Numbered from the stretch's first letter, positions 1 through 64,000 are shown. The stretch is 64,000 nt of DNA from Pseudanabaena sp. FACHB-1998 (GCF_014696355.1 NZ_JACJQA010000026.1:62001-126000), one strand, 5' to 3'. Notes: generated by a model from the sequence alone, not told the origin. Made by a program: numbers and translations.

Positions 1-1
1 T

Positions 2-337
2 GAGTTTTTGGGGAAGCATAAGCAACAAGAACTATCTAATCGACTGGGTGTGCTGATCGGACATCTCTTAAAATGGCAATACCAACCCCAAAAGCGATCG
101 CGCAGTTGGCAAGTGACAATTCAGTTACAAAGAGAAGAAATTAACGATTTGTTGGCAGACAATCCGAGTTTAAAGTCTTATTTAGATAAAGCCCTGTTAA
201 AGGCGTTCCGCTTAGGATTGGCTTTAATTTTGAGTGAGACCCCAATTAAGAAAAGTTTATTGCCAGATGTCTGTCCCTATAGCCTTGAGCAATTGCTGGA
301 CTGCAACTATCCTGATGATATTGATGTGGAGTTTTAA
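2..337 (+). CDS. DUF29 family protein, 5' end cut by window
   Basis: This is the C-terminal part of a DUF29 protein, a family common in cyanobacteria with no established function. The reading frame is open to the left edge, so the start lies outside the window; the TTG at 8 is probably internal. The segment RLGVLIGHLLKWQYQP followed by KRSRSWQ and NDLLADNPSLK is the characteristic DUF29 core. The stop codon overlaps the ATG of the next gene by one base, so the two genes are probably co-transcribed. Assignment to the family is secure. No function is claimed. Confidence 0.85.
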   Translation, partial: EFLGKHKQQELSNRLGVLIGHLLKWQYQPQKRSRSWQVTIQLQREEINDLLADNPSLKSYLDKALLKAFRLGLALILSETPIKKSLLPDVCPYSLEQLLDCNYPDDIDVEF

Positions 338-1434
338 TGAAGTTCACATTTCGATTAATTTTAGGACTTCTTGCCTTGTCCCTAAATGCTTGTCAAGGAT
401 CTAATCTAGGAAGTTCGCTAGAAGGGGCGATCGCCCCAGCAACTCCCAATGACGAAGCATCCCCTAGCCCAACGGCTGAAACTATCCCCAAACCATCTCC
501 TTCGGTAGCCCAAACCGTAAAACCCACCACAAATCCCACAGTAAATCCAACTATAAATCCCACAGCAACGCCTGAAGCAGTCACCTTAACACCTGCTCCC
601 ACAAGTTCGCCTAGCTTTACGCCCAAATCCAGCGATCGCCTCAATTTCCAAACCTTTAAAAGCGATCGCCTCTCTAATCAGATGGTAGCGATCGCCCTGC
701 AAGCTTTCCCAAAATCAACCATTTCCGAAAATTCCAATTTGCTGAAAACGTTTTTCTCGATCAATTTTGCCAATGCTCCAATCCCTACGGCGGAATTTAG
801 TGATATCGAACAAGTCCCTGCGTCGCTCCGTCCTTGGATTAAAGAGCTGAATAAATTAGGGACAATCTCCGCAAAAACAGGTCAGCTATTTCAGCCCAAT
901 ACTTTAGTGGCAAGACGAGAATATGCCCGATGGTTATTGCAAACCAATAATCGTTTTTATAAAAATCAACCCAGTCGCCAGATTCGGCTTGCTCAACCAA
1001 GCGATACAGCAAGCTTTCCCGATATTCCCAATAATCACCCAGACTTTGCGATTATCCAAGGCTTAGCCAACGCGGGGTTAATTGGGGGTACGGGCGATCG
1101 CTTCCGTCCTAACGATCCCTTACTACGCGAAGAGCTAGTGCAATGGAAAATTCCCCTCGATGTGCGCCAGCCTTTACCGAGTGCAACGTGGGAAAGCATT
1201 AGTCAAACTTGGGGCTTTAAAGATAGCGATCGCATTAGCGAAAATGCCTTAGGCGCAATTTTTGCCGATGCCCAATTACGAGATCTTGCCAATATTCGGC
1301 GTAGTTTTGGATTTACTACCTTACTACAACCCCAAAAGCCCGTTACCCGTGCCGAAGCCGCCGCGTCCCTTTGGTACTTTGGCACTGCGGTGGATGGCAT
1401 ATCCGCAAGCAAAGTTTTAGAGCAAGATAATTAA
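337..1434 (+). CDS. Lipoprotein with SLH-like domains
   Basis: Predicted envelope lipoprotein of 365 residues. A signal peptide ends in the lipobox LNAC with the lipidated cysteine at residue 19. A Pro/Thr/Ser-rich linker follows (about residues 30-95). Three S-layer-homology-like repeats come after it, at roughly 153-205, 224-270 (FPDIPNNHPDFAIIQGLANAGLI, then FRPNDPLLREEL) and 290-350 (ending AEAAASLWYFG). SLH domains bind peptidoglycan-linked polymers in other bacteria. In cyanobacteria such lipoproteins are usually annotated as SLH-domain proteins of unknown role. The start overlaps the DUF29 stop by one base. Confidence 0.85.
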   Translation: MKFTFRLILGLLALSLNACQGSNLGSSLEGAIAPATPNDEASPSPTAETIPKPSPSVAQTVKPTTNPTVNPTINPTATPEAVTLTPAPTSSPSFTPKSSDRLNFQTFKSDRLSNQMVAIALQAFPKSTISENSNLLKTFFSINFANAPIPTAEFSDIEQVPASLRPWIKELNKLGTISAKTGQLFQPNTLVARREYARWLLQTNNRFYKNQPSRQIRLAQPSDTASFPDIPNNHPDFAIIQGLANAGLIGGTGDRFRPNDPLLREELVQWKIPLDVRQPLPSATWESISQTWGFKDSDRISENALGAIFADAQLRDLANIRRSFGFTTLLQPQKPVTRAEAAASLWYFGTAVDGISASKVLEQDN

Positions 1435-1550
1435 CTACCTTCCCTTGTGGGGTGGGTTTTAAATTTTGATTCGAGAGAAGTAATGCAATTTGGGATATAG
1501 AGACGCTAGAATATTAGTAATTGTTATTATTGAGAAAAAATCTATAGATT

Positions 1551-1769
1551 ATGTCGCAGTATCAACGTATCGAGTACTTAATCGGGAAAGATGGCAAAAT
1601 CGTTGAACGAGCGATTGATATAACGGGCAGCGAATGCGTAGCAATCACTGCTCAAATTGAGTCAAATTTAGGAAAAGTTGAAACTCGCGAATTATTACCT
1701 AATTATTACGAGACAACTGAGCAAAATATAGATCACTATGCGATCGCGCAAGCTCAGTCCGAACAGTAA
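1551..1769 (+). CDS. DUF2997 small protein
   Basis: A 72-residue protein of the DUF2997 family. The N-terminal strand (RIEYLIGKDGKIVERAIDITGSEC) and the central helix ending LGKV plus LLPNYYE match the family pattern as I remember it. In many cyanobacteria DUF2997 genes sit beside a ycf35/DUF1257 gene; no such neighbour is present here. It has its own short upstream gap after the SLH lipoprotein. Function is unknown. Confidence 0.75.
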   Translation: MSQYQRIEYLIGKDGKIVERAIDITGSECVAITAQIESNLGKVETRELLPNYYETTEQNIDHYAIAQAQSEQ

Positions 1770-1958
1770 TTCTAAACAGAGATAGATACTTTGGGGCTTA
1801 TAGCGATTTTGTGCTTCCTTGAGCGCTCTTTTTTGCATACAAATTTGCAATATTTGCGAATCTATCTCAACAAAAGTTAAAATGCTTACCCTATTTGGGT
1901 AAAATTATGGTTAAGAAATTAAGAATTGTTAACGGTTGCCTTATGTAAGAGATGTGTC

Positions 1959-2651
1959 ATGGTAACTCAAACTCCGCTATTAGTATCAGAGTCGAGCGCA
2001 ACCTCTAAGCTGCGAAAAATTTTCGCAGATATTGATGCCATGAGCTGTCCGCATAGGTTAAATTTTCACCTGCATACGGTGCATTCCGATGGAAAAATGC
2101 AGCCTGAAGATTTAATTCAACAGGCGATCGCCCTGCGTTTATCTGATCTGGCGATTACCGATCACCATGCGATCGCGGGATATTTTATTGCTAAAAATTA
2201 TTTAGAACGCTTCGCCAATCATACTTCGGAGAATTTGCCCACGCTCTGGTCTGGTATTGAAGTAAATGCCAGTCTTATTTTTACAGAAGTGCATATTCTG
2301 GGCTATGGATTTGATCCCGACCATGAGGCAATGCTTCCCTATTTGCAGGGCAAAACCACCGCAGGGCTAGACTATCAAGCAATTAGTGTAATTAAGGCGA
2401 TGCATTTAGCGGGTGGCTTAGCCGTGCTTGCCCACCCTGCTCGTTATCGCCGATCGCCTGAAGAATTGATCCCTGCCGCCGCCGCCCTTGGCATTGATGG
2501 GGTGGAAACCTACTATGGCTATGACAATAGCGATCCTTGGAAACCCAGTCCCAAGCAAACAGAGGAAATTCGCAATCTGGCGGATATGTATGGCTTAATG
2601 CATACCTGTGGGACTGATTCTCACGGCTTTAAAATTAGTAAAAGACTGTAA
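1959..2651 (+). CDS. PHP-domain metal-dependent phosphoesterase
   Basis: A 230-residue PHP-superfamily protein. Metal-binding motifs are visible: HLHTVHSDG at residues 37-45, ITDHH at 66-70, a central HPAR motif and a C-terminal GTDSHG. PHP proteins include histidinol phosphatases, the YciV/RnaAM nuclease and polymerase-associated phosphoesterases; which substrate this one uses cannot be told. The ATG at 1959 is preferred to an upstream in-frame TTG at 1926 because AAGAG lies about 8 nt before the ATG. The gene ends 3 nt before an inverted repeat that separates it from the next gene. Confidence 0.85.
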   Translation: MVTQTPLLVSESSATSKLRKIFADIDAMSCPHRLNFHLHTVHSDGKMQPEDLIQQAIALRLSDLAITDHHAIAGYFIAKNYLERFANHTSENLPTLWSGIEVNASLIFTEVHILGYGFDPDHEAMLPYLQGKTTAGLDYQAISVIKAMHLAGGLAVLAHPARYRRSPEELIPAAAALGIDGVETYYGYDNSDPWKPSPKQTEEIRNLADMYGLMHTCGTDSHGFKISKRL

Positions 2652-2653
2652 CA

Positions 2654-2684
2654 GTGAGTGATGGCGCTTCGCGCCGCCACTCAC
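2654..2684. repeat. Triloop palindrome, 14-bp arms
   Basis: Arms 2654-2667 and 2671-2684 pair with two mismatches around the centre GCGC-TTC-GCGC. It lies between two co-directional genes. A GTG inside it is in frame with the downstream oxidoreductase but is not a credible start. Confidence 0.8.
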
Positions 2685-2701
2685 CTCTTGAATTTAAATT
2701 T

Positions 2702-4204
2702 ATGACAGACAAACCAAAAGTAATTGTTGTGGGTGCGGGTTGGGCGGGTTTAGGAGCAACCTATCAACTCACCAAACAGGGTTATGACGTAACCCTGTTG
2801 GAAGCAGGAGCGCAGGCAGGGGGACTAGTAGCAGGTTGGAAAACAGAGGGGGGGCGATCAGTCGAAGCAGGGATTCATGGCTTTTGGTATCCCTATCGCA
2901 ATATCTTTTCTTTAGTCAAAGAGCTTGAGCTTGATCCCTTCACCGATTGGACGCGATCGGCGCAATATTCTCCCGCAGGGTTAGAGGTGGAGTCGCCCAT
3001 TTTTCAAGAATTGCCGCGATTGCCTTCACCCCTTGGGACTTTTGCCTATACCCAATTTAAGCGTCTGCCCTTAAGCGATCGCCTTTCGGCATTGCCCTTA
3101 ATGTATGCCTTAGTAGACTTTGATAACTCCGACGAAGCATGGAAACGCTACGACCAAATTACGGCGCGTGAGCTATTCCGCCAGTATGGAGTTTCCGAAA
3201 GGTTATACCGTGAATCCTTCGAGCCAATGTTATTGGTCGGACTATTTGCGTCAGGTGAGCAATGCTCAGCAGCAGCAGCTTTAGGAATGCTCTATTATTT
3301 CATTTTGGCGCACCAAGCGGATTTTGATGTGGTCTGGTGTCGCGGCACGGTGGGCGAAAAAATCTTTAAACCTTGGTGCGATCGCATTACTAGTTTAGGC
3401 GGCAAAATCCTCACCAATCGACGGGTGAGTGATGTCCGTGTTGATCCGTCGGGCAAGGTTACAGGCGTAATTTGTGGTGAAGAAATCTTTGATGCTGATG
3501 CGGTGATTTTTTCCGTCGGGATTTCAGGAATGCAAAAGATTGTCTCTAGTAGCCCTGCCTTGCAAAAGCGTCGCGAATTTCGTAACTTGATGAACTTGGG
3601 GGCGATCGATGTTTTAGCGGTGCGTCTATGGTTCGATCGCAAAGTTAAAGTACCGCGTCCCTCTAATGCTTGCTTTGGCTTTGATGCAACTACGGGCTGG
3701 ACATTTTTTGATCTTAACGCTCTCCATGACGAATATGCGGACGAAACAGGCTCAGTGATTGAAGTAGATTTCTATCACGCTAACCAGTTCTTGCCCCTCG
3801 ATAATCAAGAAATTGTGGCGATCGTCCAGAAATATCTTGCTTCCTGTTTACCTGAATTTAGTTCAGCAAATGTGGTCGATAGCAGTGTGATTCGTTTACC
3901 TCGTGCCGTTAGTCATTTTGCACCCGGAAGCTACCAACATCTGCTGCGCCCAATTACCAGTTTTCCGAATTTGTATATGAGTGGCGATTGGATCATTACC
4001 AGTCATGGCTCATGGTCACAGGAAAAAGCCTATGTAACGGGGTTAGAATCCGCAAATTTAGTGATTCAGCAATTTAATCAAGGCAATATGACCCAAATTC
4101 TGCCCATAGAAGCTGATGAGCCACATATTCAAGTTGCGCGATCGCTTAATCAAAGTCTAAGAAATATAGTCAAATCCTTAATTCCTAATTTCTTCTTGCC
4201 ATAA
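2702..4204 (+). CDS. FAD-dependent oxidoreductase, carotenoid-desaturase-like
   Basis: A 500-residue flavoprotein of the amine oxidase / phytoene-desaturase-like superfamily. The dinucleotide-binding motif GAGWAG is at residues 11-16, followed by an acidic strand end (LLEA) and GGLVAGW. A C-terminal FAD-contacting segment LYMSGDWI...GSWSQEKAYVTGLESA lies near 425-455. Length and layout resemble the plant-type phytoene or zeta-carotene desaturases of cyanobacteria. The sequence is not obviously either CrtP or CrtQ, so a paralogous desaturase or isomerase is equally possible. ATG 2702 is chosen because the glycine motif then lies at the expected distance. The upstream GTG at 2654 falls inside an inverted repeat. 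Confidence 0.75.
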   Translation: MTDKPKVIVVGAGWAGLGATYQLTKQGYDVTLLEAGAQAGGLVAGWKTEGGRSVEAGIHGFWYPYRNIFSLVKELELDPFTDWTRSAQYSPAGLEVESPIFQELPRLPSPLGTFAYTQFKRLPLSDRLSALPLMYALVDFDNSDEAWKRYDQITARELFRQYGVSERLYRESFEPMLLVGLFASGEQCSAAAALGMLYYFILAHQADFDVVWCRGTVGEKIFKPWCDRITSLGGKILTNRRVSDVRVDPSGKVTGVICGEEIFDADAVIFSVGISGMQKIVSSSPALQKRREFRNLMNLGAIDVLAVRLWFDRKVKVPRPSNACFGFDATTGWTFFDLNALHDEYADETGSVIEVDFYHANQFLPLDNQEIVAIVQKYLASCLPEFSSANVVDSSVIRLPRAVSHFAPGSYQHLLRPITSFPNLYMSGDWIITSHGSWSQEKAYVTGLESANLVIQQFNQGNMTQILPIEADEPHIQVARSLNQSLRNIVKSLIPNFFLP

Positions 4205-4274
4205 ATTGATGGTAATCAATGTAAAATTAGATACGGTTAGACCAGCCACGATCAAACATCCGATCAAAAATTTT

Positions 4275-5003
4275 ATGCTTTTAACAGAACAAGCGCCCTC
4301 TTCTTCCAAAACCACTATCGGTTGTGTCTTGGTAGTGGAAGACGAAGCAATTATTCAAGAGGCGATCGCCTTGGCTTTACGTGAGGAAGGATATAGTGTT
4401 TTGCTGGCTGAAGATGGCTACAATGCCTTGCAAGTCGCTAAAAATGCATCAAGTTTAGATTTGGTTATTTTGGATGTAATGTTGCCTTCGATCAATGGCT
4501 TAGATTTTTGTCGAATTCTTCGCCATGAAGGAAATAACGTTCCTGTTTTGATGATTAGCGCTAGGGGTAATGAGTCTGATCGCATTGTGGGCTTAGAGGT
4601 GGGAGCCGATGATTATCTCAGCAAACCCTTTGGAATGCGGGAACTAGTCGCGCGTTGTCGTGCCTTATTGCGTCGCAGCCGTCGTGATTTTTTGGCATCA
4701 AATGCCCCTGTTTATAAATTTGGTGATATCACCATGTATCCCGATGAATGTCGGGTAACGATTAACGAAGCTGAAATTAATCTTTCACCTAAAGAGTTTC
4801 GTCTCCTAGATTTATTTATGAGTCATCCCCGTCGTGTCTGGTCGCGGGAGCAGTTGTTAGAGAAAGTCTGGGGATTAGACTTTGTTGGTGATAGCAAAAC
4901 TGTAGATGTGCATATTCGCTGGCTCAGGGAAAAAATTGAAGTTGATCCCAGCGATCCTAAACACATTGTTACTGTGAGAGGATTTGGCTATCGCCTAGGT
5001 TAA
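4275..5003 (+). CDS. OmpR/PhoB-family response regulator
   Basis: Two-component response regulator with an N-terminal receiver domain (LVVEDEAIIQEA, phospho-acceptor region VILDVMLPSINGLDF, then SKPFGMRELVARCRALLRR) and a C-terminal winged helix (INLSPKEFRLLDLFMSHPRRVWSREQLLEKVWG, SKTVDVHIRWLREKIE, VTVRGFGYRLG). It belongs to the cyanobacterial OmpR group that includes SphR and RpaB-like regulators, but I do not assign a name. The start is uncertain: an in-frame TTG at 4206 and ATG at 4209 lie just after the oxidoreductase stop. ATG 4275 gives the shorter N-terminus typical of the family. No histidine kinase is adjacent. Confidence 0.85.
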   Translation: MLLTEQAPSSSKTTIGCVLVVEDEAIIQEAIALALREEGYSVLLAEDGYNALQVAKNASSLDLVILDVMLPSINGLDFCRILRHEGNNVPVLMISARGNESDRIVGLEVGADDYLSKPFGMRELVARCRALLRRSRRDFLASNAPVYKFGDITMYPDECRVTINEAEINLSPKEFRLLDLFMSHPRRVWSREQLLEKVWGLDFVGDSKTVDVHIRWLREKIEVDPSDPKHIVTVRGFGYRLG

Positions 5004-5020
5004 AACTTACTCCTAAAAAT

Positions 5021-5056
5021 ACCCAAGAACTAGCGGTGCGGCGCTAGTTCTTGGGT
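5021..5056. terminator. Palindrome with perfect 15-bp arms
   Basis: Perfect arms 5021-5035 and 5042-5056 with a 6-nt centre GTGCGG, between the convergent response-regulator and yidD genes. The arm begins ACCCAAGAA, a sequence that returns in the palindrome at 61232-61296. A bidirectional terminator role is likely for this position. Confidence 0.7.
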
Positions 5057-5079
5057 TTGAGCGTAAAGCGCCGCCAATT

Positions 5080-5310
5080 TTATTCTTTGGAGGGTAAATT
5101 TTCTGGGACAGGATCATAGCCACCCATATGCCAAGGATGGCAAGAGCAAATACGTTTAACCGCCAAAGATCCACCCGTCAACAGTCCGAAACGCTCGATC
5201 GCCGTTAATGCATATTGCGAACAGGTGGGTTGAAATCGACAACTAGGCGGCGTTAGGGGCGAAATACACAAGCGGTAAAACTGAATTAACAGGATGACAA
5301 GTTTTTTCAT
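5080..5310 (-). CDS. yidD: YidD membrane insertion efficiency factor
   Basis: A 76-residue YidD-family protein. The signature is complete: an amphipathic N-terminal helix ([18 protein letters not shown]), then [19 protein letters not shown], a Cys/His segment ([15 protein letters not shown]) and a short tail. In other bacteria YidD aids YidC-dependent insertion of membrane proteins. The frame extends 26 codons further upstream, but ATG at 5308-5310 gives the normal family N-terminus. The gene is divergent from aguB, whose start is about 70 bp away. Confidence 0.92.
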
Positions 5311-5381
5311 AGTTTTTCTGTGACTGCGGTAGGCTATTGAGAAAGCGCTAGCCACATCTTCACTCTTCATTTTATCCACTG

Positions 5382-6236
5382 ATGTCATCTTCTAAAACTG
5401 TCACGATCGCCGCTATTCAAGCATCTTTGAATGCTGATGTGGCAACTAATGTCGCTAAAATCTCGGACTTAGTTGCTAAAGCCGCCTATCAAGGAGCGCA
5501 AGTAATCTTGCCACCTGAATTATTTGAAAGTCCCTATTTTTGTCGAGAGGAACGCGATCTCTTTTTTGCTTGGGCGCATCCAGTCGAAAATCATCCCACA
5601 ATTGCCCATTTTCAAAAATTAGCCCAAGAACTACGGGTAGTAATTCCTGTTTCGTTTTTTGAGCGATCGGGACAGGTTTATTACAACAGTTTGGCAATGA
5701 TTAATGCTGATGGCGCATTGCTTGGTGTTTATCGCAAAAGTCATATTCCCGATGGACCAGGTTACGAGGAAAAGTTTTATTTTCGGGCGGGGGATACGGG
5801 CTTTAAGGTATGGGATACGAGTTTTGGCAAAATCGGTGTCGGCATTTGTTGGGATCAATGGTTTCCTGAATGCGCTAGAGCGATGGTGCTGATGGGAGCC
5901 GAGATTTTGCTATATCCCACGGCGATCGGCTCGGAACCAGAGGAACCCAATTTAAATACGAAAGATCCTTGGCAACGCGCCATGATTGGTCATGCAGTCA
6001 GCAATGTAATTCCTGTGGTAGCCGCTAATCGCATTGGCTTAGAGGGCAGTCAAACTTTTTACGGACATTCCTTTATTGCTAACCATCGTGGCGATAAGGT
6101 TGCTGAGCTAAATGATCAGGAAGAAGGCGTAATTTCCGCAGAGTTCGATCTAGAAACCATCACACTTAATCGCGCTTCCTTCGGATTTTTCCGCGATCGC
6201 CGCCCCGATCTGTACCAAGCATTATTGCAACCCTAA
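5382..6236 (+). CDS. aguB: N-carbamoylputrescine amidase
   Basis: A 284-residue carbon-nitrogen hydrolase of the nitrilase superfamily. The catalytic triad is visible: Glu46 in LPPELFES, Lys119 in [12 protein letters not shown] and Cys156 in [12 protein letters not shown]. The motifs [11 protein letters not shown] and IGSEPEEP are typical of AguB, which hydrolyses N-carbamoylputrescine to putrescine, CO2 and ammonia in the agmatine route. No agmatine deiminase (aguA) is nearby. The stop codon lies inside the left arm of the inverted repeat at 6235-6269. Confidence 0.93.
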
Positions 6237-6269
6237 TAAAAAAGCGACGCTTTGCGTCGCTTTTTTATT
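6235..6269. terminator. Bidirectional terminator palindrome, perfect 16-bp arms
   Basis: Perfect arms 6235-6250 and 6254-6269 around GC-TTT-GC, with an A-tract and T-tract at the outer ends. Both convergent genes end in it: the aguB stop is at 6234-6236 and the phosphoesterase stop is at 6268-6270. It is a good intrinsic terminator on either strand. Confidence 0.9.
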
Positions 6270-7041
6270 AAACCCAAGACCATCGGCGCTTAGGTGTAGT
6301 TGCCTTAATGGCTTCTTGCCTTTGTGATCGCGTAGGCATCGGCTCAATGACCGTAGTAATTTCCGACAGCGGATTTACTCGCAACTCATTTGTAAAGGTA
6401 TTACATTGATAGACTGTTGCCGAATCCAGATCTAGCGCAGTCATCCATCCACTTTTAGGATGATAAGCGCCAGTATCAATATCTAACCAGCCTTTACCAA
6501 GCACTAAATTTCCCGGCTTTACCCCCGGAAATACGAAGGTAATCGTATGACCAGTGATAATAATTTTGTTGTCAAAAAATGGTTCTGTAGTGCTGTGAAA
6601 TTCTTCACGAATCCAACAGAATTCCGCAGAACCTTGCAATTCAAGGGGAATATTAGGATTAAGCCCAGCATGAACTAGCCAAGCGTCACCTAAGTCCACA
6701 TATAGTGGAAGTTGTTGCATCCATTCTAGATGGTCATTGGGCATACCATCTTTTCCATAGCTTTCAATGGTATTACAGCCACCATTGAGCAACCATCCTT
6801 TCCAAACTAATGATCCTTCCGTGCTGCTATAGGCTTCGAGACACATTTGCTCGTGATTGCCTCGCAGACAGGTATGACCATTTTCGATGACCCATTTCAC
6901 AACGTCAGCGCTGCGGTTACCGCGATCTATTAAGTCACCGAGAAAAAATAATTTGTCGTTTGGACTGCACTTAATAAACTCTACTAGCTTCATTAAGCCG
7001 TCAAATTGACCATGAATATCGCCAAACACATATCGAGTCAA
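6268..7041 (-). CDS. PPP-family metallophosphoesterase (Ser/Thr phosphatase-like)
   Basis: A 257-residue calcineurin-like phosphoesterase. The PPP signatures are present in order: GDIHGQ (7-12), GDLIDRG (about 36-42), RGNHEQ (about 60), then HAGLNP and ITGHT further on. Related bacterial enzymes act as protein phosphatases or diadenosine tetraphosphatases; the substrate is not evident. The start appears to be TTG at 7039-7041, preceded by GGGGTG about 8 nt upstream; the only nearby upstream ATG is followed by a stop. It ends convergently with aguB in a shared palindrome. Confidence 0.85.
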   Translation of the reverse strand: MTRYVFGDIHGQFDGLMKLVEFIKCSPNDKLFFLGDLIDRGNRSADVVKWVIENGHTCLRGNHEQMCLEAYSSTEGSLVWKGWLLNGGCNTIESYGKDGMPNDHLEWMQQLPLYVDLGDAWLVHAGLNPNIPLELQGSAEFCWIREEFHSTTEPFFDNKIIITGHTITFVFPGVKPGNLVLGKGWLDIDTGAYHPKSGWMTALDLDSATVYQCNTFTNELRVNPLSEITTVIEPMPTRSQRQEAIKATTPKRRWSWV

Positions 7042-7516
7042 CTTATTTCACCCCATATCAGAAATGATGAAGGTAAAAACATAAAGCGCATAAATCTAGC
7101 GATAGTTATCAATAAAGCGTAGCAGTCAAGTAGGATTTGCAAGGCTGATACAATTTTTGAAGGAATTTATTCTGAATTTACTGCTTCTATTTTAGGACAG
7201 ATTTTTCCCTAAATTTGTTTCCTTCAATTCTATAATCTAGGCTTTTTGTTTTGTTCCTATCTACTATAGCAACCCTAGATATTTTTTCAAAGAATGCGTT
7301 GGAGAAGCTGTCAATTCTTATTATGAAGCTAATTCGAGAATTAGAATCAGGACGAAGAAATGCTTTTTGACAAAATATCTTAGTAGCTCAGCGCACAATT
7401 AAATAGAAAACCCTAAACCCTGTAGCCCACGCGCAGCGTGGGCTACAGGGTTGGGATTAGCTACTTAGGCAGGGATAAAGAATGTTTTCTGTTTTAATAT
7501 ACTTCAGAATATTTTT
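7042..7516. other. Divergent intergenic region, 475 bp
   Basis: Region between the divergent phosphoesterase and truB genes. It contains the palindrome at 7416-7452 and otherwise AT-rich DNA. I see no tRNA, small ORF or clear operator in it. Confidence 0.5.
7416..7452. repeat. Triloop palindrome, perfect 17-bp arms
   Basis: Perfect arms 7416-7432 and 7436-7452 around GC-GCA-GC, about 65 bp before truB. It lies between two divergent genes, so it cannot be a normal gene-end terminator, though it may sit in the truB leader. Confidence 0.85.
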
Positions 7517-8446
7517 ATGTTTAATGGATTTATTAGCATTGATAAACCGCCAGAAATCACGGCTCATGACTGTGTGAGTCGATTACGCAAACTTTTAAAG
7601 CAAAAGAAAATCGGGCATGGTGGGACACTCGATCCGATGGCTACAGGGGTGTTACCGATCGCGGTAGGAAATGCGACCAGACTCTTACGTTTTTTGCCTG
7701 AAGGTAAGGCATATGACGCAAAAATTCGCTTTGGGATTGTGACTAATACTGATGACATTACGGGAGCAGTGCTGAATGATCGCCCTTGCCCAGAATTGAC
7801 TTTGGCTATGGTTGAGCAGGTTTTACCATTATTTCAAGGCAAAATCACCCAACGTCCGCCAGCTTTTAGCGCGATTCAAGTAAATGGTAAACGGCTTTAT
7901 GATTTAGCGCGAAGAGGGGAGGTTACTGAGGCGGATATTCCCACTCGTGCAGTAGAAGTGAAGGAAATTCGCGTTTTAGACTGGACTGCGGGAGATTATG
8001 CGGAACTTGATGTCGCGATCGCCTGTGGTTCGGGGACATATATTCGGGCGATCGCGAGGGACTTAGGCGAAAAATTGGGATGTGGGGCGACGTTATCCTA
8101 TTTAAGGCGCACCTATAGCAATGGATTTTCCTTAGAATCAAGTTTGACCTTTGAGCAAGTTGGCGATCGCTTGCAGGCTAGCAGCTTAGATGTTTTAGCG
8201 CCCGATCATGGGTTACATCTTTTACCCGCTTTATCGCTAAATGTAGAGCTAACTAAGCGTTGGTGTATGGGGCAGGCGATCGCCTTTACGGATTTTGCCG
8301 AAGATTTGGCAAGTAATAATTTATCTGGTGGAGAGAGTTCGCCAACTTATGTGAGAGTTTATGACTATGAACAGAATTTTTTAGGAGTTAGCGAAGCTCA
8401 TGAAACCAGTATTCAGCCCGTAGTAGTTTTAACACCTGTGAATTAA
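7517..8446 (+). CDS. truB: tRNA pseudouridine-55 synthase TruB
   Basis: A 309-residue TruB enzyme that isomerises U55 to pseudouridine in the tRNA T-loop. The N-terminus (FISIDKPPEITAHDCVSRLRKLL) and the catalytic motif GHGGTLDPMATGVLP, with Asp39, are diagnostic. PPAFSAIQVNGKRLYDLARRGE, CGSGTYIRAIARDLG and a C-terminal PUA-like extension follow. The gene stands alone. Its TAA at 8444-8446 is inside the left arm of the following palindrome. Confidence 0.97.
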   Translation: MFNGFISIDKPPEITAHDCVSRLRKLLKQKKIGHGGTLDPMATGVLPIAVGNATRLLRFLPEGKAYDAKIRFGIVTNTDDITGAVLNDRPCPELTLAMVEQVLPLFQGKITQRPPAFSAIQVNGKRLYDLARRGEVTEADIPTRAVEVKEIRVLDWTAGDYAELDVAIACGSGTYIRAIARDLGEKLGCGATLSYLRRTYSNGFSLESSLTFEQVGDRLQASSLDVLAPDHGLHLLPALSLNVELTKRWCMGQAIAFTDFAEDLASNNLSGGESSPTYVRVYDYEQNFLGVSEAHETSIQPVVVLTPVN

Positions 8447-8487
8447 AAAATGAGTCGCCCACATAGTGGACGACTCATTTTTTAATT
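8441..8487. terminator. Palindrome between truB and pgm, 17-bp arms
   Basis: Perfect outer arms 8441-8457 and 8471-8487 contain an A-tract and a T-tract. An inner CCAC-ATA-GTGG stem extends the pairing. It overlaps the truB stop and lies between convergent genes, so a bidirectional terminator is likely. Confidence 0.85.
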
Positions 8488-8511
8488 TAGAGGCGCAAAG
8501 CACCACTTTGG

Positions 8512-10161
<1,650 letters not shown>

Positions 10162-10229
10162 TTAAACACAGAAAAGCCCATACCTTTAGGCTTTCTCTCA
10201 TTTTACGAGGCATTGGTAAAAAAACATCA

Positions 10230-10278
10230 GTGCAGTAAAGGGAAAGAAACGCTTAGCGATTCTTTCCCTTTACTGCAC
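10230..10278. repeat. Palindrome with 19-bp perfect arms
   Basis: Perfect arms 10230-10248 and 10260-10278, plus an inner CGC-TTA-GCG stem. It lies between htpG and pgm, which are co-directional on the minus strand. It directly abuts another palindrome at 10279. Confidence 0.85.
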
Positions 10279-10314
10279 AAAAAGTACCTTCCGCAAAGCG
10301 AGAAGTACTTTTTT
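10279..10314 (-). terminator. Likely htpG terminator, GC-AAA-GC palindrome
   Basis: Imperfect arms 10279-10294 and 10298-10314 around CGC-AAA-GCG, just after the htpG stop. It is bounded by an A-run and a T-run, as in an intrinsic terminator. Confidence 0.75.
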
Positions 10315-10317
10315 AGT

Positions 10318-12213
10318 TTAGATTTTGCTAGTTAACTTAGTTAGCAATTGATTGGAGCGTTGCAAGAAGCCCTTCATGCTGTCAGCATCAAAGCTCTTTT
10401 GCGCCATCAACGCCAGATCGTAGACATGGGTACAAATCAAATTAGCTAGATCTGCCGACTCTGATTTACCATCTACAAGAATTTGGCTGGCATCTAGCGC
10501 AATCAACTTCTCCATCAAAGGATGAGCCGTATTTACCAGCAAAACATGATCTTCAGGGAAGCTCACGGTTCCCTGTTGCATCAAAGCTGTCATTTCCTGC
10601 ATCCGACGCGCAAATTCAGGCAAGAGAATAATTGCTGGTGGCGCAGAAGCCGCATCTTCAGCCTTAATTGCTTCCGTCCGAATTGTGAGTTTGGGCTTAT
10701 TTAGTGCCGCACGGAAGATGTCTTGGAGATGGTCACTCTTGGTTTTATTGGTCTTGGGATCGACAATTTCGGTTTTCGATTCCTTATCAACAAGGCGATC
10801 GTCAATTTCCGCATCAACACGGGCAAACTTAATATCCTTAAATTCGCGTTCTAGGAAATTAATGAAGTGGCTATCGATGAACGCATCGAAGGTAAGAACT
10901 TCCAATCCTTGATTTTTATGAAGTTCGACATAGGTTCCTTGAGCAATAGGATCGGAAGTATAGAATACTTGATTTTCATGCTCGGCTTTGTTGCGTTCCA
11001 GATACTCTTGAAGAGTGGTGTAGTTGCCACTTGCGCTCTTGACTGCTTCATCTTCGCTAGTGGTGGAATACACCAAGATTTCTTTGACTTGCTGATAGAA
11101 CTTATCGCTATTCATCGAGCCGAACTTCATGAAAATGCTGATATCTTGCCAACATTTCAAGAATTCTTCGCGGGAGTCACTATAGAGAGAAGTGAGGCGA
11201 TCGCCTACTTTTTTAGCAATAAAGTCTTGGATTTTGCGAACCTTGGGATCACCTTGCAAGAAACTACGGGATACGTTTAGAGGAATATCGGTACTATCGA
11301 TCGCCCCACGCAAAGGCATCAAAAACTTGGGAATCACATCATCGCAATTGTCGCTCACAAAAACGTGATTGCAGAATAGCTTGATTTGTCCGCGATTGGG
11401 GTCGATATCCGCCTTCATCTTCGGGAAATAGAGAATGCCCTTGATTACAAAAGGATAATCGGTGTTGAGATGAATCCAGAAGAGAGGATCATCTTGGTAA
11501 GGATAAAGGTAACGATAGAACTCTAAATATTCTTCATTAGTAACCGACTTAGGAGACTTGTCCCAAAGCGCAGTTTGCTTATTGATGACCTCATCATTTA
11601 GCTTGATAGGTACGGGCATAAAGTCGCAATAATTGCGAATCATGCGCTTAATTGATGCTTCTTCTAAATACTCTTCAGCATCCTCTTGCAACGTGAGGGT
11701 AATCGTTGTCCCCACTGAGGTGCGATCGCTATCATCAAGGGTAAAGGTAGTGGAGCCATCGCAAGACCAATGTACGGCTTCGGCTCCTTCTTTGTAGGAA
11801 CGAGTGTCAATTTCGACATTACTCGCCACCATAAACGAAGAATAAAAACCTAAACCAAAGTTACCAATAATTTGTTGGTCGCCAGCACCACTATTGGCAT
11901 ATTTAGTAGCAAACTCTTGGGCGCTAGAAAACGCCACTTGGTTGATATATTTCTTGACCTCCTCGGCAGTCATCCCAATGCCTGTATCGGCGATCGCCAA
12001 GGTCTTTTTTTCCTTATTAATGGTGATCACAATTTCAGGATCGGCTGAGTGATTAGTTTCCCCTGCATAGGAAACCATCTTTAGTTTGCTAATGGCATCT
12101 ACCGCATTAGAAACCAATTCCCGCAAGAAGATATCACGTTCTGAATATAAAGCCTTCTTGATAATGGGAAAGATATTCTCGGTATGAATGCTGATCGTTC
12201 CCTGCTCTTGCAT
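10318..12213 (-). CDS. htpG: Molecular chaperone HtpG (Hsp90)
   Basis: A bacterial Hsp90 of about 631 residues. The ATP-binding GHKL domain shows ALYSERDIFLRELVSNAVDAISK, ADTGIGMTAEEV and GNFGLGFYSSFMVA. The middle domain shows VFVSDNCDDVIPKFL and the catalytic-loop region PLNVSRSFLQGD. The C-terminal dimerisation domain ends near 10318. The ATG at 12211-12213 (MQEQGTISIHTENIFP) is preferred to an in-frame TTG three codons earlier. The gene is divergent from the small membrane protein at 12630, across a region holding three palindromes. Confidence 0.96.
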   Translation of the reverse strand: MQEQGTISIHTENIFPIIKKALYSERDIFLRELVSNAVDAISKLKMVSYAGETNHSADPEIVITINKEKKTLAIADTGIGMTAEEVKKYINQVAFSSAQEFATKYANSGAGDQQIIGNFGLGFYSSFMVASNVEIDTRSYKEGAEAVHWSCDGSTTFTLDDSDRTSVGTTITLTLQEDAEEYLEEASIKRMIRNYCDFMPVPIKLNDEVINKQTALWDKSPKSVTNEEYLEFYRYLYPYQDDPLFWIHLNTDYPFVIKGILYFPKMKADIDPNRGQIKLFCNHVFVSDNCDDVIPKFLMPLRGAIDSTDIPLNVSRSFLQGDPKVRKIQDFIAKKVGDRLTSLYSDSREEFLKCWQDISIFMKFGSMNSDKFYQQVKEILVYSTTSEDEAVKSASGNYTTLQEYLERNKAEHENQVFYTSDPIAQGTYVELHKNQGLEVLTFDAFIDSHFINFLEREFKDIKFARVDAEIDDRLVDKESKTEIVDPKTNKTKSDHLQDIFRAALNKPKLTIRTEAIKAEDAASAPPAIILLPEFARRMQEMTALMQQGTVSFPEDHVLLVNTAHPLMEKLIALDASQILVDGKSESADLANLICTHVYDLALMAQKSFDADSMKGFLQRSNQLLTKLTSKI

Positions 12214-12342
12214 ATCGCCCAAAGCTCCTAATTATTACTAAATGTGTTGCTAAATGTTACGGAGTATTAACTAAACCTGATTATACCGAATCAATACCCA
12301 AGCCAAGCTTTCTCGGTTGTCGCGTTCTCCGTACCTCTCCAT

Positions 12343-12373
12343 ACAAGAAGAGTCACAGTGTGACTCTTCTTGT
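12343..12373. repeat. Palindrome with perfect 15-bp arms, 1-nt centre
   Basis: Arms 12343-12357 and 12359-12373 are exact reverse complements around a single G. This is the first of three palindromes in a divergent intergenic region. Confidence 0.85.
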
Positions 12374-12379
12374 TAAAAC

Positions 12380-12432
12380 CCAGAAAGATTTTTGAAAGTG
12401 GCGCTTTGCGCCACTTTCAAAAATCTTTCTGG
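12380..12432. repeat. Triloop palindrome, perfect 25-bp arms
   Basis: Perfect arms 12380-12404 and 12408-12432 around GGCGC-TTT-GCGCC. The core is shared with many other copies in the window, while the outer 15 bp or so are unique to this one. Confidence 0.92.
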
Positions 12433-12457
12433 ACTACTCCATTTCGCAAAAGGCTGT

Positions 12458-12510
12458 AAGACAAGAATTGGTGGTGCGGGGCTTTGCCCCGCACCACTAA
12501 TTCTTGTCTT
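12458..12510. repeat. Triloop palindrome, 25-bp arms, one mismatch
   Basis: Arms 12458-12482 and 12486-12510 around GGGGC-TTT-GCCCC. Its right arm carries CACCACTAATTCTTG, as does the palindrome at 61232-61296 almost 49 kb away; the left arm differs there by one base. Confidence 0.9.
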
Positions 12511-12629
12511 AGGAAGGACGTAATGTGAAGGTTTGCAAAGCAAATCTATACAATTTGAGAACTCTTATTGAAAAACCCTACTAGCTCCTTTATTGTGATA
12601 TCACCATTTTGATTTTAAGAACTACAGAT

Positions 12630-12875
12630 ATGGCGATCGCAGCAATAATCTACATATCCGTATCAGCACTCTTAGTAATTAGTGCAGGTATATTTTTTGT
12701 TAAAGCAATTCAATCTTTGATGTACAAGCATCAAACCACACCCTATCAAGCAAGGGATCGGGTAATGTTTTTAAGCCCCGAATATAATGACCCTTTGGCA
12801 ATTTCAAACCGTCGGGAAGAAATCATTGCTATGCTGGAACGGCAGTTTGCTAGTAGTCCCTCATCTGACTCCTAG
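12630..12875 (+). CDS. Small single-pass membrane protein, unknown
   Basis: An 81-residue protein with one N-terminal transmembrane helix (about residues 3-24: AAIIYISVSALLVISAGIFFV). A charged cytoplasmic part (YQARDRVMFLSPEYNDPLAISNRREEIIAMLERQF) follows. ATG 12630 is preferred to the in-frame TTG at 12609. I do not recognise the family. It lies 24 bp before ftsQ on the same strand, so it may be transcribed with the ftsQ-ftsZ cell-division genes. Confidence 0.65.
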   Translation: MAIAAIIYISVSALLVISAGIFFVKAIQSLMYKHQTTPYQARDRVMFLSPEYNDPLAISNRREEIIAMLERQFASSPSSDS

Positions 12876-12899
12876 CATTATGAACAGGTAGAATCCAAG

Positions 12900-13712
12900 A
12901 TGACGGTTGAATTCCCTATCTCCACAGGAGAGGCAGACTATGTGGCCCGCCGCAAACAACTGCGAAAACAACGCCGCCTTCGCATTTTTCAACGTATTTG
13001 GCAACTAACATTTATTACAGGACTAACGGGCAGCATGTTATGGGTAGCCATGCTGCCTGACTGGCAACTGCGTAGCTCTAATCAGATCGAAATTGAGGGT
13101 AATAACCTACTTTCTAAAGAAACTATTAAAAAAGCTTTACCTATTCAATATCCTCAATCAATTTTTAAAATCCAGCCCCAAGAAATTGCGACTCAGTTAG
13201 AAGCCTCTGCCCCAGTATATAAAGTTGCTGTTTCTCGTACTATTTTTCCTTCCAAGCTGACAATTCAAGTCCAAGAACGCTTACCGATCGCCAACTCTAC
13301 ACGCAATGGTCAATCAGGTTTTCTGGACGCTGAGGGCATCTGGATGCCCTCAAAGGCTTATCCCGCCAATATCACTAAACCCAGCCTTGCCGTCCTAGAA
13401 CCCAACAATCGGGCGATCGGGCAATGGTCAACCCTTTATCGTCAAGTTAGCCAAAGTCAAGTCAAAATTTCTCAAGTAGATGCTCGCGATGAATCAAATT
13501 TAATTTTAACTACCGAGCTAGGGCTGGTATATTTCGGCACATACAAGCCAACCGTGTTTGCTACACAGTTAGAAACACTTGACAGACTCAGAACATTACC
13601 CGAAAAATTAAAATCGAAAAGTTATAAATACATTGACATCAGCCAACCCACTGCCCCAATTTTAGAAATGAATACCCCCCCAAAAGATAAATCTTCTGAA
13701 ACAAAATCCTAA
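12900..13712 (+). CDS. ftsQ: Cell division protein FtsQ/DivIB
   Basis: A 270-residue FtsQ-type protein: a basic cytoplasmic N-terminus (RRKQLRKQRRLRIFQRIWQ), one transmembrane helix (about residues 37-56), then a POTRA domain (IEIEGNNLLSKETIKKALPIQYPQSIFKIQPQEIATQLEASAPVYKVAVSR). The POTRA is followed by VQERLPIA and the FtsQ beta domain. It links early and late divisome components in the inner membrane. The neighbour downstream is ftsZ. The ftsQ-ftsZ order without ftsA is typical of cyanobacteria. Confidence 0.92.
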   Translation: MTVEFPISTGEADYVARRKQLRKQRRLRIFQRIWQLTFITGLTGSMLWVAMLPDWQLRSSNQIEIEGNNLLSKETIKKALPIQYPQSIFKIQPQEIATQLEASAPVYKVAVSRTIFPSKLTIQVQERLPIANSTRNGQSGFLDAEGIWMPSKAYPANITKPSLAVLEPNNRAIGQWSTLYRQVSQSQVKISQVDARDESNLILTTELGLVYFGTYKPTVFATQLETLDRLRTLPEKLKSKSYKYIDISQPTAPILEMNTPPKDKSSETKS

Positions 13713-13851
13713 ATTGTCGTTTTAAGGCTATTATTATTTTTTTCTAGTAGGTTTAAACTTTTACTTGGACTTCTGCCTCGAATGGAGTTTAAGCTTAACG
13801 AGATCTAGAGAGCATCAGTAAAACGATTCTATTTATGACATACCTCGGTAA

Positions 13852-15135
13852 ATGACATCTCAAAACGACTGGTCAGATTTGGACTCAAATGGTTCGGAAA
13901 ACGGAGAAGTAGACGTGCAAATGGATGAACTTTCTGAGTTTTCAAATAACTCTAGACTACACCTAAGTCACTCTCACAATCGGATGAAGCAGCAGTTAGG
14001 CGTTGATGCAAAAGCGGATAATATCATGTTGGGCAGTGTTGCAAAAATTAAAGTAATTGGTGTTGGTGGCGGTGGCGGCAACGCTGTAAATCGCATGATT
14101 GCGAGTGATGTGGTTGGTGTAGAGTTCTGGTCGTTTAATACCGACGCTCAAGCCTTATTACAATCATCAGCCTCCAAGCGTTTCCAAATGGGTCAAAAAC
14201 TGACCAGAGGTTTGGGAGCTGGTGGTAATCCTGCGATCGGGCAGAAAGCCGCCGAAGAATCCCGTGATGATATCGCCCAAGCCGTCGAAGGAGCAGACTT
14301 AGTATTTATCACCGCAGGTATGGGAGGGGGAACAGGTACAGGAGCCGCCCCAATCATTGCCGAAGTGGCTAAGGAAGCAGGAGCTTTAACCGTTGGTATC
14401 GTCACTCGTCCCTTTACCTTTGAAGGTCGTCGTCGAGGTCAACAAGCCGAAGAAGGAATTGCAGGCTTACAGAGTCGAGTGGACACATTGATCGTGATCC
14501 CCAATGACAAGTTACTGTCGGTCATCTCCGAGCAAACCCCAGTCCAAGAAGCATTCCGTGTTGCCGATGACATCTTGCGTCAAGGTGTGCAGGGTATATC
14601 TGACATCATCATGATCCCTGGGCTAGTTAACGTAGACTTTGCTGATATTCGCGCCGTCATGGCAGATGCTGGCTCAGCAATGATGGGTATCGGTATTGGC
14701 TCTGGTAAGTCTAGAGCTAGAGAAGCCGCTATGACCGCTATTTCTTCGCCATTACTAGAAACATCAGTCGAAGGAGCAAGTGGCGTAGTATTCAACATAA
14801 CTGGCGGTGAAGATATGACCCTCCATGAAGTGAATGCTGCTGCTGAAACTATTTATGAGGTGGTCGATCAAAATGCCAATATTATTTTTGGCGCGGTCAT
14901 CGATCCCAAACTGGATGGAGAGATTCGGATCACAGTTATTGCGACAGGGTTTGCCCCAAAGACCCATCCTGCTATTCCTCCTCAAATCAATAAAAAGATC
15001 CAGACATCCCCATCATCTCCCCCTACACCAAAAGCCTCAAATCCTATTACACCTACTCAGCAATCCGAAATTAAGCTTAGCAAACCAGGATTAGATATCC
15101 CTGATTTTTTACAACGTCGCCGTCCACCCAAATAA
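13852..15135 (+). CDS. ftsZ: Cell division GTPase FtsZ
   Basis: A 427-residue tubulin-like GTPase that builds the division ring. A roughly 60-residue variable N-terminal extension precedes the GTPase core, as in other cyanobacterial FtsZ proteins. [17 protein letters not shown] opens the core, and the tubulin signature GGGTGTG is at residues 158-164. A Pro/Ser/Thr-rich linker (about 375-410) leads to the conserved tail [11 protein letters not shown], which binds partner proteins. An upstream ATG in another frame hits a stop within 7 codons, supporting ATG 13852. Confidence 0.97.
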
Positions 15136-15140
15136 TTTCG

Positions 15141-15201
15141 TATCAATTGCCAAAATAGAGTTGGGGCGCTCGGCGCTCCAACTCTATTTTGGCAATTGAT
15201 A
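15141..15201 (+). terminator. Long palindrome after ftsZ, 29-bp arms, one mismatch
   Basis: Arms 15141-15169 and 15173-15201 around GCGC-TCG-GCGC. It starts 6 bp after the ftsZ stop and is likely to end or stabilise the ftsZ transcript. Arm length far exceeds a normal terminator stem. Confidence 0.88.
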
Positions 15202-15203
15202 TC

Positions 15204-15242
15204 AATCAAGAACATCAGCAATTCGCGCCAATGTTCTTGATT
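15204..15242. repeat. Palindrome with 12-bp perfect arms
   Basis: Perfect arms 15204-15215 and 15231-15242 separated by 15 nt. It follows the longer palindrome at 15141-15201 after 2 bp. Confidence 0.75.
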
Positions 15243-15296
15243 TGGGTTTTATTTTCTAATACTCCCTTCCCACCGCAGAAAGATACAGATAAAACC

Positions 15297-15341
15297 AAGA
15301 AATAGACGTTGCGACGCTTTGCGTCGCAACGTCTATTTCTT
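15297..15341. repeat. Triloop palindrome, perfect 21-bp arms
   Basis: Perfect arms 15297-15317 and 15321-15341 around GACGC-TTT-GCGTC. The same ten-base core, GCGACGC-TTT with its complement, occurs in the palindrome at 6235-6269, but the outer arms differ. Confidence 0.9.
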
Positions 15342-15533
15342 CACTGGGAAAGGAGTAGCTCTGGTCATTACCTATAAATTAAAGAGGAAAATCCCTGTTG
15401 TTTAGGGGTATTCAGTAAGTAAATAGAGTATTTGATCTAAAAAAATATTTAATTTAATCATAAACAGATGCGGCGAAGAGCGAATTAAGCCTGACAATAG
15501 GAGTATGGCTATGTTACCTTCTGATAAATTGCA

Positions 15534-16532
15534 GTGACACACTTAACGACTACTAGGCTCGGACTTCACAGACTACCATCCTTGAATAGCGGTGAAGATC
15601 GACTTAGGCTGTTTGCTGGATCAGCAAACTTGCCTCTTGCCCAAGAGATCTCCCGTTATTTAGGCATAGAACTTGGTCCTATGGTGCGAAAGAACTTCGC
15701 TGATGGCGAAGTCTATGTGCAAGTACAGGAATCGATTCGAGGTTGTGATGTTTATTTAATCCAACCGACCTGTCGTCCTGTTAATGACCATTTGACGGAG
15801 CTATTGATTATGATTGATGCCTGCCGTCGTGCTTCGGCTAGGCAAATTACCGCAGTAATGCCTTACTATGGCTACGCTCGCGCTGATCGCAAAACCGCAG
15901 GACGCGAATCAATTACGGCGAAATTAGTTGCCAATCTAATTGTGCAATCTGGGGCTGATCGCGTAATTGCGATGGATTTACATTCCGCACAAATTCAAGG
16001 ATATTTCGATATCCCTTGCGATCACGTTTATGGCGCTCCTGTCTTATTTGACTACCTCAATGAAAAGAAGCTACCTGACTTAGTGGTGGTTTCTCCTGAC
16101 GTAGGAGGCGTAGCACGCGCTCGGGCTTTTGCCAAAAAGCTCAATGACGCGCCACTTGCCATTATCGATAAGCGTCGCCAAACCCATAACGTTGCTGAGG
16201 TAATGAATGTAATTGGTGATGTATCTGGCAAGACGGCTGTGTTAGTTGATGACATGATCGACACTGCTGGCACTATCTATGAAGCTGCAAAGCTTCTTAG
16301 AAAAGAGGGGGCAAGACAGGTTTACGCTTGTGCAACTCATGCTATTTTTTCGCCTCCCGCGATCGAGCGTCTGTCCAGTGGCGTTTTTGAGGAGGTCATT
16401 GTTACTAACTCTACGCCTGTAAGGCAGGAAAACTATTTCCCTCAATTAAGAGTGCTATCCGTTGCCGATCTATTGGGTGAGACTATTTGGCGCGTCCATG
16501 AAGATACTTCTGTTAGCAGCATGTTTAGATAG
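15534..16532 (+). CDS. prs: Ribose-phosphate pyrophosphokinase
   Basis: A 332-residue PRPP synthetase making phosphoribosyl pyrophosphate from ribose 5-phosphate and ATP, a precursor for nucleotides, His and Trp. Visible motifs are FADGEVYVQVQESIRGCDVYLIQPT, DLHSAQIQGYFDIPCDHVYG and the PRPP-binding loop VLVDDMIDTAGTIYEAA. The start is taken as GTG at 15534; the roughly 20-residue N-terminal extension before DRLRLFAGSANLPLA is usual in cyanobacterial Prs. No strong ribosome-binding site is visible, so the start is less certain than the identity. Confidence 0.95.
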   Translation: MTHLTTTRLGLHRLPSLNSGEDRLRLFAGSANLPLAQEISRYLGIELGPMVRKNFADGEVYVQVQESIRGCDVYLIQPTCRPVNDHLTELLIMIDACRRASARQITAVMPYYGYARADRKTAGRESITAKLVANLIVQSGADRVIAMDLHSAQIQGYFDIPCDHVYGAPVLFDYLNEKKLPDLVVVSPDVGGVARARAFAKKLNDAPLAIIDKRRQTHNVAEVMNVIGDVSGKTAVLVDDMIDTAGTIYEAAKLLRKEGARQVYACATHAIFSPPAIERLSSGVFEEVIVTNSTPVRQENYFPQLRVLSVADLLGETIWRVHEDTSVSSMFR

Positions 16533-17179
16533 CGATCGCCTTATCACCATACTTTAGTTTGGCTTTAGAGGAAATGTGTCTATTTCACAATTGTATTTAA
16601 TTGGGGAAAATGTACACCACGATACAAACTACAATTATGTAGTAAGTTTAAGTGAGGATATGGTGTTTTAGTTTCTAGAGGTAAAGTCTAAATTTTTGTG
16701 CTTTTTGATGAAATAGAAATTAGTTTTTATTTCTAATAAGCTGAAATAAAAAGAATATTGGTAGTTTGAATTTAGCTTTAAAAACAATATGACGAGCTAA
16801 ATGAAACCTAACATACGCTTTCTAGATTGATTGTGCGCTGGCATACTTTCCTATGCATCAGTTTTGCCCAGAAGCTTAATAGTTTAGCTAGAAGCGTCTA
16901 TAGAGCTTTTAAGGGAGTTTTAGCGACTTTAAAAATTCTTTGATACTCCAAGTTAACTATTGCACTTGATAAAGGCAGCCTATTAGTTTTAACAATTCGT
17001 CAAGGCTGTAGCCTTCTCTCTTAAAAAAGAAATGCAGTCTTGACTAGTCTGTTATAGAGGGTTTTAAACAAGTGAGGTAAATAATTGTGTGAAGTATAGC
17101 TATGCTTCCACCATTGTTGTTAGAGCGAAAGTTGCTCATTTTTATAATTTCTATTTTTGGTTAAAGAGGGTGTATAAGA
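16533..17179. other. Long ntcA upstream region, 647 bp
   Basis: AT-rich region between prs and ntcA. It holds one perfect NtcA-type site (16612-16625) and a small AAGGC-TGTA-GCCTT stem near 17000. An AAAGAGGG ribosome-binding sequence lies just before ntcA. I see no tRNA or small ORF. A long or multiple-promoter leader for ntcA is plausible, as in other cyanobacteria. Confidence 0.5.
16612..16625 (+). promoter_or_regulatory. Candidate NtcA-binding site
   Basis: GTA-N8-TAC matches the NtcA consensus exactly, about 555 bp upstream of ntcA. ntcA is autoregulated in several cyanobacteria. A TAN3T hexamer (TAAGTT, 16643-16648) follows, but its 17-bp spacing is shorter than the 22-23 bp of classic NtcA-activated promoters, so activation from this exact site is not certain. 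Confidence 0.5.
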
Positions 17180-17842
17180 TTGGCAGAGCGTGCTCTTGTT
17201 GAGGTCTTTCGCGAAATGAATGGGGGAATGTTTCCTCCCATGACAGAAACGTTTGAACGCGGAAAGACAATTTTTTTCCCTGGAGATCCTGCGGAGCGCT
17301 TTTATTTTTTAGTTAAGGGCGCGGTCAAACTATCGCGAGTTTATGAAGCAGGCGAAGAAATTACGGTGGCACTATTACGAGAAAATAGTGTTTTTGGTGT
17401 TTTGTCGTTGATTACAGGTAATCGTTCCGATCGCTTTTATCATGCGGTTGCCTTTACGCCTGTTGAGTTACTTTCTGTACCAATTGATCAGGTGGAGAAA
17501 GCTCTTAGGGAAGATCCCGAATTACCCATGGTCTTGCTGCGTGGTTTATCATCTCGGATTTTACAAACAGAGATGATGATTGAAACACTTGCCCATAGAG
17601 ATATGGGATCAAGACTGGTGAGCTTTTTGTTGATTCTCTGTCGTGATTTTGGTACGCCTTCTAATGATGGCGTGACAATTGATTTGAAGCTATCGCATCA
17701 AGCGATCGCGGAAGCAATTGGCTCTACTAGAGTAACTGTGACAAGGCTGTTAGGTGATTTGCGAAAGCAAAAAATGATTGCGATCTCCAAAAAACGCATT
17801 ACTGTTCACAATCCCATTGAATTGGGGCAACAGTTTGCTTAG
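17180..17842 (+). CDS. ntcA: Global nitrogen regulator NtcA
   Basis: A 220-residue CRP-family regulator that activates ammonium-repressed genes when 2-oxoglutarate is high. The effector domain [53 protein letters not shown] is near identical to known NtcA. The dimer helix [35 protein letters not shown] and the helix-turn-helix [26 protein letters not shown] also match closely. The start appears to be TTG 17180, about 9 nt after AAAGAGGG; the next in-frame ATG (17217) would remove residues present in the family. Confidence 0.97.
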
Positions 17843-17867
17843 AAAATTTGCTGATCAACCAAATTAA

Positions 17868-17916
17868 AAGAGATTTTGGAAAAATGTTGCAAAGCAACAT
17901 TTTTCCAAAATCTCTT
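17868..17916 (+). terminator. Triloop palindrome after ntcA, perfect 23-bp arms
   Basis: Perfect arms 17868-17890 and 17894-17916 around GTTGC-AAA-GCAAC, 25 bp after the ntcA stop and before co-directional secG. It probably ends or stabilises ntcA mRNA. Confidence 0.88.
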
Positions 17917-17985
17917 AGTTTTGATTTGATACAAGGCGATGCGTTAAGCTGTTTATAGAAAAATACTTCAAGAAAAATATCTAAA

Positions 17986-18336
17986 ATGTACGGAACTTTA
18001 AAAGCAATCTGGGCAGTGGTAGCGGTATGCCTAGTGGTTGTGATTTTATTGCATAGCCCTAAAAGTGATGGTTTAGGTGGTTTTAGCGGTCAAGCGCAAC
18101 TTTTCTCTAGCACCAAGAGTGCGGAAACCGCCCTTAATCGAGTTACTTGGTTTTTGACGGCAGCCTTTTTAGGATTAACCGTTGTGCTTAGTGGTGGTTG
18201 GTTTACTGCGCCTGCGGTTACTGCGCCAGTGCCTCAAGTGACCCCTGCTGCTAAGAGTATTCCTGATGCTCAGCCTATTCCTCTAAATCTCCCCGCGACA
18301 ACTCCATCGGCTTCTCCTGATAAGCCTCAGCCATAA
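17986..18336 (+). CDS. secG: Preprotein translocase subunit SecG
   Basis: A 116-residue SecG, the small non-essential partner of SecY and SecE in the inner- and thylakoid-membrane translocon. Two transmembrane helices (about residues 5-24 and 53-73) flank the conserved cytoplasmic loop LLHSPKSDGLGGFSGQAQLFSSTKSAE. The Pro-rich C-terminal tail (about 80-116) is longer than in E. coli-type proteins and low in complexity. It lies 9 bp before an Uma2 gene on the same strand. Confidence 0.92.
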   Translation: MYGTLKAIWAVVAVCLVVVILLHSPKSDGLGGFSGQAQLFSSTKSAETALNRVTWFLTAAFLGLTVVLSGGWFTAPAVTAPVPQVTPAAKSIPDAQPIPLNLPATTPSASPDKPQP

Positions 18337-18345
18337 AGCAATAAA

Positions 18346-18990
18346 ATGACGGTTACTCTTTCTAAATCTAGCGATCGCACCAGTAATCAGATATTGTTGC
18401 CATCAATTCGATGGGAGACATATCGGGCGATCGCCTGTGATTTAGAATCGCAACCTAATAAAAGGCTTACCTATGATCAAGGACTTCTAGAAATTCGGAT
18501 GCCTTCAGAACTGCATGAAAGCTACAAAAAGCTGTTAGGAAGAATTGTGGAGGCTTTAACCGAATCTCTAGGGTTAGAGATTTGTAGCTTAGGTTCCATG
18601 ACTTGCGATCGCGAAGATTTAGCGAGAGGACTAGAACCTGATCAATGCTATTACATCCAAAATGAGGCGGAGATTTGGGGTAAAAATAAGATCGATTTGA
18701 TCAGTGATCCCCCTCCCGATCTAGCGATCGAAATTGATATTACGAATAGTTCTCTCAATCGATTTGCCATCTATGCTCAATTGGGTGTTCCTGAAGTCTG
18801 GCGCTATGATGGTCAGACTATAACTATTCATCAGCTTAATGGGGATCGTTACCTGCTAAGCGATCGCAGTGTCGCCTTTCCGATAATAGGTACAGATGAT
18901 CTTCAGAATTTTCTAGAGCTTAAGCATCAAGTTAAAGAAAATGCTTTAATTCGTCAATTACGTGAGTGGGTGACATTAAGGCAACGTTAA
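18346..18990 (+). CDS. Uma2 family (DUF820) nuclease-like protein
   Basis: A 214-residue Uma2/DUF820 protein with a PD-(D/E)XK-like fold. Conserved features are WETYRAIACDLE, LLEIRMPSELHESYKKLLGRIVEAL, PDLAIEIDITNSSLNRFAIYAQLGVPEVWRYDG and a C-terminal helix. These genes are greatly expanded in cyanobacteria, their cellular role is unknown, and they are often annotated as Uma2 endonucleases. It follows secG closely. Its stop codon abuts the left arm of the palindrome shared with coaE. Confidence 0.85.
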   Translation: MTVTLSKSSDRTSNQILLPSIRWETYRAIACDLESQPNKRLTYDQGLLEIRMPSELHESYKKLLGRIVEALTESLGLEICSLGSMTCDREDLARGLEPDQCYYIQNEAEIWGKNKIDLISDPPPDLAIEIDITNSSLNRFAIYAQLGVPEVWRYDGQTITIHQLNGDRYLLSDRSVAFPIIGTDDLQNFLELKHQVKENALIRQLREWVTLRQR

Positions 18991-19048
18991 GTAATTAACT
19001 AAAAAAAGTGGCGCACGCGCAGCGTGCGCCACTTTTTTAGTTAATTAC
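18991..19048. terminator. Palindrome shared by Uma2 and coaE gene ends, 27-28-bp arms
   Basis: Left arm 18991-19018 and right arm 19022-19048 pair around GC-GCA-GC with one bulged A. The left arm begins immediately after the Uma2 stop. The right arm encodes the last residues of coaE (VIN and stop) on the minus strand. Confidence 0.9.
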
Positions 19049-19660
19049 AGAAAAGCCCAGTGGTGAGTTAAATAGGGCTTGATCGACTTGAAAAAATAAT
19101 TCTTTAAGATTTTCAGCATTACTACCCTTATCAGAATTAATAATTACAATATCCGCTAGTTCAATCTTTTCAGATTGGGACATTTGGCTAGAGATTCTTT
19201 GTTTGGCTTCAGGTTCTGATAAGTGGTTACGATTAATTAATCTCTGAATTTGTTGGTGGGGATCACAAGTAATAGTCCAAATTTCGGTGACTAAATCTTC
19301 CATTTTTGCTTCAAAAAGTAAAGGGATTACCATCACAACCGTTGAGGGGGAGAGGCGATTGGCTTCATTAAGTAGACATTTTTGGACATAGGGATGAATT
19401 AAAGCTTCGAGCCATTTACGATCGCTTTCACTCTCAAAGACGATCGCGCCTAATTTGCGGCGATCAAGATTTCCTAAATCATCAAAAACTAATTTGCCGT
19501 AGCGATCGCGGATTTGAGATAGGCGATCGCCTGTTAAAGCTTCTCTGGCATAAATATCCGCATCCAAAATTGGCAATCCGTAGGTACTTTGTAGATAATC
19601 GGAAACCGTGGTTTTGCCCGTGGCGATGCCTCCTGTGATGCCGATGATGCGTTGATTCAT
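19037..19660 (-). CDS. coaE: Dephospho-CoA kinase
   Basis: A 207-residue P-loop kinase catalysing the last step of coenzyme A synthesis, phosphorylating the ribose 3'-OH of dephospho-CoA. The P-loop is GITGGIATGKTTVSDYL at the N-terminus. The CoaE pattern LDADIYAREAL, HPYVQK and VMVIPLLFEAKMEDL is also present, with NRNHLSEPEAKQRISSQM in the lid region. The C-terminal three codons and stop are part of the inverted repeat at 18991-19048. Confidence 0.95.
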   Translation of the reverse strand: MNQRIIGITGGIATGKTTVSDYLQSTYGLPILDADIYAREALTGDRLSQIRDRYGKLVFDDLGNLDRRKLGAIVFESESDRKWLEALIHPYVQKCLLNEANRLSPSTVVMVIPLLFEAKMEDLVTEIWTITCDPHQQIQRLINRNHLSEPEAKQRISSQMSQSEKIELADIVIINSDKGSNAENLKELFFQVDQALFNSPLGFSVIN

Positions 19661-19673
19661 GTGTTTAAATTCT

Positions 19674-19759
19674 AATTTAAGGATATTTTGCTATAAACCC
19701 CAATAGAGAGTGGCGGCGCGAAGCGCCGCCACTCTCTATTGGGGATATATCCTCAAATT
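19674..19759. repeat. Nested palindrome in a divergent promoter region
   Basis: Inner perfect 22-bp arms at 19698-19719 and 19723-19744 surround GGCGC-GAA-GCGCC. A second, outer pair (19674-19686 with 19747-19759, 12 of 13 matching) lies beyond an unpaired stretch. The genes on either side, coaE and the SemiSWEET gene, are divergent. Confidence 0.85.
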
Positions 19760-19777
19760 AGCTTATTTAGGTAACCT

Positions 19778-20032
19778 ATGGACTTTATCAATATTCTTGG
19801 ATTTACGGCTGCGACCTTAACCACCTTTGCTTTTTTGCCGCAGGTAATCCAAGTATGGCGATCGCGATCAACTAAAGATATTTCTTTGCCAATGTTAATT
19901 ACTTTTATTGCGGGGATCACGCTCTGGCTAGTTTATGGACTATTAGTAAATGCTGCGCCTATTTACATGGCTAATGGGGTAACGCTCGCTTTAAATCTTG
20001 CCATTTTGCGCTTCAAACTAAAGTATGGCTAG
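19778..20032 (+). CDS. SemiSWEET / PQ-loop sugar transporter
   Basis: An 84-residue three-helix membrane protein of the SemiSWEET (MtN3/PQ-loop) family, whose members dimerise to form a sugar uniporter. Helix 1 carries the PQ motif (TAATLTTFAFLPQVIQVWRSRSTKDISLPM); helices 2 and 3 are TFIAGITLWLVYGLLV and APIYMANGVTLALNLAILRFKLKYG. The conserved Asn in helix 3 is present. Substrate is unknown. It is followed 57 bp later by the NnrU-like gene. Confidence 0.88.
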   Translation: MDFINILGFTAATLTTFAFLPQVIQVWRSRSTKDISLPMLITFIAGITLWLVYGLLVNAAPIYMANGVTLALNLAILRFKLKYG

Positions 20033-20088
20033 CTGCAATAAAAGTTAAAATTTATGACAATCCTATTTCATCTCTTGCCCTAGTTAAC

Positions 20089-20814
20089 ATGACCTCTCTT
20101 AGTACTTTCTTCTCTACCTATTTCACCCATTTTGTAATGCTAGGTTTGATTTTGACCTTTGCGATCGCCCATAGTGGGCTTGCAGCATTGAGGATTTGGG
20201 CGGAATCAAAAATTGGCGAAAGGCTATACCGAGTTATGTTTGCGTTGGTCAGTATTCCCCTTGCGGTAGTCCTATTTATTTTTTACTTCAATCATCGCTA
20301 CGACGGGGTGCAATTGTGGAATTTGCAAGGTGTTTCAGGAATTCATGAATTTGTTTTAGGTTTATCGGCGATCGCCTTTTTGTTTCTCTATCCCGCGACA
20401 TTCAATCTAGGCGAAGTTGCGGCGATCCAAAAGCCACAGGTACATTTATTTGAGACGGGGATCACTCGCATCAGCCGCCATCCCCAGCTAATTGGGATGA
20501 CGCTCTGGTGCATAGCTCATACGCTTTGGCTTGGCACTTCTTTTGCTCTGACCACAGCGATCGCCTTAGTTAGTTACCATTCATTTGCTGTGTGGCACGG
20601 CGATCAGCGTTTATTTAAGCGTCATGGGGACGCATTTTTGGCGCTCAAGGAACGTACTTCGGTTGTGCCATTTTTAGCGATCGCCCAAGGTCGCCAGCAA
20701 CTATTTTTAAAAGAATTTATCCGCCCTGCCTATGTCGGGGTTGCCATCACGGTTGTGTTATTTCGTTGGCTACACCCCATTGTGATCACCGCTTCCGCAA
20801 ATATGAACTGGTAA
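20089..20814 (+). CDS. NnrU family membrane protein, Z-ISO-like
   Basis: A 241-residue integral membrane protein of the NnrU family with about six transmembrane segments. The family includes the plant 15-cis-zeta-carotene isomerase Z-ISO and bacterial NnrU. Conserved histidines occur in AIAHSGLAALR, TRISRHPQLIGMTLWCIAHTLWLG and SYHSFAVWHGDQRLFKRHG, fitting the haem-binding His pattern of Z-ISO. A role in carotenoid isomerisation is inferred from family membership and is not shown by context; the desaturase-like gene at 2.7 kb is distant. Confidence 0.8.
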   Translation: MTSLSTFFSTYFTHFVMLGLILTFAIAHSGLAALRIWAESKIGERLYRVMFALVSIPLAVVLFIFYFNHRYDGVQLWNLQGVSGIHEFVLGLSAIAFLFLYPATFNLGEVAAIQKPQVHLFETGITRISRHPQLIGMTLWCIAHTLWLGTSFALTTAIALVSYHSFAVWHGDQRLFKRHGDAFLALKERTSVVPFLAIAQGRQQLFLKEFIRPAYVGVAITVVLFRWLHPIVITASANMNW

Positions 20815-20905
20815 TCCAAAACATACTCAAGTTTTAAACCCAAGCGTTAACATGATGCAATCAACTCCGTTTGAGATCAAAGTTAAGTAATTTAAGGATA
20901 GCGAC

Positions 20906-21526
20906 ATGGCTTTTGGTAATTACAAAACAATTGGCGCAGTAATTAAAGAATTTCAGATTATCTATACTGAATCTGATTTTGTGGAAGCTTTGCCCTTTAA
21001 TACACCTGAATATTTCAAGCAAGATCTCGCATTGATGATGCGAGAAGGTGTAGTGGATAACTCTGAATTTGCGATTTGTGAAAACTTGATCTATCCCGTT
21101 CTGAAGGAAGTTTGGAAACAATATCGCAGTAAGTTTTTGTTGTGGAGTCATCAGTCCCTGATCTATGATGAAAAATTATCGGGATTCCCCGAATATATCT
21201 TGGCAAAGCGATCGCCTCTCGGAAAAGTCGTATTTGATCGCCCGTATTTAATGTTAGTTGAGGCAAAGCAAGATAATTTTGAGGCGGCTTGGGGACAATG
21301 CATTGCCGAGATGATCGCTGCTCAGCGTTTGAATGCCGAATTAGAAGTGGTAGTTTTTGGAATTGCCACCAATGGCGATCGCTGGCAACTTGGTAAATTA
21401 GACCAGAATACTTTTACTCGAAACATCACTTTTTACAGCATTCAAGAAATCGATAAATTAGTAGCCGCAGTAAATTTTATTTTTCATCAATGCGAAATTG
21501 CTTTAGACACAATCAACACACTTTAG
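20906..21526 (+). CDS. Hypothetical protein, PD-(D/E)XK restriction-like
   Basis: A 206-residue protein resembling cyanobacterial proteins related to type I restriction enzyme R-subunit N-termini. The central part GFPEYILAKRSPLGKVVFDRPYLMLVEAKQDNF fits a PD-(D/E)XK nuclease pattern with VEAK as the E-x-K element, and an upstream acidic residue would complete the site. GIATNGDRWQ is also shared with this group. No methylase or specificity subunit is nearby, so it is probably an orphan. Function unknown. Confidence 0.7.
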   Translation: MAFGNYKTIGAVIKEFQIIYTESDFVEALPFNTPEYFKQDLALMMREGVVDNSEFAICENLIYPVLKEVWKQYRSKFLLWSHQSLIYDEKLSGFPEYILAKRSPLGKVVFDRPYLMLVEAKQDNFEAAWGQCIAEMIAAQRLNAELEVVVFGIATNGDRWQLGKLDQNTFTRNITFYSIQEIDKLVAAVNFIFHQCEIALDTINTL

Positions 21527-21607
21527 AAAATATTTGGTAGAGCTTTAGGTTTCGACTCTAGTACTCCACAGAGCCAAGTGATCTAACTTGATCGCTTGCT
21601 GTAGATG

Positions 21608-22720
21608 TTAATAGACAGGTAGGGTAAAGCGGAAACAACTGCCTTTTTTACCGATCGCATCATCAACCCAGATGTGTCCATAGTGAGCAGTGATAATCCG
21701 CCGACAAAGCGATAAACCGATGCCATAGCCTTCCGCTTCCCCATCACGTTCCAGACGATAGCGCTCCTCAAACACGCGATCGCGCAATTCCGCAGGAATC
21801 CCCGGTCCATTATCAGTAATACTAATTTCGATTTTTTGAACTGTGCGATGCATCACCGTTAGCTCGATTTTGCCGCCTTCGGGAGTGTATTTAGTAGCAT
21901 TGCCTAACAGATTAATTAAAACTTGGCGAATCTTTTCCTGATCGATATAAACGGGAGGCAAATCCGTAGGAATATCTTTGACCAGCTTTTGCATCTTTTC
22001 TTCTAAACATTTATTGAAGTAAAAATCACTAACGACACTATGGCATAGTTGATCGAATTGGATTTTTTGGCGTTGTGTCCGAAATTTAGCATTAGCACCT
22101 CTCCCCGCTTCGAGAATATCTGTAATCATGCAGTCAGCATCACGAGCTTTATTGCGAGCATGTTTGAGTAATCTTGCCGTCATTTGGGGATCGATTTTGT
22201 CGCCACTTTTTTCGATCGTATCGATCGCCAGTAAAATTGCGGTTAAAGGGTTGCGTAAGTCATGGGCAAGCATCCCCAGCACGCGATCTTTAAAGCGAAG
22301 TTGTTCCTCAATCTCCGCCTTTTCTTGAGAAAGGCGAAACACATCGTCGGCAAGATGGGCAACTTCTGACATATATTCAATATTTTGGGCGAGTTCAGGT
22401 GGATAGTAATTTGGTTCATCTAAAACTTGCTGTTTCCAAGTATCCCAACAATTTTCCAGTTGCTTGATTAAATTTTTCCCTGCGATCGTTTGACGGGGCA
22501 AAGGTGATAGTTTGAGCAGAGCAGGAGACATCACTACTTTAAATAGTTCTGCTAATTGGGGCTGACCTGCAACATTAATGATCTGCAATTCCGAAGGACA
22601 GTTATTTTCTCGTTGCAAAAACTCTTCTACTTCTTTGACCAGATCTTTTGCCTTAGGGCGATCGTCGATAAAAAGTAGGAGTTGAAGAGTTGATTCAGGT
22701 AATGTTTGAATAGTCCTCAT
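21608..22720 (-). CDS. sasA: Circadian output histidine kinase SasA
   Basis: A 370-residue kinase with the SasA architecture. An N-terminal KaiB-like thioredoxin-fold domain (about residues 9-100: LQLLLFIDDRPKAKDLVKEVEEFL...ELQIINVAGQPQLAELFKVVMSPALLKLSPLPRQTIAG) is followed by a linker helix. The DHp domain carries the phosphoacceptor His in LGMLAHDLRNPLTAI, and an HATPase domain shows NLLGNATKYTPEGG, DNGPGIP and GYGIGLSLCRRI. SasA binds KaiC and phosphorylates RpaA. No kai gene is in the window. ATG at 22718-22720 is preferred to an upstream TTG. Confidence 0.93.
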   Translation of the reverse strand: MRTIQTLPESTLQLLLFIDDRPKAKDLVKEVEEFLQRENNCPSELQIINVAGQPQLAELFKVVMSPALLKLSPLPRQTIAGKNLIKQLENCWDTWKQQVLDEPNYYPPELAQNIEYMSEVAHLADDVFRLSQEKAEIEEQLRFKDRVLGMLAHDLRNPLTAILLAIDTIEKSGDKIDPQMTARLLKHARNKARDADCMITDILEAGRGANAKFRTQRQKIQFDQLCHSVVSDFYFNKCLEEKMQKLVKDIPTDLPPVYIDQEKIRQVLINLLGNATKYTPEGGKIELTVMHRTVQKIEISITDNGPGIPAELRDRVFEERYRLERDGEAEGYGIGLSLCRRIITAHYGHIWVDDAIGKKGSCFRFTLPVY

Positions 22721-22778
22721 TGTTTTTCGGACTCGCAACGGATTTTAATACATTCTTAATAATTATATTATTGTTCTC

Positions 22779-23945
22779 ATGAGTTTACCTCAACAGCGCT
22801 GGCAGATTTTCTCACCACAGACGGATCTCGCAAAATCTATAGCCGATGCTACAGGACTTTCACCCATAATTGCTCAGATTTTACTCAATAGAGGGATCAA
22901 TACCCCTGAATTAGCTAAAATCTTCCTCGATCCCGAACTTGAAGCCCTTCCTGATCCTAAACAGGAATTTCCCGATTTAATTACAAGTATTGATCGCATT
23001 GAGCAAGCGATCAAAAATAACGATCGCATTACGATCTGCGGTGATTATGATGTCGATGGCATGACTAGCACGGCTCTTTTAATTCGTACTTTGCGTTTAT
23101 TGGGGGGTAATGTCGAATATGAAATTCCTAGTCGGATGACCGAGGGATATGGCATTAATAAGCGAATTGTGCAGGATTGTCACGATCGCGAAGTGAAGTT
23201 AATCATCACCGTGGACAATGGGATCGCCGCCTACGAGGCGATCGCCTTTGCGGAATCCTTAAATATTTCTGTGATTGTGACCGATCACCATGAGGTTCCC
23301 GAAGACCCCAGCAAAATTCCGCCCGCTACCGCCATTCTTAATCCTAAATATCAGGTCGAGCCTACTTCGCCCTATGCGGCGATCGCGGGGGTGGGTGTTG
23401 CCTACGTATTGGCTTTGGAATTGAGCGATCGCTTTGGTAAACGTGATGAATTAGAAAATCCGTTACTAGAATTATTCACCCTTGGCACGATCGCCGATCT
23501 TGCTTCCTTAACAGACATCAATCGTCGTTTGGTCAGAAAAGGTCTTCGCCTCCTTTCGCAATCTAAGGTAATCGGCATTATTGCTCTAATCAATGAAACA
23601 GGCATTGCTAAAGATAAACAAACAGGGATGAAACCTGAAGCGATCGGCTTTGGTTTAGGTCCCCGAATTAATGCGATCGGCAGAATTGGCAATCCGCAGA
23701 CGGTGATTGAGCTTTTAACCTGTGATGACATGGGGCAGGCGATCGCCTTGGCGCAAGAATGTGAAGCTACTAATAAAGAGCGTCAAAAACTTTGCCAAGA
23801 AATCGAACAAGAAGCGATCGCCTATATGTCAAAGCTCAAATCAGAGGGTTTTGATATTACGCAGGAACGGGTTTTGGTAATAGTTGATCGCGAAGTGCAG
23901 GATACTCTCTATCCTGCTCCCAAGGGAAATAGGGAGATGGCGTAG
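22779..23945 (+). CDS. recJ: RecJ exonuclease, N-terminal half (gene split)
   Basis: Encodes 388 residues, about half a normal RecJ. All DHH phosphoesterase motifs are present: ICGDYDVDGMTSTALL (motif I), TVDNGIA, VTDHHEVP (the DHH motif) and later AGVGVAYVLA and GFGLGPRINAIGR. The frame runs as RecJ to about RVLVIVDREV, then through about 16 unrelated residues to a TAG at 23943-23945. That stop lies in the centre of a small imperfect palindrome. The DHHA1 and OB-fold half continues at 25510, fused to another N-terminus. As annotated this is a broken or split gene; whether the halves still cooperate is unknown. Confidence 0.9.
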   Translation: MSLPQQRWQIFSPQTDLAKSIADATGLSPIIAQILLNRGINTPELAKIFLDPELEALPDPKQEFPDLITSIDRIEQAIKNNDRITICGDYDVDGMTSTALLIRTLRLLGGNVEYEIPSRMTEGYGINKRIVQDCHDREVKLIITVDNGIAAYEAIAFAESLNISVIVTDHHEVPEDPSKIPPATAILNPKYQVEPTSPYAAIAGVGVAYVLALELSDRFGKRDELENPLLELFTLGTIADLASLTDINRRLVRKGLRLLSQSKVIGIIALINETGIAKDKQTGMKPEAIGFGLGPRINAIGRIGNPQTVIELLTCDDMGQAIALAQECEATNKERQKLCQEIEQEAIAYMSKLKSEGFDITQERVLVIVDREVQDTLYPAPKGNREMA

Positions 23946-23952
23946 CTATTTC
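23934..23952. repeat. Degenerate GTA-centred palindrome at the truncated recJ end
   Basis: GAGATGGC and GCTATTTC flank GTA; the two mismatches would be G-U pairs in RNA. It resembles the perfect ATGGC-GTA-GCCAT palindrome at 29740-29772. The recJ-N stop falls in its centre. Confidence 0.5.
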
Positions 23953-23984
23953 TTTGTTTGAAAACCCTTGCTGGGTGTGGTTTT

Positions 23985-24021
23985 CAATTCACAAACATTG
24001 TGGTCACACTTTTGTGAATTG
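23985..24021. repeat. Inverted repeat, 11-bp arms
   Basis: CAATTCACAAA pairs with TTTGTGAATTG, with further partial pairing inside. AATTCACAAA and its complement also form the outer arms of the HIP1-centred palindrome at 38665-38700. Confidence 0.65.
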
Positions 24022-24053
24022 GTATTATAAAGTTTAAGTTAGGTGAAGTCATT

Positions 24054-24698
24054 ATGAACACATTACTCAAACCAGCCTCAAACCAACTAAACACATGGAT
24101 TAGCGCACCGTGGACAGAATTTGTGGCGATTGCCGATGCAACCGATAGTGCCAAACGCAAAAGCTATTACTACCAGCACCAGATGAGATTTGAGAATATG
24201 TCCACAGGCTCCGATCATGCCAACGATCACGCATTAATTTTATTTGCCCTCTCCTTTTATGCCGCCACAAAGCAAATCCCCATGACTGCCAAAGATGGCT
24301 GCTCCTATCGTCAAAGCGGAAAAACTGAGTTTCAGCCTGATGTCTCCTATTACATCGGTGACAATGCCGATGCGATCGCTTGGGGAACGCGCATCATTGA
24401 CCTCGATCAATATCCCTTACCCGATCTCGTCATTGAAATATCTGACACCACCTTCAACGATGACCTCGGCACAAAACGCCTGCAATACGAAGAACTAGGC
24501 ATCAAAGAATATTGGATCGTCAATGTCCAAACTATGAAAATCTATGCCTTTGCGATCGCCCCAGATGGCAGCAGCCATCATATTCGCCAATCCCTAGTGC
24601 TATCTGGACTAAAACTTGAAATCTTAGAACAAGTTCTCGAACTCAGTCGCCAAGAAAATCAATCAACCGTCACCGCATGGCTAATGAAGCAATTCTAA
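24054..24698 (+). CDS. Uma2 family (DUF820) protein inside the split recJ
   Basis: A 214-residue Uma2/DUF820 protein of a different subgroup from the one at 18346. The nuclease-like core is visible: EFQPDVSYYIGDN, then LPDLVIEISDTTFNDDLGTKRLQYEELGIKEYWIVN and a long C-terminal helix. It lies between the two recJ halves and upstream of the HsdR-like/RecJ fusion, on the same strand. It is therefore part of the DNA that interrupted recJ, or arrived later at the same place. Role unknown. Confidence 0.85.
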   Translation: MNTLLKPASNQLNTWISAPWTEFVAIADATDSAKRKSYYYQHQMRFENMSTGSDHANDHALILFALSFYAATKQIPMTAKDGCSYRQSGKTEFQPDVSYYIGDNADAIAWGTRIIDLDQYPLPDLVIEISDTTFNDDLGTKRLQYEELGIKEYWIVNVQTMKIYAFAIAPDGSSHHIRQSLVLSGLKLEILEQVLELSRQENQSTVTAWLMKQF

Positions 24699-24768
24699 CG
24701 AGAGATAACAAGCGATATAGATTGAGAAGTTTGTCAGTTTAGAAATATGCAACTTAAGTTAGAAGCAA

Positions 24769-26739
24769 ATGGAAATACAGTCAGCGAATTTTAGTTTTTT
24801 GCGCGAGCATGATCCACAATTGGTAAATCTTGCTGCCCGCGCTGAACAGTATTTCCACACTGACAGCAATACCTGCATCATCAAACTTCGACAATTTGCC
24901 GAGCGTCTTGCCCAGCATATCGCCGACCAGACAGAGCATTATCAAGCAGAAGATGAAGCGCAGATAGATTTGCTAAGACGACTTGAAGCAGAAGGTGTCA
25001 TTTCTCGTGAAGTCGCTAAACTTTTCTATAACATTCGCAAAGGAGGCAACAACGCCGCTCATACAGTCAAAGATGACAGACGCGAAGCCCTCGCCCTCCT
25101 CAAAAATGCGCATGAGTTAGGCAACTGGTTTCATCACGAATTTGGTAATGACAGGAATTTTAGACCATCGCCATTCGTACCGCCTGTTGCGCCCATCGAT
25201 GCCACTGCCGAATTGAGAGCCAAAATCGCGGAACTGCAAGCACTCATTGATGAAACACAAGTAGACAAGATTGATGTCATCGATGTAATGAAAGCTGAAA
25301 TCGAGAGGCTCCAAGCACTCGTTGCCGCAGTAGGCAAGAAACGAAAAAAGAGGGTAATCAAACCAAAACGAAAACCAGCAAAGACAATCGCTGAAAACCC
25401 ACCAATCGTAAATCCCGAAACACCTGAGGATATCCCTGAGCTACCACCAATTGCTGCCCCAAATATCCCTATCTCTCCCCAAAAGAAAGTAGAGAAGAGT
25501 AAGAGAAAGGGATGGCATCATGGCGTGATTGGTATTGTTGCCTCTCGGCTAGTAGAACGTTATGGCGCACCTGTATTTATTGGTAGTTACGAAGATGCCC
25601 ATGATGATGATTCTGAACAAGGTGCAACTGTGCGCTTCTCAGTGCGGGGAATTCCCGAATTTCATGTTTTCCAAGCCCTTGAATATGAACCGATTAAAAC
25701 TATTCGCAACAAAGGCGGCGGACATAAGGCGGCGGGAGGGTTTACTCTGCCTGCGGCGAATCTGGAACAATTGCGGCAAGGTCTACGGGAATTTGCCGAT
25801 CGCGAGAATATTCTGCCTAGCCACATTAGCCCCCTAATCAATATTGATGTGCGTATTGACCTCAGTGATGTCTCCATGACCCTGCTGCAAGAATGCGATC
25901 GCCTTCAGCCCTGTGGGCTAGGCAACCCCGATCCTGTTTTTTATAGCGAAAATGTACGGGTACTGGCTCAGCAAACTCGCGGTAAAGACAAAGTCAAGCA
26001 TCTCTCTTTAGAACTCGATACTGGTAACGGCAAAATTAAGGCGATCGCTTGGCGATGGGGAGAATATTGTCCAATTCCTGATCGCGTGGATATTGCTTAC
26101 AAATTACGGGCAAACCAATGGCAAGATACAACTTCCGTAGAATTAGAAGTAGTGGGAATACGAGCCGCTACTTCTGATATAGAAACTTCTCAAAGTTTAG
26201 CTAAACAAATCAAAGTGCAGTATAAACCTGCGCCTGTGATTACAAAATTTCCGCAATGGCAAAAACTGAGCGAAGCGCCAAGACCCCTGCCCCGTCCCTT
26301 ACTGCTCTATGGTTGCGATCGCCCTGCGGATAAGTTTCAAGGTGATGTCGATTGCGATCGCCCAAGACGCGATATAGATTATCAGGCGATCGTGCTCTGG
26401 ACTTTACCGCCATCTTTTACCCATCTACAATGGCTAATTGCCACCGCTAAACCAGACTATATCTACCTTGGTTCCCATCTTCCATCTGTTCCATCTATCG
26501 ACCAATTCCGTTCCCAAATCTATTCTCTCGATGTAGAAAATATTCCCGTTCTCAATCTCTTAGATCTCGCGCAGCAATGGTGGATTTCCCCTAGCGCGAT
26601 CGTCTCGGCGCTAAGAGAGATAGGTTATCTCTGCGATTTCCCAGAGACTTTGCCTCTCGAAGGTGAATTACTCAGAATGCAAAAATGGTATGGTATAGCC
26701 ATTAATAAACTTTCAGCAATTCTTATGAATGAACAATAG
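24769..26739 (+). CDS. recJ: HsdR-like N-terminus fused to RecJ C-terminal half
   Basis: A 656-residue chimera. Residues 1-130 (SANFSFLREHDPQLVNLAARAEQYF, IKLRQFAERLAQ, NNAAHTVKDDRREALALLKNAHELGNWFH) match the DUF4145-type N-terminal domain found at the start of type I restriction R-subunits and related helicases. A coiled coil (about 146-190), a Lys/Arg-rich stretch and a Pro-rich linker follow. From Gly248 (GWHHGVIGIVASRLVERYG) it is RecJ, with the DHHA1 motif GGGHKAAGG, an OB-type domain and the cyanobacterial C-terminal extension. The junction is in frame and the frame is open throughout. No helicase motor or nuclease domain of HsdR remains. Confidence 0.88.
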   Translation: MEIQSANFSFLREHDPQLVNLAARAEQYFHTDSNTCIIKLRQFAERLAQHIADQTEHYQAEDEAQIDLLRRLEAEGVISREVAKLFYNIRKGGNNAAHTVKDDRREALALLKNAHELGNWFHHEFGNDRNFRPSPFVPPVAPIDATAELRAKIAELQALIDETQVDKIDVIDVMKAEIERLQALVAAVGKKRKKRVIKPKRKPAKTIAENPPIVNPETPEDIPELPPIAAPNIPISPQKKVEKSKRKGWHHGVIGIVASRLVERYGAPVFIGSYEDAHDDDSEQGATVRFSVRGIPEFHVFQALEYEPIKTIRNKGGGHKAAGGFTLPAANLEQLRQGLREFADRENILPSHISPLINIDVRIDLSDVSMTLLQECDRLQPCGLGNPDPVFYSENVRVLAQQTRGKDKVKHLSLELDTGNGKIKAIAWRWGEYCPIPDRVDIAYKLRANQWQDTTSVELEVVGIRAATSDIETSQSLAKQIKVQYKPAPVITKFPQWQKLSEAPRPLPRPLLLYGCDRPADKFQGDVDCDRPRRDIDYQAIVLWTLPPSFTHLQWLIATAKPDYIYLGSHLPSVPSIDQFRSQIYSLDVENIPVLNLLDLAQQWWISPSAIVSALREIGYLCDFPETLPLEGELLRMQKWYGIAINKLSAILMNEQ

Positions 26740-26750
26740 TTATAATTACA

Positions 26751-26831
26751 TACGCTTCTGTAAAAATCTAAAAATTCTATTTCATTTGTGAGAAAGGCAA
26801 GGGGCTTAAGCCCCTTGTTATACGCTTCTGT
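26751..26831. repeat. Direct repeat flanking a perfect palindrome
   Basis: TACGCTTCTGT occurs at 26751-26761 and 26821-26831. Between the copies lies a perfect 20-bp palindrome at 26798-26817 (arm CAAGGGGCTT). The unit follows the recJ C-terminal half. Confidence 0.7.
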
Positions 26832-26894
26832 TTCTCTAGAATCATTTAGGATTGCCTTATATATCATGCTGTACAAATCAGATGGTGAATAATA

Positions 26895-27530
26895 ATGCTA
26901 GCTATTAGTGAAATCGTCAAAAATGGAATTATATTTGACATGAAAAATTGGGGTAACGACCAATCAGGAATTGGTAATTTATCTGAGAATATTGATCGCC
27001 TATTTGCTCTTTTGCAAGAACGTGAAATAAATTATTTACTTGTTGGGGGTGTCGCATTACTTAGCTATGTTGATGGTCGTAATACACAGGATATTGATCT
27101 TATACTTTCTCACAAAGATCTTAGTGCAATTCCTGAATTAGCAATTGCTGATAAAAATCAAAACTTTGCTAGAGCTAATTTTGATAATCTTCAAGTGGAT
27201 ATTTTATTAACTCAGAACTTGTTATTTAAATACATAGCTAAAAATTGTACTACTTTAAGACAATTTGGTGATTTAAATATACGTTGTGTCACGGTTGAAG
27301 GCTTACTAATTCTTAAATTATATGCACTACCTTCTCTATATCGACAAAATAAATTTGATCGAGCTAGTATTTATGAAAATGATATTTTATTACTACTGCT
27401 CAAATATCCCACTGAATTAGAACCAATTTGGAAATTACTCCAAAAGCACTTACTACCTAGTGATATTTTAGAAATTCAAGAAATTACTTCAGATATTCAA
27501 AAACGTATTAAGCGATTTCAAAATAGATAA
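26895..27530 (+). CDS. MNT-fold nucleotidyltransferase, orphan
   Basis: A 211-residue protein with a minimal nucleotidyltransferase motif: INYLLVGGVALLSYVDGRNTQDIDLIL, with the GG pair at 51-52 and metal-binding Asp66 and Asp68 (DxD). A third acidic residue is plausible in NLQVDILLTQN. Such proteins include AbiEii-type toxins and DUF6036 proteins. No AbiEi antitoxin or HEPN partner is adjacent, so toxin function is only a possibility. Codons look more AT-rich than neighbouring housekeeping genes. Its last codons and stop are within the palindrome at 27519-27583. Confidence 0.75.
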   Translation: MLAISEIVKNGIIFDMKNWGNDQSGIGNLSENIDRLFALLQEREINYLLVGGVALLSYVDGRNTQDIDLILSHKDLSAIPELAIADKNQNFARANFDNLQVDILLTQNLLFKYIAKNCTTLRQFGDLNIRCVTVEGLLILKLYALPSLYRQNKFDRASIYENDILLLLLKYPTELEPIWKLLQKHLLPSDILEIQEITSDIQKRIKRFQNR

Positions 27531-27583
27531 ATCCAAGAGAAATTATTTCAAAGAAATAATTTCTCTTGGATTTATCTATTTTG
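27519..27583. terminator. Perfect 31-bp-arm palindrome shared by two convergent gene ends
   Basis: Perfect arms 27519-27549 and 27553-27583 around TTTC-AAA-GAAA. The nucleotidyltransferase stop (27528-27530) is in the left arm and the FHA-TPR gene stop (27576-27578, minus strand) is in the right arm, so the two mRNAs have identical 3' ends. Confidence 0.95.
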
Positions 27584-28724
27584 TGATTTGGCGGCATTCA
27601 TCTCCCGAAACTGATTGGGCTTTACCGTTAGGTAAAACTTTAATACAAGCAATATCTGTTTTTGGTGCAAAAAAAGTATAGGCAATTACACCAGAAAGTA
27701 AGAGCAGAGAACTTGGAATAATAATATTCCACGATAACCACTTAGGGCGGAGTTTCTTTTTTAAGCTGACTAATTTTTTCTGGACTGCCAAAGAATTTGG
27801 ATGATTTTCTCCAAGCGATCGCCGATAAATTTTTAAAGCTCTCTCATATAGTTGCTTTACTTCTAAGAATCTCTTTTGTGAATAGTAAATCGAAGCTAAA
27901 TCAACCAAACTTGCAGCAATTTCGGGATGTTCTAAACCTAAGATAGTTTGTTTAATTTCTAAAGCCTCGAGAAACATTGATTCCGCCTTATCATATATAG
28001 CTTGAGTGCTATATATGGCAGCTAAATCAAGCATTGCCATTGCAACATCAGGATGTTTTTCTCCTAGAGCAATTTGACGAATGGAAATCGCTTGCAAAAA
28101 TAGCCCTTCCGCTTTATCTAACTGATTTTGCGAATAATAATTGGCAGCTAAATCTATTAAACATTTTGCCACGTTTGGATGAGAATCACCGTATAAATGC
28201 TGATTGAGAACTAAGATCTGATCAAGATATTGTTCTGCTTCTGCATATTGCCCTGACTTATTAGCGGATTGCGCTAAGCCATGTAAGCTTTCTAGAAAAA
28301 ATCCTATTTTCCCATTTGCATAGGGAGGTTCTGGATCAACGATATAGGTAGCTTTGGTATTACTGCTAAATACAATTTCATCACCATGCATTAGCACCCA
28401 AGAGTTGCGAATTTCTCCATTAATGAGAATTCCATTTGTACTTTTCCCTTTTTCGGAAGTACCATCACTGAGGCGAAATATTTGTAATAGAGGAGCCGAG
28501 ATATGGAGGCTAGTTAAAGTTGCATGGTCGCGAGAAACTGACTGTGATCGCAGGACGATGTCACTTTCCAACGATCGCCCAAGGATATGATTTTTATGCT
28601 CAAGGGAAATTTTTTGCTGACCCTCAGGATCTTGTAAAATCAGAAAATGCTCGAAATAACTTCCTTCAACTACGGTAGCATCTTGTAAATTCATAGGCTG
28701 ATAATTCATAGGCTGATAATTCAT
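27576..28724 (-). CDS. FHA and TPR domain membrane protein
   Basis: About 382 residues. The N-terminal FHA domain (HILGRSLESDIVLRSQSVSRDHATL, STNGILINGEIRNSWVLMHGDEIVF) binds phosphothreonine peptides in related proteins. At least three kinesin-light-chain-type TPR repeats follow (each with the pattern HP-VA-L-DLA-IY-SQ and Y-AE-L---AL-I). A single C-terminal transmembrane helix (IIIPSSLLLLSGVIAYTFF) and a short tail complete it. It is likely a scaffold responding to Ser/Thr kinases. The frame extends to a TTG at 28766. Three ATGs lie in a 15-bp tandem repeat (28692-28724), so the exact start is uncertain. Confidence 0.82.
   Translation of the reverse strand: MNYQPMNYQPMNLQDATVVEGSYFEHFLILQDPEGQQKISLEHKNHILGRSLESDIVLRSQSVSRDHATLTSLHISAPLLQIFRLSDGTSEKGKSTNGILINGEIRNSWVLMHGDEIVFSSNTKATYIVDPEPPYANGKIGFFLESLHGLAQSANKSGQYAEAEQYLDQILVLNQHLYGDSHPNVAKCLIDLAANYYSQNQLDKAEGLFLQAISIRQIALGEKHPDVAMAMLDLAAIYSTQAIYDKAESMFLEALEIKQTILGLEHPEIAASLVDLASIYYSQKRFLEVKQLYERALKIYRRSLGENHPNSLAVQKKLVSLKKKLRPKWLSWNIIIPSSLLLLSGVIAYTFFAPKTDIACIKVLPNGKAQSVSGDECRQITK
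28692..28724 (-). repeat. 15-bp tandem repeat with alternative ATG starts
   Basis: Two copies of a 15-bp unit plus a partial third encode MNYQP MNYQP MN at the start of the FHA-TPR gene. Each unit offers an ATG, so expansion or loss of units would keep the frame. Confidence 0.8.
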
Positions 28725-28859
28725 AGGGAAAGTTGATATTTCTAACACTGATTTTATCCATACCAAACTTTTAGCCTCATGTGACTGAGCTATTTTACTG
28801 AAGTTGAGGTTGATTTAAATTTTTGATGCTGCGACAAAGCCGCAATTTAGGGCGAATCT

Positions 28860-29645
28860 CTAAGCACTTTTGAAGAATCGAATAATTTCGCGAACATGTT
28901 CTAAAAATTGGCTATCAGTACTAAGTTGCGCGATCGCTTGCCGAGATTCCCTCATCACTCGTTCATGATCACGCTCATTGGTTGCCCTGAGTTCTTCGAT
29001 ATTTGCGCCTAGCCCTGCTAAATTTTTACGAGTTTCTTCGGCAAACTGCTCATATCTGGACACCAAGGAATAAGGGCTTTCTCTATTCAATTCTTCGTTA
29101 ATACGTTTAAAAGACTCTTCCAAGCTAGAGAAGCGTTGGCGTAGTTCCATTACATCTTCGCGGGGATAATCTATCTGTTGAGAAATGGAACGAAGACGCT
29201 GGGATATATATTCATAGGCACTAATGGCAGGGCGCAAAATAGTTAACAATAAGGCAGCGATCGCACCTACATAGCCGATAGTGCCGACTCCACTAGATGC
29301 CAAGACATAGAGTGCGATCGCGGAGACTAAATGCAATCCTAGGGCTAATCCTAAAGAACGCTGAGCTAGCGATCGCACGTATGGTAATTGTCGTTCATCA
29401 ATGTTGATGCCCCGCTCTTGGGAGATTTTGGCTTGGTTAAGTACTGACTGAGATTGAAAGTAAAGATTCCAAGGCACGGTCACAATGATAATTAGCCATA
29501 CAAAAATGCTTGCCCCAATTACCCAATCAATAAAATTACCAAAAGGTAAATGCAACCATTCGGTTAATCCAAATCCCGCCAAAAAGATGATCAATAAAGC
29601 ACTAAGCCATCCAAGGAATTTACCCATGATCTTTATGCCAATCAT
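28860..29645 (-). CDS. Membrane protein with C-terminal coiled coil, unknown
   Basis: A 261-residue protein with two N-terminal transmembrane helices (about 10-27 and 37-58) and two more near 95-140 (LALGLHLVSAIALYVLA, GTIGYVGAIAALLLTIL). A long charged coiled-coil tail (about 150-250) contains LRQRFSSLEESFKRINEELNRE and NIEELRATNERDHERVMRESRQ. It resembles conserved cyanobacterial hypothetical proteins, but I cannot name a family with a function. A second start (MGKFLG, 29627) is possible. Confidence 0.7.
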   Translation of the reverse strand: MIGIKIMGKFLGWLSALLIIFLAGFGLTEWLHLPFGNFIDWVIGASIFVWLIIIVTVPWNLYFQSQSVLNQAKISQERGINIDERQLPYVRSLAQRSLGLALGLHLVSAIALYVLASSGVGTIGYVGAIAALLLTILRPAISAYEYISQRLRSISQQIDYPREDVMELRQRFSSLEESFKRINEELNRESPYSLVSRYEQFAEETRKNLAGLGANIEELRATNERDHERVMRESRQAIAQLSTDSQFLEHVREIIRFFKSA

Positions 29646-29659
29646 AAACCACTGTTCTA

Positions 29660-29696
29660 GTTTAGATTAGCGACGCATTGCGCCGCTAATCTAAAC
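29660..29696. repeat. Triloop palindrome, 17-bp arms, one mismatch
   Basis: Arms 29660-29676 and 29680-29696 around CGC-ATT-GCG. It is the first of three tandem palindromes upstream of the coiled-coil membrane protein and downstream of htrA. Confidence 0.85.
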
Positions 29697-29699
29697 CTA

Positions 29700-29732
29700 A
29701 AGAAAAGGCGGCGCATTGCGCCGCCTTTCCTT
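29700..29732. repeat. Triloop palindrome, 15-bp arms, one mismatch
   Basis: Arms 29700-29714 and 29718-29732 around GGCGC-ATT-GCGCC. It is the second of the three and shares the ATT centre with the first. Confidence 0.85.
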
Positions 29733-29739
29733 GACGAAT

Positions 29740-29772
29740 AAAACATAAAATGGCGTAGCCATTTTATGTTTT
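29740..29772 (-). terminator. Triloop palindrome after htrA, perfect 15-bp arms
   Basis: Perfect arms 29740-29754 and 29758-29772 around ATGGC-GTA-GCCAT, 10 bp beyond the htrA stop on the minus strand. It is a likely terminator or 3' stabiliser for htrA. Confidence 0.8.
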
Positions 29773-29782
29773 GGCATGAGAG

Positions 29783-31015
29783 CTAATTAGGAAACTTTTG
29801 GGGGAATTGGGCAGCTTCGACATTTAAGGCTACAGGCTGACCGTTTCGCTTCACTTCCATCCGAATTTTGTCGCCAACCGCACGATCTTCCACTAGTTGG
29901 GTAACTTGATCTGCCGTGAGGATTTCCTGATTATCAAACTTGACAATCACATCACCACGTTTTGCCCCAGCCTTAGCTGCGGGAGAATCCTCCACAACTC
30001 GCGTTATCAAAACTCCCTTGTCTTCAGAAAGTTGAATACCGAGTTCCGTGTCTTGATTGACTTGCTTTTTCACGCTCGGATCGACCGTCACCATCTGGAT
30101 ACCCAAATAGGCTCGGCTGACCTTACCGTTTTGGATGAGCTGCTTAGAAATACGCTGAGCAGTTTCGATGGGAATTGCAAATCCTAAGCCCTGTGCGCCT
30201 TGGATGATGGCGGTGTTTACCCCAATCACTTCACCATTTTGGTTGAGTAATGGGCCCCCTGAGTTGCCCGGATTGATCGCTGCATCAGTTTGAATGAAGC
30301 TAACCCGCTTATCTACGCCGATCTGTCCACTTTTACGACCGATCGCACTGATGATGCCAGCCGTTACGGTGTTGTCTAGTCCGAGGGGATTGCCGATCGC
30401 GATCGCCCAGTCTCCTGGTTGTAAATTAGCAGAAGTACCAAGGCTAACTATGGGTAGGTTATCGGCTTTGACCTGCACAACCGCCACATCAGTTAATTCA
30501 TCGCTACCAATTACTTTGCCTTCAATCTGACGACCATCCTTAAGAATGACCGTTACCTTATCAGCACCACTCACAACGTGAGCATTGGTGATAATGTCGC
30601 CCTCTTTGTTAATAATAAAGCCTGAGCCAGTACCACGTTCTACACGCTCCTTGGGCATTCGTCGCAATTGATCGCCAAAGAATTGACGAAACATCGGATC
30701 TTCTAAAAAGGCTTCAGGTATTTGAGGATTAGAAGCTACGGTACGTGAGGCATTAATCCGCACCACCGCAGGACCAGTACGATTGACGGCATCGACGACA
30801 TAATTGCGCGGTACGGCGATCGCTTTAGTTTTATCGCTTTCTTGGGCGATCGCTGGGGATATGGATGCAACTTGTGGCAAAGGTGTAATCGCTGTAGTGC
30901 TGGGCGATCGCACTCCTGACACAACTGCCCATGCACCTAAAATCACACCCAGCAACAGCATCGAGGCATAAATCAAAGGTTGCTTGTAACGAGATTTTTT
31001 ATTTGAGTCTCTCAT
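29783..31015 (-). CDS. HtrA/Deg-family serine protease with PDZ domain
   Basis: A 410-residue Deg protease of the HhoA/HhoB/HtrA group. An N-terminal membrane anchor or signal (about residues 12-35) precedes a trypsin-like domain with catalytic His146 (TNAHVVSG), Asp176 (ELTDVAVV) and Ser252 (NPGNSGGPLL). One PDZ domain (about 305-400) ends the protein. These enzymes degrade misfolded envelope or thylakoid-lumen proteins under stress. The upstream genes encode an anti-sigma factor and an ECF sigma factor in the same direction, as in envelope-stress modules. ATG at 31013-31015 is preferred to an upstream TTG. Confidence 0.93.
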   Translation of the reverse strand: MRDSNKKSRYKQPLIYASMLLLGVILGAWAVVSGVRSPSTTAITPLPQVASISPAIAQESDKTKAIAVPRNYVVDAVNRTGPAVVRINASRTVASNPQIPEAFLEDPMFRQFFGDQLRRMPKERVERGTGSGFIINKEGDIITNAHVVSGADKVTVILKDGRQIEGKVIGSDELTDVAVVQVKADNLPIVSLGTSANLQPGDWAIAIGNPLGLDNTVTAGIISAIGRKSGQIGVDKRVSFIQTDAAINPGNSGGPLLNQNGEVIGVNTAIIQGAQGLGFAIPIETAQRISKQLIQNGKVSRAYLGIQMVTVDPSVKKQVNQDTELGIQLSEDKGVLITRVVEDSPAAKAGAKRGDVIVKFDNQEILTADQVTQLVEDRAVGDKIRMEVKRNGQPVALNVEAAQFPQKFPN

Positions 31016-31106
31016 AGCTATTTCCGCGACCAATAATATTTAGATTCTACAAAATTTTTTTGCTATTGTTACGCTCTCTATTTAGACGGAAAACCGTCTC
31101 CCAAAG

Positions 31107-31139
31107 ATCAAAAAAGCGTGCAAAGCACGCTTTTTTGAT
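31107..31139 (-). terminator. Terminator palindrome between anti-sigma gene and htrA
   Basis: Perfect 15-bp arms 31107-31121 and 31125-31139 around GCGTGC-AAA-GCACGC, with an A-tract and T-tract. It follows the anti-sigma stop directly and would attenuate read-through into htrA. Confidence 0.88.
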
Positions 31140-31627
31140 TATTTTGCACTCATTGACTTAGGCAAAGGTACTAGAGGCTCCTCCATGGCAATCAAAATTG
31201 GCTCCTCCACCACAGGCGTAGGAGTCTTAATGCTATTAGCCACAGGGCTAAATTGAGGATTGGAATTAAAAGTAAACATGGAGCCAAATACGCCCACTAC
31301 AGCCGCCACAGATATACCTATACCTGCCAATTTCCATTTACGGCGCTGCGATCGCTTGTCAACTTCTGCCATGACGCGATCGATTATTACCTCCGTCTCA
31401 GCTTTTACCGAAGAGTTAGCGGCTACAGGCACAGGCAAGTCAATCAGTAATTGACGCAATTTAATTTGTTGTTGATAGAGACGACGAAAATCAACCTCTT
31501 CAGATAGCCATTGTTCAACTAGCTGCTCTTCGGATTCACTAACTTCGCCATCAATGTAAGCGCTGAGTAATTCAAAGCGCTCTTCTGGAGTCTTCATAGC
31601 ATTATTAGAAATTTGGTTAGCACTCAT
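31139..31627 (-). CDS. Membrane-anchored anti-sigma factor
   Basis: A 162-residue protein. The N-terminal cytoplasmic part (RFELLSAYIDGEVSESEEQLVEQWLSEEVDFRRLYQQQIKLRQLLIDLP) is typical of anti-sigma domains but lacks the HxxxCxxC zinc motif of ZAS proteins. A transmembrane helix (about residues 98-115, KLAGIGISVAAVVGVFGSMF) and a periplasmic Pro-rich tail follow. It lies 48 bp downstream of the ECF sigma-factor gene, the usual place for a cognate inhibitor. Regulated proteolysis of the tail is a natural guess but is not shown. Confidence 0.85.
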   Translation of the reverse strand: MSANQISNNAMKTPEERFELLSAYIDGEVSESEEQLVEQWLSEEVDFRRLYQQQIKLRQLLIDLPVPVAANSSVKAETEVIIDRVMAEVDKRSQRRKWKLAGIGISVAAVVGVFGSMFTFNSNPQFSPVANSIKTPTPVVEEPILIAMEEPLVPLPKSMSAK

Positions 31628-31642
31628 AACTTAAATACGCCC

Positions 31643-31675
31643 CCTTATATATTTTATATATATTTTATATATACT
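31643..31675. repeat. AT-rich direct repeats between sigma and anti-sigma genes
   Basis: TATATATTTTA-like units repeat about three times in the 48-bp gap between the sigma-factor stop and the anti-sigma start. They might be a slippage-prone or promoter-like tract; no function can be assigned. Confidence 0.6.
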
Positions 31676-32335
31676 TTACATACTCGACAGGTAGGGCTGT
31701 AATTGGGCTTGGAGCTTTAATCTTGCTCTGGCTATACGTGATTTTACCGTACCAAGCGATACACCTGTTAGCTCTGAAATTTCCTCATAGGATAAACCCT
31801 GAATTTCCCGTAAAACGATGGTTTCACGAAAGCTCGTAGGTAAATCGGCAATAGCCTTACGCAGTTGTTCATAAAACTCCTGTGTAGACATATTATCGAG
31901 GGGACTAGGGGCTGAGCTAGGCAAGTCCCAACTCATTTCATCGCCATCACCAGACATAAATGGTGCATCAAGGGAAACTGAGTTACCAACTCGTTTACGT
32001 TTCCGCAACTCGTCATAAAACAAGTTGGTGGCAATCCGACTGAGCCAGCCACGAAACTTTTCAGGCTCTTGCAATCGTTTGATATTGCGATATACCCTTA
32101 ACCAGACCTCTTGAGCGAGATCGGCGCGATCTTGCCAGTCAGGAGCTAGCTTATACAAAACCTGATCGACGTAAGACTGATTACGGCGCATAAGTTCTGC
32201 AAACGCAGACTTACTAGGCTGCGCTTCTTTTTGGCACATTTGCACCAATTCAACGATGGGGAGCTTATCAACGGACACGGAGTTGGAGGGCGTGTACCCT
32301 CCGATGCTGGTTGACCAAGATAGGCTGTAACTCAT
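31676..32335 (-). CDS. sigG: ECF-type (group 3) RNA polymerase sigma factor, SigG-like
   Basis: About 219 residues with sigma region 2 (SAFAELMRRNQSYVDQVLYKLAPDWQDRADLAQEVWLRVYRNIKRLQEPEKFRGWLSRIATNLFYDELRK) and region 4 (LPTSFRETIVLREIQGLSYEEISELTGVSLGTVKSRIARARLKL). There is no region 1 or 3, as expected for an ECF factor. The acidic linker between regions resembles cyanobacterial SigG. The anti-sigma gene follows immediately and htrA after that. A GTG directly precedes the chosen ATG and could also be used. Confidence 0.9.
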   Translation of the reverse strand: MSYSLSWSTSIGGYTPSNSVSVDKLPIVELVQMCQKEAQPSKSAFAELMRRNQSYVDQVLYKLAPDWQDRADLAQEVWLRVYRNIKRLQEPEKFRGWLSRIATNLFYDELRKRKRVGNSVSLDAPFMSGDGDEMSWDLPSSAPSPLDNMSTQEFYEQLRKAIADLPTSFRETIVLREIQGLSYEEISELTGVSLGTVKSRIARARLKLQAQLQPYLSSM

Positions 32336-32634
32336 CACTCAATCGCTCCTGCTGGACTTATCTTTGAGAGATCCACAGTAATTAAATAAATAATCTGTGT
32401 CTCTAGGATTAAGTTTTAGGACGAAGGAGAAAAAAGTTTGTTCCTATCAAAATAGAGCTTTTCTAGCTGGACAAGTTAGGATATGGCGCTTTGGCTGTGT
32501 AGGCGTTAACCTAACTTGTTCAGATATAAACAGAAAGATATTTCAAGAGGGATAATAGCAGTTAGTTTGTGTGTTTTTGCGAATCCATAGATTCTTTTAG
32601 ATTTTTCACTTAATTTTTTTATTTAAACTTACTT

Positions 32635-32778
32635 ATGCAGCGATCGCAGTGGATATCAGTGTTAACGGGCGTTATCGCCGTAATTTTAGGCTTAGGCTAT
32701 TTGATTTTGGTGCAGATACTCGATTGGCGAGGCGGGGAGATGTTACCTGCTCCCATTGATGTGTCGTTGCTTTTCTAA
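32635..32778 (+). CDS. 47-residue single-pass membrane protein
   Basis: A short gene with an ATG at 32635 and stop at 32776-32778. The product has a basic-polar N-terminus (MQRSQWIS), one hydrophobic helix of about 20 residues (VLTGVIAVILGLGYLILVQIL), then DWRGGEMLPAP. The length and the WRGGEMLPAP segment look like a real small cyanobacterial membrane protein; I cannot name it. The reading frame contains a HIP1 octamer at codons 3-5. It is followed within 6 bp by a palindrome and then by the Rrf2 gene. Confidence 0.6.
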   Translation: MQRSQWISVLTGVIAVILGLGYLILVQILDWRGGEMLPAPIDVSLLF

Positions 32779-32783
32779 ATTAT

Positions 32784-32814
32784 GAAAATGGCGGCGCTTC
32801 GCGCCGCCATTTCC
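32784..32814 (+). terminator. Triloop palindrome after the 47-residue ORF
   Basis: 14-bp arms 32784-32797 and 32801-32814, one mismatch, around GGCGGCGC-TTC-GCGCCGCC. It supports a transcript end for the small membrane-protein gene. Confidence 0.8.
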
Positions 32815-32831
32815 TATTCGGTTTAAAATTT

Positions 32832-32858
32832 AGAGGAAGACGCTTTGCGCCTTGCTCT
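32832..32858. repeat. Imperfect triloop palindrome before the Rrf2 gene
   Basis: 12-bp arms 32832-32843 and 32847-32858 (10 of 12 pairing) around CGC-TTT-GCG. It lies 15 bp before the start codon, close enough to affect translation if it forms in the mRNA. Confidence 0.65.
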
Positions 32859-32873
32859 GAATTTGTAGATTTT

Positions 32874-33317
32874 ATGAAACTAACCAGAAAAGGTCATTAC
32901 AGCGTGAAGGCTATGCTCGATCTGGTAGTTTGGGCAAAGCGAAAGCCTGCCTCTGTACGCGAAATTAGCGATCGCCAGTCAATTCCTGCGCCCTATTTAG
33001 AAAAAATTTTAATTAATCTACGCCAAGCTGATTTAGTTGAGTCAGTGCGGGGAGTGCAGGGAGGTTATAAGTTGAAGCGATCGCCAAGAGACATCTCACT
33101 TGGCGCGATATTATCAGCCGTTGGCGAAGATACCTATCCTCTGCCAAGGTTAAAGCCACAGGAAAAACTTGCCTCCGACTGGGTAACCTTTGCCCTTTGG
33201 CAAAGACTTGATCGCAAGTTCAAAGATGCTTTGGATGATATTTGTTTAGAAGATCTTTACTACGATGCCCGTAGTTGGCAAGCGTCCCAAGGACAAAGTG
33301 CTGGCTTTATTGTTTAA
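32874..33317 (+). CDS. Rrf2 family transcriptional regulator
   Basis: A 147-residue Rrf2-type winged-helix protein. The N-terminus MKLTRKGHYSVKAMLDL, the recognition segment SVREISDRQSIPAPYLEKILINLRQADLVESVRGVQGGYKLKRSPRDISLGAIL and the C-terminal dimer helix are all typical. IscR-like members bind an Fe-S cluster with three cysteines in the 90-110 region. Here only one cysteine is present (DDICLED), near the C-terminal helix. It may therefore be cluster-free or use other ligands. Targets cannot be inferred from the neighbours. Confidence 0.88.
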   Translation: MKLTRKGHYSVKAMLDLVVWAKRKPASVREISDRQSIPAPYLEKILINLRQADLVESVRGVQGGYKLKRSPRDISLGAILSAVGEDTYPLPRLKPQEKLASDWVTFALWQRLDRKFKDALDDICLEDLYYDARSWQASQGQSAGFIV

Positions 33318-33341
33318 GTTTTCGCAAAGCAAAAACCTAAA
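33313..33341. terminator. Imperfect triloop palindrome between rrf2 and ribH
   Basis: 13-bp arms 33313-33325 and 33329-33341 with two mismatches around CGC-AAA-GC, overlapping the Rrf2 gene end. The flanking genes are convergent. Confidence 0.65.
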
Positions 33342-33343
33342 TC

Positions 33344-33832
33344 TTAAGCAGATTTGCTGCGAATTTGGCGCATGAGATTGGCCATCTCGATCGCACCCAT
33401 GCCAAATTCCCAGCCCTTATTACTCTTCACTCCAGCCCGTTCTAGAGCCTGCTGCATCGTGTCGGTAGTCAATACCCCAAAAATAATTGGCACACCTGTT
33501 TGATAGGAGGCGGCGGCAACGCCCTTAGAAACTTCATTCGCCACATAATCAAAGTGGGGTGTATCGCCACGAATCACCGCACCTAAGCAAATAATTGCGT
33601 CATATCGTCCAGAAATTGCTAATTCCTTAGCTACCATTGAGATTTCCAGACTTCCCGGAACCCACGCATAATCGACTTGGCTGCCAGTCTCAGACACATC
33701 AACGCCATGTCTTAGTAAAGAATCTTGACAGCCTTGGAGGAGCTTACCAACGATCAGGTCATTAAAACGAGCCGTGACGATCGCAAAGCGCAAACTATCT
33801 GTATTGGTAAAGCTACCTTCAAAAACGGTCAT
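33344..33832 (-). CDS. ribH: Lumazine synthase (riboflavin synthase beta chain)
   Basis: A 162-residue 6,7-dimethyl-8-ribityllumazine synthase, the penultimate enzyme of riboflavin synthesis. Motifs: [59 protein letters not shown] with the catalytic His, and [19 protein letters not shown]. It assembles into an icosahedral or pentameric shell in other organisms. It lies 84 bp downstream of psbZ, a pairing I recall from other cyanobacteria. Confidence 0.95.
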
Positions 33833-33880
33833 AGAGTTAATTTCAATTCTTAATTATGAAAAATGTAGTTTATAGAGTTC

Positions 33881-33909
33881 ATAGATGGAGCGCTCAGCAC
33901 TCCATCTAT
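33881..33909 (-). repeat. Triloop palindrome between psbZ and ribH
   Basis: 13-bp arms 33881-33893 and 33897-33909, one mismatch, around GC-TCA-GC. It follows the psbZ stop by 7 bp on the minus strand and may uncouple psbZ from ribH expression. Confidence 0.78.
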
Positions 33910-33916
33910 AAAATGC

Positions 33917-34105
33917 TTAAGCAACAAAGGAATTCAAAATGCCAATCACGATTACAAGCGCTAACCAAATTAAAGAACCTAAGAATAGCAAGGGCTTCGA
34001 TTGGTTCCAAGAGCTAGGAGATGCATAGGCAACAGGAACACCAATAACCAAAACAAATGAGAACAAAACAAAGGCGGCTAATAGAAGCTGGAACAGAATA
34101 GTCAT
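33917..34105 (-). CDS. psbZ: Photosystem II protein PsbZ (Ycf9)
   Basis: A 62-residue PsbZ with two transmembrane helices: [27 protein letters not shown] and [23 protein letters not shown]. The connecting [11 protein letters not shown] is conserved. PsbZ sits at the periphery of photosystem II near CP43 and stabilises supercomplexes. Length and sequence match the family end to end. It is transcribed away from the double histidine phosphatase end, with ribH next. Confidence 0.95.
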
Positions 34106-34191
34106 TTTTTGAAACTCCGAGTATTAAAACAAAATACCAAAATAAATCCTTTACACCAAATTAGCAGAAAATGCGTCTCTCTTAAGGGGTG

Positions 34192-34221
34192 AAGCAAATA
34201 GGGCATACGCCCTATTTGCTT
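34192..34221 (-). terminator. Palindrome at the histidine phosphatase stop
   Basis: Perfect 13-bp arms 34192-34204 and 34209-34221 with centre ATAC between GGGC and GCCC. The stop codon of the phosphatase gene (34221-34223) overlaps its outer edge. Confidence 0.82.
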
Positions 34222-35567
34222 TATAAAGCACCTGCGGCTGTGCGATCGAGGATGCCTTCGGATAGATGGGTAGTGATGTTGCAGGATTGCAATATGGGCT
34301 TACCATCTGCGCCTTGGGGATAGTCAATAACGCTCACGCCGCCATTACCCTGCTTAAAGATCCAAAACTGCTCAGGTGTAAAGTCAAATAATAGACAAAG
34401 AATTGCCTTATTGACAGCATCATGGGCGACAACTAGAGCCGTTTCGCCTGCGGGAACTGATTCCACAATTTTTTGCCATACGATCGCCACACGATCCCAT
34501 ACCTGCTGTAAATTTTCTCCCTCTGGCATTTGGATAGTTTGAGGCTGTGATTGCCATAGAGCTAGTTGTCCCGCAAATTCCGCTTCGATTTCATGCTCAA
34601 ATTTTCCTTCCCAGAGACCATGAGAAATTTCCTTGAGTTCATCAAATAGCTCAATTTTGATATTGGGATGCTTGCTTAAGATTTCTAAAGCGGTGTCCTT
34701 GGGACGGAGCATGGGACTGCTGAAGGCTTTATCAATTTTAATCTTGGCAAGAAACTCGCTAGCACGTCTTGCTTGAGCATGACCATTGTTATTTAAAGGC
34801 ACATCGATTTGACCTTGGAAGCGTTTTTGGCGATTCCACTCGGTTTCACCATGCCGCACTAGCAGGAGACGCGCACCATGATGATTTTTCCTGAGGGGCG
34901 GTAATGGCGTATCGGTGATATCTACTAAATGACTGACTAGATTGAGGGATTCAATTTGGACACCGTCAGCAATGCTGGAGCCTTGGAAATTAAGGACGCT
35001 GATGGCACAGTTGCCCTGTTGAATGTTGTGATAAAGGCGAATAGGGATGCCAAGGGCGGAGCAAATTAGTGCTCGATTGATGCCACTATGCCCCACTAGC
35101 AAAATCGTTTTATCTTGGTGCTTGGGTAATATCTCCGCCCAGAAAGCCTTCGCTTGCTCAAATAATTCCACAATGGGGGAGCGATCGCCTAGTTGAAATT
35201 TGTCTGGCTCATTGTGCCAAAGATGATATTTCTCAGGAAACTGCTCTTGGACATCCTTCGCAATCATCGACTCCCATTCACTTAGGTCAATCTCTAGCAG
35301 CCCCTCGGTGATATTTAAAGTGGGCGCTTGAAAATTTTCAGCCAAAATTATTTGGGCGGTATGCTGAGCGCGGACTAGGGGGCTAGCGTAGGCAACATCA
35401 ATTTCAAGATTGACCAAAGCTTTGCCAGCTAGCTTGGCTTGTTGTTTACCCTTGTCCGTCAATACAGACTGCAATTCTGGGCGATCGTAATTACCCCGCC
35501 CTTGAATTTTGTTTAGGATATTGAAATTACTTTCGCCGTGACGAACGATAACTACTCGCGTACTCAG
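34221..35567 (-). CDS. Tandem histidine phosphatase (phosphoglycerate mutase-like), CTG start
   Basis: About 448 residues with two histidine-phosphatase domains. The second begins LLLVRHGETEWNRQKRFQGQIDVPLNNNG. The first starts STRVVIVRHGESNFNILNK, but this part lies before any ATG, GTG or TTG codon: the in-frame TTG at 35474 would remove its RHG motif. Upstream, the frame runs back to a TAG with no standard start. CTG at 35565-35567, preceded by GAGGGTAAGG, gives exactly the N-terminus expected for the family. Related cyanobacterial proteins are annotated as phosphoglycerate mutase or alpha-ribazole phosphatase; the substrate is unknown. Confidence 0.8.
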   Translation of the reverse strand: MSTRVVIVRHGESNFNILNKIQGRGNYDRPELQSVLTDKGKQQAKLAGKALVNLEIDVAYASPLVRAQHTAQIILAENFQAPTLNITEGLLEIDLSEWESMIAKDVQEQFPEKYHLWHNEPDKFQLGDRSPIVELFEQAKAFWAEILPKHQDKTILLVGHSGINRALICSALGIPIRLYHNIQQGNCAISVLNFQGSSIADGVQIESLNLVSHLVDITDTPLPPLRKNHHGARLLLVRHGETEWNRQKRFQGQIDVPLNNNGHAQARRASEFLAKIKIDKAFSSPMLRPKDTALEILSKHPNIKIELFDELKEISHGLWEGKFEHEIEAEFAGQLALWQSQPQTIQMPEGENLQQVWDRVAIVWQKIVESVPAGETALVVAHDAVNKAILCLLFDFTPEQFWIFKQGNGGVSVIDYPQGADGKPILQSCNITTHLSEGILDRTAAGAL

Positions 35568-35677
35568 AACCTTACCCTCATCTTCATTTAAAGGTAGATA
35601 TATAGTTTTGCCATATATCTACTACAACTATGTAATATTAAAACACTATTAAGAAATAGTAACGCTCTGTACTGCGC

Positions 35678-35683
35678 TATAAT
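35678..35683 (+). promoter_or_regulatory. Candidate -10 element for rne
   Basis: TATAAT lies in GCGCTATAATAC, about 770 bp before the rne start. I find no clear -35 at 17 bp. If used, it would give a leader of roughly 760 nt. Confidence 0.35.
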
Positions 35684-35701
35684 ACTACGATAGGTTTAAA
35701 A

Positions 35702-35752
35702 TAGCTGCTAGTTAAAGTGCATCTAGCTAAAGTGCATCTAGCTGCTAGTTAA
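35702..35752. repeat. 15-bp tandem repeat within 14-bp direct repeats
   Basis: TAAAGTGCATCTAGC occurs twice in tandem (35713-35727, 35728-35742). TAGCTGCTAGTTAA occurs at both ends (35702-35715, 35739-35752). It lies in the rne upstream region about 20 bp after the candidate -10. Confidence 0.85.
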
Positions 35753-36451
35753 GCCTCCAAGCTTACTCACCATAATCATAAACTTGAATCATCAAGTACG
35801 CTGTTTTACTTATAGGCTGAATGCTATAGGCAAATGGTGTAAGCACCTTCTAGATAGTTTAATAAACGCCAGTCTAAGAATAAACTTAGCTTTTAACGAA
35901 ACCCCAACAATTTTCCAATAACTATATTCATACATCAACGTGATGGGTATGGCTCTATCAGGTTTCTGTTTATAAGCCAAGCTTACATTCAGATTTCTGC
36001 ATGATTTTTAAAATTTAGTTTTTAAGTAAAGTAGATATTTAAACCTACCTATTTTGCTTAGGAACTAATTCATCTAAAAACTAAGAGCGATATAGTTTTT
36101 GGTATCTTAACCATTCCGAACAAAGCAATATGTTTCCTTATCGTGATGTCAGAGCAGGCAAAGCACTTAGTTACTAGCTCGGTAAATAGTGAAGTAACAA
36201 GTAAACGATAGGTACAACTTGCGATCGAAAATTTTTTCTTTTTTCGTTTGGGTATGTTCTGTTTGGAAGACCCGACTCTTACTCTTTGAGGCTATTACTC
36301 TTTGAGGTCGTTGTATGAAGGGTCTAACCATAAAGGTTCTAAAAATATTTTCTAAACTCCGTATAAAAAAGTATTTTTCGGTTTTTTGGGTATTTTTCAG
36401 GTAGTTTCTTAGACTGGCTCTTTTGAATCGAAGAAATTCTGAGGAAATTGA

Positions 36452-38656
36452 ATGCCAAAGCAAATAATTATTGCCGAGCAGTATCGAATTGCTGCTGTAT
36501 TTAGCGAAGATCAAATTGAAGAAATTGTTGTTGCCGCAGGAACTCACCAAGTTGGGGATGTTTATTTGGGCGTTGTTGAAAATGTTTTAACAAGTATTGA
36601 TGCGGCGTTTGTAAATATTGGCGATGGCGATCGCAATGGGTTTATCCACATTACTGACCTTGGCCCCTTAAAAATGCGGCGATCGTCTGGCTCGATTAGC
36701 GATCTGGTTGTACCGCAACAGCGAGTATTAGTGCAGGTCATGAAGGAGCCTACAGGCAATAAAGGACCTCGCTTAACAGGAAATATCTCCCTCCCCGGCC
36801 GTTATGTAGTGCTACTGCCCTTTGGTCGTGGGGTTAACCTATCACGTCGTATTCGTAGTGAGGCGGAGCGTAATCGCTTACGCGCCCTTGCGATTTTGAT
36901 TAAGCCTGCGGGTATGGGTATTTTGGTGCGAACTGAGGCTGATGGAATGCCTGAGGAGCAGATTATTGAGGATCTGGATAATTTGCAGCGCCAGTGGGAG
37001 ACCATTCAGCAGGATGTAGCGACTACGCGCCAGCCCACTTTGCTCGATCGCGAGCGTGACTTTATTCAAAGGGTACTGCGTGATCTCTATACCAATGAGG
37101 TCAATCGGATTGTGGCGGATTCTAGTGACGGGTTGCGCCGCATTAAGCAGCATTTGCTTAACTGGGGCGATGGCAAAATCCCCAGTGGGCTAATGCTCGA
37201 TCATCACCGTGAGCGCACCCCGATTTTGGAATATTTTCGGGTGAATGCGGGTATTCGTGAGGCGCTTAAGCCTCGAGTTGATTTGCCCAGTGGTGGTTAC
37301 GTGATTATTGAGCCGACTGAGGCTTTGACGGTAATTGATGTTAACTCTGGCTCCTTTACGAAGTCCCAAACTTCCCGTGAGACGGTTTTGTGGACAAATT
37401 GTGAGGCGGCGGTGGAAATTGCGCGTCAAATCCGCTTGCGAAATATTGCGGGTGTGATTGTGGTGGATTTCATTGATATGGATACGCGCCGCGATCAATT
37501 GCAGCTTTTGGAACATTTCAATAAGGCTTTGCGATCGGATAAGTCCCGTCCTCAAATTGCCCAGCTTACTGAGTTAGGTCTAGTGGAGCTAACCCGTAAG
37601 CGTCAAGGTCAAAGTATTTATGAGTTGTTTGGTCGTCCCTGTGCGGCTTGTGGTGGTTTAGGTCATTTGATGCACTTACCCGGGGAGGCGACGGGGCAGC
37701 CTGTGGATTCTACTTCCCGCACTTGGGAGGCTAAGCAGTCTAATCAGCTTGATTTTACCTCTGAGTATGAAGATGGGGACTCCGAGTTAGGTGGTGGGCT
37801 AGAGCCAAACTTAGTCAATCATCCTAGCTATCAAGAGCGGGGTGGTTTGCGTCGTCGTAGCAAGCGAACTTTGCTCAAGGATGGGCGGGAGACTCGTGAG
37901 GCGGAAAAAGCTGTTCCAGTTGATACGCGATCGCGGTTTGAGCCACGCATTGAACCAAGAATCGAGCAAAGGATCGAGCCACGCATTGAACCAAGGATTG
38001 AGCCACGCATTGAGCGGGACATCGTTGAGCGGTCTGTACCGACTAAAATTTCTTTGCCTAGCATTACGCCCACTAAGCCAGAGCCGATCGAAGAAGAAGA
38101 AGTTGAGGTTGTCGAAGCTGAGCCGATCGCGGTGGTGGACAATGTGCCTGAGCGCCCTAACAAGCGAGAACTGCGGACTAAAGTGATTGAGCCACCTGAG
38201 GTAATTGTGGTGGAGATGACCGAGGAAGAGCAGGATGTTTACTCGTTGATCGGCGTTTCTCCGTTGGTGTTAGTCGAGCGCGAGATTAAAGATCCGCGCA
38301 ATGTGATTGTGACTGTGGCTTTACCCGGCCAAGCGCCCCAAATTGCCAATGCAGTTAAGCCTCTCTCTGACTCGGTTACCGAAAATTTCACGGAAATTTT
38401 TGTTGAAGATGCTTTGATGGAACCAGAAGTTGTGGAAAATGCTGACGTTGAGATGGTTAGCGAGCAACCAATCCTATCGACTAGTAATGCCAATTCTAAT
38501 GGGGTGATTTTGAAGGTAAATCGAATTCCGCCTGTTGATGCTTCAGAATTCAATAACGATGAGGAGTCTAAAAATGAATTTTTAGATAGTTCTAAGGAAT
38601 TTGTACCCATCCAATCGCCTGAAGCTTCACGCCGCAAGCGTTCTTCAGCATCATAA
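36452..38656 (+). CDS. rne: Ribonuclease E/G
   Basis: A 734-residue RNase E/G. The S1 domain is near residues 35-125 (GDVYLGVVENVLTSIDAAFVNIGDGDRNGFIH). RNase H-like and DNase I-like parts follow (GGYVIIEPTEALTVIDVNSG, IAGVIVVDFIDMD), then the Zn-link motif RPCAACGGLGHL near residue 400. The C-terminal half is disordered, with a RIEP repeat (residues about 496-522) and many acidic stretches. The protein ends RRKRSSAS, matching the basic C-terminal nonapeptide that binds polynucleotide phosphorylase in cyanobacteria. A GAGGAAA ribosome-binding site precedes the ATG. It is the main mRNA-decay endonuclease. Confidence 0.95.
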   Translation: MPKQIIIAEQYRIAAVFSEDQIEEIVVAAGTHQVGDVYLGVVENVLTSIDAAFVNIGDGDRNGFIHITDLGPLKMRRSSGSISDLVVPQQRVLVQVMKEPTGNKGPRLTGNISLPGRYVVLLPFGRGVNLSRRIRSEAERNRLRALAILIKPAGMGILVRTEADGMPEEQIIEDLDNLQRQWETIQQDVATTRQPTLLDRERDFIQRVLRDLYTNEVNRIVADSSDGLRRIKQHLLNWGDGKIPSGLMLDHHRERTPILEYFRVNAGIREALKPRVDLPSGGYVIIEPTEALTVIDVNSGSFTKSQTSRETVLWTNCEAAVEIARQIRLRNIAGVIVVDFIDMDTRRDQLQLLEHFNKALRSDKSRPQIAQLTELGLVELTRKRQGQSIYELFGRPCAACGGLGHLMHLPGEATGQPVDSTSRTWEAKQSNQLDFTSEYEDGDSELGGGLEPNLVNHPSYQERGGLRRRSKRTLLKDGRETREAEKAVPVDTRSRFEPRIEPRIEQRIEPRIEPRIEPRIERDIVERSVPTKISLPSITPTKPEPIEEEEVEVVEAEPIAVVDNVPERPNKRELRTKVIEPPEVIVVEMTEEEQDVYSLIGVSPLVLVEREIKDPRNVIVTVALPGQAPQIANAVKPLSDSVTENFTEIFVEDALMEPEVVENADVEMVSEQPILSTSNANSNGVILKVNRIPPVDASEFNNDEESKNEFLDSSKEFVPIQSPEASRRKRSSAS
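37937..38020 (+). repeat. Short in-frame tandem repeats in rne
   Basis: A repeated 12-bp-periodic unit encodes successive E-P/Q-R-I motifs in the disordered C-terminal half of RNase E. Copies differ at third positions, so the repeat is not brand new. Confidence 0.8.
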
Positions 38657-38664
38657 ACCTATGC

Positions 38665-38700
38665 TAATTCACAAAATTGCGATCGCAATTTTGTGAATTA
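38665..38700 (+). repeat. 36-bp perfect palindrome centred on HIP1
   Basis: A perfect 36-bp palindrome with no spacer. Its central eight bases are the HIP1 octamer GCGATCGC. It lies 8 bp after the rne stop and shares its outer AATTCACAAA arms with the repeat at 23985-24021. Confidence 0.92.
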
Positions 38701-38717
38701 AAAACCAAAACCCCTAA

Positions 38718-38764
38718 GATTTCACAACTAAAAATGGCGCAGCCATTTATTAGTTGTGAAAATC
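38718..38764. repeat. GCA-centred palindrome with bulges
   Basis: Arms of about 20 bp (38718-38737 and 38741-38764) pair around ATGGC-GCA-GCC with single-base bulges in A/T runs. It is the middle of three palindromes between rne and the convergent kinase gene. Confidence 0.7.
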
Positions 38765-38806
38765 CAAAAGAGAGGGGCGGCGCAACGCGCCTCCCCTCTC
38801 TTTTGG
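38764..38806 (-). terminator. Palindrome after the kinase gene, 20-bp arms
   Basis: Arms 38764-38783 and 38787-38806, one mismatch, around GCGC-AAC-GCGC, 3 bp beyond the kinase stop. Together with the two neighbours it separates convergent rne and kinase transcripts. Confidence 0.85.
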
Positions 38807-38809
38807 GCT

Positions 38810-40564
38810 TTAGAACACCAGATCGATATCTAACTTCCTGAGATTAATAGCAAAAAGTTTATAACCCGATACATCTGCTGTAGCGATCGCTAACAAATTA
38901 ATATCAATCGGCGCGATCGCTGTGACTTCCCCATCAATAATCTGATTATTGATACTATTTCCTCTTAAATCTAGCAATATCAAAATAGTTTGATAGTCGT
39001 TGTAAGTGGCGGTAATTGCATAGCCCCAAGGTGTTGCCACCATTAGCAGAGCCTCATATTCTAGGTGAATTCGCATTAACCGATAGGGCTTGAGATCTAG
39101 CAAAAATAAATTTTTATGATTTCCAGCTTCTAATAAAAGGAGGCGATTGCTAGTAAAGGTGGCGATGCCCCGATCAATCGGAACTAGCAAAGCTAAGCGA
39201 TACATAATATTGCAGCGCCGAGAAATAACAATCACTCGACTTTCATTAGTCTCAGGCTTATTGGCGATCGCCGCTAGGTGATGGCGATCGAAGGCAATGA
39301 TGCAGCTTAAGTCTCTGGTGGCAAACTCCAAGCGCATCGCTCGACCATATACCAGATTTCTGATCTCGATTTGCTTACCACTGGAGATGGCAACCCAATC
39401 ACCCTGAGGAGAAATAGCCCATTTAAAGGGATGGGGCGATTGGTATAAGGATTTAGGCTTGCCTTGTGTAAATTGATAAACGGATCGTTGAGTTAACGCA
39501 AACAGTGATTTTCCTGCAAAAGCGATCGCCTCAATTTCCTGCTCAGACTTGGCGACTTGCTCAGATTGCTCAAGTGTTAAGCTATGCCAATGTAAATGAA
39601 AGTTTGAAGTACTATAAAATCGAGATTTCCCGCCACAGGACAAGCCCACAATTTTTTGAGATAATTCCTGCTGAGCAAAATGCTGAGCTTTTTTAGAAAA
39701 TAAAGATGTGGTCGCAATTTCTACATCTTCCGTAGGTTTAAATTCATCAAAATTAATTTGATGAATTTCTACAGACTGAGAAAGAGCCAATAGATCTAAG
39801 CGCATTTCTTTGGCTGAGGAATATCGCCGCTTCGGAAGTTTTTCTAGGGATTTGCTAATAATCGTTTGTAGCGATCGCGGCAAAGACTCGGGAATAATCA
39901 CCCTCTGGTTTAAATGAGCATTCATCAACTCTGAAGGCATCCCTGTAAAAGGACGCTTTCCCAATAAGAGTTCATACAAAATAATTCCGACGGCATAAAT
40001 ATCTGACCCTGCCGAAAACTGTCCATAAAATCGTTCAGGAGCCATATATCCGGGGGAGCCAGTATTATTTCCTTCAGCATCAATTTCTTGGCTGAGGCGA
40101 GCAATCCCAAAATCAGAAATTTTTGCTTGCCAACCCTGAGCCGTAATCTTGAGGAGTACATTTTCAGGTTTGATGTCACAGTGAATAATATTTGCCGCAT
40201 GGGCATGTTCTAAGCCCAACAAAATATCATTTATTAAGGTAAAGCATTGACGAAAAGACAGCTTGGCGTAATTCATCAGATCGCGTAATGTGCCACCTTC
40301 GCAATAATCCATCACTAAATAGCGAAAATTTTGGTGATGAACTAACGCCGTACAAGAAACTATATTCTCGTGCTGCAAAGTCAATAAAAATCTTAGTTCC
40401 CGTAAAAGCTTGCTTGTGGGAAACCTTTTATGCTCAAGTTCCTTGAGAGCTACTAATTTACCCGTCTCTCTTACACGAGCACACAAAACCTTACCAAATT
40501 GTCCTCTACCGACCAATCCCAAGATGCGATATTTAGAGAACTGTGAGGTGGTTTTTTCATTCAT
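38810..40564 (-). CDS. Ser/Thr protein kinase with C-terminal repeat domain
   Basis: A 584-residue Hanks-type kinase. Glycine loop GRGQFG at 19-24, ATP-binding Lys41, catalytic Asp130 in HCDIKPEN, DFG at 151-153, then GSPGYMAPERF and SDIYAVGIILYELLLGKRPF. The HRD arginine is replaced by Cys129, so it is a non-RD kinase, usually not regulated by activation-loop phosphorylation. Residues about 310-584 look like a beta-propeller sensor or docking domain with short hydrophobic strands and no transmembrane helix. ATG at 40562-40564 is preferred to an upstream in-frame start. It is divergent from petC. Confidence 0.88.
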   Translation of the reverse strand: MNEKTTSQFSKYRILGLVGRGQFGKVLCARVRETGKLVALKELEHKRFPTSKLLRELRFLLTLQHENIVSCTALVHHQNFRYLVMDYCEGGTLRDLMNYAKLSFRQCFTLINDILLGLEHAHAANIIHCDIKPENVLLKITAQGWQAKISDFGIARLSQEIDAEGNNTGSPGYMAPERFYGQFSAGSDIYAVGIILYELLLGKRPFTGMPSELMNAHLNQRVIIPESLPRSLQTIISKSLEKLPKRRYSSAKEMRLDLLALSQSVEIHQINFDEFKPTEDVEIATTSLFSKKAQHFAQQELSQKIVGLSCGGKSRFYSTSNFHLHWHSLTLEQSEQVAKSEQEIEAIAFAGKSLFALTQRSVYQFTQGKPKSLYQSPHPFKWAISPQGDWVAISSGKQIEIRNLVYGRAMRLEFATRDLSCIIAFDRHHLAAIANKPETNESRVIVISRRCNIMYRLALLVPIDRGIATFTSNRLLLLEAGNHKNLFLLDLKPYRLMRIHLEYEALLMVATPWGYAITATYNDYQTILILLDLRGNSINNQIIDGEVTAIAPIDINLLAIATADVSGYKLFAINLRKLDIDLVF

Positions 40565-40660
40565 ACTGGCAAAATCAATTCTCAACAAATTTAATCCAGT
40601 TGAGATCTTGGTCTAGTTAGCTTACCCATCTCTCAACACAGCACAACCATAACTTATACC

Positions 40661-40693
40661 AAAACACAAAACGGCTACTCTATTTTGTGTTTT
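40661..40693. repeat. Inverted repeat in the divergent kinase/petC region
   Basis: Perfect 11-bp A/T-rich arms 40661-40671 and 40683-40693 with an 11-nt centre that lacks the GC-NNN-GC form. It lies between divergent genes. Confidence 0.65.
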
Positions 40694-40834
40694 AGGGCGT
40701 TTTAGGATGAGGCGATCGCCATACTTAACATTTCGTTGCAAAACAACTAGAGAGATGTCCAAAGATTGTCGATATCATGGTAGGAAGTGATATATAAAAC
40801 GTAATATTTCTCAGCAAAATCCTTAGTCAAATTT

Positions 40835-41374
40835 ATGAGTCAAGCTTCTACATCCGCCGATGTCCCTAGCATGGGTCGTCGCCAATTTATGAACTTAATT
40901 TTAGGGGGTTCTGCGGCAGTAACCACCCTTGGCGCAGCAGTGCCTTTCCTTGCCTACTTTGTGCCTCCATCCCGTGGTGGCGCTGGTGGTGGCGTTGCAG
41001 CTAAAGATGCTCTTGGAAATGATGTGGTTGCTTCGGCTTTCTTGGCTAGTCATCAAGCAGGCGATCGCGTACTGGCTCAAGGGCTTAAGGGTGATCCTAC
41101 CTACATCGTTGTGACCGACAACAAAGAAATTGCTTCCTACGGACTCAATGCAGTTTGCACACACCTCGGCTGCGTAGTACCTTGGAATGTAGCTGAAAAC
41201 AAGTTCATGTGTCCTTGCCACGGCTCACAATACAACGCCGAAGGTAAAGTTGTACGTGGTCCTGCACCGCTCTCCCTTGCCCTTGCCCATGCCACAGTTC
41301 AAGATGATGTGGTGCAATTTAGCACATGGGCAGAAACTGACTTCCGCACCAATGAAGCTCCTTGGTGGGCTTAA
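40835..41374 (+). CDS. petC: Rieske iron-sulfur protein of cytochrome b6f
   Basis: A 179-residue Rieske protein of the cytochrome b6f complex, which passes electrons from plastoquinol to cytochrome f. A twin-arginine N-terminus ([34 protein letters not shown]) acts as an uncleaved anchor, with a Gly-rich hinge (RGGAGGG). The 2Fe-2S ligands are in CTHLGC and CPCHGSQYN. petA follows 42 bp downstream, the usual petCA operon of cyanobacteria. Confidence 0.97.
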
Positions 41375-41416
41375 ACCCCTTTGAAATCTGCCTTTAAATC
41401 AAATTTGAACTTATAC

Positions 41417-42400
41417 ATGAAAGAAGCTTTATTCCGTGCCAATCGTTTGCTTGTAGGAGTCAGTCTATGTGTACTCACAAGTTTAGGCTTAGTATTTGGC
41501 TTTAGCAGTCAGCCTGCTTTTGCCTACCCTTATTTTGCTCAAGAAGCTTACAAAAATCCCCGTGAAGCAACTGGTAGAATCGTTTGCGCCAACTGCCACC
41601 TTGCTCAAAAGTCCATCGAATTAGAACTACCCCAAGCTGTTAAGCCTGATTCCGTATTTGAAGCAGTTGTAAAACTTCCTTACGATCACACCAAGCAGCA
41701 AGTGGCTGCCGATGGTAGCAAAACTGGTTTGAATGTCGGTGCGGTACTCGTATTGCCTGAAGGTTTCAAGATTGCTCCCGAAGACCGTTTGTCTGAAGAG
41801 TTAAAAGAAAAAACCAAAGATACCTATTACCAACCCTATAGCGATACTCAAGAAAATATCGTTCTTGTTGGCCCCGTATCTGGTGACGAATATTCGGAAA
41901 TTGTTTTCCCCGTGCTTTCTCCCGATCCTGCTAAGGACAAAAATATTCACTTCTTGAAATATGCTGTCCATGCTGGTGGCAACCGTGGTCGCGGTCAAGT
42001 CTATCCCACAGGCGAAAAGAGCAACAACAACGAATACGCCTCTACTGTGTCTGGTCTAGTTACTCAAATTAGCCCGATCGCCCCTAACGAAGATGAAGGC
42101 ATCTATGGTGGTTATGAAATCTCCGTGCAGACTACCGACGGTAGCATTGCTGTAGAAAAGGTTCCTGCTGGCGCTGAATTAGTTGTCGAGCCAGGTAGTG
42201 AAGTAAAGGTTGGTTCTCCTTTAACTACTAATCCTAACGTTGGAGGTTTTGGTCAACATGATGGCGAAATTGTCCTTCAAGATCCTCGCCGTATTCAATG
42301 GTTACTCGCTTTCTTTGCTTCCGTAATTGTTACCCAAATCTTATTGGTATTGAAGAAGAAGCAAGTCGAAAAAGTACAAGCTGCGGAAATGAATTTCTAA
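41417..42400 (+). CDS. petA: Cytochrome f
   Basis: A 327-residue apocytochrome f. The signal peptide ends AFA, so mature Tyr37 (YPYFAQEAY) supplies the axial haem ligand through its amino group. The haem is attached at CANCH (57-61). A lumenal domain with [15 protein letters not shown] and the C-terminal transmembrane helix ([21 protein letters not shown]) complete it. ATG 41417 gives a normal signal peptide; a TTG 12 codons earlier is in frame but unlikely. Confidence 0.97.
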
Positions 42401-42405
42401 ATAAC

Positions 42406-42438
42406 AAATTAAGAAATGGCTACGCCATTTCTTAATTT
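42406..42438 (+). terminator. Triloop palindrome after petA, perfect 15-bp arms
   Basis: Perfect arms 42406-42420 and 42424-42438 around ATGGC-TAC-GCCAT, 6 bp after the petA stop. It probably ends or stabilises the petCA mRNA. Confidence 0.85.
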
Positions 42439-42448
42439 AAAAATCCTA

Positions 42449-42499
42449 AATTTAAATAAAAAAGGGGTGCGCGTCGCGCACCCCTTTTTTATTTAAATT
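42449..42499 (-). terminator. Palindrome containing the rfbA gene end, perfect 24-bp arms
   Basis: Perfect arms 42449-42472 and 42476-42499 around TGCGC-GTC-GCGCA, with A- and T-tracts. The right arm includes the last codons and stop of rfbA on the minus strand. Confidence 0.9.
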
Positions 42500-43566
42500 A
42501 TTTCTAACTGCGACTCATCGCCAACTAAAAATCTCAGAGCTTGATGCCTTTTAGGCGACCGAGAAATCTTGACATTTTTGCCAATTACACTATCCACAAT
42601 CCTTTGATGAATACCCGTAATATTTGTGCCACTGAGAATGACACTATGCTCAATATCGGTATCCACAATTGTCACGCGATCGCTAATGCTTGTGTAGGGA
42701 CCAACATAGGCTTGTTCAAGATAGCAATTTTCGCCAATAATTACTGGCCCTCGGATTTTGCAATTTACAAGGCGTGAACCCTTGCCAATATTGACTCGCC
42801 CACTAATATTGCTGTTACTATCTACTTCCCCTAAATTTTGATTAGTGAGTCGAGTATCTAGCACAATTTGATTAGCTTCTAAAATTTCATCTTTTTTACC
42901 AGTATCGAGCCACCATCCTTGTAACTCAGAGGCTTCGATTTTTTGCTTGGTTTCAATTAATTTCTGAAGGGCATCAGTAATTTCTAACTCACCCCTAGCC
43001 GATGGGGTAATTTGCGCGATCGCCTGATGAATTGTATTTTGGAAAAAATATACCCCTACTAGCGCTAAGTTGGACTTTGGCTGTTTTGGTTTTTCTTCTA
43101 GCTGTAATACTTTGCCATTTTCATCGACAGTTGCCACCCCAAAAGCTGTAGGGTTGGCGACTTGACGCAACAGAATTAAAGCATCTAGCTGCTTAGTCTT
43201 AAAAACTTGTAAAAATGGTTGTAATGGTGACTCGATCAGGTTGTCACCTAAAAACATCACAAAAGCATCATCACCTAAAAAAGGCTGGGCGGTTTTGACC
43301 GCATGGGCAAGTCCTGCGGGTTCCGTCTGAAGAATATATTCGATTTTCGCGCCAAAGCGATCGCCATTTCCCGTCTTAGCTCTTACATCATCACCAGTTT
43401 CAGGGCTAATAATAATACCGATATCGGTAATACCCGCATCCACAATGCTTTCGATGCAGTACCACAAAATTGGTTTATTCGCGACAGGTACTAACTGTTT
43501 TGCACCTGTAAAGGTAAGGGGGCGCAGTCTAGTGCCTTTTCCACCTGAGAGAATGAGCGCTTTCAT
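42493..43566 (-). CDS. rfbA: Glucose-1-phosphate thymidylyltransferase (long form)
   Basis: A 357-residue nucleotidyltransferase that joins dTTP and glucose 1-phosphate to make dTDP-glucose. The start MKALILSGGKGTRLRPLTFTGAKQLVPVANKP is the signature. FLGDNL, EEKPKQPKSNLALVGVYFF and WWLDTGKKDEILEAN follow. The C-terminal left-handed beta-helix (about 245-330) marks the long RmlA type rather than the 290-residue enterobacterial RfbA. It is the first step of the dTDP-sugar branch in this locus, and pgm at 8.5-10.1 kb can supply its substrate. About 65 bp and a small palindrome separate it from rfbD. Confidence 0.93.
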   Translation of the reverse strand: MKALILSGGKGTRLRPLTFTGAKQLVPVANKPILWYCIESIVDAGITDIGIIISPETGDDVRAKTGNGDRFGAKIEYILQTEPAGLAHAVKTAQPFLGDDAFVMFLGDNLIESPLQPFLQVFKTKQLDALILLRQVANPTAFGVATVDENGKVLQLEEKPKQPKSNLALVGVYFFQNTIHQAIAQITPSARGELEITDALQKLIETKQKIEASELQGWWLDTGKKDEILEANQIVLDTRLTNQNLGEVDSNSNISGRVNIGKGSRLVNCKIRGPVIIGENCYLEQAYVGPYTSISDRVTIVDTDIEHSVILSGTNITGIHQRIVDSVIGKNVKISRSPKRHQALRFLVGDESQLEII

Positions 43567-43604
43567 CGTATGTATGTTTTACCTTAATCGTAATTTCTAG
43601 TAAG

Positions 43605-43631
43605 AGGATCGGCGCAAAGCGCCGCTTATCC
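43605..43631 (-). repeat. Imperfect AAA-centred palindrome between rfbD and rfbA
   Basis: GGCGC-AAA-GCGCC core with AGGAT/ATCCT outer pairs interrupted by unpaired bases. It abuts the rfbD stop on the minus strand. Confidence 0.65.
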
Positions 43632-44509
43632 TAATCTCTAGATTGAATATAGTCTGCGAGAGCTTCTTGCCAATGCCTCATTTCAAAGCGCCTTGCCGAA
43701 TTATCCTGAAGAGGCAAATGGAAACTAATCAAAGCTGAATTCATGGGTCGAGCAGCTTTAGTGGGAAACTCAGAACTAGCTACTGGCTCAATGGGATGAT
43801 CAATATTTGCCAGTTTGAGCGCTGTAGTTGCAAATTCATACCACGAACATTTGCCCCGATTTGCGCCGTGGATTATTCCTGTCCTCCCAATTTGTAATAG
43901 TGAATCCAGTAATTGCGCGGCATCAGGGGTATAGGTGGGCGACATAAACATATCGTTAACCACCTTTAGAGGAGCGCCTGCTTTGGCTTTGGCAATAATC
44001 GTCTCCACAAAGTTACCACCTTTGCCGCGTGAGCCAGCTTTGCCAAAGACACTGGAAATTCGCAAAATTAGCGATCGCTCGGTAGTTTGTTTGACTAGAT
44101 GTTCACCCGTTAATTTAGAAATCCCATAAATATTGATCGGATCAGGAAAAACATTTTCGTTATTAGGACAAGGGTAACTACCCCGAAATACATAATCAGT
44201 ACTGATATAAACGCATAAAGCATTGATATCACGGCAGGCTCGCGCAATATTGAGCGCACCGATCGCGTTGACATCAAAGGCAATCTGGGGATGATCTTCG
44301 CAATCATCCACGCGCACATAGGCCGCACTGTTAATGACTACATCGAAATTCTGCGCTCCCAAAACCTTGTTGACCGATTCAGGTTGGGTAATATCGACTT
44401 CGGCGCGGGTCAGAGGCGTTAAATCATAGCGATCGCTTTGGGAGAAATGTTTAACGATATCCGACCCTAATTGTCCATTTGCGCCAATGAGGGCAACTTT
44501 GATGCTCAT
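43631..44509 (-). CDS. rfbD: dTDP-4-dehydrorhamnose reductase
   Basis: A 292-residue extended SDR enzyme making dTDP-L-rhamnose, the last step of the pathway. GANGQLGSDIV is the NADPH-binding motif. VINSAAYVRVDDCEDHPQIAFDVNA, the catalytic YISTDYVFRG and YGISKLTGE, and GKCSWYEFA follow. The ATG overlaps the rfbB stop by 4 bp, so the genes are translationally coupled. Confidence 0.95.
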   Translation of the reverse strand: MSIKVALIGANGQLGSDIVKHFSQSDRYDLTPLTRAEVDITQPESVNKVLGAQNFDVVINSAAYVRVDDCEDHPQIAFDVNAIGALNIARACRDINALCVYISTDYVFRGSYPCPNNENVFPDPINIYGISKLTGEHLVKQTTERSLILRISSVFGKAGSRGKGGNFVETIIAKAKAGAPLKVVNDMFMSPTYTPDAAQLLDSLLQIGRTGIIHGANRGKCSWYEFATTALKLANIDHPIEPVASSEFPTKAARPMNSALISFHLPLQDNSARRFEMRHWQEALADYIQSRD

Positions 44510-45546
44510 GCCTTATACCATTGCTGATAATGATCTTGAAAGACTTTCTTGGCTTTGACAGCTTGCCACCAATCACTATTTTGCTTATACCAAGAGACTG
44601 TATTTGCCATGCCTCTTTCAAAATTCCATTGTCGTTGCCAACCTAAAGATTCAGCAGCGATCGGATCAACCGAATAGCGATAATCATGACCGGGACGATC
44701 ATCGACATATTTCATCAAAGATTCGGGACATTCCAATAACTTAAGAATAGTTTGGGCAACTTCCACGCCATTGACCTGCATTCTTGCGCCAAGATTATAG
44801 GCTTTCCCCTTTTCTCCCTGATGAAGAACGGTATCAATGCCAGAGCAGTGATCCTCGACATAGAGATAATCGCGCACGGCTAAGCCCTGCCCATAAATTG
44901 GTAATGGCTTAGATTCCATCGCGTTAGTAATAAAGAGAGGAATAATTTTTTCGGGATATTGATAGGGCCCGTAGGTATTTGACCCGCGTGTGATTGTTAC
45001 ATCTAAACCATAACTAATGCCATAGGAAAAGACTAAATGCTCGGCTCCCGCCTTAGATGCAGCGTAGGGACTACGAGGCGATAGGACATCGGTTTCTAAG
45101 GAATGGCGATCGCTACCGACTAAATCACCATAAACCTCATCGGTCGATACATGGAGAAAGCGCTTAATTTGATGTTTTCGAGCCGCTTCCAGTAGCAGCA
45201 ATGTCCCTTCAATATTCGTCTTAATAAAGGGGCGAGGATCTCTTAAGCTGCGATCGACGTGACTTTCGGCAGCAAAATTTAAGACTGCATCAACCCCAAC
45301 TACCGCTTTTTCTACATCATCGGGATTAGCAATATCACCTTCAATAAAAGTAATTTGGTCTAACACACCCTTGAGGTTATCTAAATTACCCGCATAGGTC
45401 AGCTTATCTAAGACCACAATCTCCCACGTTGGATGATTAGCGATCGCATAATGCACATAGTTAGACCCTATAAAACCTGCCCCACCTGTGACTAATACCT
45501 TTTTATATTGATTTTGAGATTGGGCTTGATTACTGTCTAAACTCAT
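44506..45546 (-). CDS. rfbB: dTDP-glucose 4,6-dehydratase
   Basis: A 346-residue SDR dehydratase converting dTDP-glucose to dTDP-4-keto-6-deoxyglucose, the branch point to rhamnose and to 3-amino sugars. The motif GGAGFIGSNYVHYAI binds NAD. HVSTDEVYGDL and SPYAASKAGAEHLV carry the catalytic Thr-Asp-Glu and Tyr-x3-Lys, and TRGSNTYGPYQYPEKIIPLFI is diagnostic for RfbB. It overlaps rfbC (4 bp) upstream and rfbD (4 bp) downstream. Confidence 0.96.
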   Translation of the reverse strand: MSLDSNQAQSQNQYKKVLVTGGAGFIGSNYVHYAIANHPTWEIVVLDKLTYAGNLDNLKGVLDQITFIEGDIANPDDVEKAVVGVDAVLNFAAESHVDRSLRDPRPFIKTNIEGTLLLLEAARKHQIKRFLHVSTDEVYGDLVGSDRHSLETDVLSPRSPYAASKAGAEHLVFSYGISYGLDVTITRGSNTYGPYQYPEKIIPLFITNAMESKPLPIYGQGLAVRDYLYVEDHCSGIDTVLHQGEKGKAYNLGARMQVNGVEVAQTILKLLECPESLMKYVDDRPGHDYRYSVDPIAAESLGWQRQWNFERGMANTVSWYKQNSDWWQAVKAKKVFQDHYQQWYKA

Positions 45547-46088
45547 GAAAATAACTCCGCTTCTTTTAATGATTTACCGATAGTATCTTTCGTGGACAAA
45601 ATAGGTTGCCCTTCAATCTGCCATGCGATCGCGATATCAGGATCATTCCATATGATGCACCTTTCTTCGCTAGGAGCATAGTAGGCTGTGGTTTTATAGA
45701 CAACCTCAGCAATATCTGATAGAACCACAAATCCATGGGCAAATCCTTCGGGAATCCAAAGCTGTTGACGGTTTTCTTCGCTGAGGATATAACTCACGGA
45801 TTTAGCAAAAGTCGGTGAACTGCGGCGTAGATCAACAGCCACATCTTGAATCGCGCCTCGTAAAACCCGAATTAACTTACCTTGAGGTTTACCGATTTGA
45901 TAATGCAAACCACGCAATACGTTTTTTTGCGATCGCGAGTGATTATCTTGTACAAAGTTTAGATTCAGCCCTGTTTTTTCATTAAAGACTTTGTGATTAT
46001 AAGACTCATAAAAAAAACCGCGATCGTCACCAAAAACTGTGGGAGTAATTAATAAAACTTCAGGAATTGCTGTGTTTTCAACCTTCAT
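45543..46088 (-). CDS. rfbC: dTDP-4-dehydrorhamnose 3,5-epimerase
   Basis: A 181-residue cupin epimerase acting at C3 and C5 of dTDP-4-keto-6-deoxyglucose. Typical motifs are DDRGFFYESYN, QDNHSRSQKNVLRGLHYQ with the catalytic His, GKLIRVLRGAIQDVAVDLR, WIPEGFAHGFVVLSD and a substrate-binding Tyr in TTAYYAPSEERCIIWNDPDI. ATGA overlap with rfbB. The order rfbC-B-D-A reads down the minus strand from 46.1 to 42.5 kb. Confidence 0.96.
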   Translation of the reverse strand: MKVENTAIPEVLLITPTVFGDDRGFFYESYNHKVFNEKTGLNLNFVQDNHSRSQKNVLRGLHYQIGKPQGKLIRVLRGAIQDVAVDLRRSSPTFAKSVSYILSEENRQQLWIPEGFAHGFVVLSDIAEVVYKTTAYYAPSEERCIIWNDPDIAIAWQIEGQPILSTKDTIGKSLKEAELFS

Positions 46089-46148
46089 GAGGTAAGTAAG
46101 TAAATCGCGTTAAGGATTATAACATCGCTCTAAGTAGCTTGGGAGATG

Positions 46149-46199
46149 AAAAGATTTGAGAGAGTGCGACCCTCTGGGTCGCACTCTCTCGAATCTTTT
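46149..46199 (-). terminator. Palindrome between a glycosyltransferase gene and rfbC, 24-bp arms
   Basis: Arms 46149-46172 and 46176-46199, one mismatch, around GACCC-TCT-GGGTC. It reaches the stop of the upstream glycosyltransferase gene and separates the rfb genes from the rest of the locus. No further palindrome of this kind is seen until 61232. Confidence 0.88.
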
Positions 46200-47334
46200 A
46201 GGATGGCTCTATGTAGATCTTTTCGATAGCTTTTGCCATATTTTGCGCTAAAAATTTTTCCGTAATTGTGTTAATTCCCTCTTTAGAAAAATCTTGCAAG
46301 GTTTCGGGGCTATCAATGGTCAAATTCATCGCTTTTGTCAGCCCTTCAATATCTTTGGGTTGTACTAAATAACCATTTTTATGATTGACAATAATTTCAG
46401 AAATACCATCTACATCCGATGCAATACAAGGCTTTCCCATCGCAAGGGCTTCTAATAAAGCGATTGGTTGTCCTTCCCACAGTGAAGGTAAAACAAAAAC
46501 ATCAATTGCCGACAGAAACTCTCGAATATTTGAACGCGCCCCTAAAAAGTTCACTCGATCGCTTATTTTTAATTGTTCAGCAAGTTTAAGTAGGGATTCT
46601 CGCAACTCTCCATCACCAATAACTAATAAATGAACGTGATTAGCAATCTTACTAAATGCTTTTAATAAATATTCATGCCCCTTCTGTTCATGGAGTCTAC
46701 CTACATTTCCAAAAACAAATTCATTATTTCCAATACCTAATATATGACGTGCAGTTTCTCGCTTAATGGGATTTGTAAACTCATCAATTTCGATACCGTT
46801 ATAAACAATTGATGTCTTGTGCGATGACGCAATTTTGGCAGTGATCGCTTTCTCGTAATCAGATTGGCAAACACAAATAATGCGATCGGTTATATTTACC
46901 AACACCTGATCGATTTTCTGAAAAATAAATCTTTTAATCTTTGTTTTAAAACTTGATAAATTAAGTTGCGTATTATTCAGGTAATGCAACCCATGATAAG
47001 TATGAATAACTTTAGGCTTATTTCTTAAGCCTAGGGCTGCAAGCCTTCCCCAAAAACCAGCCGTGCCTCCATGGGTATGAATCACATCAAATTTTTGCGA
47101 TTTTAAAAGCTGATAAATAGTTTGAAAAGACTTTAGGCTAGGTTTATTTGATATGGCGATCGCATAGGTGGGAATTTCTAATATTTTGGCTTGATCCACT
47201 AACCAACCTGTTGATTCAGTGGCGATCGCAACTTCATTGTTTTTCAGCAAATACTTAGCCAAAAGGTAAACATGCATCTGCCCACCGCCAATGCTAGCAT
47301 CATCAATAATTATCAATACACATAGATTTAGCAT
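46198..47334 (-). CDS. Glycosyltransferase family 4
   Basis: A 378-residue GT-B glycosyltransferase. The N-terminal domain has IIIDDASIGGGQMHVYLLAKYL, a typical acceptor-side opening. The C-terminal donor domain has FGNVGRLHEQKGHEYLLKAF, LLVIGDGELRESL, VNFLGARSNIREFLSAIDVFVLPSLWEGQPIALLEALAMGKPCIASDVDGISEII, with the E-x7-E motif. It probably adds one sugar during chain assembly; donor and acceptor are unknown. A family-2 gene starts 10 bp upstream. Confidence 0.88.
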   Translation of the reverse strand: MLNLCVLIIIDDASIGGGQMHVYLLAKYLLKNNEVAIATESTGWLVDQAKILEIPTYAIAISNKPSLKSFQTIYQLLKSQKFDVIHTHGGTAGFWGRLAALGLRNKPKVIHTYHGLHYLNNTQLNLSSFKTKIKRFIFQKIDQVLVNITDRIICVCQSDYEKAITAKIASSHKTSIVYNGIEIDEFTNPIKRETARHILGIGNNEFVFGNVGRLHEQKGHEYLLKAFSKIANHVHLLVIGDGELRESLLKLAEQLKISDRVNFLGARSNIREFLSAIDVFVLPSLWEGQPIALLEALAMGKPCIASDVDGISEIIVNHKNGYLVQPKDIEGLTKAMNLTIDSPETLQDFSKEGINTITEKFLAQNMAKAIEKIYIEPS

Positions 47335-47343
47335 GACTTACTA

Positions 47344-48159
47344 TTAAATTTTGCCAGTTAAATTTAGGTAAAGTCTTAGTAAAAATGTTTGAACTTTACC
47401 GAGATGTTTCTGATAGTAATACAACTGACTATTTCGATAATAAGTATTAACACTTTTTTTGATTCCGTGAGAGCTTCCTCCTAACAAATGAATAATAGTT
47501 GTATGAGGATAATAAACTACCTTATAGCCTAATTCTTTAACCCGTTTACAAAGATCCTTATCTTCAAAATACATAAAGAAATTTTCATCAAAGCCTCCTA
47601 TCTGCTCAAACACATCTCGTCGCATCATTAAACAAGCGCCTGTTACCCAACCCACTTCTTGAACTTTTGAATATTGGCGATCGTAAAACTTTGATAATAC
47701 GGAGTGATAATGATTATCTAAACTGTATTTGATTTTGTCCAAACATTCTCTTGTTAGACTAGGCAAATTACCGCAAGATAATTGATAACGTCCATCTTCA
47801 AAAGTGATTTTAGGGCTAATAGTTCCTATATTGGGATTACTCTGTAAATATTCTAAGAGTGTCTGAGGTGTATTTTCATTTAGTACTGTATCAGTATTTA
47901 AAAACAGTAGATAATCACCTTTTGATTCTCTAACAGCAAGATTATTAGCTTTCCCAAAGCCTAAATTAGTTTTACTACAAATAAGTTTAAATGATGGGAA
48001 ATTATCTTTAACAATTTGATTACTATTATCAGTAGAAAAATTATCTATAATTATTACTTCACAATTATATGAGTTTAAAAATTTTTCTATAGAGCTTAAA
48101 CAACTATATAAGAATTTTGAGCCATTATAATTAACTAAAATAATTGATAAATATGCCAC
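47344..48159 (-). CDS. Glycosyltransferase family 2, rhamnosyltransferase-like
   Basis: A 271-residue GT-A transferase with a GTG start. SIILVNYNGSKFLYSCLSSIEKF opens the nucleotide-binding domain. VIIIDNFSTDNS, KTNLGFGKANNLAVRESKGDYLLFLNTDTVL (the DxD motif), WVTGACLMMRRDVFEQIGGFDENFFMYFEDKDLCKRVKELGYKVVYYP follow. This set is typical of the WbbL-type rhamnosyltransferases, which fits the dTDP-rhamnose genes nearby, but specificity is an inference. It is noticeably AT-rich. Confidence 0.85.
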   Translation of the reverse strand: MAYLSIILVNYNGSKFLYSCLSSIEKFLNSYNCEVIIIDNFSTDNSNQIVKDNFPSFKLICSKTNLGFGKANNLAVRESKGDYLLFLNTDTVLNENTPQTLLEYLQSNPNIGTISPKITFEDGRYQLSCGNLPSLTRECLDKIKYSLDNHYHSVLSKFYDRQYSKVQEVGWVTGACLMMRRDVFEQIGGFDENFFMYFEDKDLCKRVKELGYKVVYYPHTTIIHLLGGSSHGIKKSVNTYYRNSQLYYYQKHLGKVQTFLLRLYLNLTGKI

Positions 48160-48302
48160 GATATTTTGAATTTCTTTACTGATTTTTATATTTAATATAG
48201 CTATATATCATCTCAAATTATCGATATACCAATGAAAAAGAACTACTACAGTGGATTTTAACACTTTACCCATTCTGGATGATATTAAAAAATGATATTT
48301 AA

Positions 48303-49220
48303 TTATAGTGTCTGTAACCATTGCCAAGTTTTTTGAATGCCAACTTCTAAGTCAATAGTTGGTTGCCACTCAAGAATTTTCTTTGCTGTATTGATATCTA
48401 GAACATTTACTGGAATATCTACTTTTCTGCCCTCCATATATTCAACTTCAAAATCTTTATTAAGAGTTTGACGAATTTTACTAATCAATTGATTAAGAGA
48501 AACACCTTGACCACTACCAATATTAAATAACTTTTGACTTGAGTTAGATGTTTGAGCATAATATAAAGCTTGAACTACATCTGATATATATATGTAGTCC
48601 CTTACTATTTCTCCATCGCCCCATATTTGAATAGCTCTTTTATTCAGAATATGATTTAAAAATACAGTTATTACACCAACATTACCCATAGGGTTTTGTC
48701 TTGGTCCATATGGATTAGAAATACGTAAAATAGAGTAGTCAAGACCATATAAGTAATTGAATAGATATAAATACTTCTCTATAGCTAGTTTCGTAATACC
48801 ATACGAACAAATGGGATTAGTTAGATCATCTTCACTGATAGGTAGTTTTTGAGGAGAGCCATAGATAGTTCCACCAGAGGAAGGAAATATAACTTTTTTT
48901 ACGGAAGCATTAACACAGTTTTCCAAAAGCTTAATTGTACTAATTACATTAGAAGCTATATCTTCCTTAGGATTTTTATTGGAAGTACTAGGAACTGTAG
49001 TACTAATTAATTGATAAACAATTTCAATATCCTGTAACGCAGAATTTAATAGAGAATCATCAGTAAATTCTCCATAAATATATTCCACATCCTCATCAGT
49101 TTTTTTTATATATTGGTTATAAGAACGACTATATACTCTAACTGATTGCCCCTGAGATACTAGAAAATCTGTTAAATGAGAGCCTATAAAACCATTACCA
49201 CCGATAACTAAAACACGCAT
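48303..49220 (-). CDS. NAD-dependent sugar epimerase/dehydratase
   Basis: A 305-residue extended SDR protein. GGNGFIGSHLTDFLVSQG is the dinucleotide motif. FPSSGGTIYG and SYGITKLAIEKYLYLF supply the catalytic Ser and Tyr-x3-Lys, and SNPYGPRQNPMGNVGVITVFLNHIL and WGDGEIVRDYIYISDVV are typical of UDP-glucose 4-epimerase-like enzymes. Substrate could be a UDP- or dTDP-sugar. It forms part of the minus-strand polysaccharide locus; the gaps on both sides are short and AT-rich. Confidence 0.85.
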   Translation of the reverse strand: MRVLVIGGNGFIGSHLTDFLVSQGQSVRVYSRSYNQYIKKTDEDVEYIYGEFTDDSLLNSALQDIEIVYQLISTTVPSTSNKNPKEDIASNVISTIKLLENCVNASVKKVIFPSSGGTIYGSPQKLPISEDDLTNPICSYGITKLAIEKYLYLFNYLYGLDYSILRISNPYGPRQNPMGNVGVITVFLNHILNKRAIQIWGDGEIVRDYIYISDVVQALYYAQTSNSSQKLFNIGSGQGVSLNQLISKIRQTLNKDFEVEYMEGRKVDIPVNVLDINTAKKILEWQPTIDLEVGIQKTWQWLQTL

Positions 49221-49264
49221 TATTTAACTTTTCCAAAATTAATGTTTTAAACTTTCTTTCGAGT

Positions 49265-50620
49265 TTAGTTATGCTGATTTAAAAGGTTCTCATATATAGA
49301 TTCTAATTCATGAACATATTCTTGCATTGACTTAGGAGACACAGAATTATTTGCCAATTGCTTAAGAAATTCCCTGTCTTCATCAAGTTTACGAATACAA
49401 TTTGCTAATTCACGAATGTTTCCTTTTTCAAATAAAAGACCATTAATCTCATGTTGCACAACTTCAGACATACCACCAAGATTAGTAGCAATTACAGGAC
49501 ATCCTGCTGCTTGAGCGGAATAAATTACTAGAGGTGTATTCTCATACCAGATCGAAGGTACTACTAAAACATCAATTTCAGAAAGTATTTTGCCTATCTC
49601 GGGATTGGGAAAAGTACCACAAAAATTTATTCTCGGATCGTTACTAGCAATTTTATATAATTTTGCAACATATTCAGGAAAGTCTCCTAAATTGCCATAT
49701 ATCTTAAGCTCAAAATTAATATTTGATAATAACTTAGTTGATTCTATCAGTAAATGAACTCCTTTATGTTCAAATAATGTACCAATGAAACCGACTCGAA
49801 GCTCTTTATTTAAACCCTTATTGCTATTAGGAATAATGTCCTCAATATCTAAACCATAAGGCATATATGAAATTAAATTGGGATTTAAGCCATTATTTTG
49901 TAAAATATTTTGCATAAGTCTAGTTGGCACTAATACTCGATCCAAATTATTCATGCGAATTTTAAGAAATTGCTGACGTTTTACTAGAGCAAGTACGTAT
50001 TCGGTAAACCAAAGCTTATATAGTAGTTTACTTTTAATAATCCATATCAGGAATACTACTAACCAGTTAGGAAGTAAGTTTAGTTTTGCATGAGTATTTG
50101 GAGATTGAGAAATTTGTACAATATGTCTCACACAATTTATGCTGTTAATATCTGGTCCATTGCATAAATTACCATCAGGTAGTCTTAGTTGATTAGTTGG
50201 ACAAACTAGCCAGAAATCAGTAGTAGTCATTATTCGAGGGATTTTCAAACTGACGCATACATCGATAGCTGAAGCTGATAGCTTACTCAAATGAAAGAAG
50301 TGAACTATATCAGGATTAAATTCTTTTAAATATTTACGAAAATAGTTGGCAAAGAAAATATTATTGTATTCAGCTTCTACCATGTTCTTTTGACCACCTA
50401 ATGGGACATAAGAATGATGAAATCTAAGAACTTTAATTCCTTTATAAACATAGCTTTCAAATCTGTCAGATTCAGGCATTTCAGTTTTAGTAGGATGACC
50501 TGTAAAAACTGTAACTTCATGACCACGATTTTTTAATTCTTTTGCTACTTGAAAGGTTAATATTTCAGTACCAGATGAATGTTCGGGTAAAAATTGATGA
50601 CTTGTTAATAATAACTTCAT
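49265..50620 (-). CDS. Glycosyltransferase family 4
   Basis: A 451-residue GT-B protein. The opening KLLLTSHQFLPEHSSGTEILTFQVAKELKNRGHEVTVFTG and the donor-domain motifs VGFIGTLFEHKGVHLLIESTKLL, DPRINFCGTFPNPEIGKILSEIDVLVVPSIWYENTPLVIYSAQAAGCPVIATNLGGMSEVV are clear. A cysteine-containing insert (LRLPDGNLCNGPDINSINCVRHI) in the N-terminal half is shared with the neighbouring gene at 50704. The two are therefore related, perhaps by duplication, and probably act on successive sugars. Confidence 0.88.
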   Translation of the reverse strand: MKLLLTSHQFLPEHSSGTEILTFQVAKELKNRGHEVTVFTGHPTKTEMPESDRFESYVYKGIKVLRFHHSYVPLGGQKNMVEAEYNNIFFANYFRKYLKEFNPDIVHFFHLSKLSASAIDVCVSLKIPRIMTTTDFWLVCPTNQLRLPDGNLCNGPDINSINCVRHIVQISQSPNTHAKLNLLPNWLVVFLIWIIKSKLLYKLWFTEYVLALVKRQQFLKIRMNNLDRVLVPTRLMQNILQNNGLNPNLISYMPYGLDIEDIIPNSNKGLNKELRVGFIGTLFEHKGVHLLIESTKLLSNINFELKIYGNLGDFPEYVAKLYKIASNDPRINFCGTFPNPEIGKILSEIDVLVVPSIWYENTPLVIYSAQAAGCPVIATNLGGMSEVVQHEINGLLFEKGNIRELANCIRKLDEDREFLKQLANNSVSPKSMQEYVHELESIYENLLNQHN

Positions 50621-50703
50621 TGTAAATTAATGATTAATTAGCTATTTGTTGTTTGTAATTATTATTATTTTTTATCCTTGTTCATCGAATAATTATTATC
50701 AAT

Positions 50704-52062
50704 TTATCCGTGAAGAGTCTTCAAAGTTATTGCATCTTCATATACTCTAATAACTTCATTTACCATTGATAGTGTAGTTCGTTGATACTCTGTAGTTTTG
50801 GTCATTTCTAAATAATATTGGGGGTTGAGGATGATCATATTCAATGTTTTCTTTAATTCATGAACATCACCCATTTTAAAAACAAATCCATTTTCCCCCG
50901 AATTAATAAACTCAGTCATTCCTTCAACATCAGAAACGATAGCAGGTGTCTTACTGGCTAGAGAATTGAGTAATACTAAGGGACTATTTTCATACCATAA
51001 TGAAGGAATGACTAAAAAATCAAGCCTATCAAAAATATTAGGCATATCCTCTTTTGGGAAAGTACCGCAAAATTTAATATTGCAACCTTTAGACATTTGC
51101 TTCAATTTTGAGAAGTAGTCAAAGTCTTGATCTTGTGAGCCAAATAAAAGTAGCTCTGCTTTTGATTGGTCTAACTGTGAAAAAGCTTCTACTAATACAC
51201 TTACTCCTTTATGGGGAGCTATTTGTCCAATAAAGCCAAATCGTATGGGTGCATTTATTGGACGAGATTTCTTATTTCTTCGTGGCAAATCCACTCCAAA
51301 CTTAATATCATAAATAGGAATTGATAATCCGTTATTTAGATATGCCTTAGTAAGGAAATTAGTTGGAGATATTGCAGCATGATAGTAACTGTAATAATTA
51401 GACAATACATCGGGTCTATCAATAATATCTACAGCAAAATTAAAACTTTTAATTTTACGTATAATTGGAATATTTATCAAGTTTCTTACTACCCAAGCGG
51501 ATATCTTGGATATTGGATATTTCCCAAGATAACGTTCAAGACGAGAAGCCCTTACTTCTCTGCTTTTAGCTTTAAGATAACATGCCAAACAATTTGAACG
51601 TTTTATATTAGGTCCTTTACAAAGAGAGCCGTCTGATGCTTCTAATTTATTATTAAAACAAAAACCATAAAAGTCCGTAAAAGTTGCAACCACGGGAATT
51701 CCAAGTTTATTGACTACTTCTAATAAAGAAACAGTATGGTTAATTAGATGCGTAATGTGAATAATATCTGGAGAAATATCAATTATTAATTTCTCTAAAA
51801 CCAACATGTTTTCTGGCTGGTAATAAGTATCTTTGATTCTAGTATGAGGAATATAATTTTTATCTATTGTATATACAGGAATATCATGGTACTCAGAATA
51901 TGAAACTAAGCTTTCTTTTTTCGCTTCTCCCGGAAAAACAGCAGATACAACAATAGATTCATGTCCTAAGTCTCTAAGATTTCTAGCTATATCTAACGTA
52001 TATGTTTCTGTACCGTAAAAGTGGTCAGGGAAGAAGCAGTGTACAAAAATTAAAACTTTCAT
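50704..52062 (-). CDS. Glycosyltransferase family 4, paralogue of the preceding one
   Basis: A 452-residue GT-B transferase. It shares with the gene at 49265 the opening KVLIFVHCFFPDHFYGTETYTLDIARNLRDLGHE, the cysteine insert (ASDGSLCKGPNIKRSNCLACYLKAK) and the donor domain FGFIGQIAPHKGVSVLVEAF, IKFCGTFPKEDMPNIFDRLDFLVIPSLWYENSPLVLLNSLASKTPAIVSDVEGMTEFI. The donor is unknown. It lies 3 bp downstream of the large two-domain transferase gene. Confidence 0.88.
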   Translation of the reverse strand: MKVLIFVHCFFPDHFYGTETYTLDIARNLRDLGHESIVVSAVFPGEAKKESLVSYSEYHDIPVYTIDKNYIPHTRIKDTYYQPENMLVLEKLIIDISPDIIHITHLINHTVSLLEVVNKLGIPVVATFTDFYGFCFNNKLEASDGSLCKGPNIKRSNCLACYLKAKSREVRASRLERYLGKYPISKISAWVVRNLINIPIIRKIKSFNFAVDIIDRPDVLSNYYSYYHAAISPTNFLTKAYLNNGLSIPIYDIKFGVDLPRRNKKSRPINAPIRFGFIGQIAPHKGVSVLVEAFSQLDQSKAELLLFGSQDQDFDYFSKLKQMSKGCNIKFCGTFPKEDMPNIFDRLDFLVIPSLWYENSPLVLLNSLASKTPAIVSDVEGMTEFINSGENGFVFKMGDVHELKKTLNMIILNPQYYLEMTKTTEYQRTTLSMVNEVIRVYEDAITLKTLHG

Positions 52063-52065
52063 ATC

Positions 52066-54390
52066 CTACTTGCCTTCTAGTAATTCTTTATACAGAATAT
52101 AGTACTTGTTAATCATTGCTTCTAAAGAAAAAAGTTTTTGGAATCTTTGCTGATTAAAATTACCTACTTGTAATCTCCTGTCTCTATCATTTAATAAATC
52201 AATAATAATATTTCCTAATTTAACACTATCGCTTGGAGGAGCCAATAAATTTTCATTGTTAATAATCTCAGAAAGTGCTCCAACGTTGTATCCCACCACT
52301 GGAATTCGCATATTCATCGCAAATGAGCTAACTTGTCCAAAACTTTCTTTCCAAACTGGAGCAACAAAAATACTCATTTTTTTATAAAGATTTGGTAGTT
52401 CTTCATAGGGAACATATCCTGTAAATGTAAAATTATTCTCAACATTTGCTTGATTGACTTTTCTCTTGTATAGTTCCAAAAATGTTCCACCCCCCACTAT
52501 TATCACTTTTGTTTGTGGTCTCTTTTTAGCAACTTGAATGAATACATCAATTGACTGCTCATTTAGCTTATCTTTTTCTAAGCGATAGACCATACCAATG
52601 CAATTATCTGGAATATCATCTTTGTCATCTCTTGAAAATTTCTCTAAATTACTGCCAGGATAAATAGTGAGATGATTGGCTTTTTCATATCCAAATTCTT
52701 TTTTGACATAATTACTAACATAAACATATCGATCAATATATTCACGTAAATATGGCTTGACTGGGGTGTTAATATTTTCTACTACAATACAACCGTATTT
52801 TTCCACGCACGAGAGTACCTTATGGTACCAAGGTGTATCACAATCTCCCCAGTAGTGAATATGAACAATTTGAGGACGAAACTTTTGTAATCGATTAAAT
52901 ATATCGTTGCTAGATGCTGAATTATCGTATTCGTAAATATTTACGCCTATGTAGCTAGGAGGACAGGGGATATAACTAGTAATAATTTCTTGCTCATACA
53001 GATGTCCAAGATGCTCAATTAAATCAACCACAAGTTGAGACGATCCACCTGTCATAAAATTAGGTATTACATGAACTATACGTATACGTTCTGCTTCGAC
53101 TTTATTTAATATATTGACCTTATAGGCTTTAGGAGCTTCTTGAATATTTTTATCTTTTGGTGATTCCTCAAGAAAATTGTTATTAGAATTCAACCTAAAA
53201 AAATGCTTGATTCTCAACCATATTGATCTTAATTTCCAAAATTTGCTATTACGAATAGCAGCGAGTTCAAATTGAGTTTGATTTAGTTCTAGCTGAGTTT
53301 GATTTAGTTCTAACTGGGTTTGATTTAGTTCTAACTGAGTTTGATGTAATTGGGATTGAGATTGTTTTAATTGATATTGCAAATCAAATTGTTTCTGAAT
53401 ATTTGTAGTATCTGTGTGTTTTGTTAGTTTATACAATTCAGGAAGATCCAATTCATACTTAGAAATAGCTATAGATAATATTCTTTCACTCTGTAATATA
53501 TCAAAAAGTTTTTCAGCACCAAGAGTTTGAAATATATTAGAGTTTTGTAGCAATGGAAAATGATGATTTAGATATAAAAATGCTTTTTCTAATTCATATT
53601 CATCTGCTCCTTGAAAATTTTGGTACTTTAATTTGTCCGAAAAACTTAACCTAAAAAAATCTTCAGAAACATCATCAAATATTTCTCTATAAAGTTGGTA
53701 GCCTTCAAAAGCTGTACGAATTGAGTTTTCAGGACTCAAGCTTAAGTTGCCAGATTGATTTCTAATTCTGTATTTAACTAATTTTTTCTCAATTACCGAT
53801 AAATCATAACTCTTAACTAACTTTATCCACATGTAAAAATCTTGCATTTGAATTGATGTTAAATGCATTAACCCAGCCTCTATTAAGGTGGATTTTTCCA
53901 CCATAACTGTTACTCCGCATAAATCATTACCTTTTAAAAAGAAAGAATTAAATAATTCTGTCCGAGATCTATTAGGAACATTAAAATATTTTTGTATATG
54001 ATGTCCGTCTAATATATTTCCATCATCGTCTATAGTATCTATCCAAGTAAATAAAACTTTTTTGTTGTAGCTTGTCAAATACTTGTATTGTATCTCTAGC
54101 TTTTCAGGGTAATAAACATCGTCTCCCGCTAGTAAACATATATATGTACCTTTTGCTTCTAGTATTCCTCTGTTAGAAGCTCTACTTGGTCCTTGATTCT
54201 GTTGATAAATATATCTGATTCTATCATCCTTGAATTTTTGAATAATTTCCTCAGTTCTATCAGTAGACCCATCATTAATTACTATTAGCTCAAAATCTTT
54301 AAAGGTCTGATCTAGGACACTTTGGATTGTTTCAGCAATATATTTTTCGTGATTATATGTCGGTATAATAACGCTGATCAAAGGATTCAT
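52066..54390 (-). CDS. Two-domain glycosyltransferase (GT2-coiled coil-GT4)
   Basis: A 774-residue fusion. Residues 1-230 form a GT2 domain (SVIIPTYNHEKYIAETIQSVLDQTFKDFELIVINDGSTDRTEEII, LLAGDDVYYPEKLE). A heptad-rich linker at about 325-395 contains repeated LELNQTQ units, followed by a basic stretch. Residues about 430-774 form a GT4 domain (VIPNFMTGGSSQLVVDLIEHLG, YPGSNLEKFSRDD, FTGYVPYEELPNLYKKMSIFVAPVWKESFGQVSSFAMNMRIPVVGYNVGALSEII). Such fusions can transfer two sugars in turn. The acceptor and donors are unknown. Confidence 0.88.
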   Translation of the reverse strand: MNPLISVIIPTYNHEKYIAETIQSVLDQTFKDFELIVINDGSTDRTEEIIQKFKDDRIRYIYQQNQGPSRASNRGILEAKGTYICLLAGDDVYYPEKLEIQYKYLTSYNKKVLFTWIDTIDDDGNILDGHHIQKYFNVPNRSRTELFNSFFLKGNDLCGVTVMVEKSTLIEAGLMHLTSIQMQDFYMWIKLVKSYDLSVIEKKLVKYRIRNQSGNLSLSPENSIRTAFEGYQLYREIFDDVSEDFFRLSFSDKLKYQNFQGADEYELEKAFLYLNHHFPLLQNSNIFQTLGAEKLFDILQSERILSIAISKYELDLPELYKLTKHTDTTNIQKQFDLQYQLKQSQSQLHQTQLELNQTQLELNQTQLELNQTQFELAAIRNSKFWKLRSIWLRIKHFFRLNSNNNFLEESPKDKNIQEAPKAYKVNILNKVEAERIRIVHVIPNFMTGGSSQLVVDLIEHLGHLYEQEIITSYIPCPPSYIGVNIYEYDNSASSNDIFNRLQKFRPQIVHIHYWGDCDTPWYHKVLSCVEKYGCIVVENINTPVKPYLREYIDRYVYVSNYVKKEFGYEKANHLTIYPGSNLEKFSRDDKDDIPDNCIGMVYRLEKDKLNEQSIDVFIQVAKKRPQTKVIIVGGGTFLELYKRKVNQANVENNFTFTGYVPYEELPNLYKKMSIFVAPVWKESFGQVSSFAMNMRIPVVGYNVGALSEIINNENLLAPPSDSVKLGNIIIDLLNDRDRRLQVGNFNQQRFQKLFSLEAMINKYYILYKELLEGK
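53271..53353 (-). repeat. 21-bp tandem repeat encoding a heptad coiled coil
   Basis: About four copies of a 21-bp unit, TGAGTTTGATTTAGTTCTA on the plus strand, encode successive LELNQTQ heptads in the linker of the two-domain glycosyltransferase. Because 21 bp is seven codons, copy-number change keeps the frame. Confidence 0.9.
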
Positions 54391-54403
54391 ATTTGTAACT
54401 TTC

Positions 54404-55513
54404 CTATATAAAACTTATTAGTACTTTTGTAATCATATCGATTTCTTGCTCACTTATATGAGGACTTATCGGCAAACTAAGAATCTCTCTACTTAAGCTC
54501 TCCGTAAGTGGGAAAGAGGCGGGGTATTCTTCTAAGTCTTTATGTCTACTGTAAGCCTTAGATAAATTTGGAGGAATTGGGTAGTGTATTAATGTAGCTA
54601 TTCCAGATTGATGCAACTTTTGCTGGAGTTCATCTCTATTTGGATAACGAATAACAAATAAATGCCACACTGGCTCTGCCCATTTAGGCGTAAATGGTAA
54701 AGTCAAATCTGAGTTGTTACTTAAGGTATTCAAGTATTGCCTAGCAACTTGTAATCTTCGAGTATTCCACTCGTCTAATTTGGATAATTTTACTCGTAAA
54801 AAAGCGGCTTGCAATTCATCAAGTCGGTTGTTATATCCCTGAATTTCATTGTCATATTTTACGCGAGAACCATAGTTTCGCAAAAGTCGAATTTTATCAG
54901 CTAACTCTGCCTTATTAGTCGTTACTGCTCCAGCATCACCGATCGCCCCTAAATTCTTAGCTGGGTAAAAGCTAAAACCCGCCGCCTCCCCCAAGCTACC
55001 AACACGACGATTTTTATATCTTGCACCATGGGCTTGAGCCGCATCTTCGATTACTTTGAGATTGTGCCGCGTGGCAATTTCGTTAATTGCATCCATATCA
55101 GCAGGTTGCCCATATAGATGAACAGCTATAATCGCTCTAGTTCGAGATGTAATAGCATTTTCAATCAGTAGTGGATTGATATTGTACGTCTTTTCATCAG
55201 GCTCGACAGGGACTACCCTAGCACCTGCCTGAGAAATGGCTAGCCAACTAGCTATGTAAGTATTTGCTGGAACTATAACCTCATCTCCCGCCCCGATCTC
55301 CATTGCGCGTAAAATTAGATGTAAAGCTTCCAATCCATTGCTCACGCCGACGCAATATTTAGCATCACAGTACGAAGCAAATTCAGTTTCAAAAGCCTCA
55401 ACTTCTTTGCCCAAGATATACCATCCTGATTCCATGACTCTCTGATAAGCGGAATCAAGCTCAGATTTCAATTCAATATAGGGAGAATGTAAATCAAGAA
55501 ATGGCACTTTCAT
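54404..55513 (-). CDS. DegT/DnrJ/EryC1 sugar aminotransferase, FdtB-like
   Basis: A 369-residue PLP-dependent aminotransferase of nucleotide sugars. [40 protein letters not shown] opens the protein. [16 protein letters not shown] binds PLP phosphate, and Lys186 in [18 protein letters not shown] forms the Schiff base. [16 protein letters not shown] is typical of the 3-keto-sugar aminotransferases FdtB/QdtB. Its gene starts within the stop of the 3,4-ketoisomerase gene (TAATG), strongly linking the two steps toward a dTDP-3-amino-3,6-dideoxyhexose. Confidence 0.9.
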
Positions 55514-55926
55514 TAAGAGTCACCTTTTACTTTTTTGAGAAAGTCTTCATAGTTTCGATAGTAATCTTCGGGATCATAATAAGTAGAAACTAACGCCATA
55601 CATACAGAACCTGAAGAAAAATTATTGATTTCGCGCCAAATCATAGGAGACACATACAGCCCATAATATGATCTATTGAGATGAAAACATTTCTTTTGAA
55701 ACCCGTCATCTAGAAGTACATCAAAGCTGCCAGACATAGCGATGAGTATCTGATTACAGGTCTTAAGAGCGTGTCCCGCTCGTTCAGCCCCTCCGGGTAC
55801 ATCATAGAGATAATAAACTCTCTGAATATCAAAAGGTATATGACGTGAACTTTCTACAAAGGTTAAATTACCTCTGTAATCATTTATCTTGGGAAACTCT
55901 ATTATTTTACAGTTGTGTAAAGTCAT
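55513..55926 (-). CDS. dTDP-sugar 3,4-ketoisomerase (FdtA/QdtA-like cupin)
   Basis: A 137-residue single-domain cupin of the WxcM/FdtA/QdtA family. [63 protein letters not shown] covers the core, and [40 protein letters not shown] the second half. These enzymes convert dTDP-4-keto-6-deoxyglucose to the 3-keto isomer. Whether the product has galacto (FdtA) or gluco (QdtA) configuration cannot be read from the sequence by eye. The gene overlaps the acyltransferase gene upstream by 4 bp. Confidence 0.88.
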
Positions 55927-56864
55927 ATTTGATTAACGCTCATTTCATAAAAATCATAAGTAACTGCTCTAGCACCAAAACTTTCCTTATTGCTAATTAA
56001 ATTTGTATTTAAATATTTGCCCTGATCTTCGGTTGAAATACCAAAATCAAAATATTTTTTATTTATGTAGTAGGAGTTTATTAAGAAATCTAGGATTGCA
56101 TCAAGGGCACCTATTTGTTTGCCTAATTCATTTGCTGCTATATATTGGGCATGAGCGACCTCAGAATTCTCATAAATTAAAACCCCTGCTAACATAATTT
56201 TATCTTTAAAAGCTGCAAATAACTTAATATTATTTGGAAAAATAGATGCTAAATATTCAATTTCTTGAGGTGTATGTACAGGCTTTTTGCCATACTTATT
56301 TCCTAAATGTTCTATCTCAATACTCATAAACCCTAAAAAATCAAAACTTTGTTCTACATTTATCAGAAATTTACGGCTTTTATTAATAATGTGCTTACGC
56401 CCTTTAGAATAAGAAGGTCTATTTCTTAGTAAAATAGTAGAAGCAATATCTCTTCTAAATAATGTTGCTTTATTGACAAATAGTGCGTATAAATCTTCTT
56501 CAGATGGTATGCGGTGATATATATGGGGTATAGCTTTGTATACAAGTTTATCAATCTTTTGTTGGATTAAGTAAATCTTTAAAGAGGCAAATATTTCAAG
56601 CATTTTGTTGGCTTTCATGTGATTACTACTAATAACACCTCCAAAAGTCAACCCGCCATGACTAATTAAGGTTTGACTATCTAAATTTGCTGGCATTACT
56701 GCAATTAGATGGTTGTCATCAAAAAACATTAAAGAAAAGTCACTGAATTTATCCGCGTGATACTCCATATAATCTCTAAAAAACAAGAAAGTTCCATTCT
56801 TGGAATTCAAAATAAATTTATCCCAAGTTTTTTTTTGCTCAAAATCATATTTTTGAATATCCAT
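55923..56864 (-). CDS. GNAT-fold acyltransferase (FemAB/DUF482-like)
   Basis: A 313-residue protein of the FemAB-like acetyltransferase group (GNAT domain of BioF2 type). FLFFRDYMEYHADKFSDFSLMFFDDNHLIAVMPANLD is a typical N-terminal half. IKLFAAFKDKIMLAGVLIYENSEVAHAQYIAANELGKQIGALDAILDFLINSYY and YFDFGISTEDQGKYLN make up the GNAT core. A strong GGAGGA ribosome-binding site precedes the ATG. It lies in an overlapping run with the ketoisomerase and aminotransferase, so it may acylate the new amino group, but the PglD-like protein at 57986 is an equally good candidate. Confidence 0.75.
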   Translation of the reverse strand: MDIQKYDFEQKKTWDKFILNSKNGTFLFFRDYMEYHADKFSDFSLMFFDDNHLIAVMPANLDSQTLISHGGLTFGGVISSNHMKANKMLEIFASLKIYLIQQKIDKLVYKAIPHIYHRIPSEEDLYALFVNKATLFRRDIASTILLRNRPSYSKGRKHIINKSRKFLINVEQSFDFLGFMSIEIEHLGNKYGKKPVHTPQEIEYLASIFPNNIKLFAAFKDKIMLAGVLIYENSEVAHAQYIAANELGKQIGALDAILDFLINSYYINKKYFDFGISTEDQGKYLNTNLISNKESFGARAVTYDFYEMSVNQI

Positions 56865-56997
56865 TTATATTTCCTCCGTTTGATTAAAAATTAGTATATA
56901 GAATGTAAATCTAATCATTTTCTATATGTTAATTTGTCCCATTAATACAAAAACCTTTGTTTGAAATTAGGATACAGTTAAAAGATTGGAAATAGAT

Positions 56998-57915
56998 TTA
57001 GTTTTCCCATTCAGCATATCCAATCCCTGAGTAACCCATGCCATTACCACTATAGAAAATATACTTATTACCATGTGGAGTTACATGAAGTGATGGGTAA
57101 CATAACATTTCACAATCCCATCCACTTTCACTACGTTGCAATAAAAATTTAGAATCATCTCGTTCCCAAGTTAGACCATCAATAGAGTGTGCATACCCCG
57201 AAAAATATTGTTTGTTTAGAGTGTCACAAGTAAAATACATATCATAACCATCAGAAGCTTTGTAAACCCTTGGTCTACCTATGCGGTACTCCCCATCTCT
57301 ATAGGTCAAGACCAGTTGCTCTGTCTTATTAAAATTTATGCCATCATCAGATTCTGTGTACCAAATTTCGTAGGATGGATAAGCAATTCCATTAATATAG
57401 TGCCATCTTCGTCCCTCACCACACCAAAATCTCCATTTACTGTTTTCTTTAATGACAGTGTGAATTGCTCTAATATATAAGCCATTGTGGGAACGATCCA
57501 GTATGGGCGCATCTGAATATCGACTAAATGAATATCCTTTATCATTACTAATAGCTAAACCAGTAAAAGCTAAAAACTTTACTTTTTCTACTAATTGAAA
57601 ACCTACATAGTACATGTAAATTTGATTGTCATTAGCAGCAATAACATCTCCTAATATCAGTCCATTGTCATCGAATGCGCCTGAAATTCCTATGTCTAAT
57701 ATAGGGGTTTTACTAATTTTTTTTACGATTTTAGGATTATAAGTATCGACATCTATATACCCAATTCGACTAATTCCTTTATCATCACGCATTCCCCCAA
57801 AGATACGAATTGTATCGTCATTTAGTTGCCAAGGAGTAGGAGTCATAAATGAATGAGAAGCCCATTTCACTTGACCTTCCAGATTAAAAATTCTACCTCT
57901 TTTCTTCCACGTCAT
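56998..57915 (-). CDS. Glycosidase-like beta-propeller protein, unknown
   Basis: A 305-residue protein with five blade-like repeats containing WxxSxDGxxF/W-type strands (LAISNDKGYSFSRYSDAPIL, EIWYTESDDGINFNK, GYAHSIDGLTWERDD). These resemble the five-bladed fold of GH43/GH32/GH62-type enzymes. Acidic residues are plentiful (FGGMRDDKG, WDCEMLCYPS), but I cannot assign a catalytic pair. No signal peptide is visible, so it is probably cytoplasmic. It is embedded between two sugar-acylating genes; a role in making or trimming a modified sugar is possible. Confidence 0.6.
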   Translation of the reverse strand: MTWKKRGRIFNLEGQVKWASHSFMTPTPWQLNDDTIRIFGGMRDDKGISRIGYIDVDTYNPKIVKKISKTPILDIGISGAFDDNGLILGDVIAANDNQIYMYYVGFQLVEKVKFLAFTGLAISNDKGYSFSRYSDAPILDRSHNGLYIRAIHTVIKENSKWRFWCGEGRRWHYINGIAYPSYEIWYTESDDGINFNKTEQLVLTYRDGEYRIGRPRVYKASDGYDMYFTCDTLNKQYFSGYAHSIDGLTWERDDSKFLLQRSESGWDCEMLCYPSLHVTPHGNKYIFYSGNGMGYSGIGYAEWEN

Positions 57916-57985
57916 AATTTTACTGAAAATATTTTAAATTCTTTCTTCTATATATTTTGTGTTTGATAATTAACACTTCCATAAA

Positions 57986-58672
57986 TCAAAAACTAACTTT
58001 AAAGAGCTTTAAACTACTTGCTTTTGATGCTTGGGCTGGATTACCAATATAAACTTTAGCTGCTTCAGTGTTTTTTGTAATAACTGCTCCTGCTCCTATC
58101 ACGTTGTCTAAGCCGATTTTTACGTGATCTGCTAAACAGCTATTTACGCCTAAGAAGGAGTTTTCCTCGATTTCACAATATCCAGAAACTACAACATGGG
58201 AAGATATAAAACAATTATCATGAATAACTGCTCGATGCCCTATATGATTACCACTCCATAAAATAACGTTGTTACCAATTTTAGCCTTGTATTGAATAAC
58301 ATTATTCTCGAAAATAAAACAATTCTCTCCAATTTCGACGTTATGCCAAACAAAGGCTTTAGAACTAATATATGTAGCCATTGAAAATCCTTTTTGTTTG
58401 GCTTTTTGATATAGACTTGTGCGAACTCTATTTAACTTGGTGTAAGAGACCGCTACAAAGACTTTGTGGTGTTGGGGATCATATTTTTCCTCTAGTGTCT
58501 CAAACGCTACTATAGGTAATCCAAATAACTCATTTGCGTTAATATAATCTGATTCGACACTAAAAGCGATGACTTCATATTCAGAGTCATGGGTAAAGTA
58601 CTCGTAGGCTATTTCAGCAGTTTCGCCTGCTCCAACAATAATAAGTTTTTCTTTTTCTTTAGAGCTATTCAT
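57986..58672 (-). CDS. PglD/NeuD-type sugar acetyltransferase
   Basis: A 228-residue protein. The N-terminal Rossmann-like domain (KLIIVGAGETAEIAYEYFTHDSEYEVIAFSVESDYI) is typical of PglD. The C-terminal left-handed beta-helix is built from hexapeptide repeats (VEIGENCFIFENNVIQYKAKIGNNVILWSGNHIGHRAVIHDNCFISSHVVVSGYCEIEENSFLGVN). It ends with VIGAGAVITKNTEAAKVYIGNPA. The usual catalytic His lies in NHIGHRAVI. It likely N- or O-acetylates a nucleotide sugar, possibly the 3-amino sugar made by the adjacent genes. ATG at 58670-58672 is preferred to an upstream start. Confidence 0.82.
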   Translation of the reverse strand: MNSSKEKEKLIIVGAGETAEIAYEYFTHDSEYEVIAFSVESDYINANELFGLPIVAFETLEEKYDPQHHKVFVAVSYTKLNRVRTSLYQKAKQKGFSMATYISSKAFVWHNVEIGENCFIFENNVIQYKAKIGNNVILWSGNHIGHRAVIHDNCFISSHVVVSGYCEIEENSFLGVNSCLADHVKIGLDNVIGAGAVITKNTEAAKVYIGNPAQASKASSLKLFKVSF

Positions 58673-58736
58673 AGTTTTTAACTTTATCAATAAATTTACT
58701 ATCTTAGTTTTGTTTTGATTCGGTTTTTGCTATTCA

Positions 58737-60140
58737 TTAGCATTTTAAAATGTTGAAATTATTTTTGATATAAACCATTGAAGGAAATCGTATGCGATTA
58801 TCTTCGGGCCATTTAGACTCAAAAACCATAGCTTCTTCTACAACATCCATAATAATATGTTGCTGATTTATTAGTACTGGCATTTCAACGCCAACAGCGA
58901 TCGTATAGTTGCCAGCATGTAGTACATTAACACTAGATATTTCAACAATATATACATCTCCTATCTCAACATTGGGCATTTCGATATTTTCTACTGTTGA
59001 GACGCTTCCAATTACCTGCTGCCCTTTTAAATCTCGAAATGAATAGCCTACACAGAATGATGGTAGTAACTTATCAAAGCGTATAGAAATCTGAATGAAG
59101 TATTTTTCGTGAAGCTCTAGAAGGTTTGTAATTTTTTTGTTACTATCTATTAATTTAACATCTAATATTCTCGCTCCTCCGTCTCCGTAACGATAGCTAT
59201 GGTGGAGGAAACTAACTTCCTGATCAAGAGAAACAAATATATTAGATATACTAGAATTTAGAGAGATAAATTCAGAAATATGGCGATGATTTAATTCTTC
59301 ACTATTGTTTGTTTGTTGAATGTTTTGCTCATTACTATCTGTATTTTGATTGGAACTGCTCTCTTGGTTTTTGTTTTTTAAGTGATTTTTTAAGTCTTGA
59401 TTCATATCTTGATGAACTAGACTTGTATAAATACTTACTACTTCAGAAGCTTTACCTATTTGTTTAAGTTCTCCATTTTCCAAAAAAACCCCTCTCTGAC
59501 AAAGTGCTTTTACTGAGCTTGTGTCGTGACTGACAAATAATACGGTTACACCAGACTCCATCATCTGCCTCATCCGAGCCATACATTTGGCTTGAAAGAA
59601 CATGTCTCCAACGGCTAAGGCTTCGTCAACAATTAAAATGTCTGGCTGGACATGAATTGCAGAGGCAAAGGCTAGGCGGACGTACATACCACTGGAGTAG
59701 GCTTTTACGGGTTGATCGATAAAGTCTTTAATATCAGCAAAGGCAGCAATATTATCAAAACTTTCATCTACTTCTAGTTTAGAAAGCCCCATGATCGCTC
59801 CATTCATATATACATTTTCGCGACCTGTAAACTCAGGATTAAATCCTGCTCCTAATTCTAGTAAAGCTGCAACTCGTCCATTTACTAGCAACTCTCCATT
59901 AGTAGGAGTTAAAGTTTTGCAGATTAATTGTAAAAGTGTTGATTTACCAGCGCCGTTACGACCAATTATCCCTACAGTTTCTCCTTTGTTAATCTCAAAG
60001 GAAATATCACGTAATGCCCAAAACTCTTGAGCATAGCTCTTATTAGATAAAATGAGTTCTTTCAGTCTATCCACTGGTCGAGCATAACGCTTAAAGCATT
60101 TCGATACATTTTTAAGGGAAATTGCAATATTTTCTTGCAT
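58737..60140 (-). CDS. wzt: Polysaccharide ABC exporter ATPase (Wzt-type)
   Basis: A 467-residue ATPase. The nucleotide-binding domain (about 1-245) has Walker A GRNGAGKST (60-68), signature YSSGMYVRLAFA, Walker B ILIVDEALA and the H-loop FVSHDTSSV. A Gln/Asn/Ser-rich linker (about 255-290) leads to a C-terminal Wzt-type beta-sandwich (about 310-460) that in other systems binds a terminal modification of the polysaccharide. With the Wzm permease gene directly upstream it forms the exporter for the chain made by this locus. Confidence 0.9.
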   Translation of the reverse strand: MQENIAISLKNVSKCFKRYARPVDRLKELILSNKSYAQEFWALRDISFEINKGETVGIIGRNGAGKSTLLQLICKTLTPTNGELLVNGRVAALLELGAGFNPEFTGRENVYMNGAIMGLSKLEVDESFDNIAAFADIKDFIDQPVKAYSSGMYVRLAFASAIHVQPDILIVDEALAVGDMFFQAKCMARMRQMMESGVTVLFVSHDTSSVKALCQRGVFLENGELKQIGKASEVVSIYTSLVHQDMNQDLKNHLKNKNQESSSNQNTDSNEQNIQQTNNSEELNHRHISEFISLNSSISNIFVSLDQEVSFLHHSYRYGDGGARILDVKLIDSNKKITNLLELHEKYFIQISIRFDKLLPSFCVGYSFRDLKGQQVIGSVSTVENIEMPNVEIGDVYIVEISSVNVLHAGNYTIAVGVEMPVLINQQHIIMDVVEEAMVFESKWPEDNRIRFPSMVYIKNNFNILKC

Positions 60141-60206
60141 TTTTTAAAATTTTTTGTATTAGTTCACTAAACTATTCAAGATAAATCGCTCCAGATTTTC
60201 ATGTTT

Positions 60207-61064
60207 TTACAGTACATCTGCAAAAGCTGGGCGTAATCGTTTATAGGTCAAAAAACCAAAGCACAACATTAATAAGGACATAATTGCAGTAACACCCCAT
60301 TCACTCCAATGCTGGATTTCGCCAACCAATATGATATCTCGGTAAACCTCAGATATTGCAGCGAGGGGGTTTAGCCAAAATACCCAATCTCGAAATGTTT
60401 CTGGGATAGCGGAAGCTGGATAAATGATCGGAGTCATATAAAACCAAATATTTAAAATTATTCCCAAAGTTTGGGGGATATCACGTAGAAAGACTGTTAA
60501 TGCTGCGGCGAGATATCCTAAACCTGCTGTTAGTAATAGTTGGGTTAGCCATACTAAGGGTAACAAAGCTAGGGTGGGTTGTAGGGTGTGAGTAGTGAGA
60601 GCTACGGAGAGGATTAAAGCTACTAGCCCAAAGGCAGATTCAATAAAAACTGATAGTATCGGAACTAAAGGTAGTAGTGCGAGGGGAAATACTACTTTTT
60701 TGACTAAGTTTGGTTGAGCTAGGACTGAGTTGGAAGCTTGGGTTAATCCACCCGTAAAGGCGATCCAAGGTAATAAACCTGCAAACAGCCATAGTCCAAA
60801 TGTGAAGTTGTTGCTCGGTATGCCTTGAATATTGAGTTTTACCTTAAGCACGATCGCAAATACATAGGTATAAATCAGCAATTGGGACAGTTGATTGACT
60901 AACGGCCAAAGATTACCCAGAATGGAGCCTTTGTACTTTGCTTCTAGGTCGCGTTTAACTAGGGTTCTGAGCAGATCAAACTTAGCCCACTGGTATGAAT
61001 TAAGAGGAATTATCTTTTTTATCTTTGTGATTTTGCTTAAAATTCCATGTATTCCTTGCCGCAA
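60207..61064 (-). CDS. wzm: Polysaccharide ABC exporter permease (Wzm-type)
   Basis: A 285-residue ABC-2 permease with six predicted transmembrane helices. An amphipathic N-terminus (WAKFDLLRTLVKRDLEAKYKGSILGNLWPLVNQLSQLLIYTYVFAIVLKV), LWLFAGLLPWIAFTGGLTQASNSVLAQPNLVKKVVFPLALLPLVPILS, ALTVFLRDIPQTLGIILNIWFYMTPIIYPASAIP and WVFWLNPLAAISEVYRDIIL are all typical of the family. The start appears to be TTG at 61062-61064 with GGAG about 7 nt upstream; there is no internal ATG near the N-terminus. The gene opens the locus from the right. Confidence 0.9.
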   Translation of the reverse strand: MRQGIHGILSKITKIKKIIPLNSYQWAKFDLLRTLVKRDLEAKYKGSILGNLWPLVNQLSQLLIYTYVFAIVLKVKLNIQGIPSNNFTFGLWLFAGLLPWIAFTGGLTQASNSVLAQPNLVKKVVFPLALLPLVPILSVFIESAFGLVALILSVALTTHTLQPTLALLPLVWLTQLLLTAGLGYLAAALTVFLRDIPQTLGIILNIWFYMTPIIYPASAIPETFRDWVFWLNPLAAISEVYRDIILVGEIQHWSEWGVTAIMSLLMLCFGFLTYKRLRPAFADVL

Positions 61065-61231
61065 GCTGTATCTCCAAATTTTTGCCAGAATTTTTTGTAA
61101 GTATACCGTAAGTTGTTAAGTAGCTGGGCGCTATTAAATCTAAAAAACAAGCAACTGTGATGTCCCCGCAATGTGAGCCACAGGTGCTTGTTTATGTAAA
61201 TCTCATATTTCTTTCTTAGTCTAAAAATAAA

Positions 61232-61296
61232 CCTTCTCACCCAAGAATTAGTGGTGCGACGCGAAGCGCCGCACCACTAATTCTTGGGTGAGAAGG
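61232..61296. repeat. Longest-arm palindrome, 31-bp arms, in a divergent promoter region
   Basis: Arms 61232-61262 and 61266-61296, one mismatch, around CGACGC-GAA-GCGCCG. The nearest genes, wzm (minus) and the ABC-2 permease (plus), are transcribed away from it. Its mid-arm CAAGAATTAGTGGTGCG nearly matches the palindrome at 12458-12510. Confidence 0.93.
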
Positions 61297-61336
61297 AAGC
61301 AGGTAAAATAAATTAGGTTATATAGGTCAAAAATTC

Positions 61337-62137
61337 ATGAGAAAAAGAATTCAATATATAACTCGGCTAACGAGGGTTTTATTCGCGACTTATTATGCTT
61401 ATATGCTCGAATATCGAGCAGAGTTATTTATTTGGGTGCTCTCTAACTCTTTGCCTTTTATTTTGATGGGGGCTTGGCTTAAGGCTTCGGAGAATGGAGG
61501 ATTTGGGATTACTTCCTTAGAATTTATTCGCTACTTTTTGGCAGTATTTATCGTACGACAATTTAATATTGTGTGGGTGATTTGGGATTTTGAAAAGGAG
61601 TTGCTTTCAGGGCAGCTATCCCATCGCTTGTTACAGCCGATTGATCCTTTTTGGCATCATTTTGTGGGGCATATTGCCGAGCGCTGTGCGAGATTGCCGA
61701 TGTTGGTGGGCTTGATCGCTTTATTTTTTGTGATTTACCCACAATCTTTCTGGATTCCGTCTTGGGCTGATGGCGTTGTGACGATTTTAATTGTGGCGAT
61801 CGCCTTTACCTTGAGATTTTTAATTCAATATACTTTTGGGATGTTTGCCTTTTGGACGGAGCGAGCTAGTGCGATCGAGCAGCTTTGGTTTTTGGCATAT
61901 ATTTTCTTGTCTGGGATTATTGCCCCCCTTGAGGTGTTTCCACTTTTGGTTCGTGAAATTGTGATGTGGACTCCTTTTCCCTATATGGTTTATTTTCCTG
62001 CGACGATTTTAATTGGTAAGGATGTAAATTTTTGGCAGGGTATTGGGGTGATGGCGGGATGGATGGTTGTTTTTTTTGTATTTAGTCGGTGGTTGTGGCG
62101 TAAGGGTATTAAGCAATACTCGGGGATGGGTGCATAA
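61337..62137 (+). CDS. ABC-2 family transporter permease
   Basis: A 266-residue membrane protein with six predicted helices, of the ABC-2/DUF990 permease group: YYAYMLEYRAELFIWVLSNSLPFILMGAWL, FLAVFIVRQFNIVWVIWDFEKELLSGQLSHRLLQPIDPFWHHFVGHIAERCARLPMLVGLIALFF, QYTFGMFAFWTERASAIEQLWFLAYIFLSGIIAPLEVFP, PFPYMVYFPATILIGK. Genes of this group usually occur with a second permease and an ATPase gene; neither is next to it here. It is transcribed away from the polysaccharide exporter genes. Substrate unknown. Confidence 0.82.
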   Translation: MRKRIQYITRLTRVLFATYYAYMLEYRAELFIWVLSNSLPFILMGAWLKASENGGFGITSLEFIRYFLAVFIVRQFNIVWVIWDFEKELLSGQLSHRLLQPIDPFWHHFVGHIAERCARLPMLVGLIALFFVIYPQSFWIPSWADGVVTILIVAIAFTLRFLIQYTFGMFAFWTERASAIEQLWFLAYIFLSGIIAPLEVFPLLVREIVMWTPFPYMVYFPATILIGKDVNFWQGIGVMAGWMVVFFVFSRWLWRKGIKQYSGMGA

Positions 62138-62156
62138 AGCGCAAAGCGCTGTATGC
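62132..62156 (+). terminator. Small triloop palindrome at the permease stop
   Basis: 11-bp arms 62132-62142 and 62146-62156, one mismatch, around AGCGC-AAA-GCGCT. The permease stop codon is in its left arm. Confidence 0.75.
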
Positions 62157-62208
62157 TTAGCTGTTTAGATTAAACTTTTAAATAACCTGTAACACTGGGA
62201 TTGACCAT

Positions 62209-63087
62209 ATGAAATGGGATGAAATGCGCCAAAGCGACAATGTAGAGGATGTGCGAGATGGTTCATCTAGTCCTAGCTCATCACCTATGGGAATGCTGGG
62301 TGGCTTGGGTTTTGGTGGTGTGGCGATCGCTTTGATAGCGAGTTTTGTATTTAAAATTAATCCTGCTCAAATTTTAAGTTTTCTGAACAATACTAGTCAA
62401 AATGTGCCTGCTCCTCAAAGTTTGGTGAAAACCCCTGCTAAGGATCGGGATTCTACTTTTGTGCGATCAGTGCTTGGCGATACGGAGGACACATGGAATC
62501 GGATTTTTAAGCAGCAGCTAAAAACTAATTACCAAGCCCCAAAGTTAGTTTTGTTTAATGGTTATGTGAATTCGGCTTGCGGATCGGCGAAAACTTCGGC
62601 GGGTCCTTTTTACTGTCCCGCCGATCGCAAGGTTTATTTAGATATGGGCTTCTTTAAATATTTAGAAGCAACGGCTGGAAATAATGCTGATTTTGCGAGA
62701 GCCTATGCGATCGCCCATGAGGTGGGGCATCACATTCAAAATTTACGGGGTACTTCGGGCAAGGTTCGGCAATTAAAGTCAAGTTCTAGTAAGGCAAAGG
62801 CTAATGAATTATCTGTGCGTCTGGAGTTGCAAGCGGATTGCTTGGCGGGAGTTTGGGGGCATTTTACGGCTCAGAAAGGATTAATTACCGATCAAGATGT
62901 GGCTAAGGCTCTGGATACAGCCACTCAAATTGGTGATGACTATCTACAAAAGCAATCTAAAAGTGGTCATGTTATTCCTGAGTCTTTTACCCACGGAACT
63001 TCGCAGCAACGAGTTACTTGGTTTAAGCGAGGATTGAATACTGGCGATATTGATCAATGCGATACCTTTGAAGCTAGTCAGTTATAG
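62209..63087 (+). CDS. YpfJ-family neutral zinc metallopeptidase
   Basis: A 292-residue protein of the putative neutral zinc metallopeptidase family (YpfJ). The start MKWDEMRQSDNVEDVRDG is characteristic. A Gly-rich transmembrane helix (about 29-50) follows, then ACGSAKTSAGPFYCPADRKVYLDMGFF, the zinc motif HEVGHH at 170-175, and LELQADCLAGVWGHFTA with a further ligand. Predicted to be anchored in the inner membrane with the catalytic domain outside. Substrate unknown. It is convergent with the cation transporter gene, 14 bp apart. Confidence 0.9.
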   Translation: MKWDEMRQSDNVEDVRDGSSSPSSSPMGMLGGLGFGGVAIALIASFVFKINPAQILSFLNNTSQNVPAPQSLVKTPAKDRDSTFVRSVLGDTEDTWNRIFKQQLKTNYQAPKLVLFNGYVNSACGSAKTSAGPFYCPADRKVYLDMGFFKYLEATAGNNADFARAYAIAHEVGHHIQNLRGTSGKVRQLKSSSSKAKANELSVRLELQADCLAGVWGHFTAQKGLITDQDVAKALDTATQIGDDYLQKQSKSGHVIPESFTHGTSQQRVTWFKRGLNTGDIDQCDTFEASQL

Positions 63088-63101
63088 GAGTATGGCGACA
63101 G

Positions 63102-63995
63102 CTATAAATCTTGGTCTGTCCAAGATTTGGGATCTTCGAGGGGTTCTAAATGTGTAAAGACATTTATATTGGGAATAGCCGCACAAATTGATGTTTCCAC
63201 TTCTTCACATAGATCGTGTCCCTGTTGAATTGTCCATGAGCCGGGGACTAAGATATGAAAAGATACAAAACGTCTATTCCCAGCCATTCTGGTACGAATT
63301 GCATGAAACTGGACTTTTTGGCGATCGTAGGGAGATAAAATCTCATTGATCATTTGTCTTTCTTCGAGAGGAATTGAAGCATCTAATAGAGCGGAACCAC
63401 TTTCTTGAATGAGTTTGAGCCCAGTCCACACAATATTAGCGGCAACAATCAGAGCAATGAGCGGATCGAGAATTAGCCAACCTGTTACGGAAACTAATAA
63501 TAATCCTAAAATTACTCCCACTGAAGTCCAGACATCGGTTAATAAATGATGAGCGTCAGCTCGTAAAGTGATGGAGTGCAATCGTTTCCCCGCCTTAAGC
63601 AAGATAAGGGCAACTACTCCGTTAACGATTGATGCGAGTATTGATAACCCCAGTCCTAGACCGATTTTTTCGAGTGGCTCAGGGTGAGCGAGTCGAGGAA
63701 TAGCCGCGATCGCGATACTAATGGCGGCTACTAAAATCAACGCCCCTTCAAATCCACTAGAGAAATATTCTGCTTTAGAATGCCCAAAGGCATGTTCTTC
63801 GTCAGGAGGTTTAGCTGCATAGGTTAAAGCCCATACTGCACCCATTGCTGCAACTAGGTTTACTCCCGACTCAAGGGCATCGGAAAGGAATCCCACCGAA
63901 TTTGTTAAAAGATAAGCGCCTAATTTTAAAGCGATTGTTAAGATTGCCGCTCCAATTGAGATAAAAGCATAGTAGCGAGCAGATTGGCTGTGCAT
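63102..63995 (-). CDS. Cation diffusion facilitator (CDF) transporter
   Basis: A 297-residue CDF-family metal efflux protein. The membrane domain has SVGFLSDALESGVNLVAAMGAVWALTYAAKPPDEEHAFGHSKAEYFSSGFEGALILVAA, with the transport-site Asp and Glu in helix 2. LRADAHHLLTDVWTSVGVILGLLLV in helix 5 carries the paired His/Asp ligands. A C-terminal cytoplasmic domain (about 210-297) with HAIRTRMAGNRRFVSFHILVPGSWTI completes it. Metal specificity (Zn, Fe, Mn, Co) is not evident. The ATG lies at the window edge but the gene appears complete. Confidence 0.92.
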   Translation of the reverse strand: MHSQSARYYAFISIGAAILTIALKLGAYLLTNSVGFLSDALESGVNLVAAMGAVWALTYAAKPPDEEHAFGHSKAEYFSSGFEGALILVAAISIAIAAIPRLAHPEPLEKIGLGLGLSILASIVNGVVALILLKAGKRLHSITLRADAHHLLTDVWTSVGVILGLLLVSVTGWLILDPLIALIVAANIVWTGLKLIQESGSALLDASIPLEERQMINEILSPYDRQKVQFHAIRTRMAGNRRFVSFHILVPGSWTIQQGHDLCEEVETSICAAIPNINVFTHLEPLEDPKSWTDQDL

Positions 63996-64000
63996 AGGGA

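Follow-up and report, generated by a model that had tools for sequence, protein, structure and literature searches.

The window analysed here, a stretch of 64,000 nucleotides from Pseudanabaena sp. FACHB-1998, carries recJ as two open halves with foreign DNA between them, which raises the questions of whether the two products still make up one nuclease and of how a gene could come to be divided in this way. We describe the anatomy of the locus, a block of single origin within it, the scattered distribution of the split among species, a gradient of co-conversion around the insert, purifying selection on the halves, and their dispersal in three genomes. On these observations we consider it likely that foreign DNA entered recJ and became fused to its downstream half, that RecJ is now assembled in trans from two pieces, and that the split allele has spread between species.

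Anatomy of the split recJ locus

Homology to RecJ ends at about residue 372 of the upstream frame (nucleotide ~23895) and restarts at residue 246-248 of the downstream frame (nucleotides 25504-25510), leaving a gap of about 1.61 kb; an earlier note on this DNA had placed the break near 23900 and the restart at 25510, in agreement with these values (Table 1). On the NCBIfam model for RecJ, TIGR00644, which has 546 positions, the first frame covers positions 2-339 and the second 335-543. This complementary tiling implies that no part of RecJ is missing, and it bears out the claim of the same note that the two pieces add up to a RecJ of full length. The motifs GDYDVDG, TVDNG, TDHH, GTIAD and GGGHKAAGG are all found in the two halves. 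Between them, the frames hold the DHH and DHHA1 motifs and the RecJ OB domain that define the RecJ class, spread over two frames rather than a single polypeptide.

The N half contains the DHH domain with its metal motifs, a long helix, the first strand of DHHA1 (VLVIVDRE) and a tail of 16 residues. The C half matches positions 10-99 of the 102 in the DHHA1 profile and the RecJ_OB profile (E 2.9e-25). As the Pfam DHHA1 match of the second frame starts at profile position 10, the cut lies inside this domain, between VLVIVDRE, the expected first strand, and WHHGVIGIVASRL, the expected first helix. The earlier note had assigned a DHH half and a DHHA1/OB half to separate open genes; two open genes are indeed present, but the boundary between them falls within DHHA1 and not ahead of it. 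Likewise, the C half is open but is not a bare half, since about 190 N-terminal residues of HsdR are fused to it and provide its start codon, and the foreign insert has the proposed size of about 1.6 kb and contains, in addition, an intact Uma2-family gene. A scan for promoters and terminators gave matches no more frequent than those in shuffled sequences.

Table 1. Features of the split recJ locus, in coordinates of the window.
Feature	Position	Strand	Evidence
recJ N half, 388 aa	22779..23945	+	TIGR00644 2-339/546; Pfam DHH E 3e-24
Left flank block, less divergence among split alleles, co-converted with insert	23850..23945	+	dS, sliding identity
Perfect 11-nt inverted repeat with 15-nt loop, upstream of Uma2	23985..24021	+	
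Uma2-family (PD-(D/E)XK-type) putative endonuclease, intact, 214 aa	24054..24698	+	Pfam PF05685 E 3.9e-20
Fusion gene, 656 aa: HsdR N-terminal domain, linker and RecJ C half	24769..26739	+	
HsdR-derived part, residues 4-193, with DUF4145	24778..25347	+	NF008521 2-194/1123, E 2.6e-43
Variable linker	25348..25503	+	split genomes compared
RecJ C half: DHHA1 without first strand, OB fold, C-terminal region	25504..26739	+	
Right flank block travelling with the split, one clade of split alleles	25504..25960	+	tree support 99/96

Origin of the insert

The gene between the halves belongs to the Uma2 family by its match to PF05685, a family that has been classed among the PD-(D/E)XK nucleases (PMC1913061). 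Its motifs LPDLVIEI and KRLQYEE are unchanged across 11 genomes, and its dN/dS is 0.148. A phage origin was considered and rejected, no match to the gene being found among viral contigs. At L071 and L084, Uma2 is followed directly by full-length HsdR and then HsdM. In G012, a Uma2 gene 92% identical to that of the window directly precedes a full HsdR (1090 aa) and HsdM at a place away from recJ, and in G003 the N half of recJ is followed by a GGDEF-type gene, Uma2, a full HsdR (1104 aa) and HsdM, after which come small toxin-antitoxin-like genes and then HsdS. Judged by the Uma2-HsdR-HsdM operons of G012 and G003, the window's insert represents the opening part of such a type I restriction operon, its hsdR truncated and fused to the C half of recJ. 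The operons at L084 and L071 are more complete than the insert, which does not hold a full type I system of HsdR, HsdM and HsdS and matches HsdR over residues 4-193 of the fusion only.

Distribution of split and whole alleles

The genus Pseudanabaena is indicated by relatives of the Uma2 gene in named genomes. Comparison with sister strains shows that the split is common in the genus: recJ is divided in 14 of 26 Pseudanabaena genomes, corresponding to about half of the species, and whole in the other 12. The order recJN, Uma2, RecJC is found at one place in 11 of the 26, with the HsdR domain present on the C half in ten of these and reduced to a deletion stub in the remaining one (G018); the N halves of the other split genomes are open and 83-90% identical to that of the window. 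In G003, G009 and G011 the N half stops at the same point and the C half lies on a different contig. An assembly error in a single genome can be ruled out, as 11 genomes share the arrangement, among them G007 and G015, where it lies on chromosome-sized contigs, and three more carry the halves apart. The remaining genomes have an uninterrupted recJ wherever the contig extends far enough, and at the spot of the split these whole alleles carry an in-frame linker that varies from a few residues to about 60 and often consists of a repeat peptide (LTPSPSPKGGEG). Outside the genus, the matches listed for the order (38 genomes) and for the class (291 genomes) include no frame of the size of the N half, the shortest frames among these matches being 475, 519 and 572 aa long.

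Where the halves are dispersed, they are well separated. The contig with the N half of G003 continues for 58 kb and the one with its C half reaches 31 kb back, neither carrying the partner; the halves are at least 13 kb apart in G009 and at least 24 kb apart in G011. Fragments of Uma2 remain where the locus is broken, after the N half in G009 and G011 and before the C half in G003 and G011, which suggests a rearrangement at the insert. Uma2 is decayed in G009 and G011. The HsdR-derived domain is absent from G003 and G009, as it is all but lost from G018, and RecJC is retained in all three.

Spread of the split allele between species

We used sasA and the second recJ gene of these genomes as independent species markers. 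In the resulting tree, whose long branches are a caveat, split and whole genomes are interleaved and well-supported branches force at least six changes of state. A single clade of split alleles is rejected both for recJN 0-1000 (p-AU 3e-47) and for recJC from column 480 to the end (p-AU 5e-4). In the first 480 columns of recJC, all 14 split alleles form one clade (support 99/96) with one change of state, a value that none of 500 shuffles reached, versus eight changes in the remainder of the C half; breakpoints in this half fall near +450.

Synonymous divergence follows the same pattern. Median dS between split pairs falls from 1.12 in distal recJN to 0.66 in its last 93 nt, reaches a minimum of 0.37 in Uma2, and rises to 0.68 in the first 450 nt of recJC and 1.15 beyond. 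Values of dS near 1 approach saturation, and pairwise values are non-independent. For G019 and G004, dS is 0.03 in Uma2 versus 0.90 in recJN, and for G018 and G016 it is 0.04 versus 0.53. Low dS as a general trait of Uma2 was rejected, as a control Uma2 set beside sodB has dS like that of its neighbours. The mosaic can be followed in the split allele of G015. Its identity to the whole alleles of G025 and G022 is 92-100% in the displayed windows of the N half and 87-95% in the C half from +450 on; between these regions it drops to 60-81%, and there G015 is 91-98% identical to the split allele of G023. Taken together, the scattered state, the single clade of the C block and the dS minimum at Uma2 argue that one split allele arose once and was then passed from species to species through homologous recombination in which its flanks were co-converted.

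We think it rather probable that this spread, whether passive or selected, came about through ordinary recombination of recJ between species, for example by natural transformation, with Uma2 as a passenger. This would compete with a drive by homing and is compatible with a working split RecJ. Trees of adjacent segments of the recJ locus conflict, which indicates that recombination here is common, and three genomes have stayed split with no intact cassette left between their halves. On its own, however, a passenger role leaves the divergence minimum on Uma2, with dS as low as 0.03, unexplained.

A stronger version of the main scenario, possible but in our view doubtful, takes Uma2 to be a homing-type endonuclease that would cut whole recJ near the loop, whereupon repair from a split allele would copy the cassette in; the split RecJ would be the price of this, paid by keeping both halves functional. 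As in a homing gene, a nuclease gene occupies one site with empty alleles in relatives (14 split, 12 whole) and has spread horizontally with its flanks co-converted. Here the nuclease-family gene is intact, under selection and at the centre of a tract of low divergence, co-conversion extends to both sides, the spread is repeated, and the decay of Uma2 in G009 and G011 resembles a cycle of gain and decay. Yet other Uma2 genes of the genus are intergenic and split nothing, and the relatives of this one are found either in restriction operons or in the spaces between genes. A linked block around an insert of single origin would also be left by ordinary allelic recombination. Even when split alleles are compared with each other, the similarity is greater in Uma2 than in the exon blocks, which homing into empty sites does not account for by itself. 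The full proposition, that a nuclease of the Uma2 family, derived from a restriction operon, is active in bacterial chromosomes as a homing endonuclease, has turned RecJ into an enzyme of two subunits and spreads between species by recombination, we hold to be unlikely; if it is true, the element in recJ would depend for its spread on the very pathway to which RecJ belongs.

Selection on the two halves

All 14 N halves and all 14 C halves are open; when substitutions were placed at random at 0.1 per site in a simulation, the share that stayed open was below 1% for each half. Median dN/dS in the N half is 0.058 for split versus 0.068 for whole alleles, and in the C half 0.108 versus 0.088. A pseudogene was rejected on the open frames and these ratios. 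Outside its flank block the N half has partly evolved in whole genes, so that its low dN/dS is less direct evidence on the split state. The best comparison is offered by the C block tied to the split since its origin, where dN/dS is 0.101 in split and 0.062 in whole alleles; the block is still strongly constrained, and its somewhat higher value in split alleles would fit a mild relaxation or an adaptation. At a few positions in DHHA1, split and whole alleles show near-fixed amino-acid differences; we do not take these for adaptations to the split, as some whole alleles, those of G002 and G020, carry a split-like form. The earlier note had seen no decay in either half of the window's gene, and this extends to all 28 halves, with the motifs kept except for two conservative changes (GTISD in G004 and GGGHRAAGG in G007) and with dN/dS of about 0.06 (N) and 0.11 (C), as in uninterrupted alleles.

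Between G009 and G013, which are both split and of which one is dispersed, dN/dS is 0.060 for the N half and 0.122 for the C half. Both RecJ proteins are thus kept by selection even where the halves no longer adjoin, and the simplest explanation of such selection is a two-subunit RecJ assembled in trans. The idea of the earlier note that the two proteins still assemble as a split nuclease gains support on two counts, from the open and constrained halves of all 14 split genomes and from halves that are dispersed yet conserved in three of them. The two halves probably work together as a two-piece enzyme. AlphaFold models made from shallow alignments had mean pLDDT values of 47 and 60, too poor to assess an interface.

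It is improbable that one half has instead been put to another use, with the HsdR-RecJC fusion serving, for example, as a DNA-binding protein, and that RecJ is no longer formed. The C half does have a new N-terminal domain in most genomes and a slightly raised dN/dS in its first block, but RecJC is kept where the fused domain is a stub or absent, and the substrate motif of DHHA1 is kept as well.

We regard as very unlikely that the halves are non-functional relics, tolerated because a second RecJ paralog suffices. An uninterrupted RecJ-type gene is found at G000:C20:147692.. (791 aa, 37% identity), and a second RecJ-type gene of about 720-790 aa, 35-39% identical, is present in all checked genomes; its product could share the load with the split enzyme, which counts against our scenario. 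Furthermore, a recJ deletion mutant of Synechocystis is viable and takes up DNA better, according to work from 2002 cited in PMC10667661. The halves, however, are all open, with dN/dS of 0.06-0.12 and their motifs kept bar the two changes given above, also where they are dispersed. The paralog is under equal constraint in species with a split and with a whole recJ, and since it occurs whether recJ is split or not, compensation by a duplicate was rejected as the reason for the split. A second recJ, which the earlier note had offered as an alternative, thus exists without being the explanation, and of the combination that the note would have taken against a split nuclease, an intact recJ elsewhere with relaxed selection on both halves, only the paralog was found, the halves being constrained as uninterrupted alleles are.

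That RNA or protein splicing rejoins a single RecJ chain is scarcely credible, for all the likeness of the layout to a fractured gene with an endonuclease between its parts, as the C half begins with a foreign domain, the halves are on different contigs in three genomes, and neither a splicing domain nor an intron RNA was found, with no intein domain in a Pfam scan and no Rfam match up to E 1 in a search of the insert for intron families.

Discussion

In the scenario we favour, DNA with the start of a uma2-hsdR operon would have entered recJ in an ancestor within Pseudanabaena, at a length-tolerant loop between the first strand and the first helix of DHHA1. Most of hsdR would have been lost, presumably after the insertion, and what remained, about 190 codons from its start, would have become joined in frame to the C half of recJ, which gained its own start codon through this fusion. 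The product would be a unit of three genes, recJN, uma2 and hsdRN::recJC. Most likely, the two RecJ proteins assemble non-covalently in trans into one active exonuclease, to which the N protein would bring the active site in DHH together with the first strand of DHHA1, and the C protein the remainder of DHHA1 and the OB fold. The allele would then have been transferred repeatedly from one species to another, each time by homologous recombination in the flanking recJ sequence, taking with it about 90 bp of the N half and about 450 bp of the C half.

The splitting of genes by nuclease insertion with retention of function has been described in phages, and the gene concerned here is a repair gene on a bacterial chromosome. 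With about half of the genus affected, alleles that are empty, filled, decayed or dispersed can be compared side by side and provide natural replicates of gene fission. The function of the Uma2 family, which is very common in cyanobacteria, is unproven, and the locus lends itself to asking whether Uma2 is a mobile nuclease; the predicted product of the locus is a natural split exonuclease that is cut inside a domain rather than between domains. In the open-access literature searched, neither a split recJ nor a gene-splitting role of Uma2 was found to have been reported.

Set against bacterial RecJ (TIGR00644; PDB 5f54, 2zxo, 8y30), the two halves jointly align over the whole core and have all of the motifs; unlike it, the split form is encoded by two genes, with the C half fused to an HsdR domain. 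Type I operons with a PRK11448-type HsdR share with the insert the position of Uma2 directly before hsdR, and the fused domain corresponds to the N-terminus of HsdR, but the insert in the window is without the helicase and nuclease parts of HsdR, HsdM and HsdS. In fractured genes, split inteins are found with a homing endonuclease between them. Pseudanabaena recJ similarly has a nuclease gene between two coding halves, but is without intein parts, and covalent rejoining is not expected.

The closest precedent is phage Aeh1, where the homing endonuclease gene mobE splits nrdA and the two resulting proteins form an active enzyme; further split genes of phages are those of the T4 topoisomerase and gene 43 of phage 25 (PMC2988022). 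In both Aeh1 and Pseudanabaena, a free-standing nuclease gene lies in a critical part of an enzyme gene, and two separate polypeptides are encoded. The function of Aeh1 nrdA is kept by assembly of its products, whereas the assembly and activity of Pseudanabaena RecJ are predicted. Unlike Aeh1, the Pseudanabaena case concerns a chromosomal repair gene of bacteria and a PD-(D/E)XK Uma2 gene that would derive from a restriction operon; its C half is started through a fusion to HsdR, and it is found in many species, in some of which the halves have been dispersed.

The split-site loop in uninterrupted RecJ

In uninterrupted RecJ, the loop between the first strand and the first helix of DHHA1, where the split falls, is occupied by in-frame REP-like repeat peptides (LTPSPSPKGGEG and LSPTGRGAGGEG). 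These peptides are present in the whole recJ alleles at six loci (L046, L047, L049, L051, L055 and L058), and the loop is therefore tolerant of insertions. In the class-wide comparison, RecJ frames are about 1030-1230 aa long in many cyanobacterial genomes outside Pseudanabaena, and 660-830 aa in others.

Genomic context of recJ and Uma2

The SasA-like kinase gene lies upstream of the recJ N half in all 26 genomes; the context downstream of the C half differs between species. A second Uma2 lineage, 68-74% identical, is located between sodB and an alcohol-dehydrogenase-like gene (L072, L075-L079) in six genomes with a whole recJ.

In G003, a split-recJ genome, a GGDEF-type gene separates the recJ N half from the restriction operon downstream. 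The product of its second recJ (L118) is unusually divergent, with a long branch, a dN of 0.29 to relatives and a different start; this gene may have been acquired from elsewhere.

Features flanking the recJ halves in the window and in G003
Feature	Position	Strand	Remarks
KaiB-domain histidine kinase (SasA-like)	window 21608-22738	-	divergent from recJ
Nucleotidyltransferase-like ORF	window 26895-27530		weak AbiEii similarity; adjoins recJ C half downstream
Type I restriction operon, complete	L084:6420-18286 (G003)		order Uma2-HsdR-HsdM-small toxin-antitoxin-like genes-HsdS
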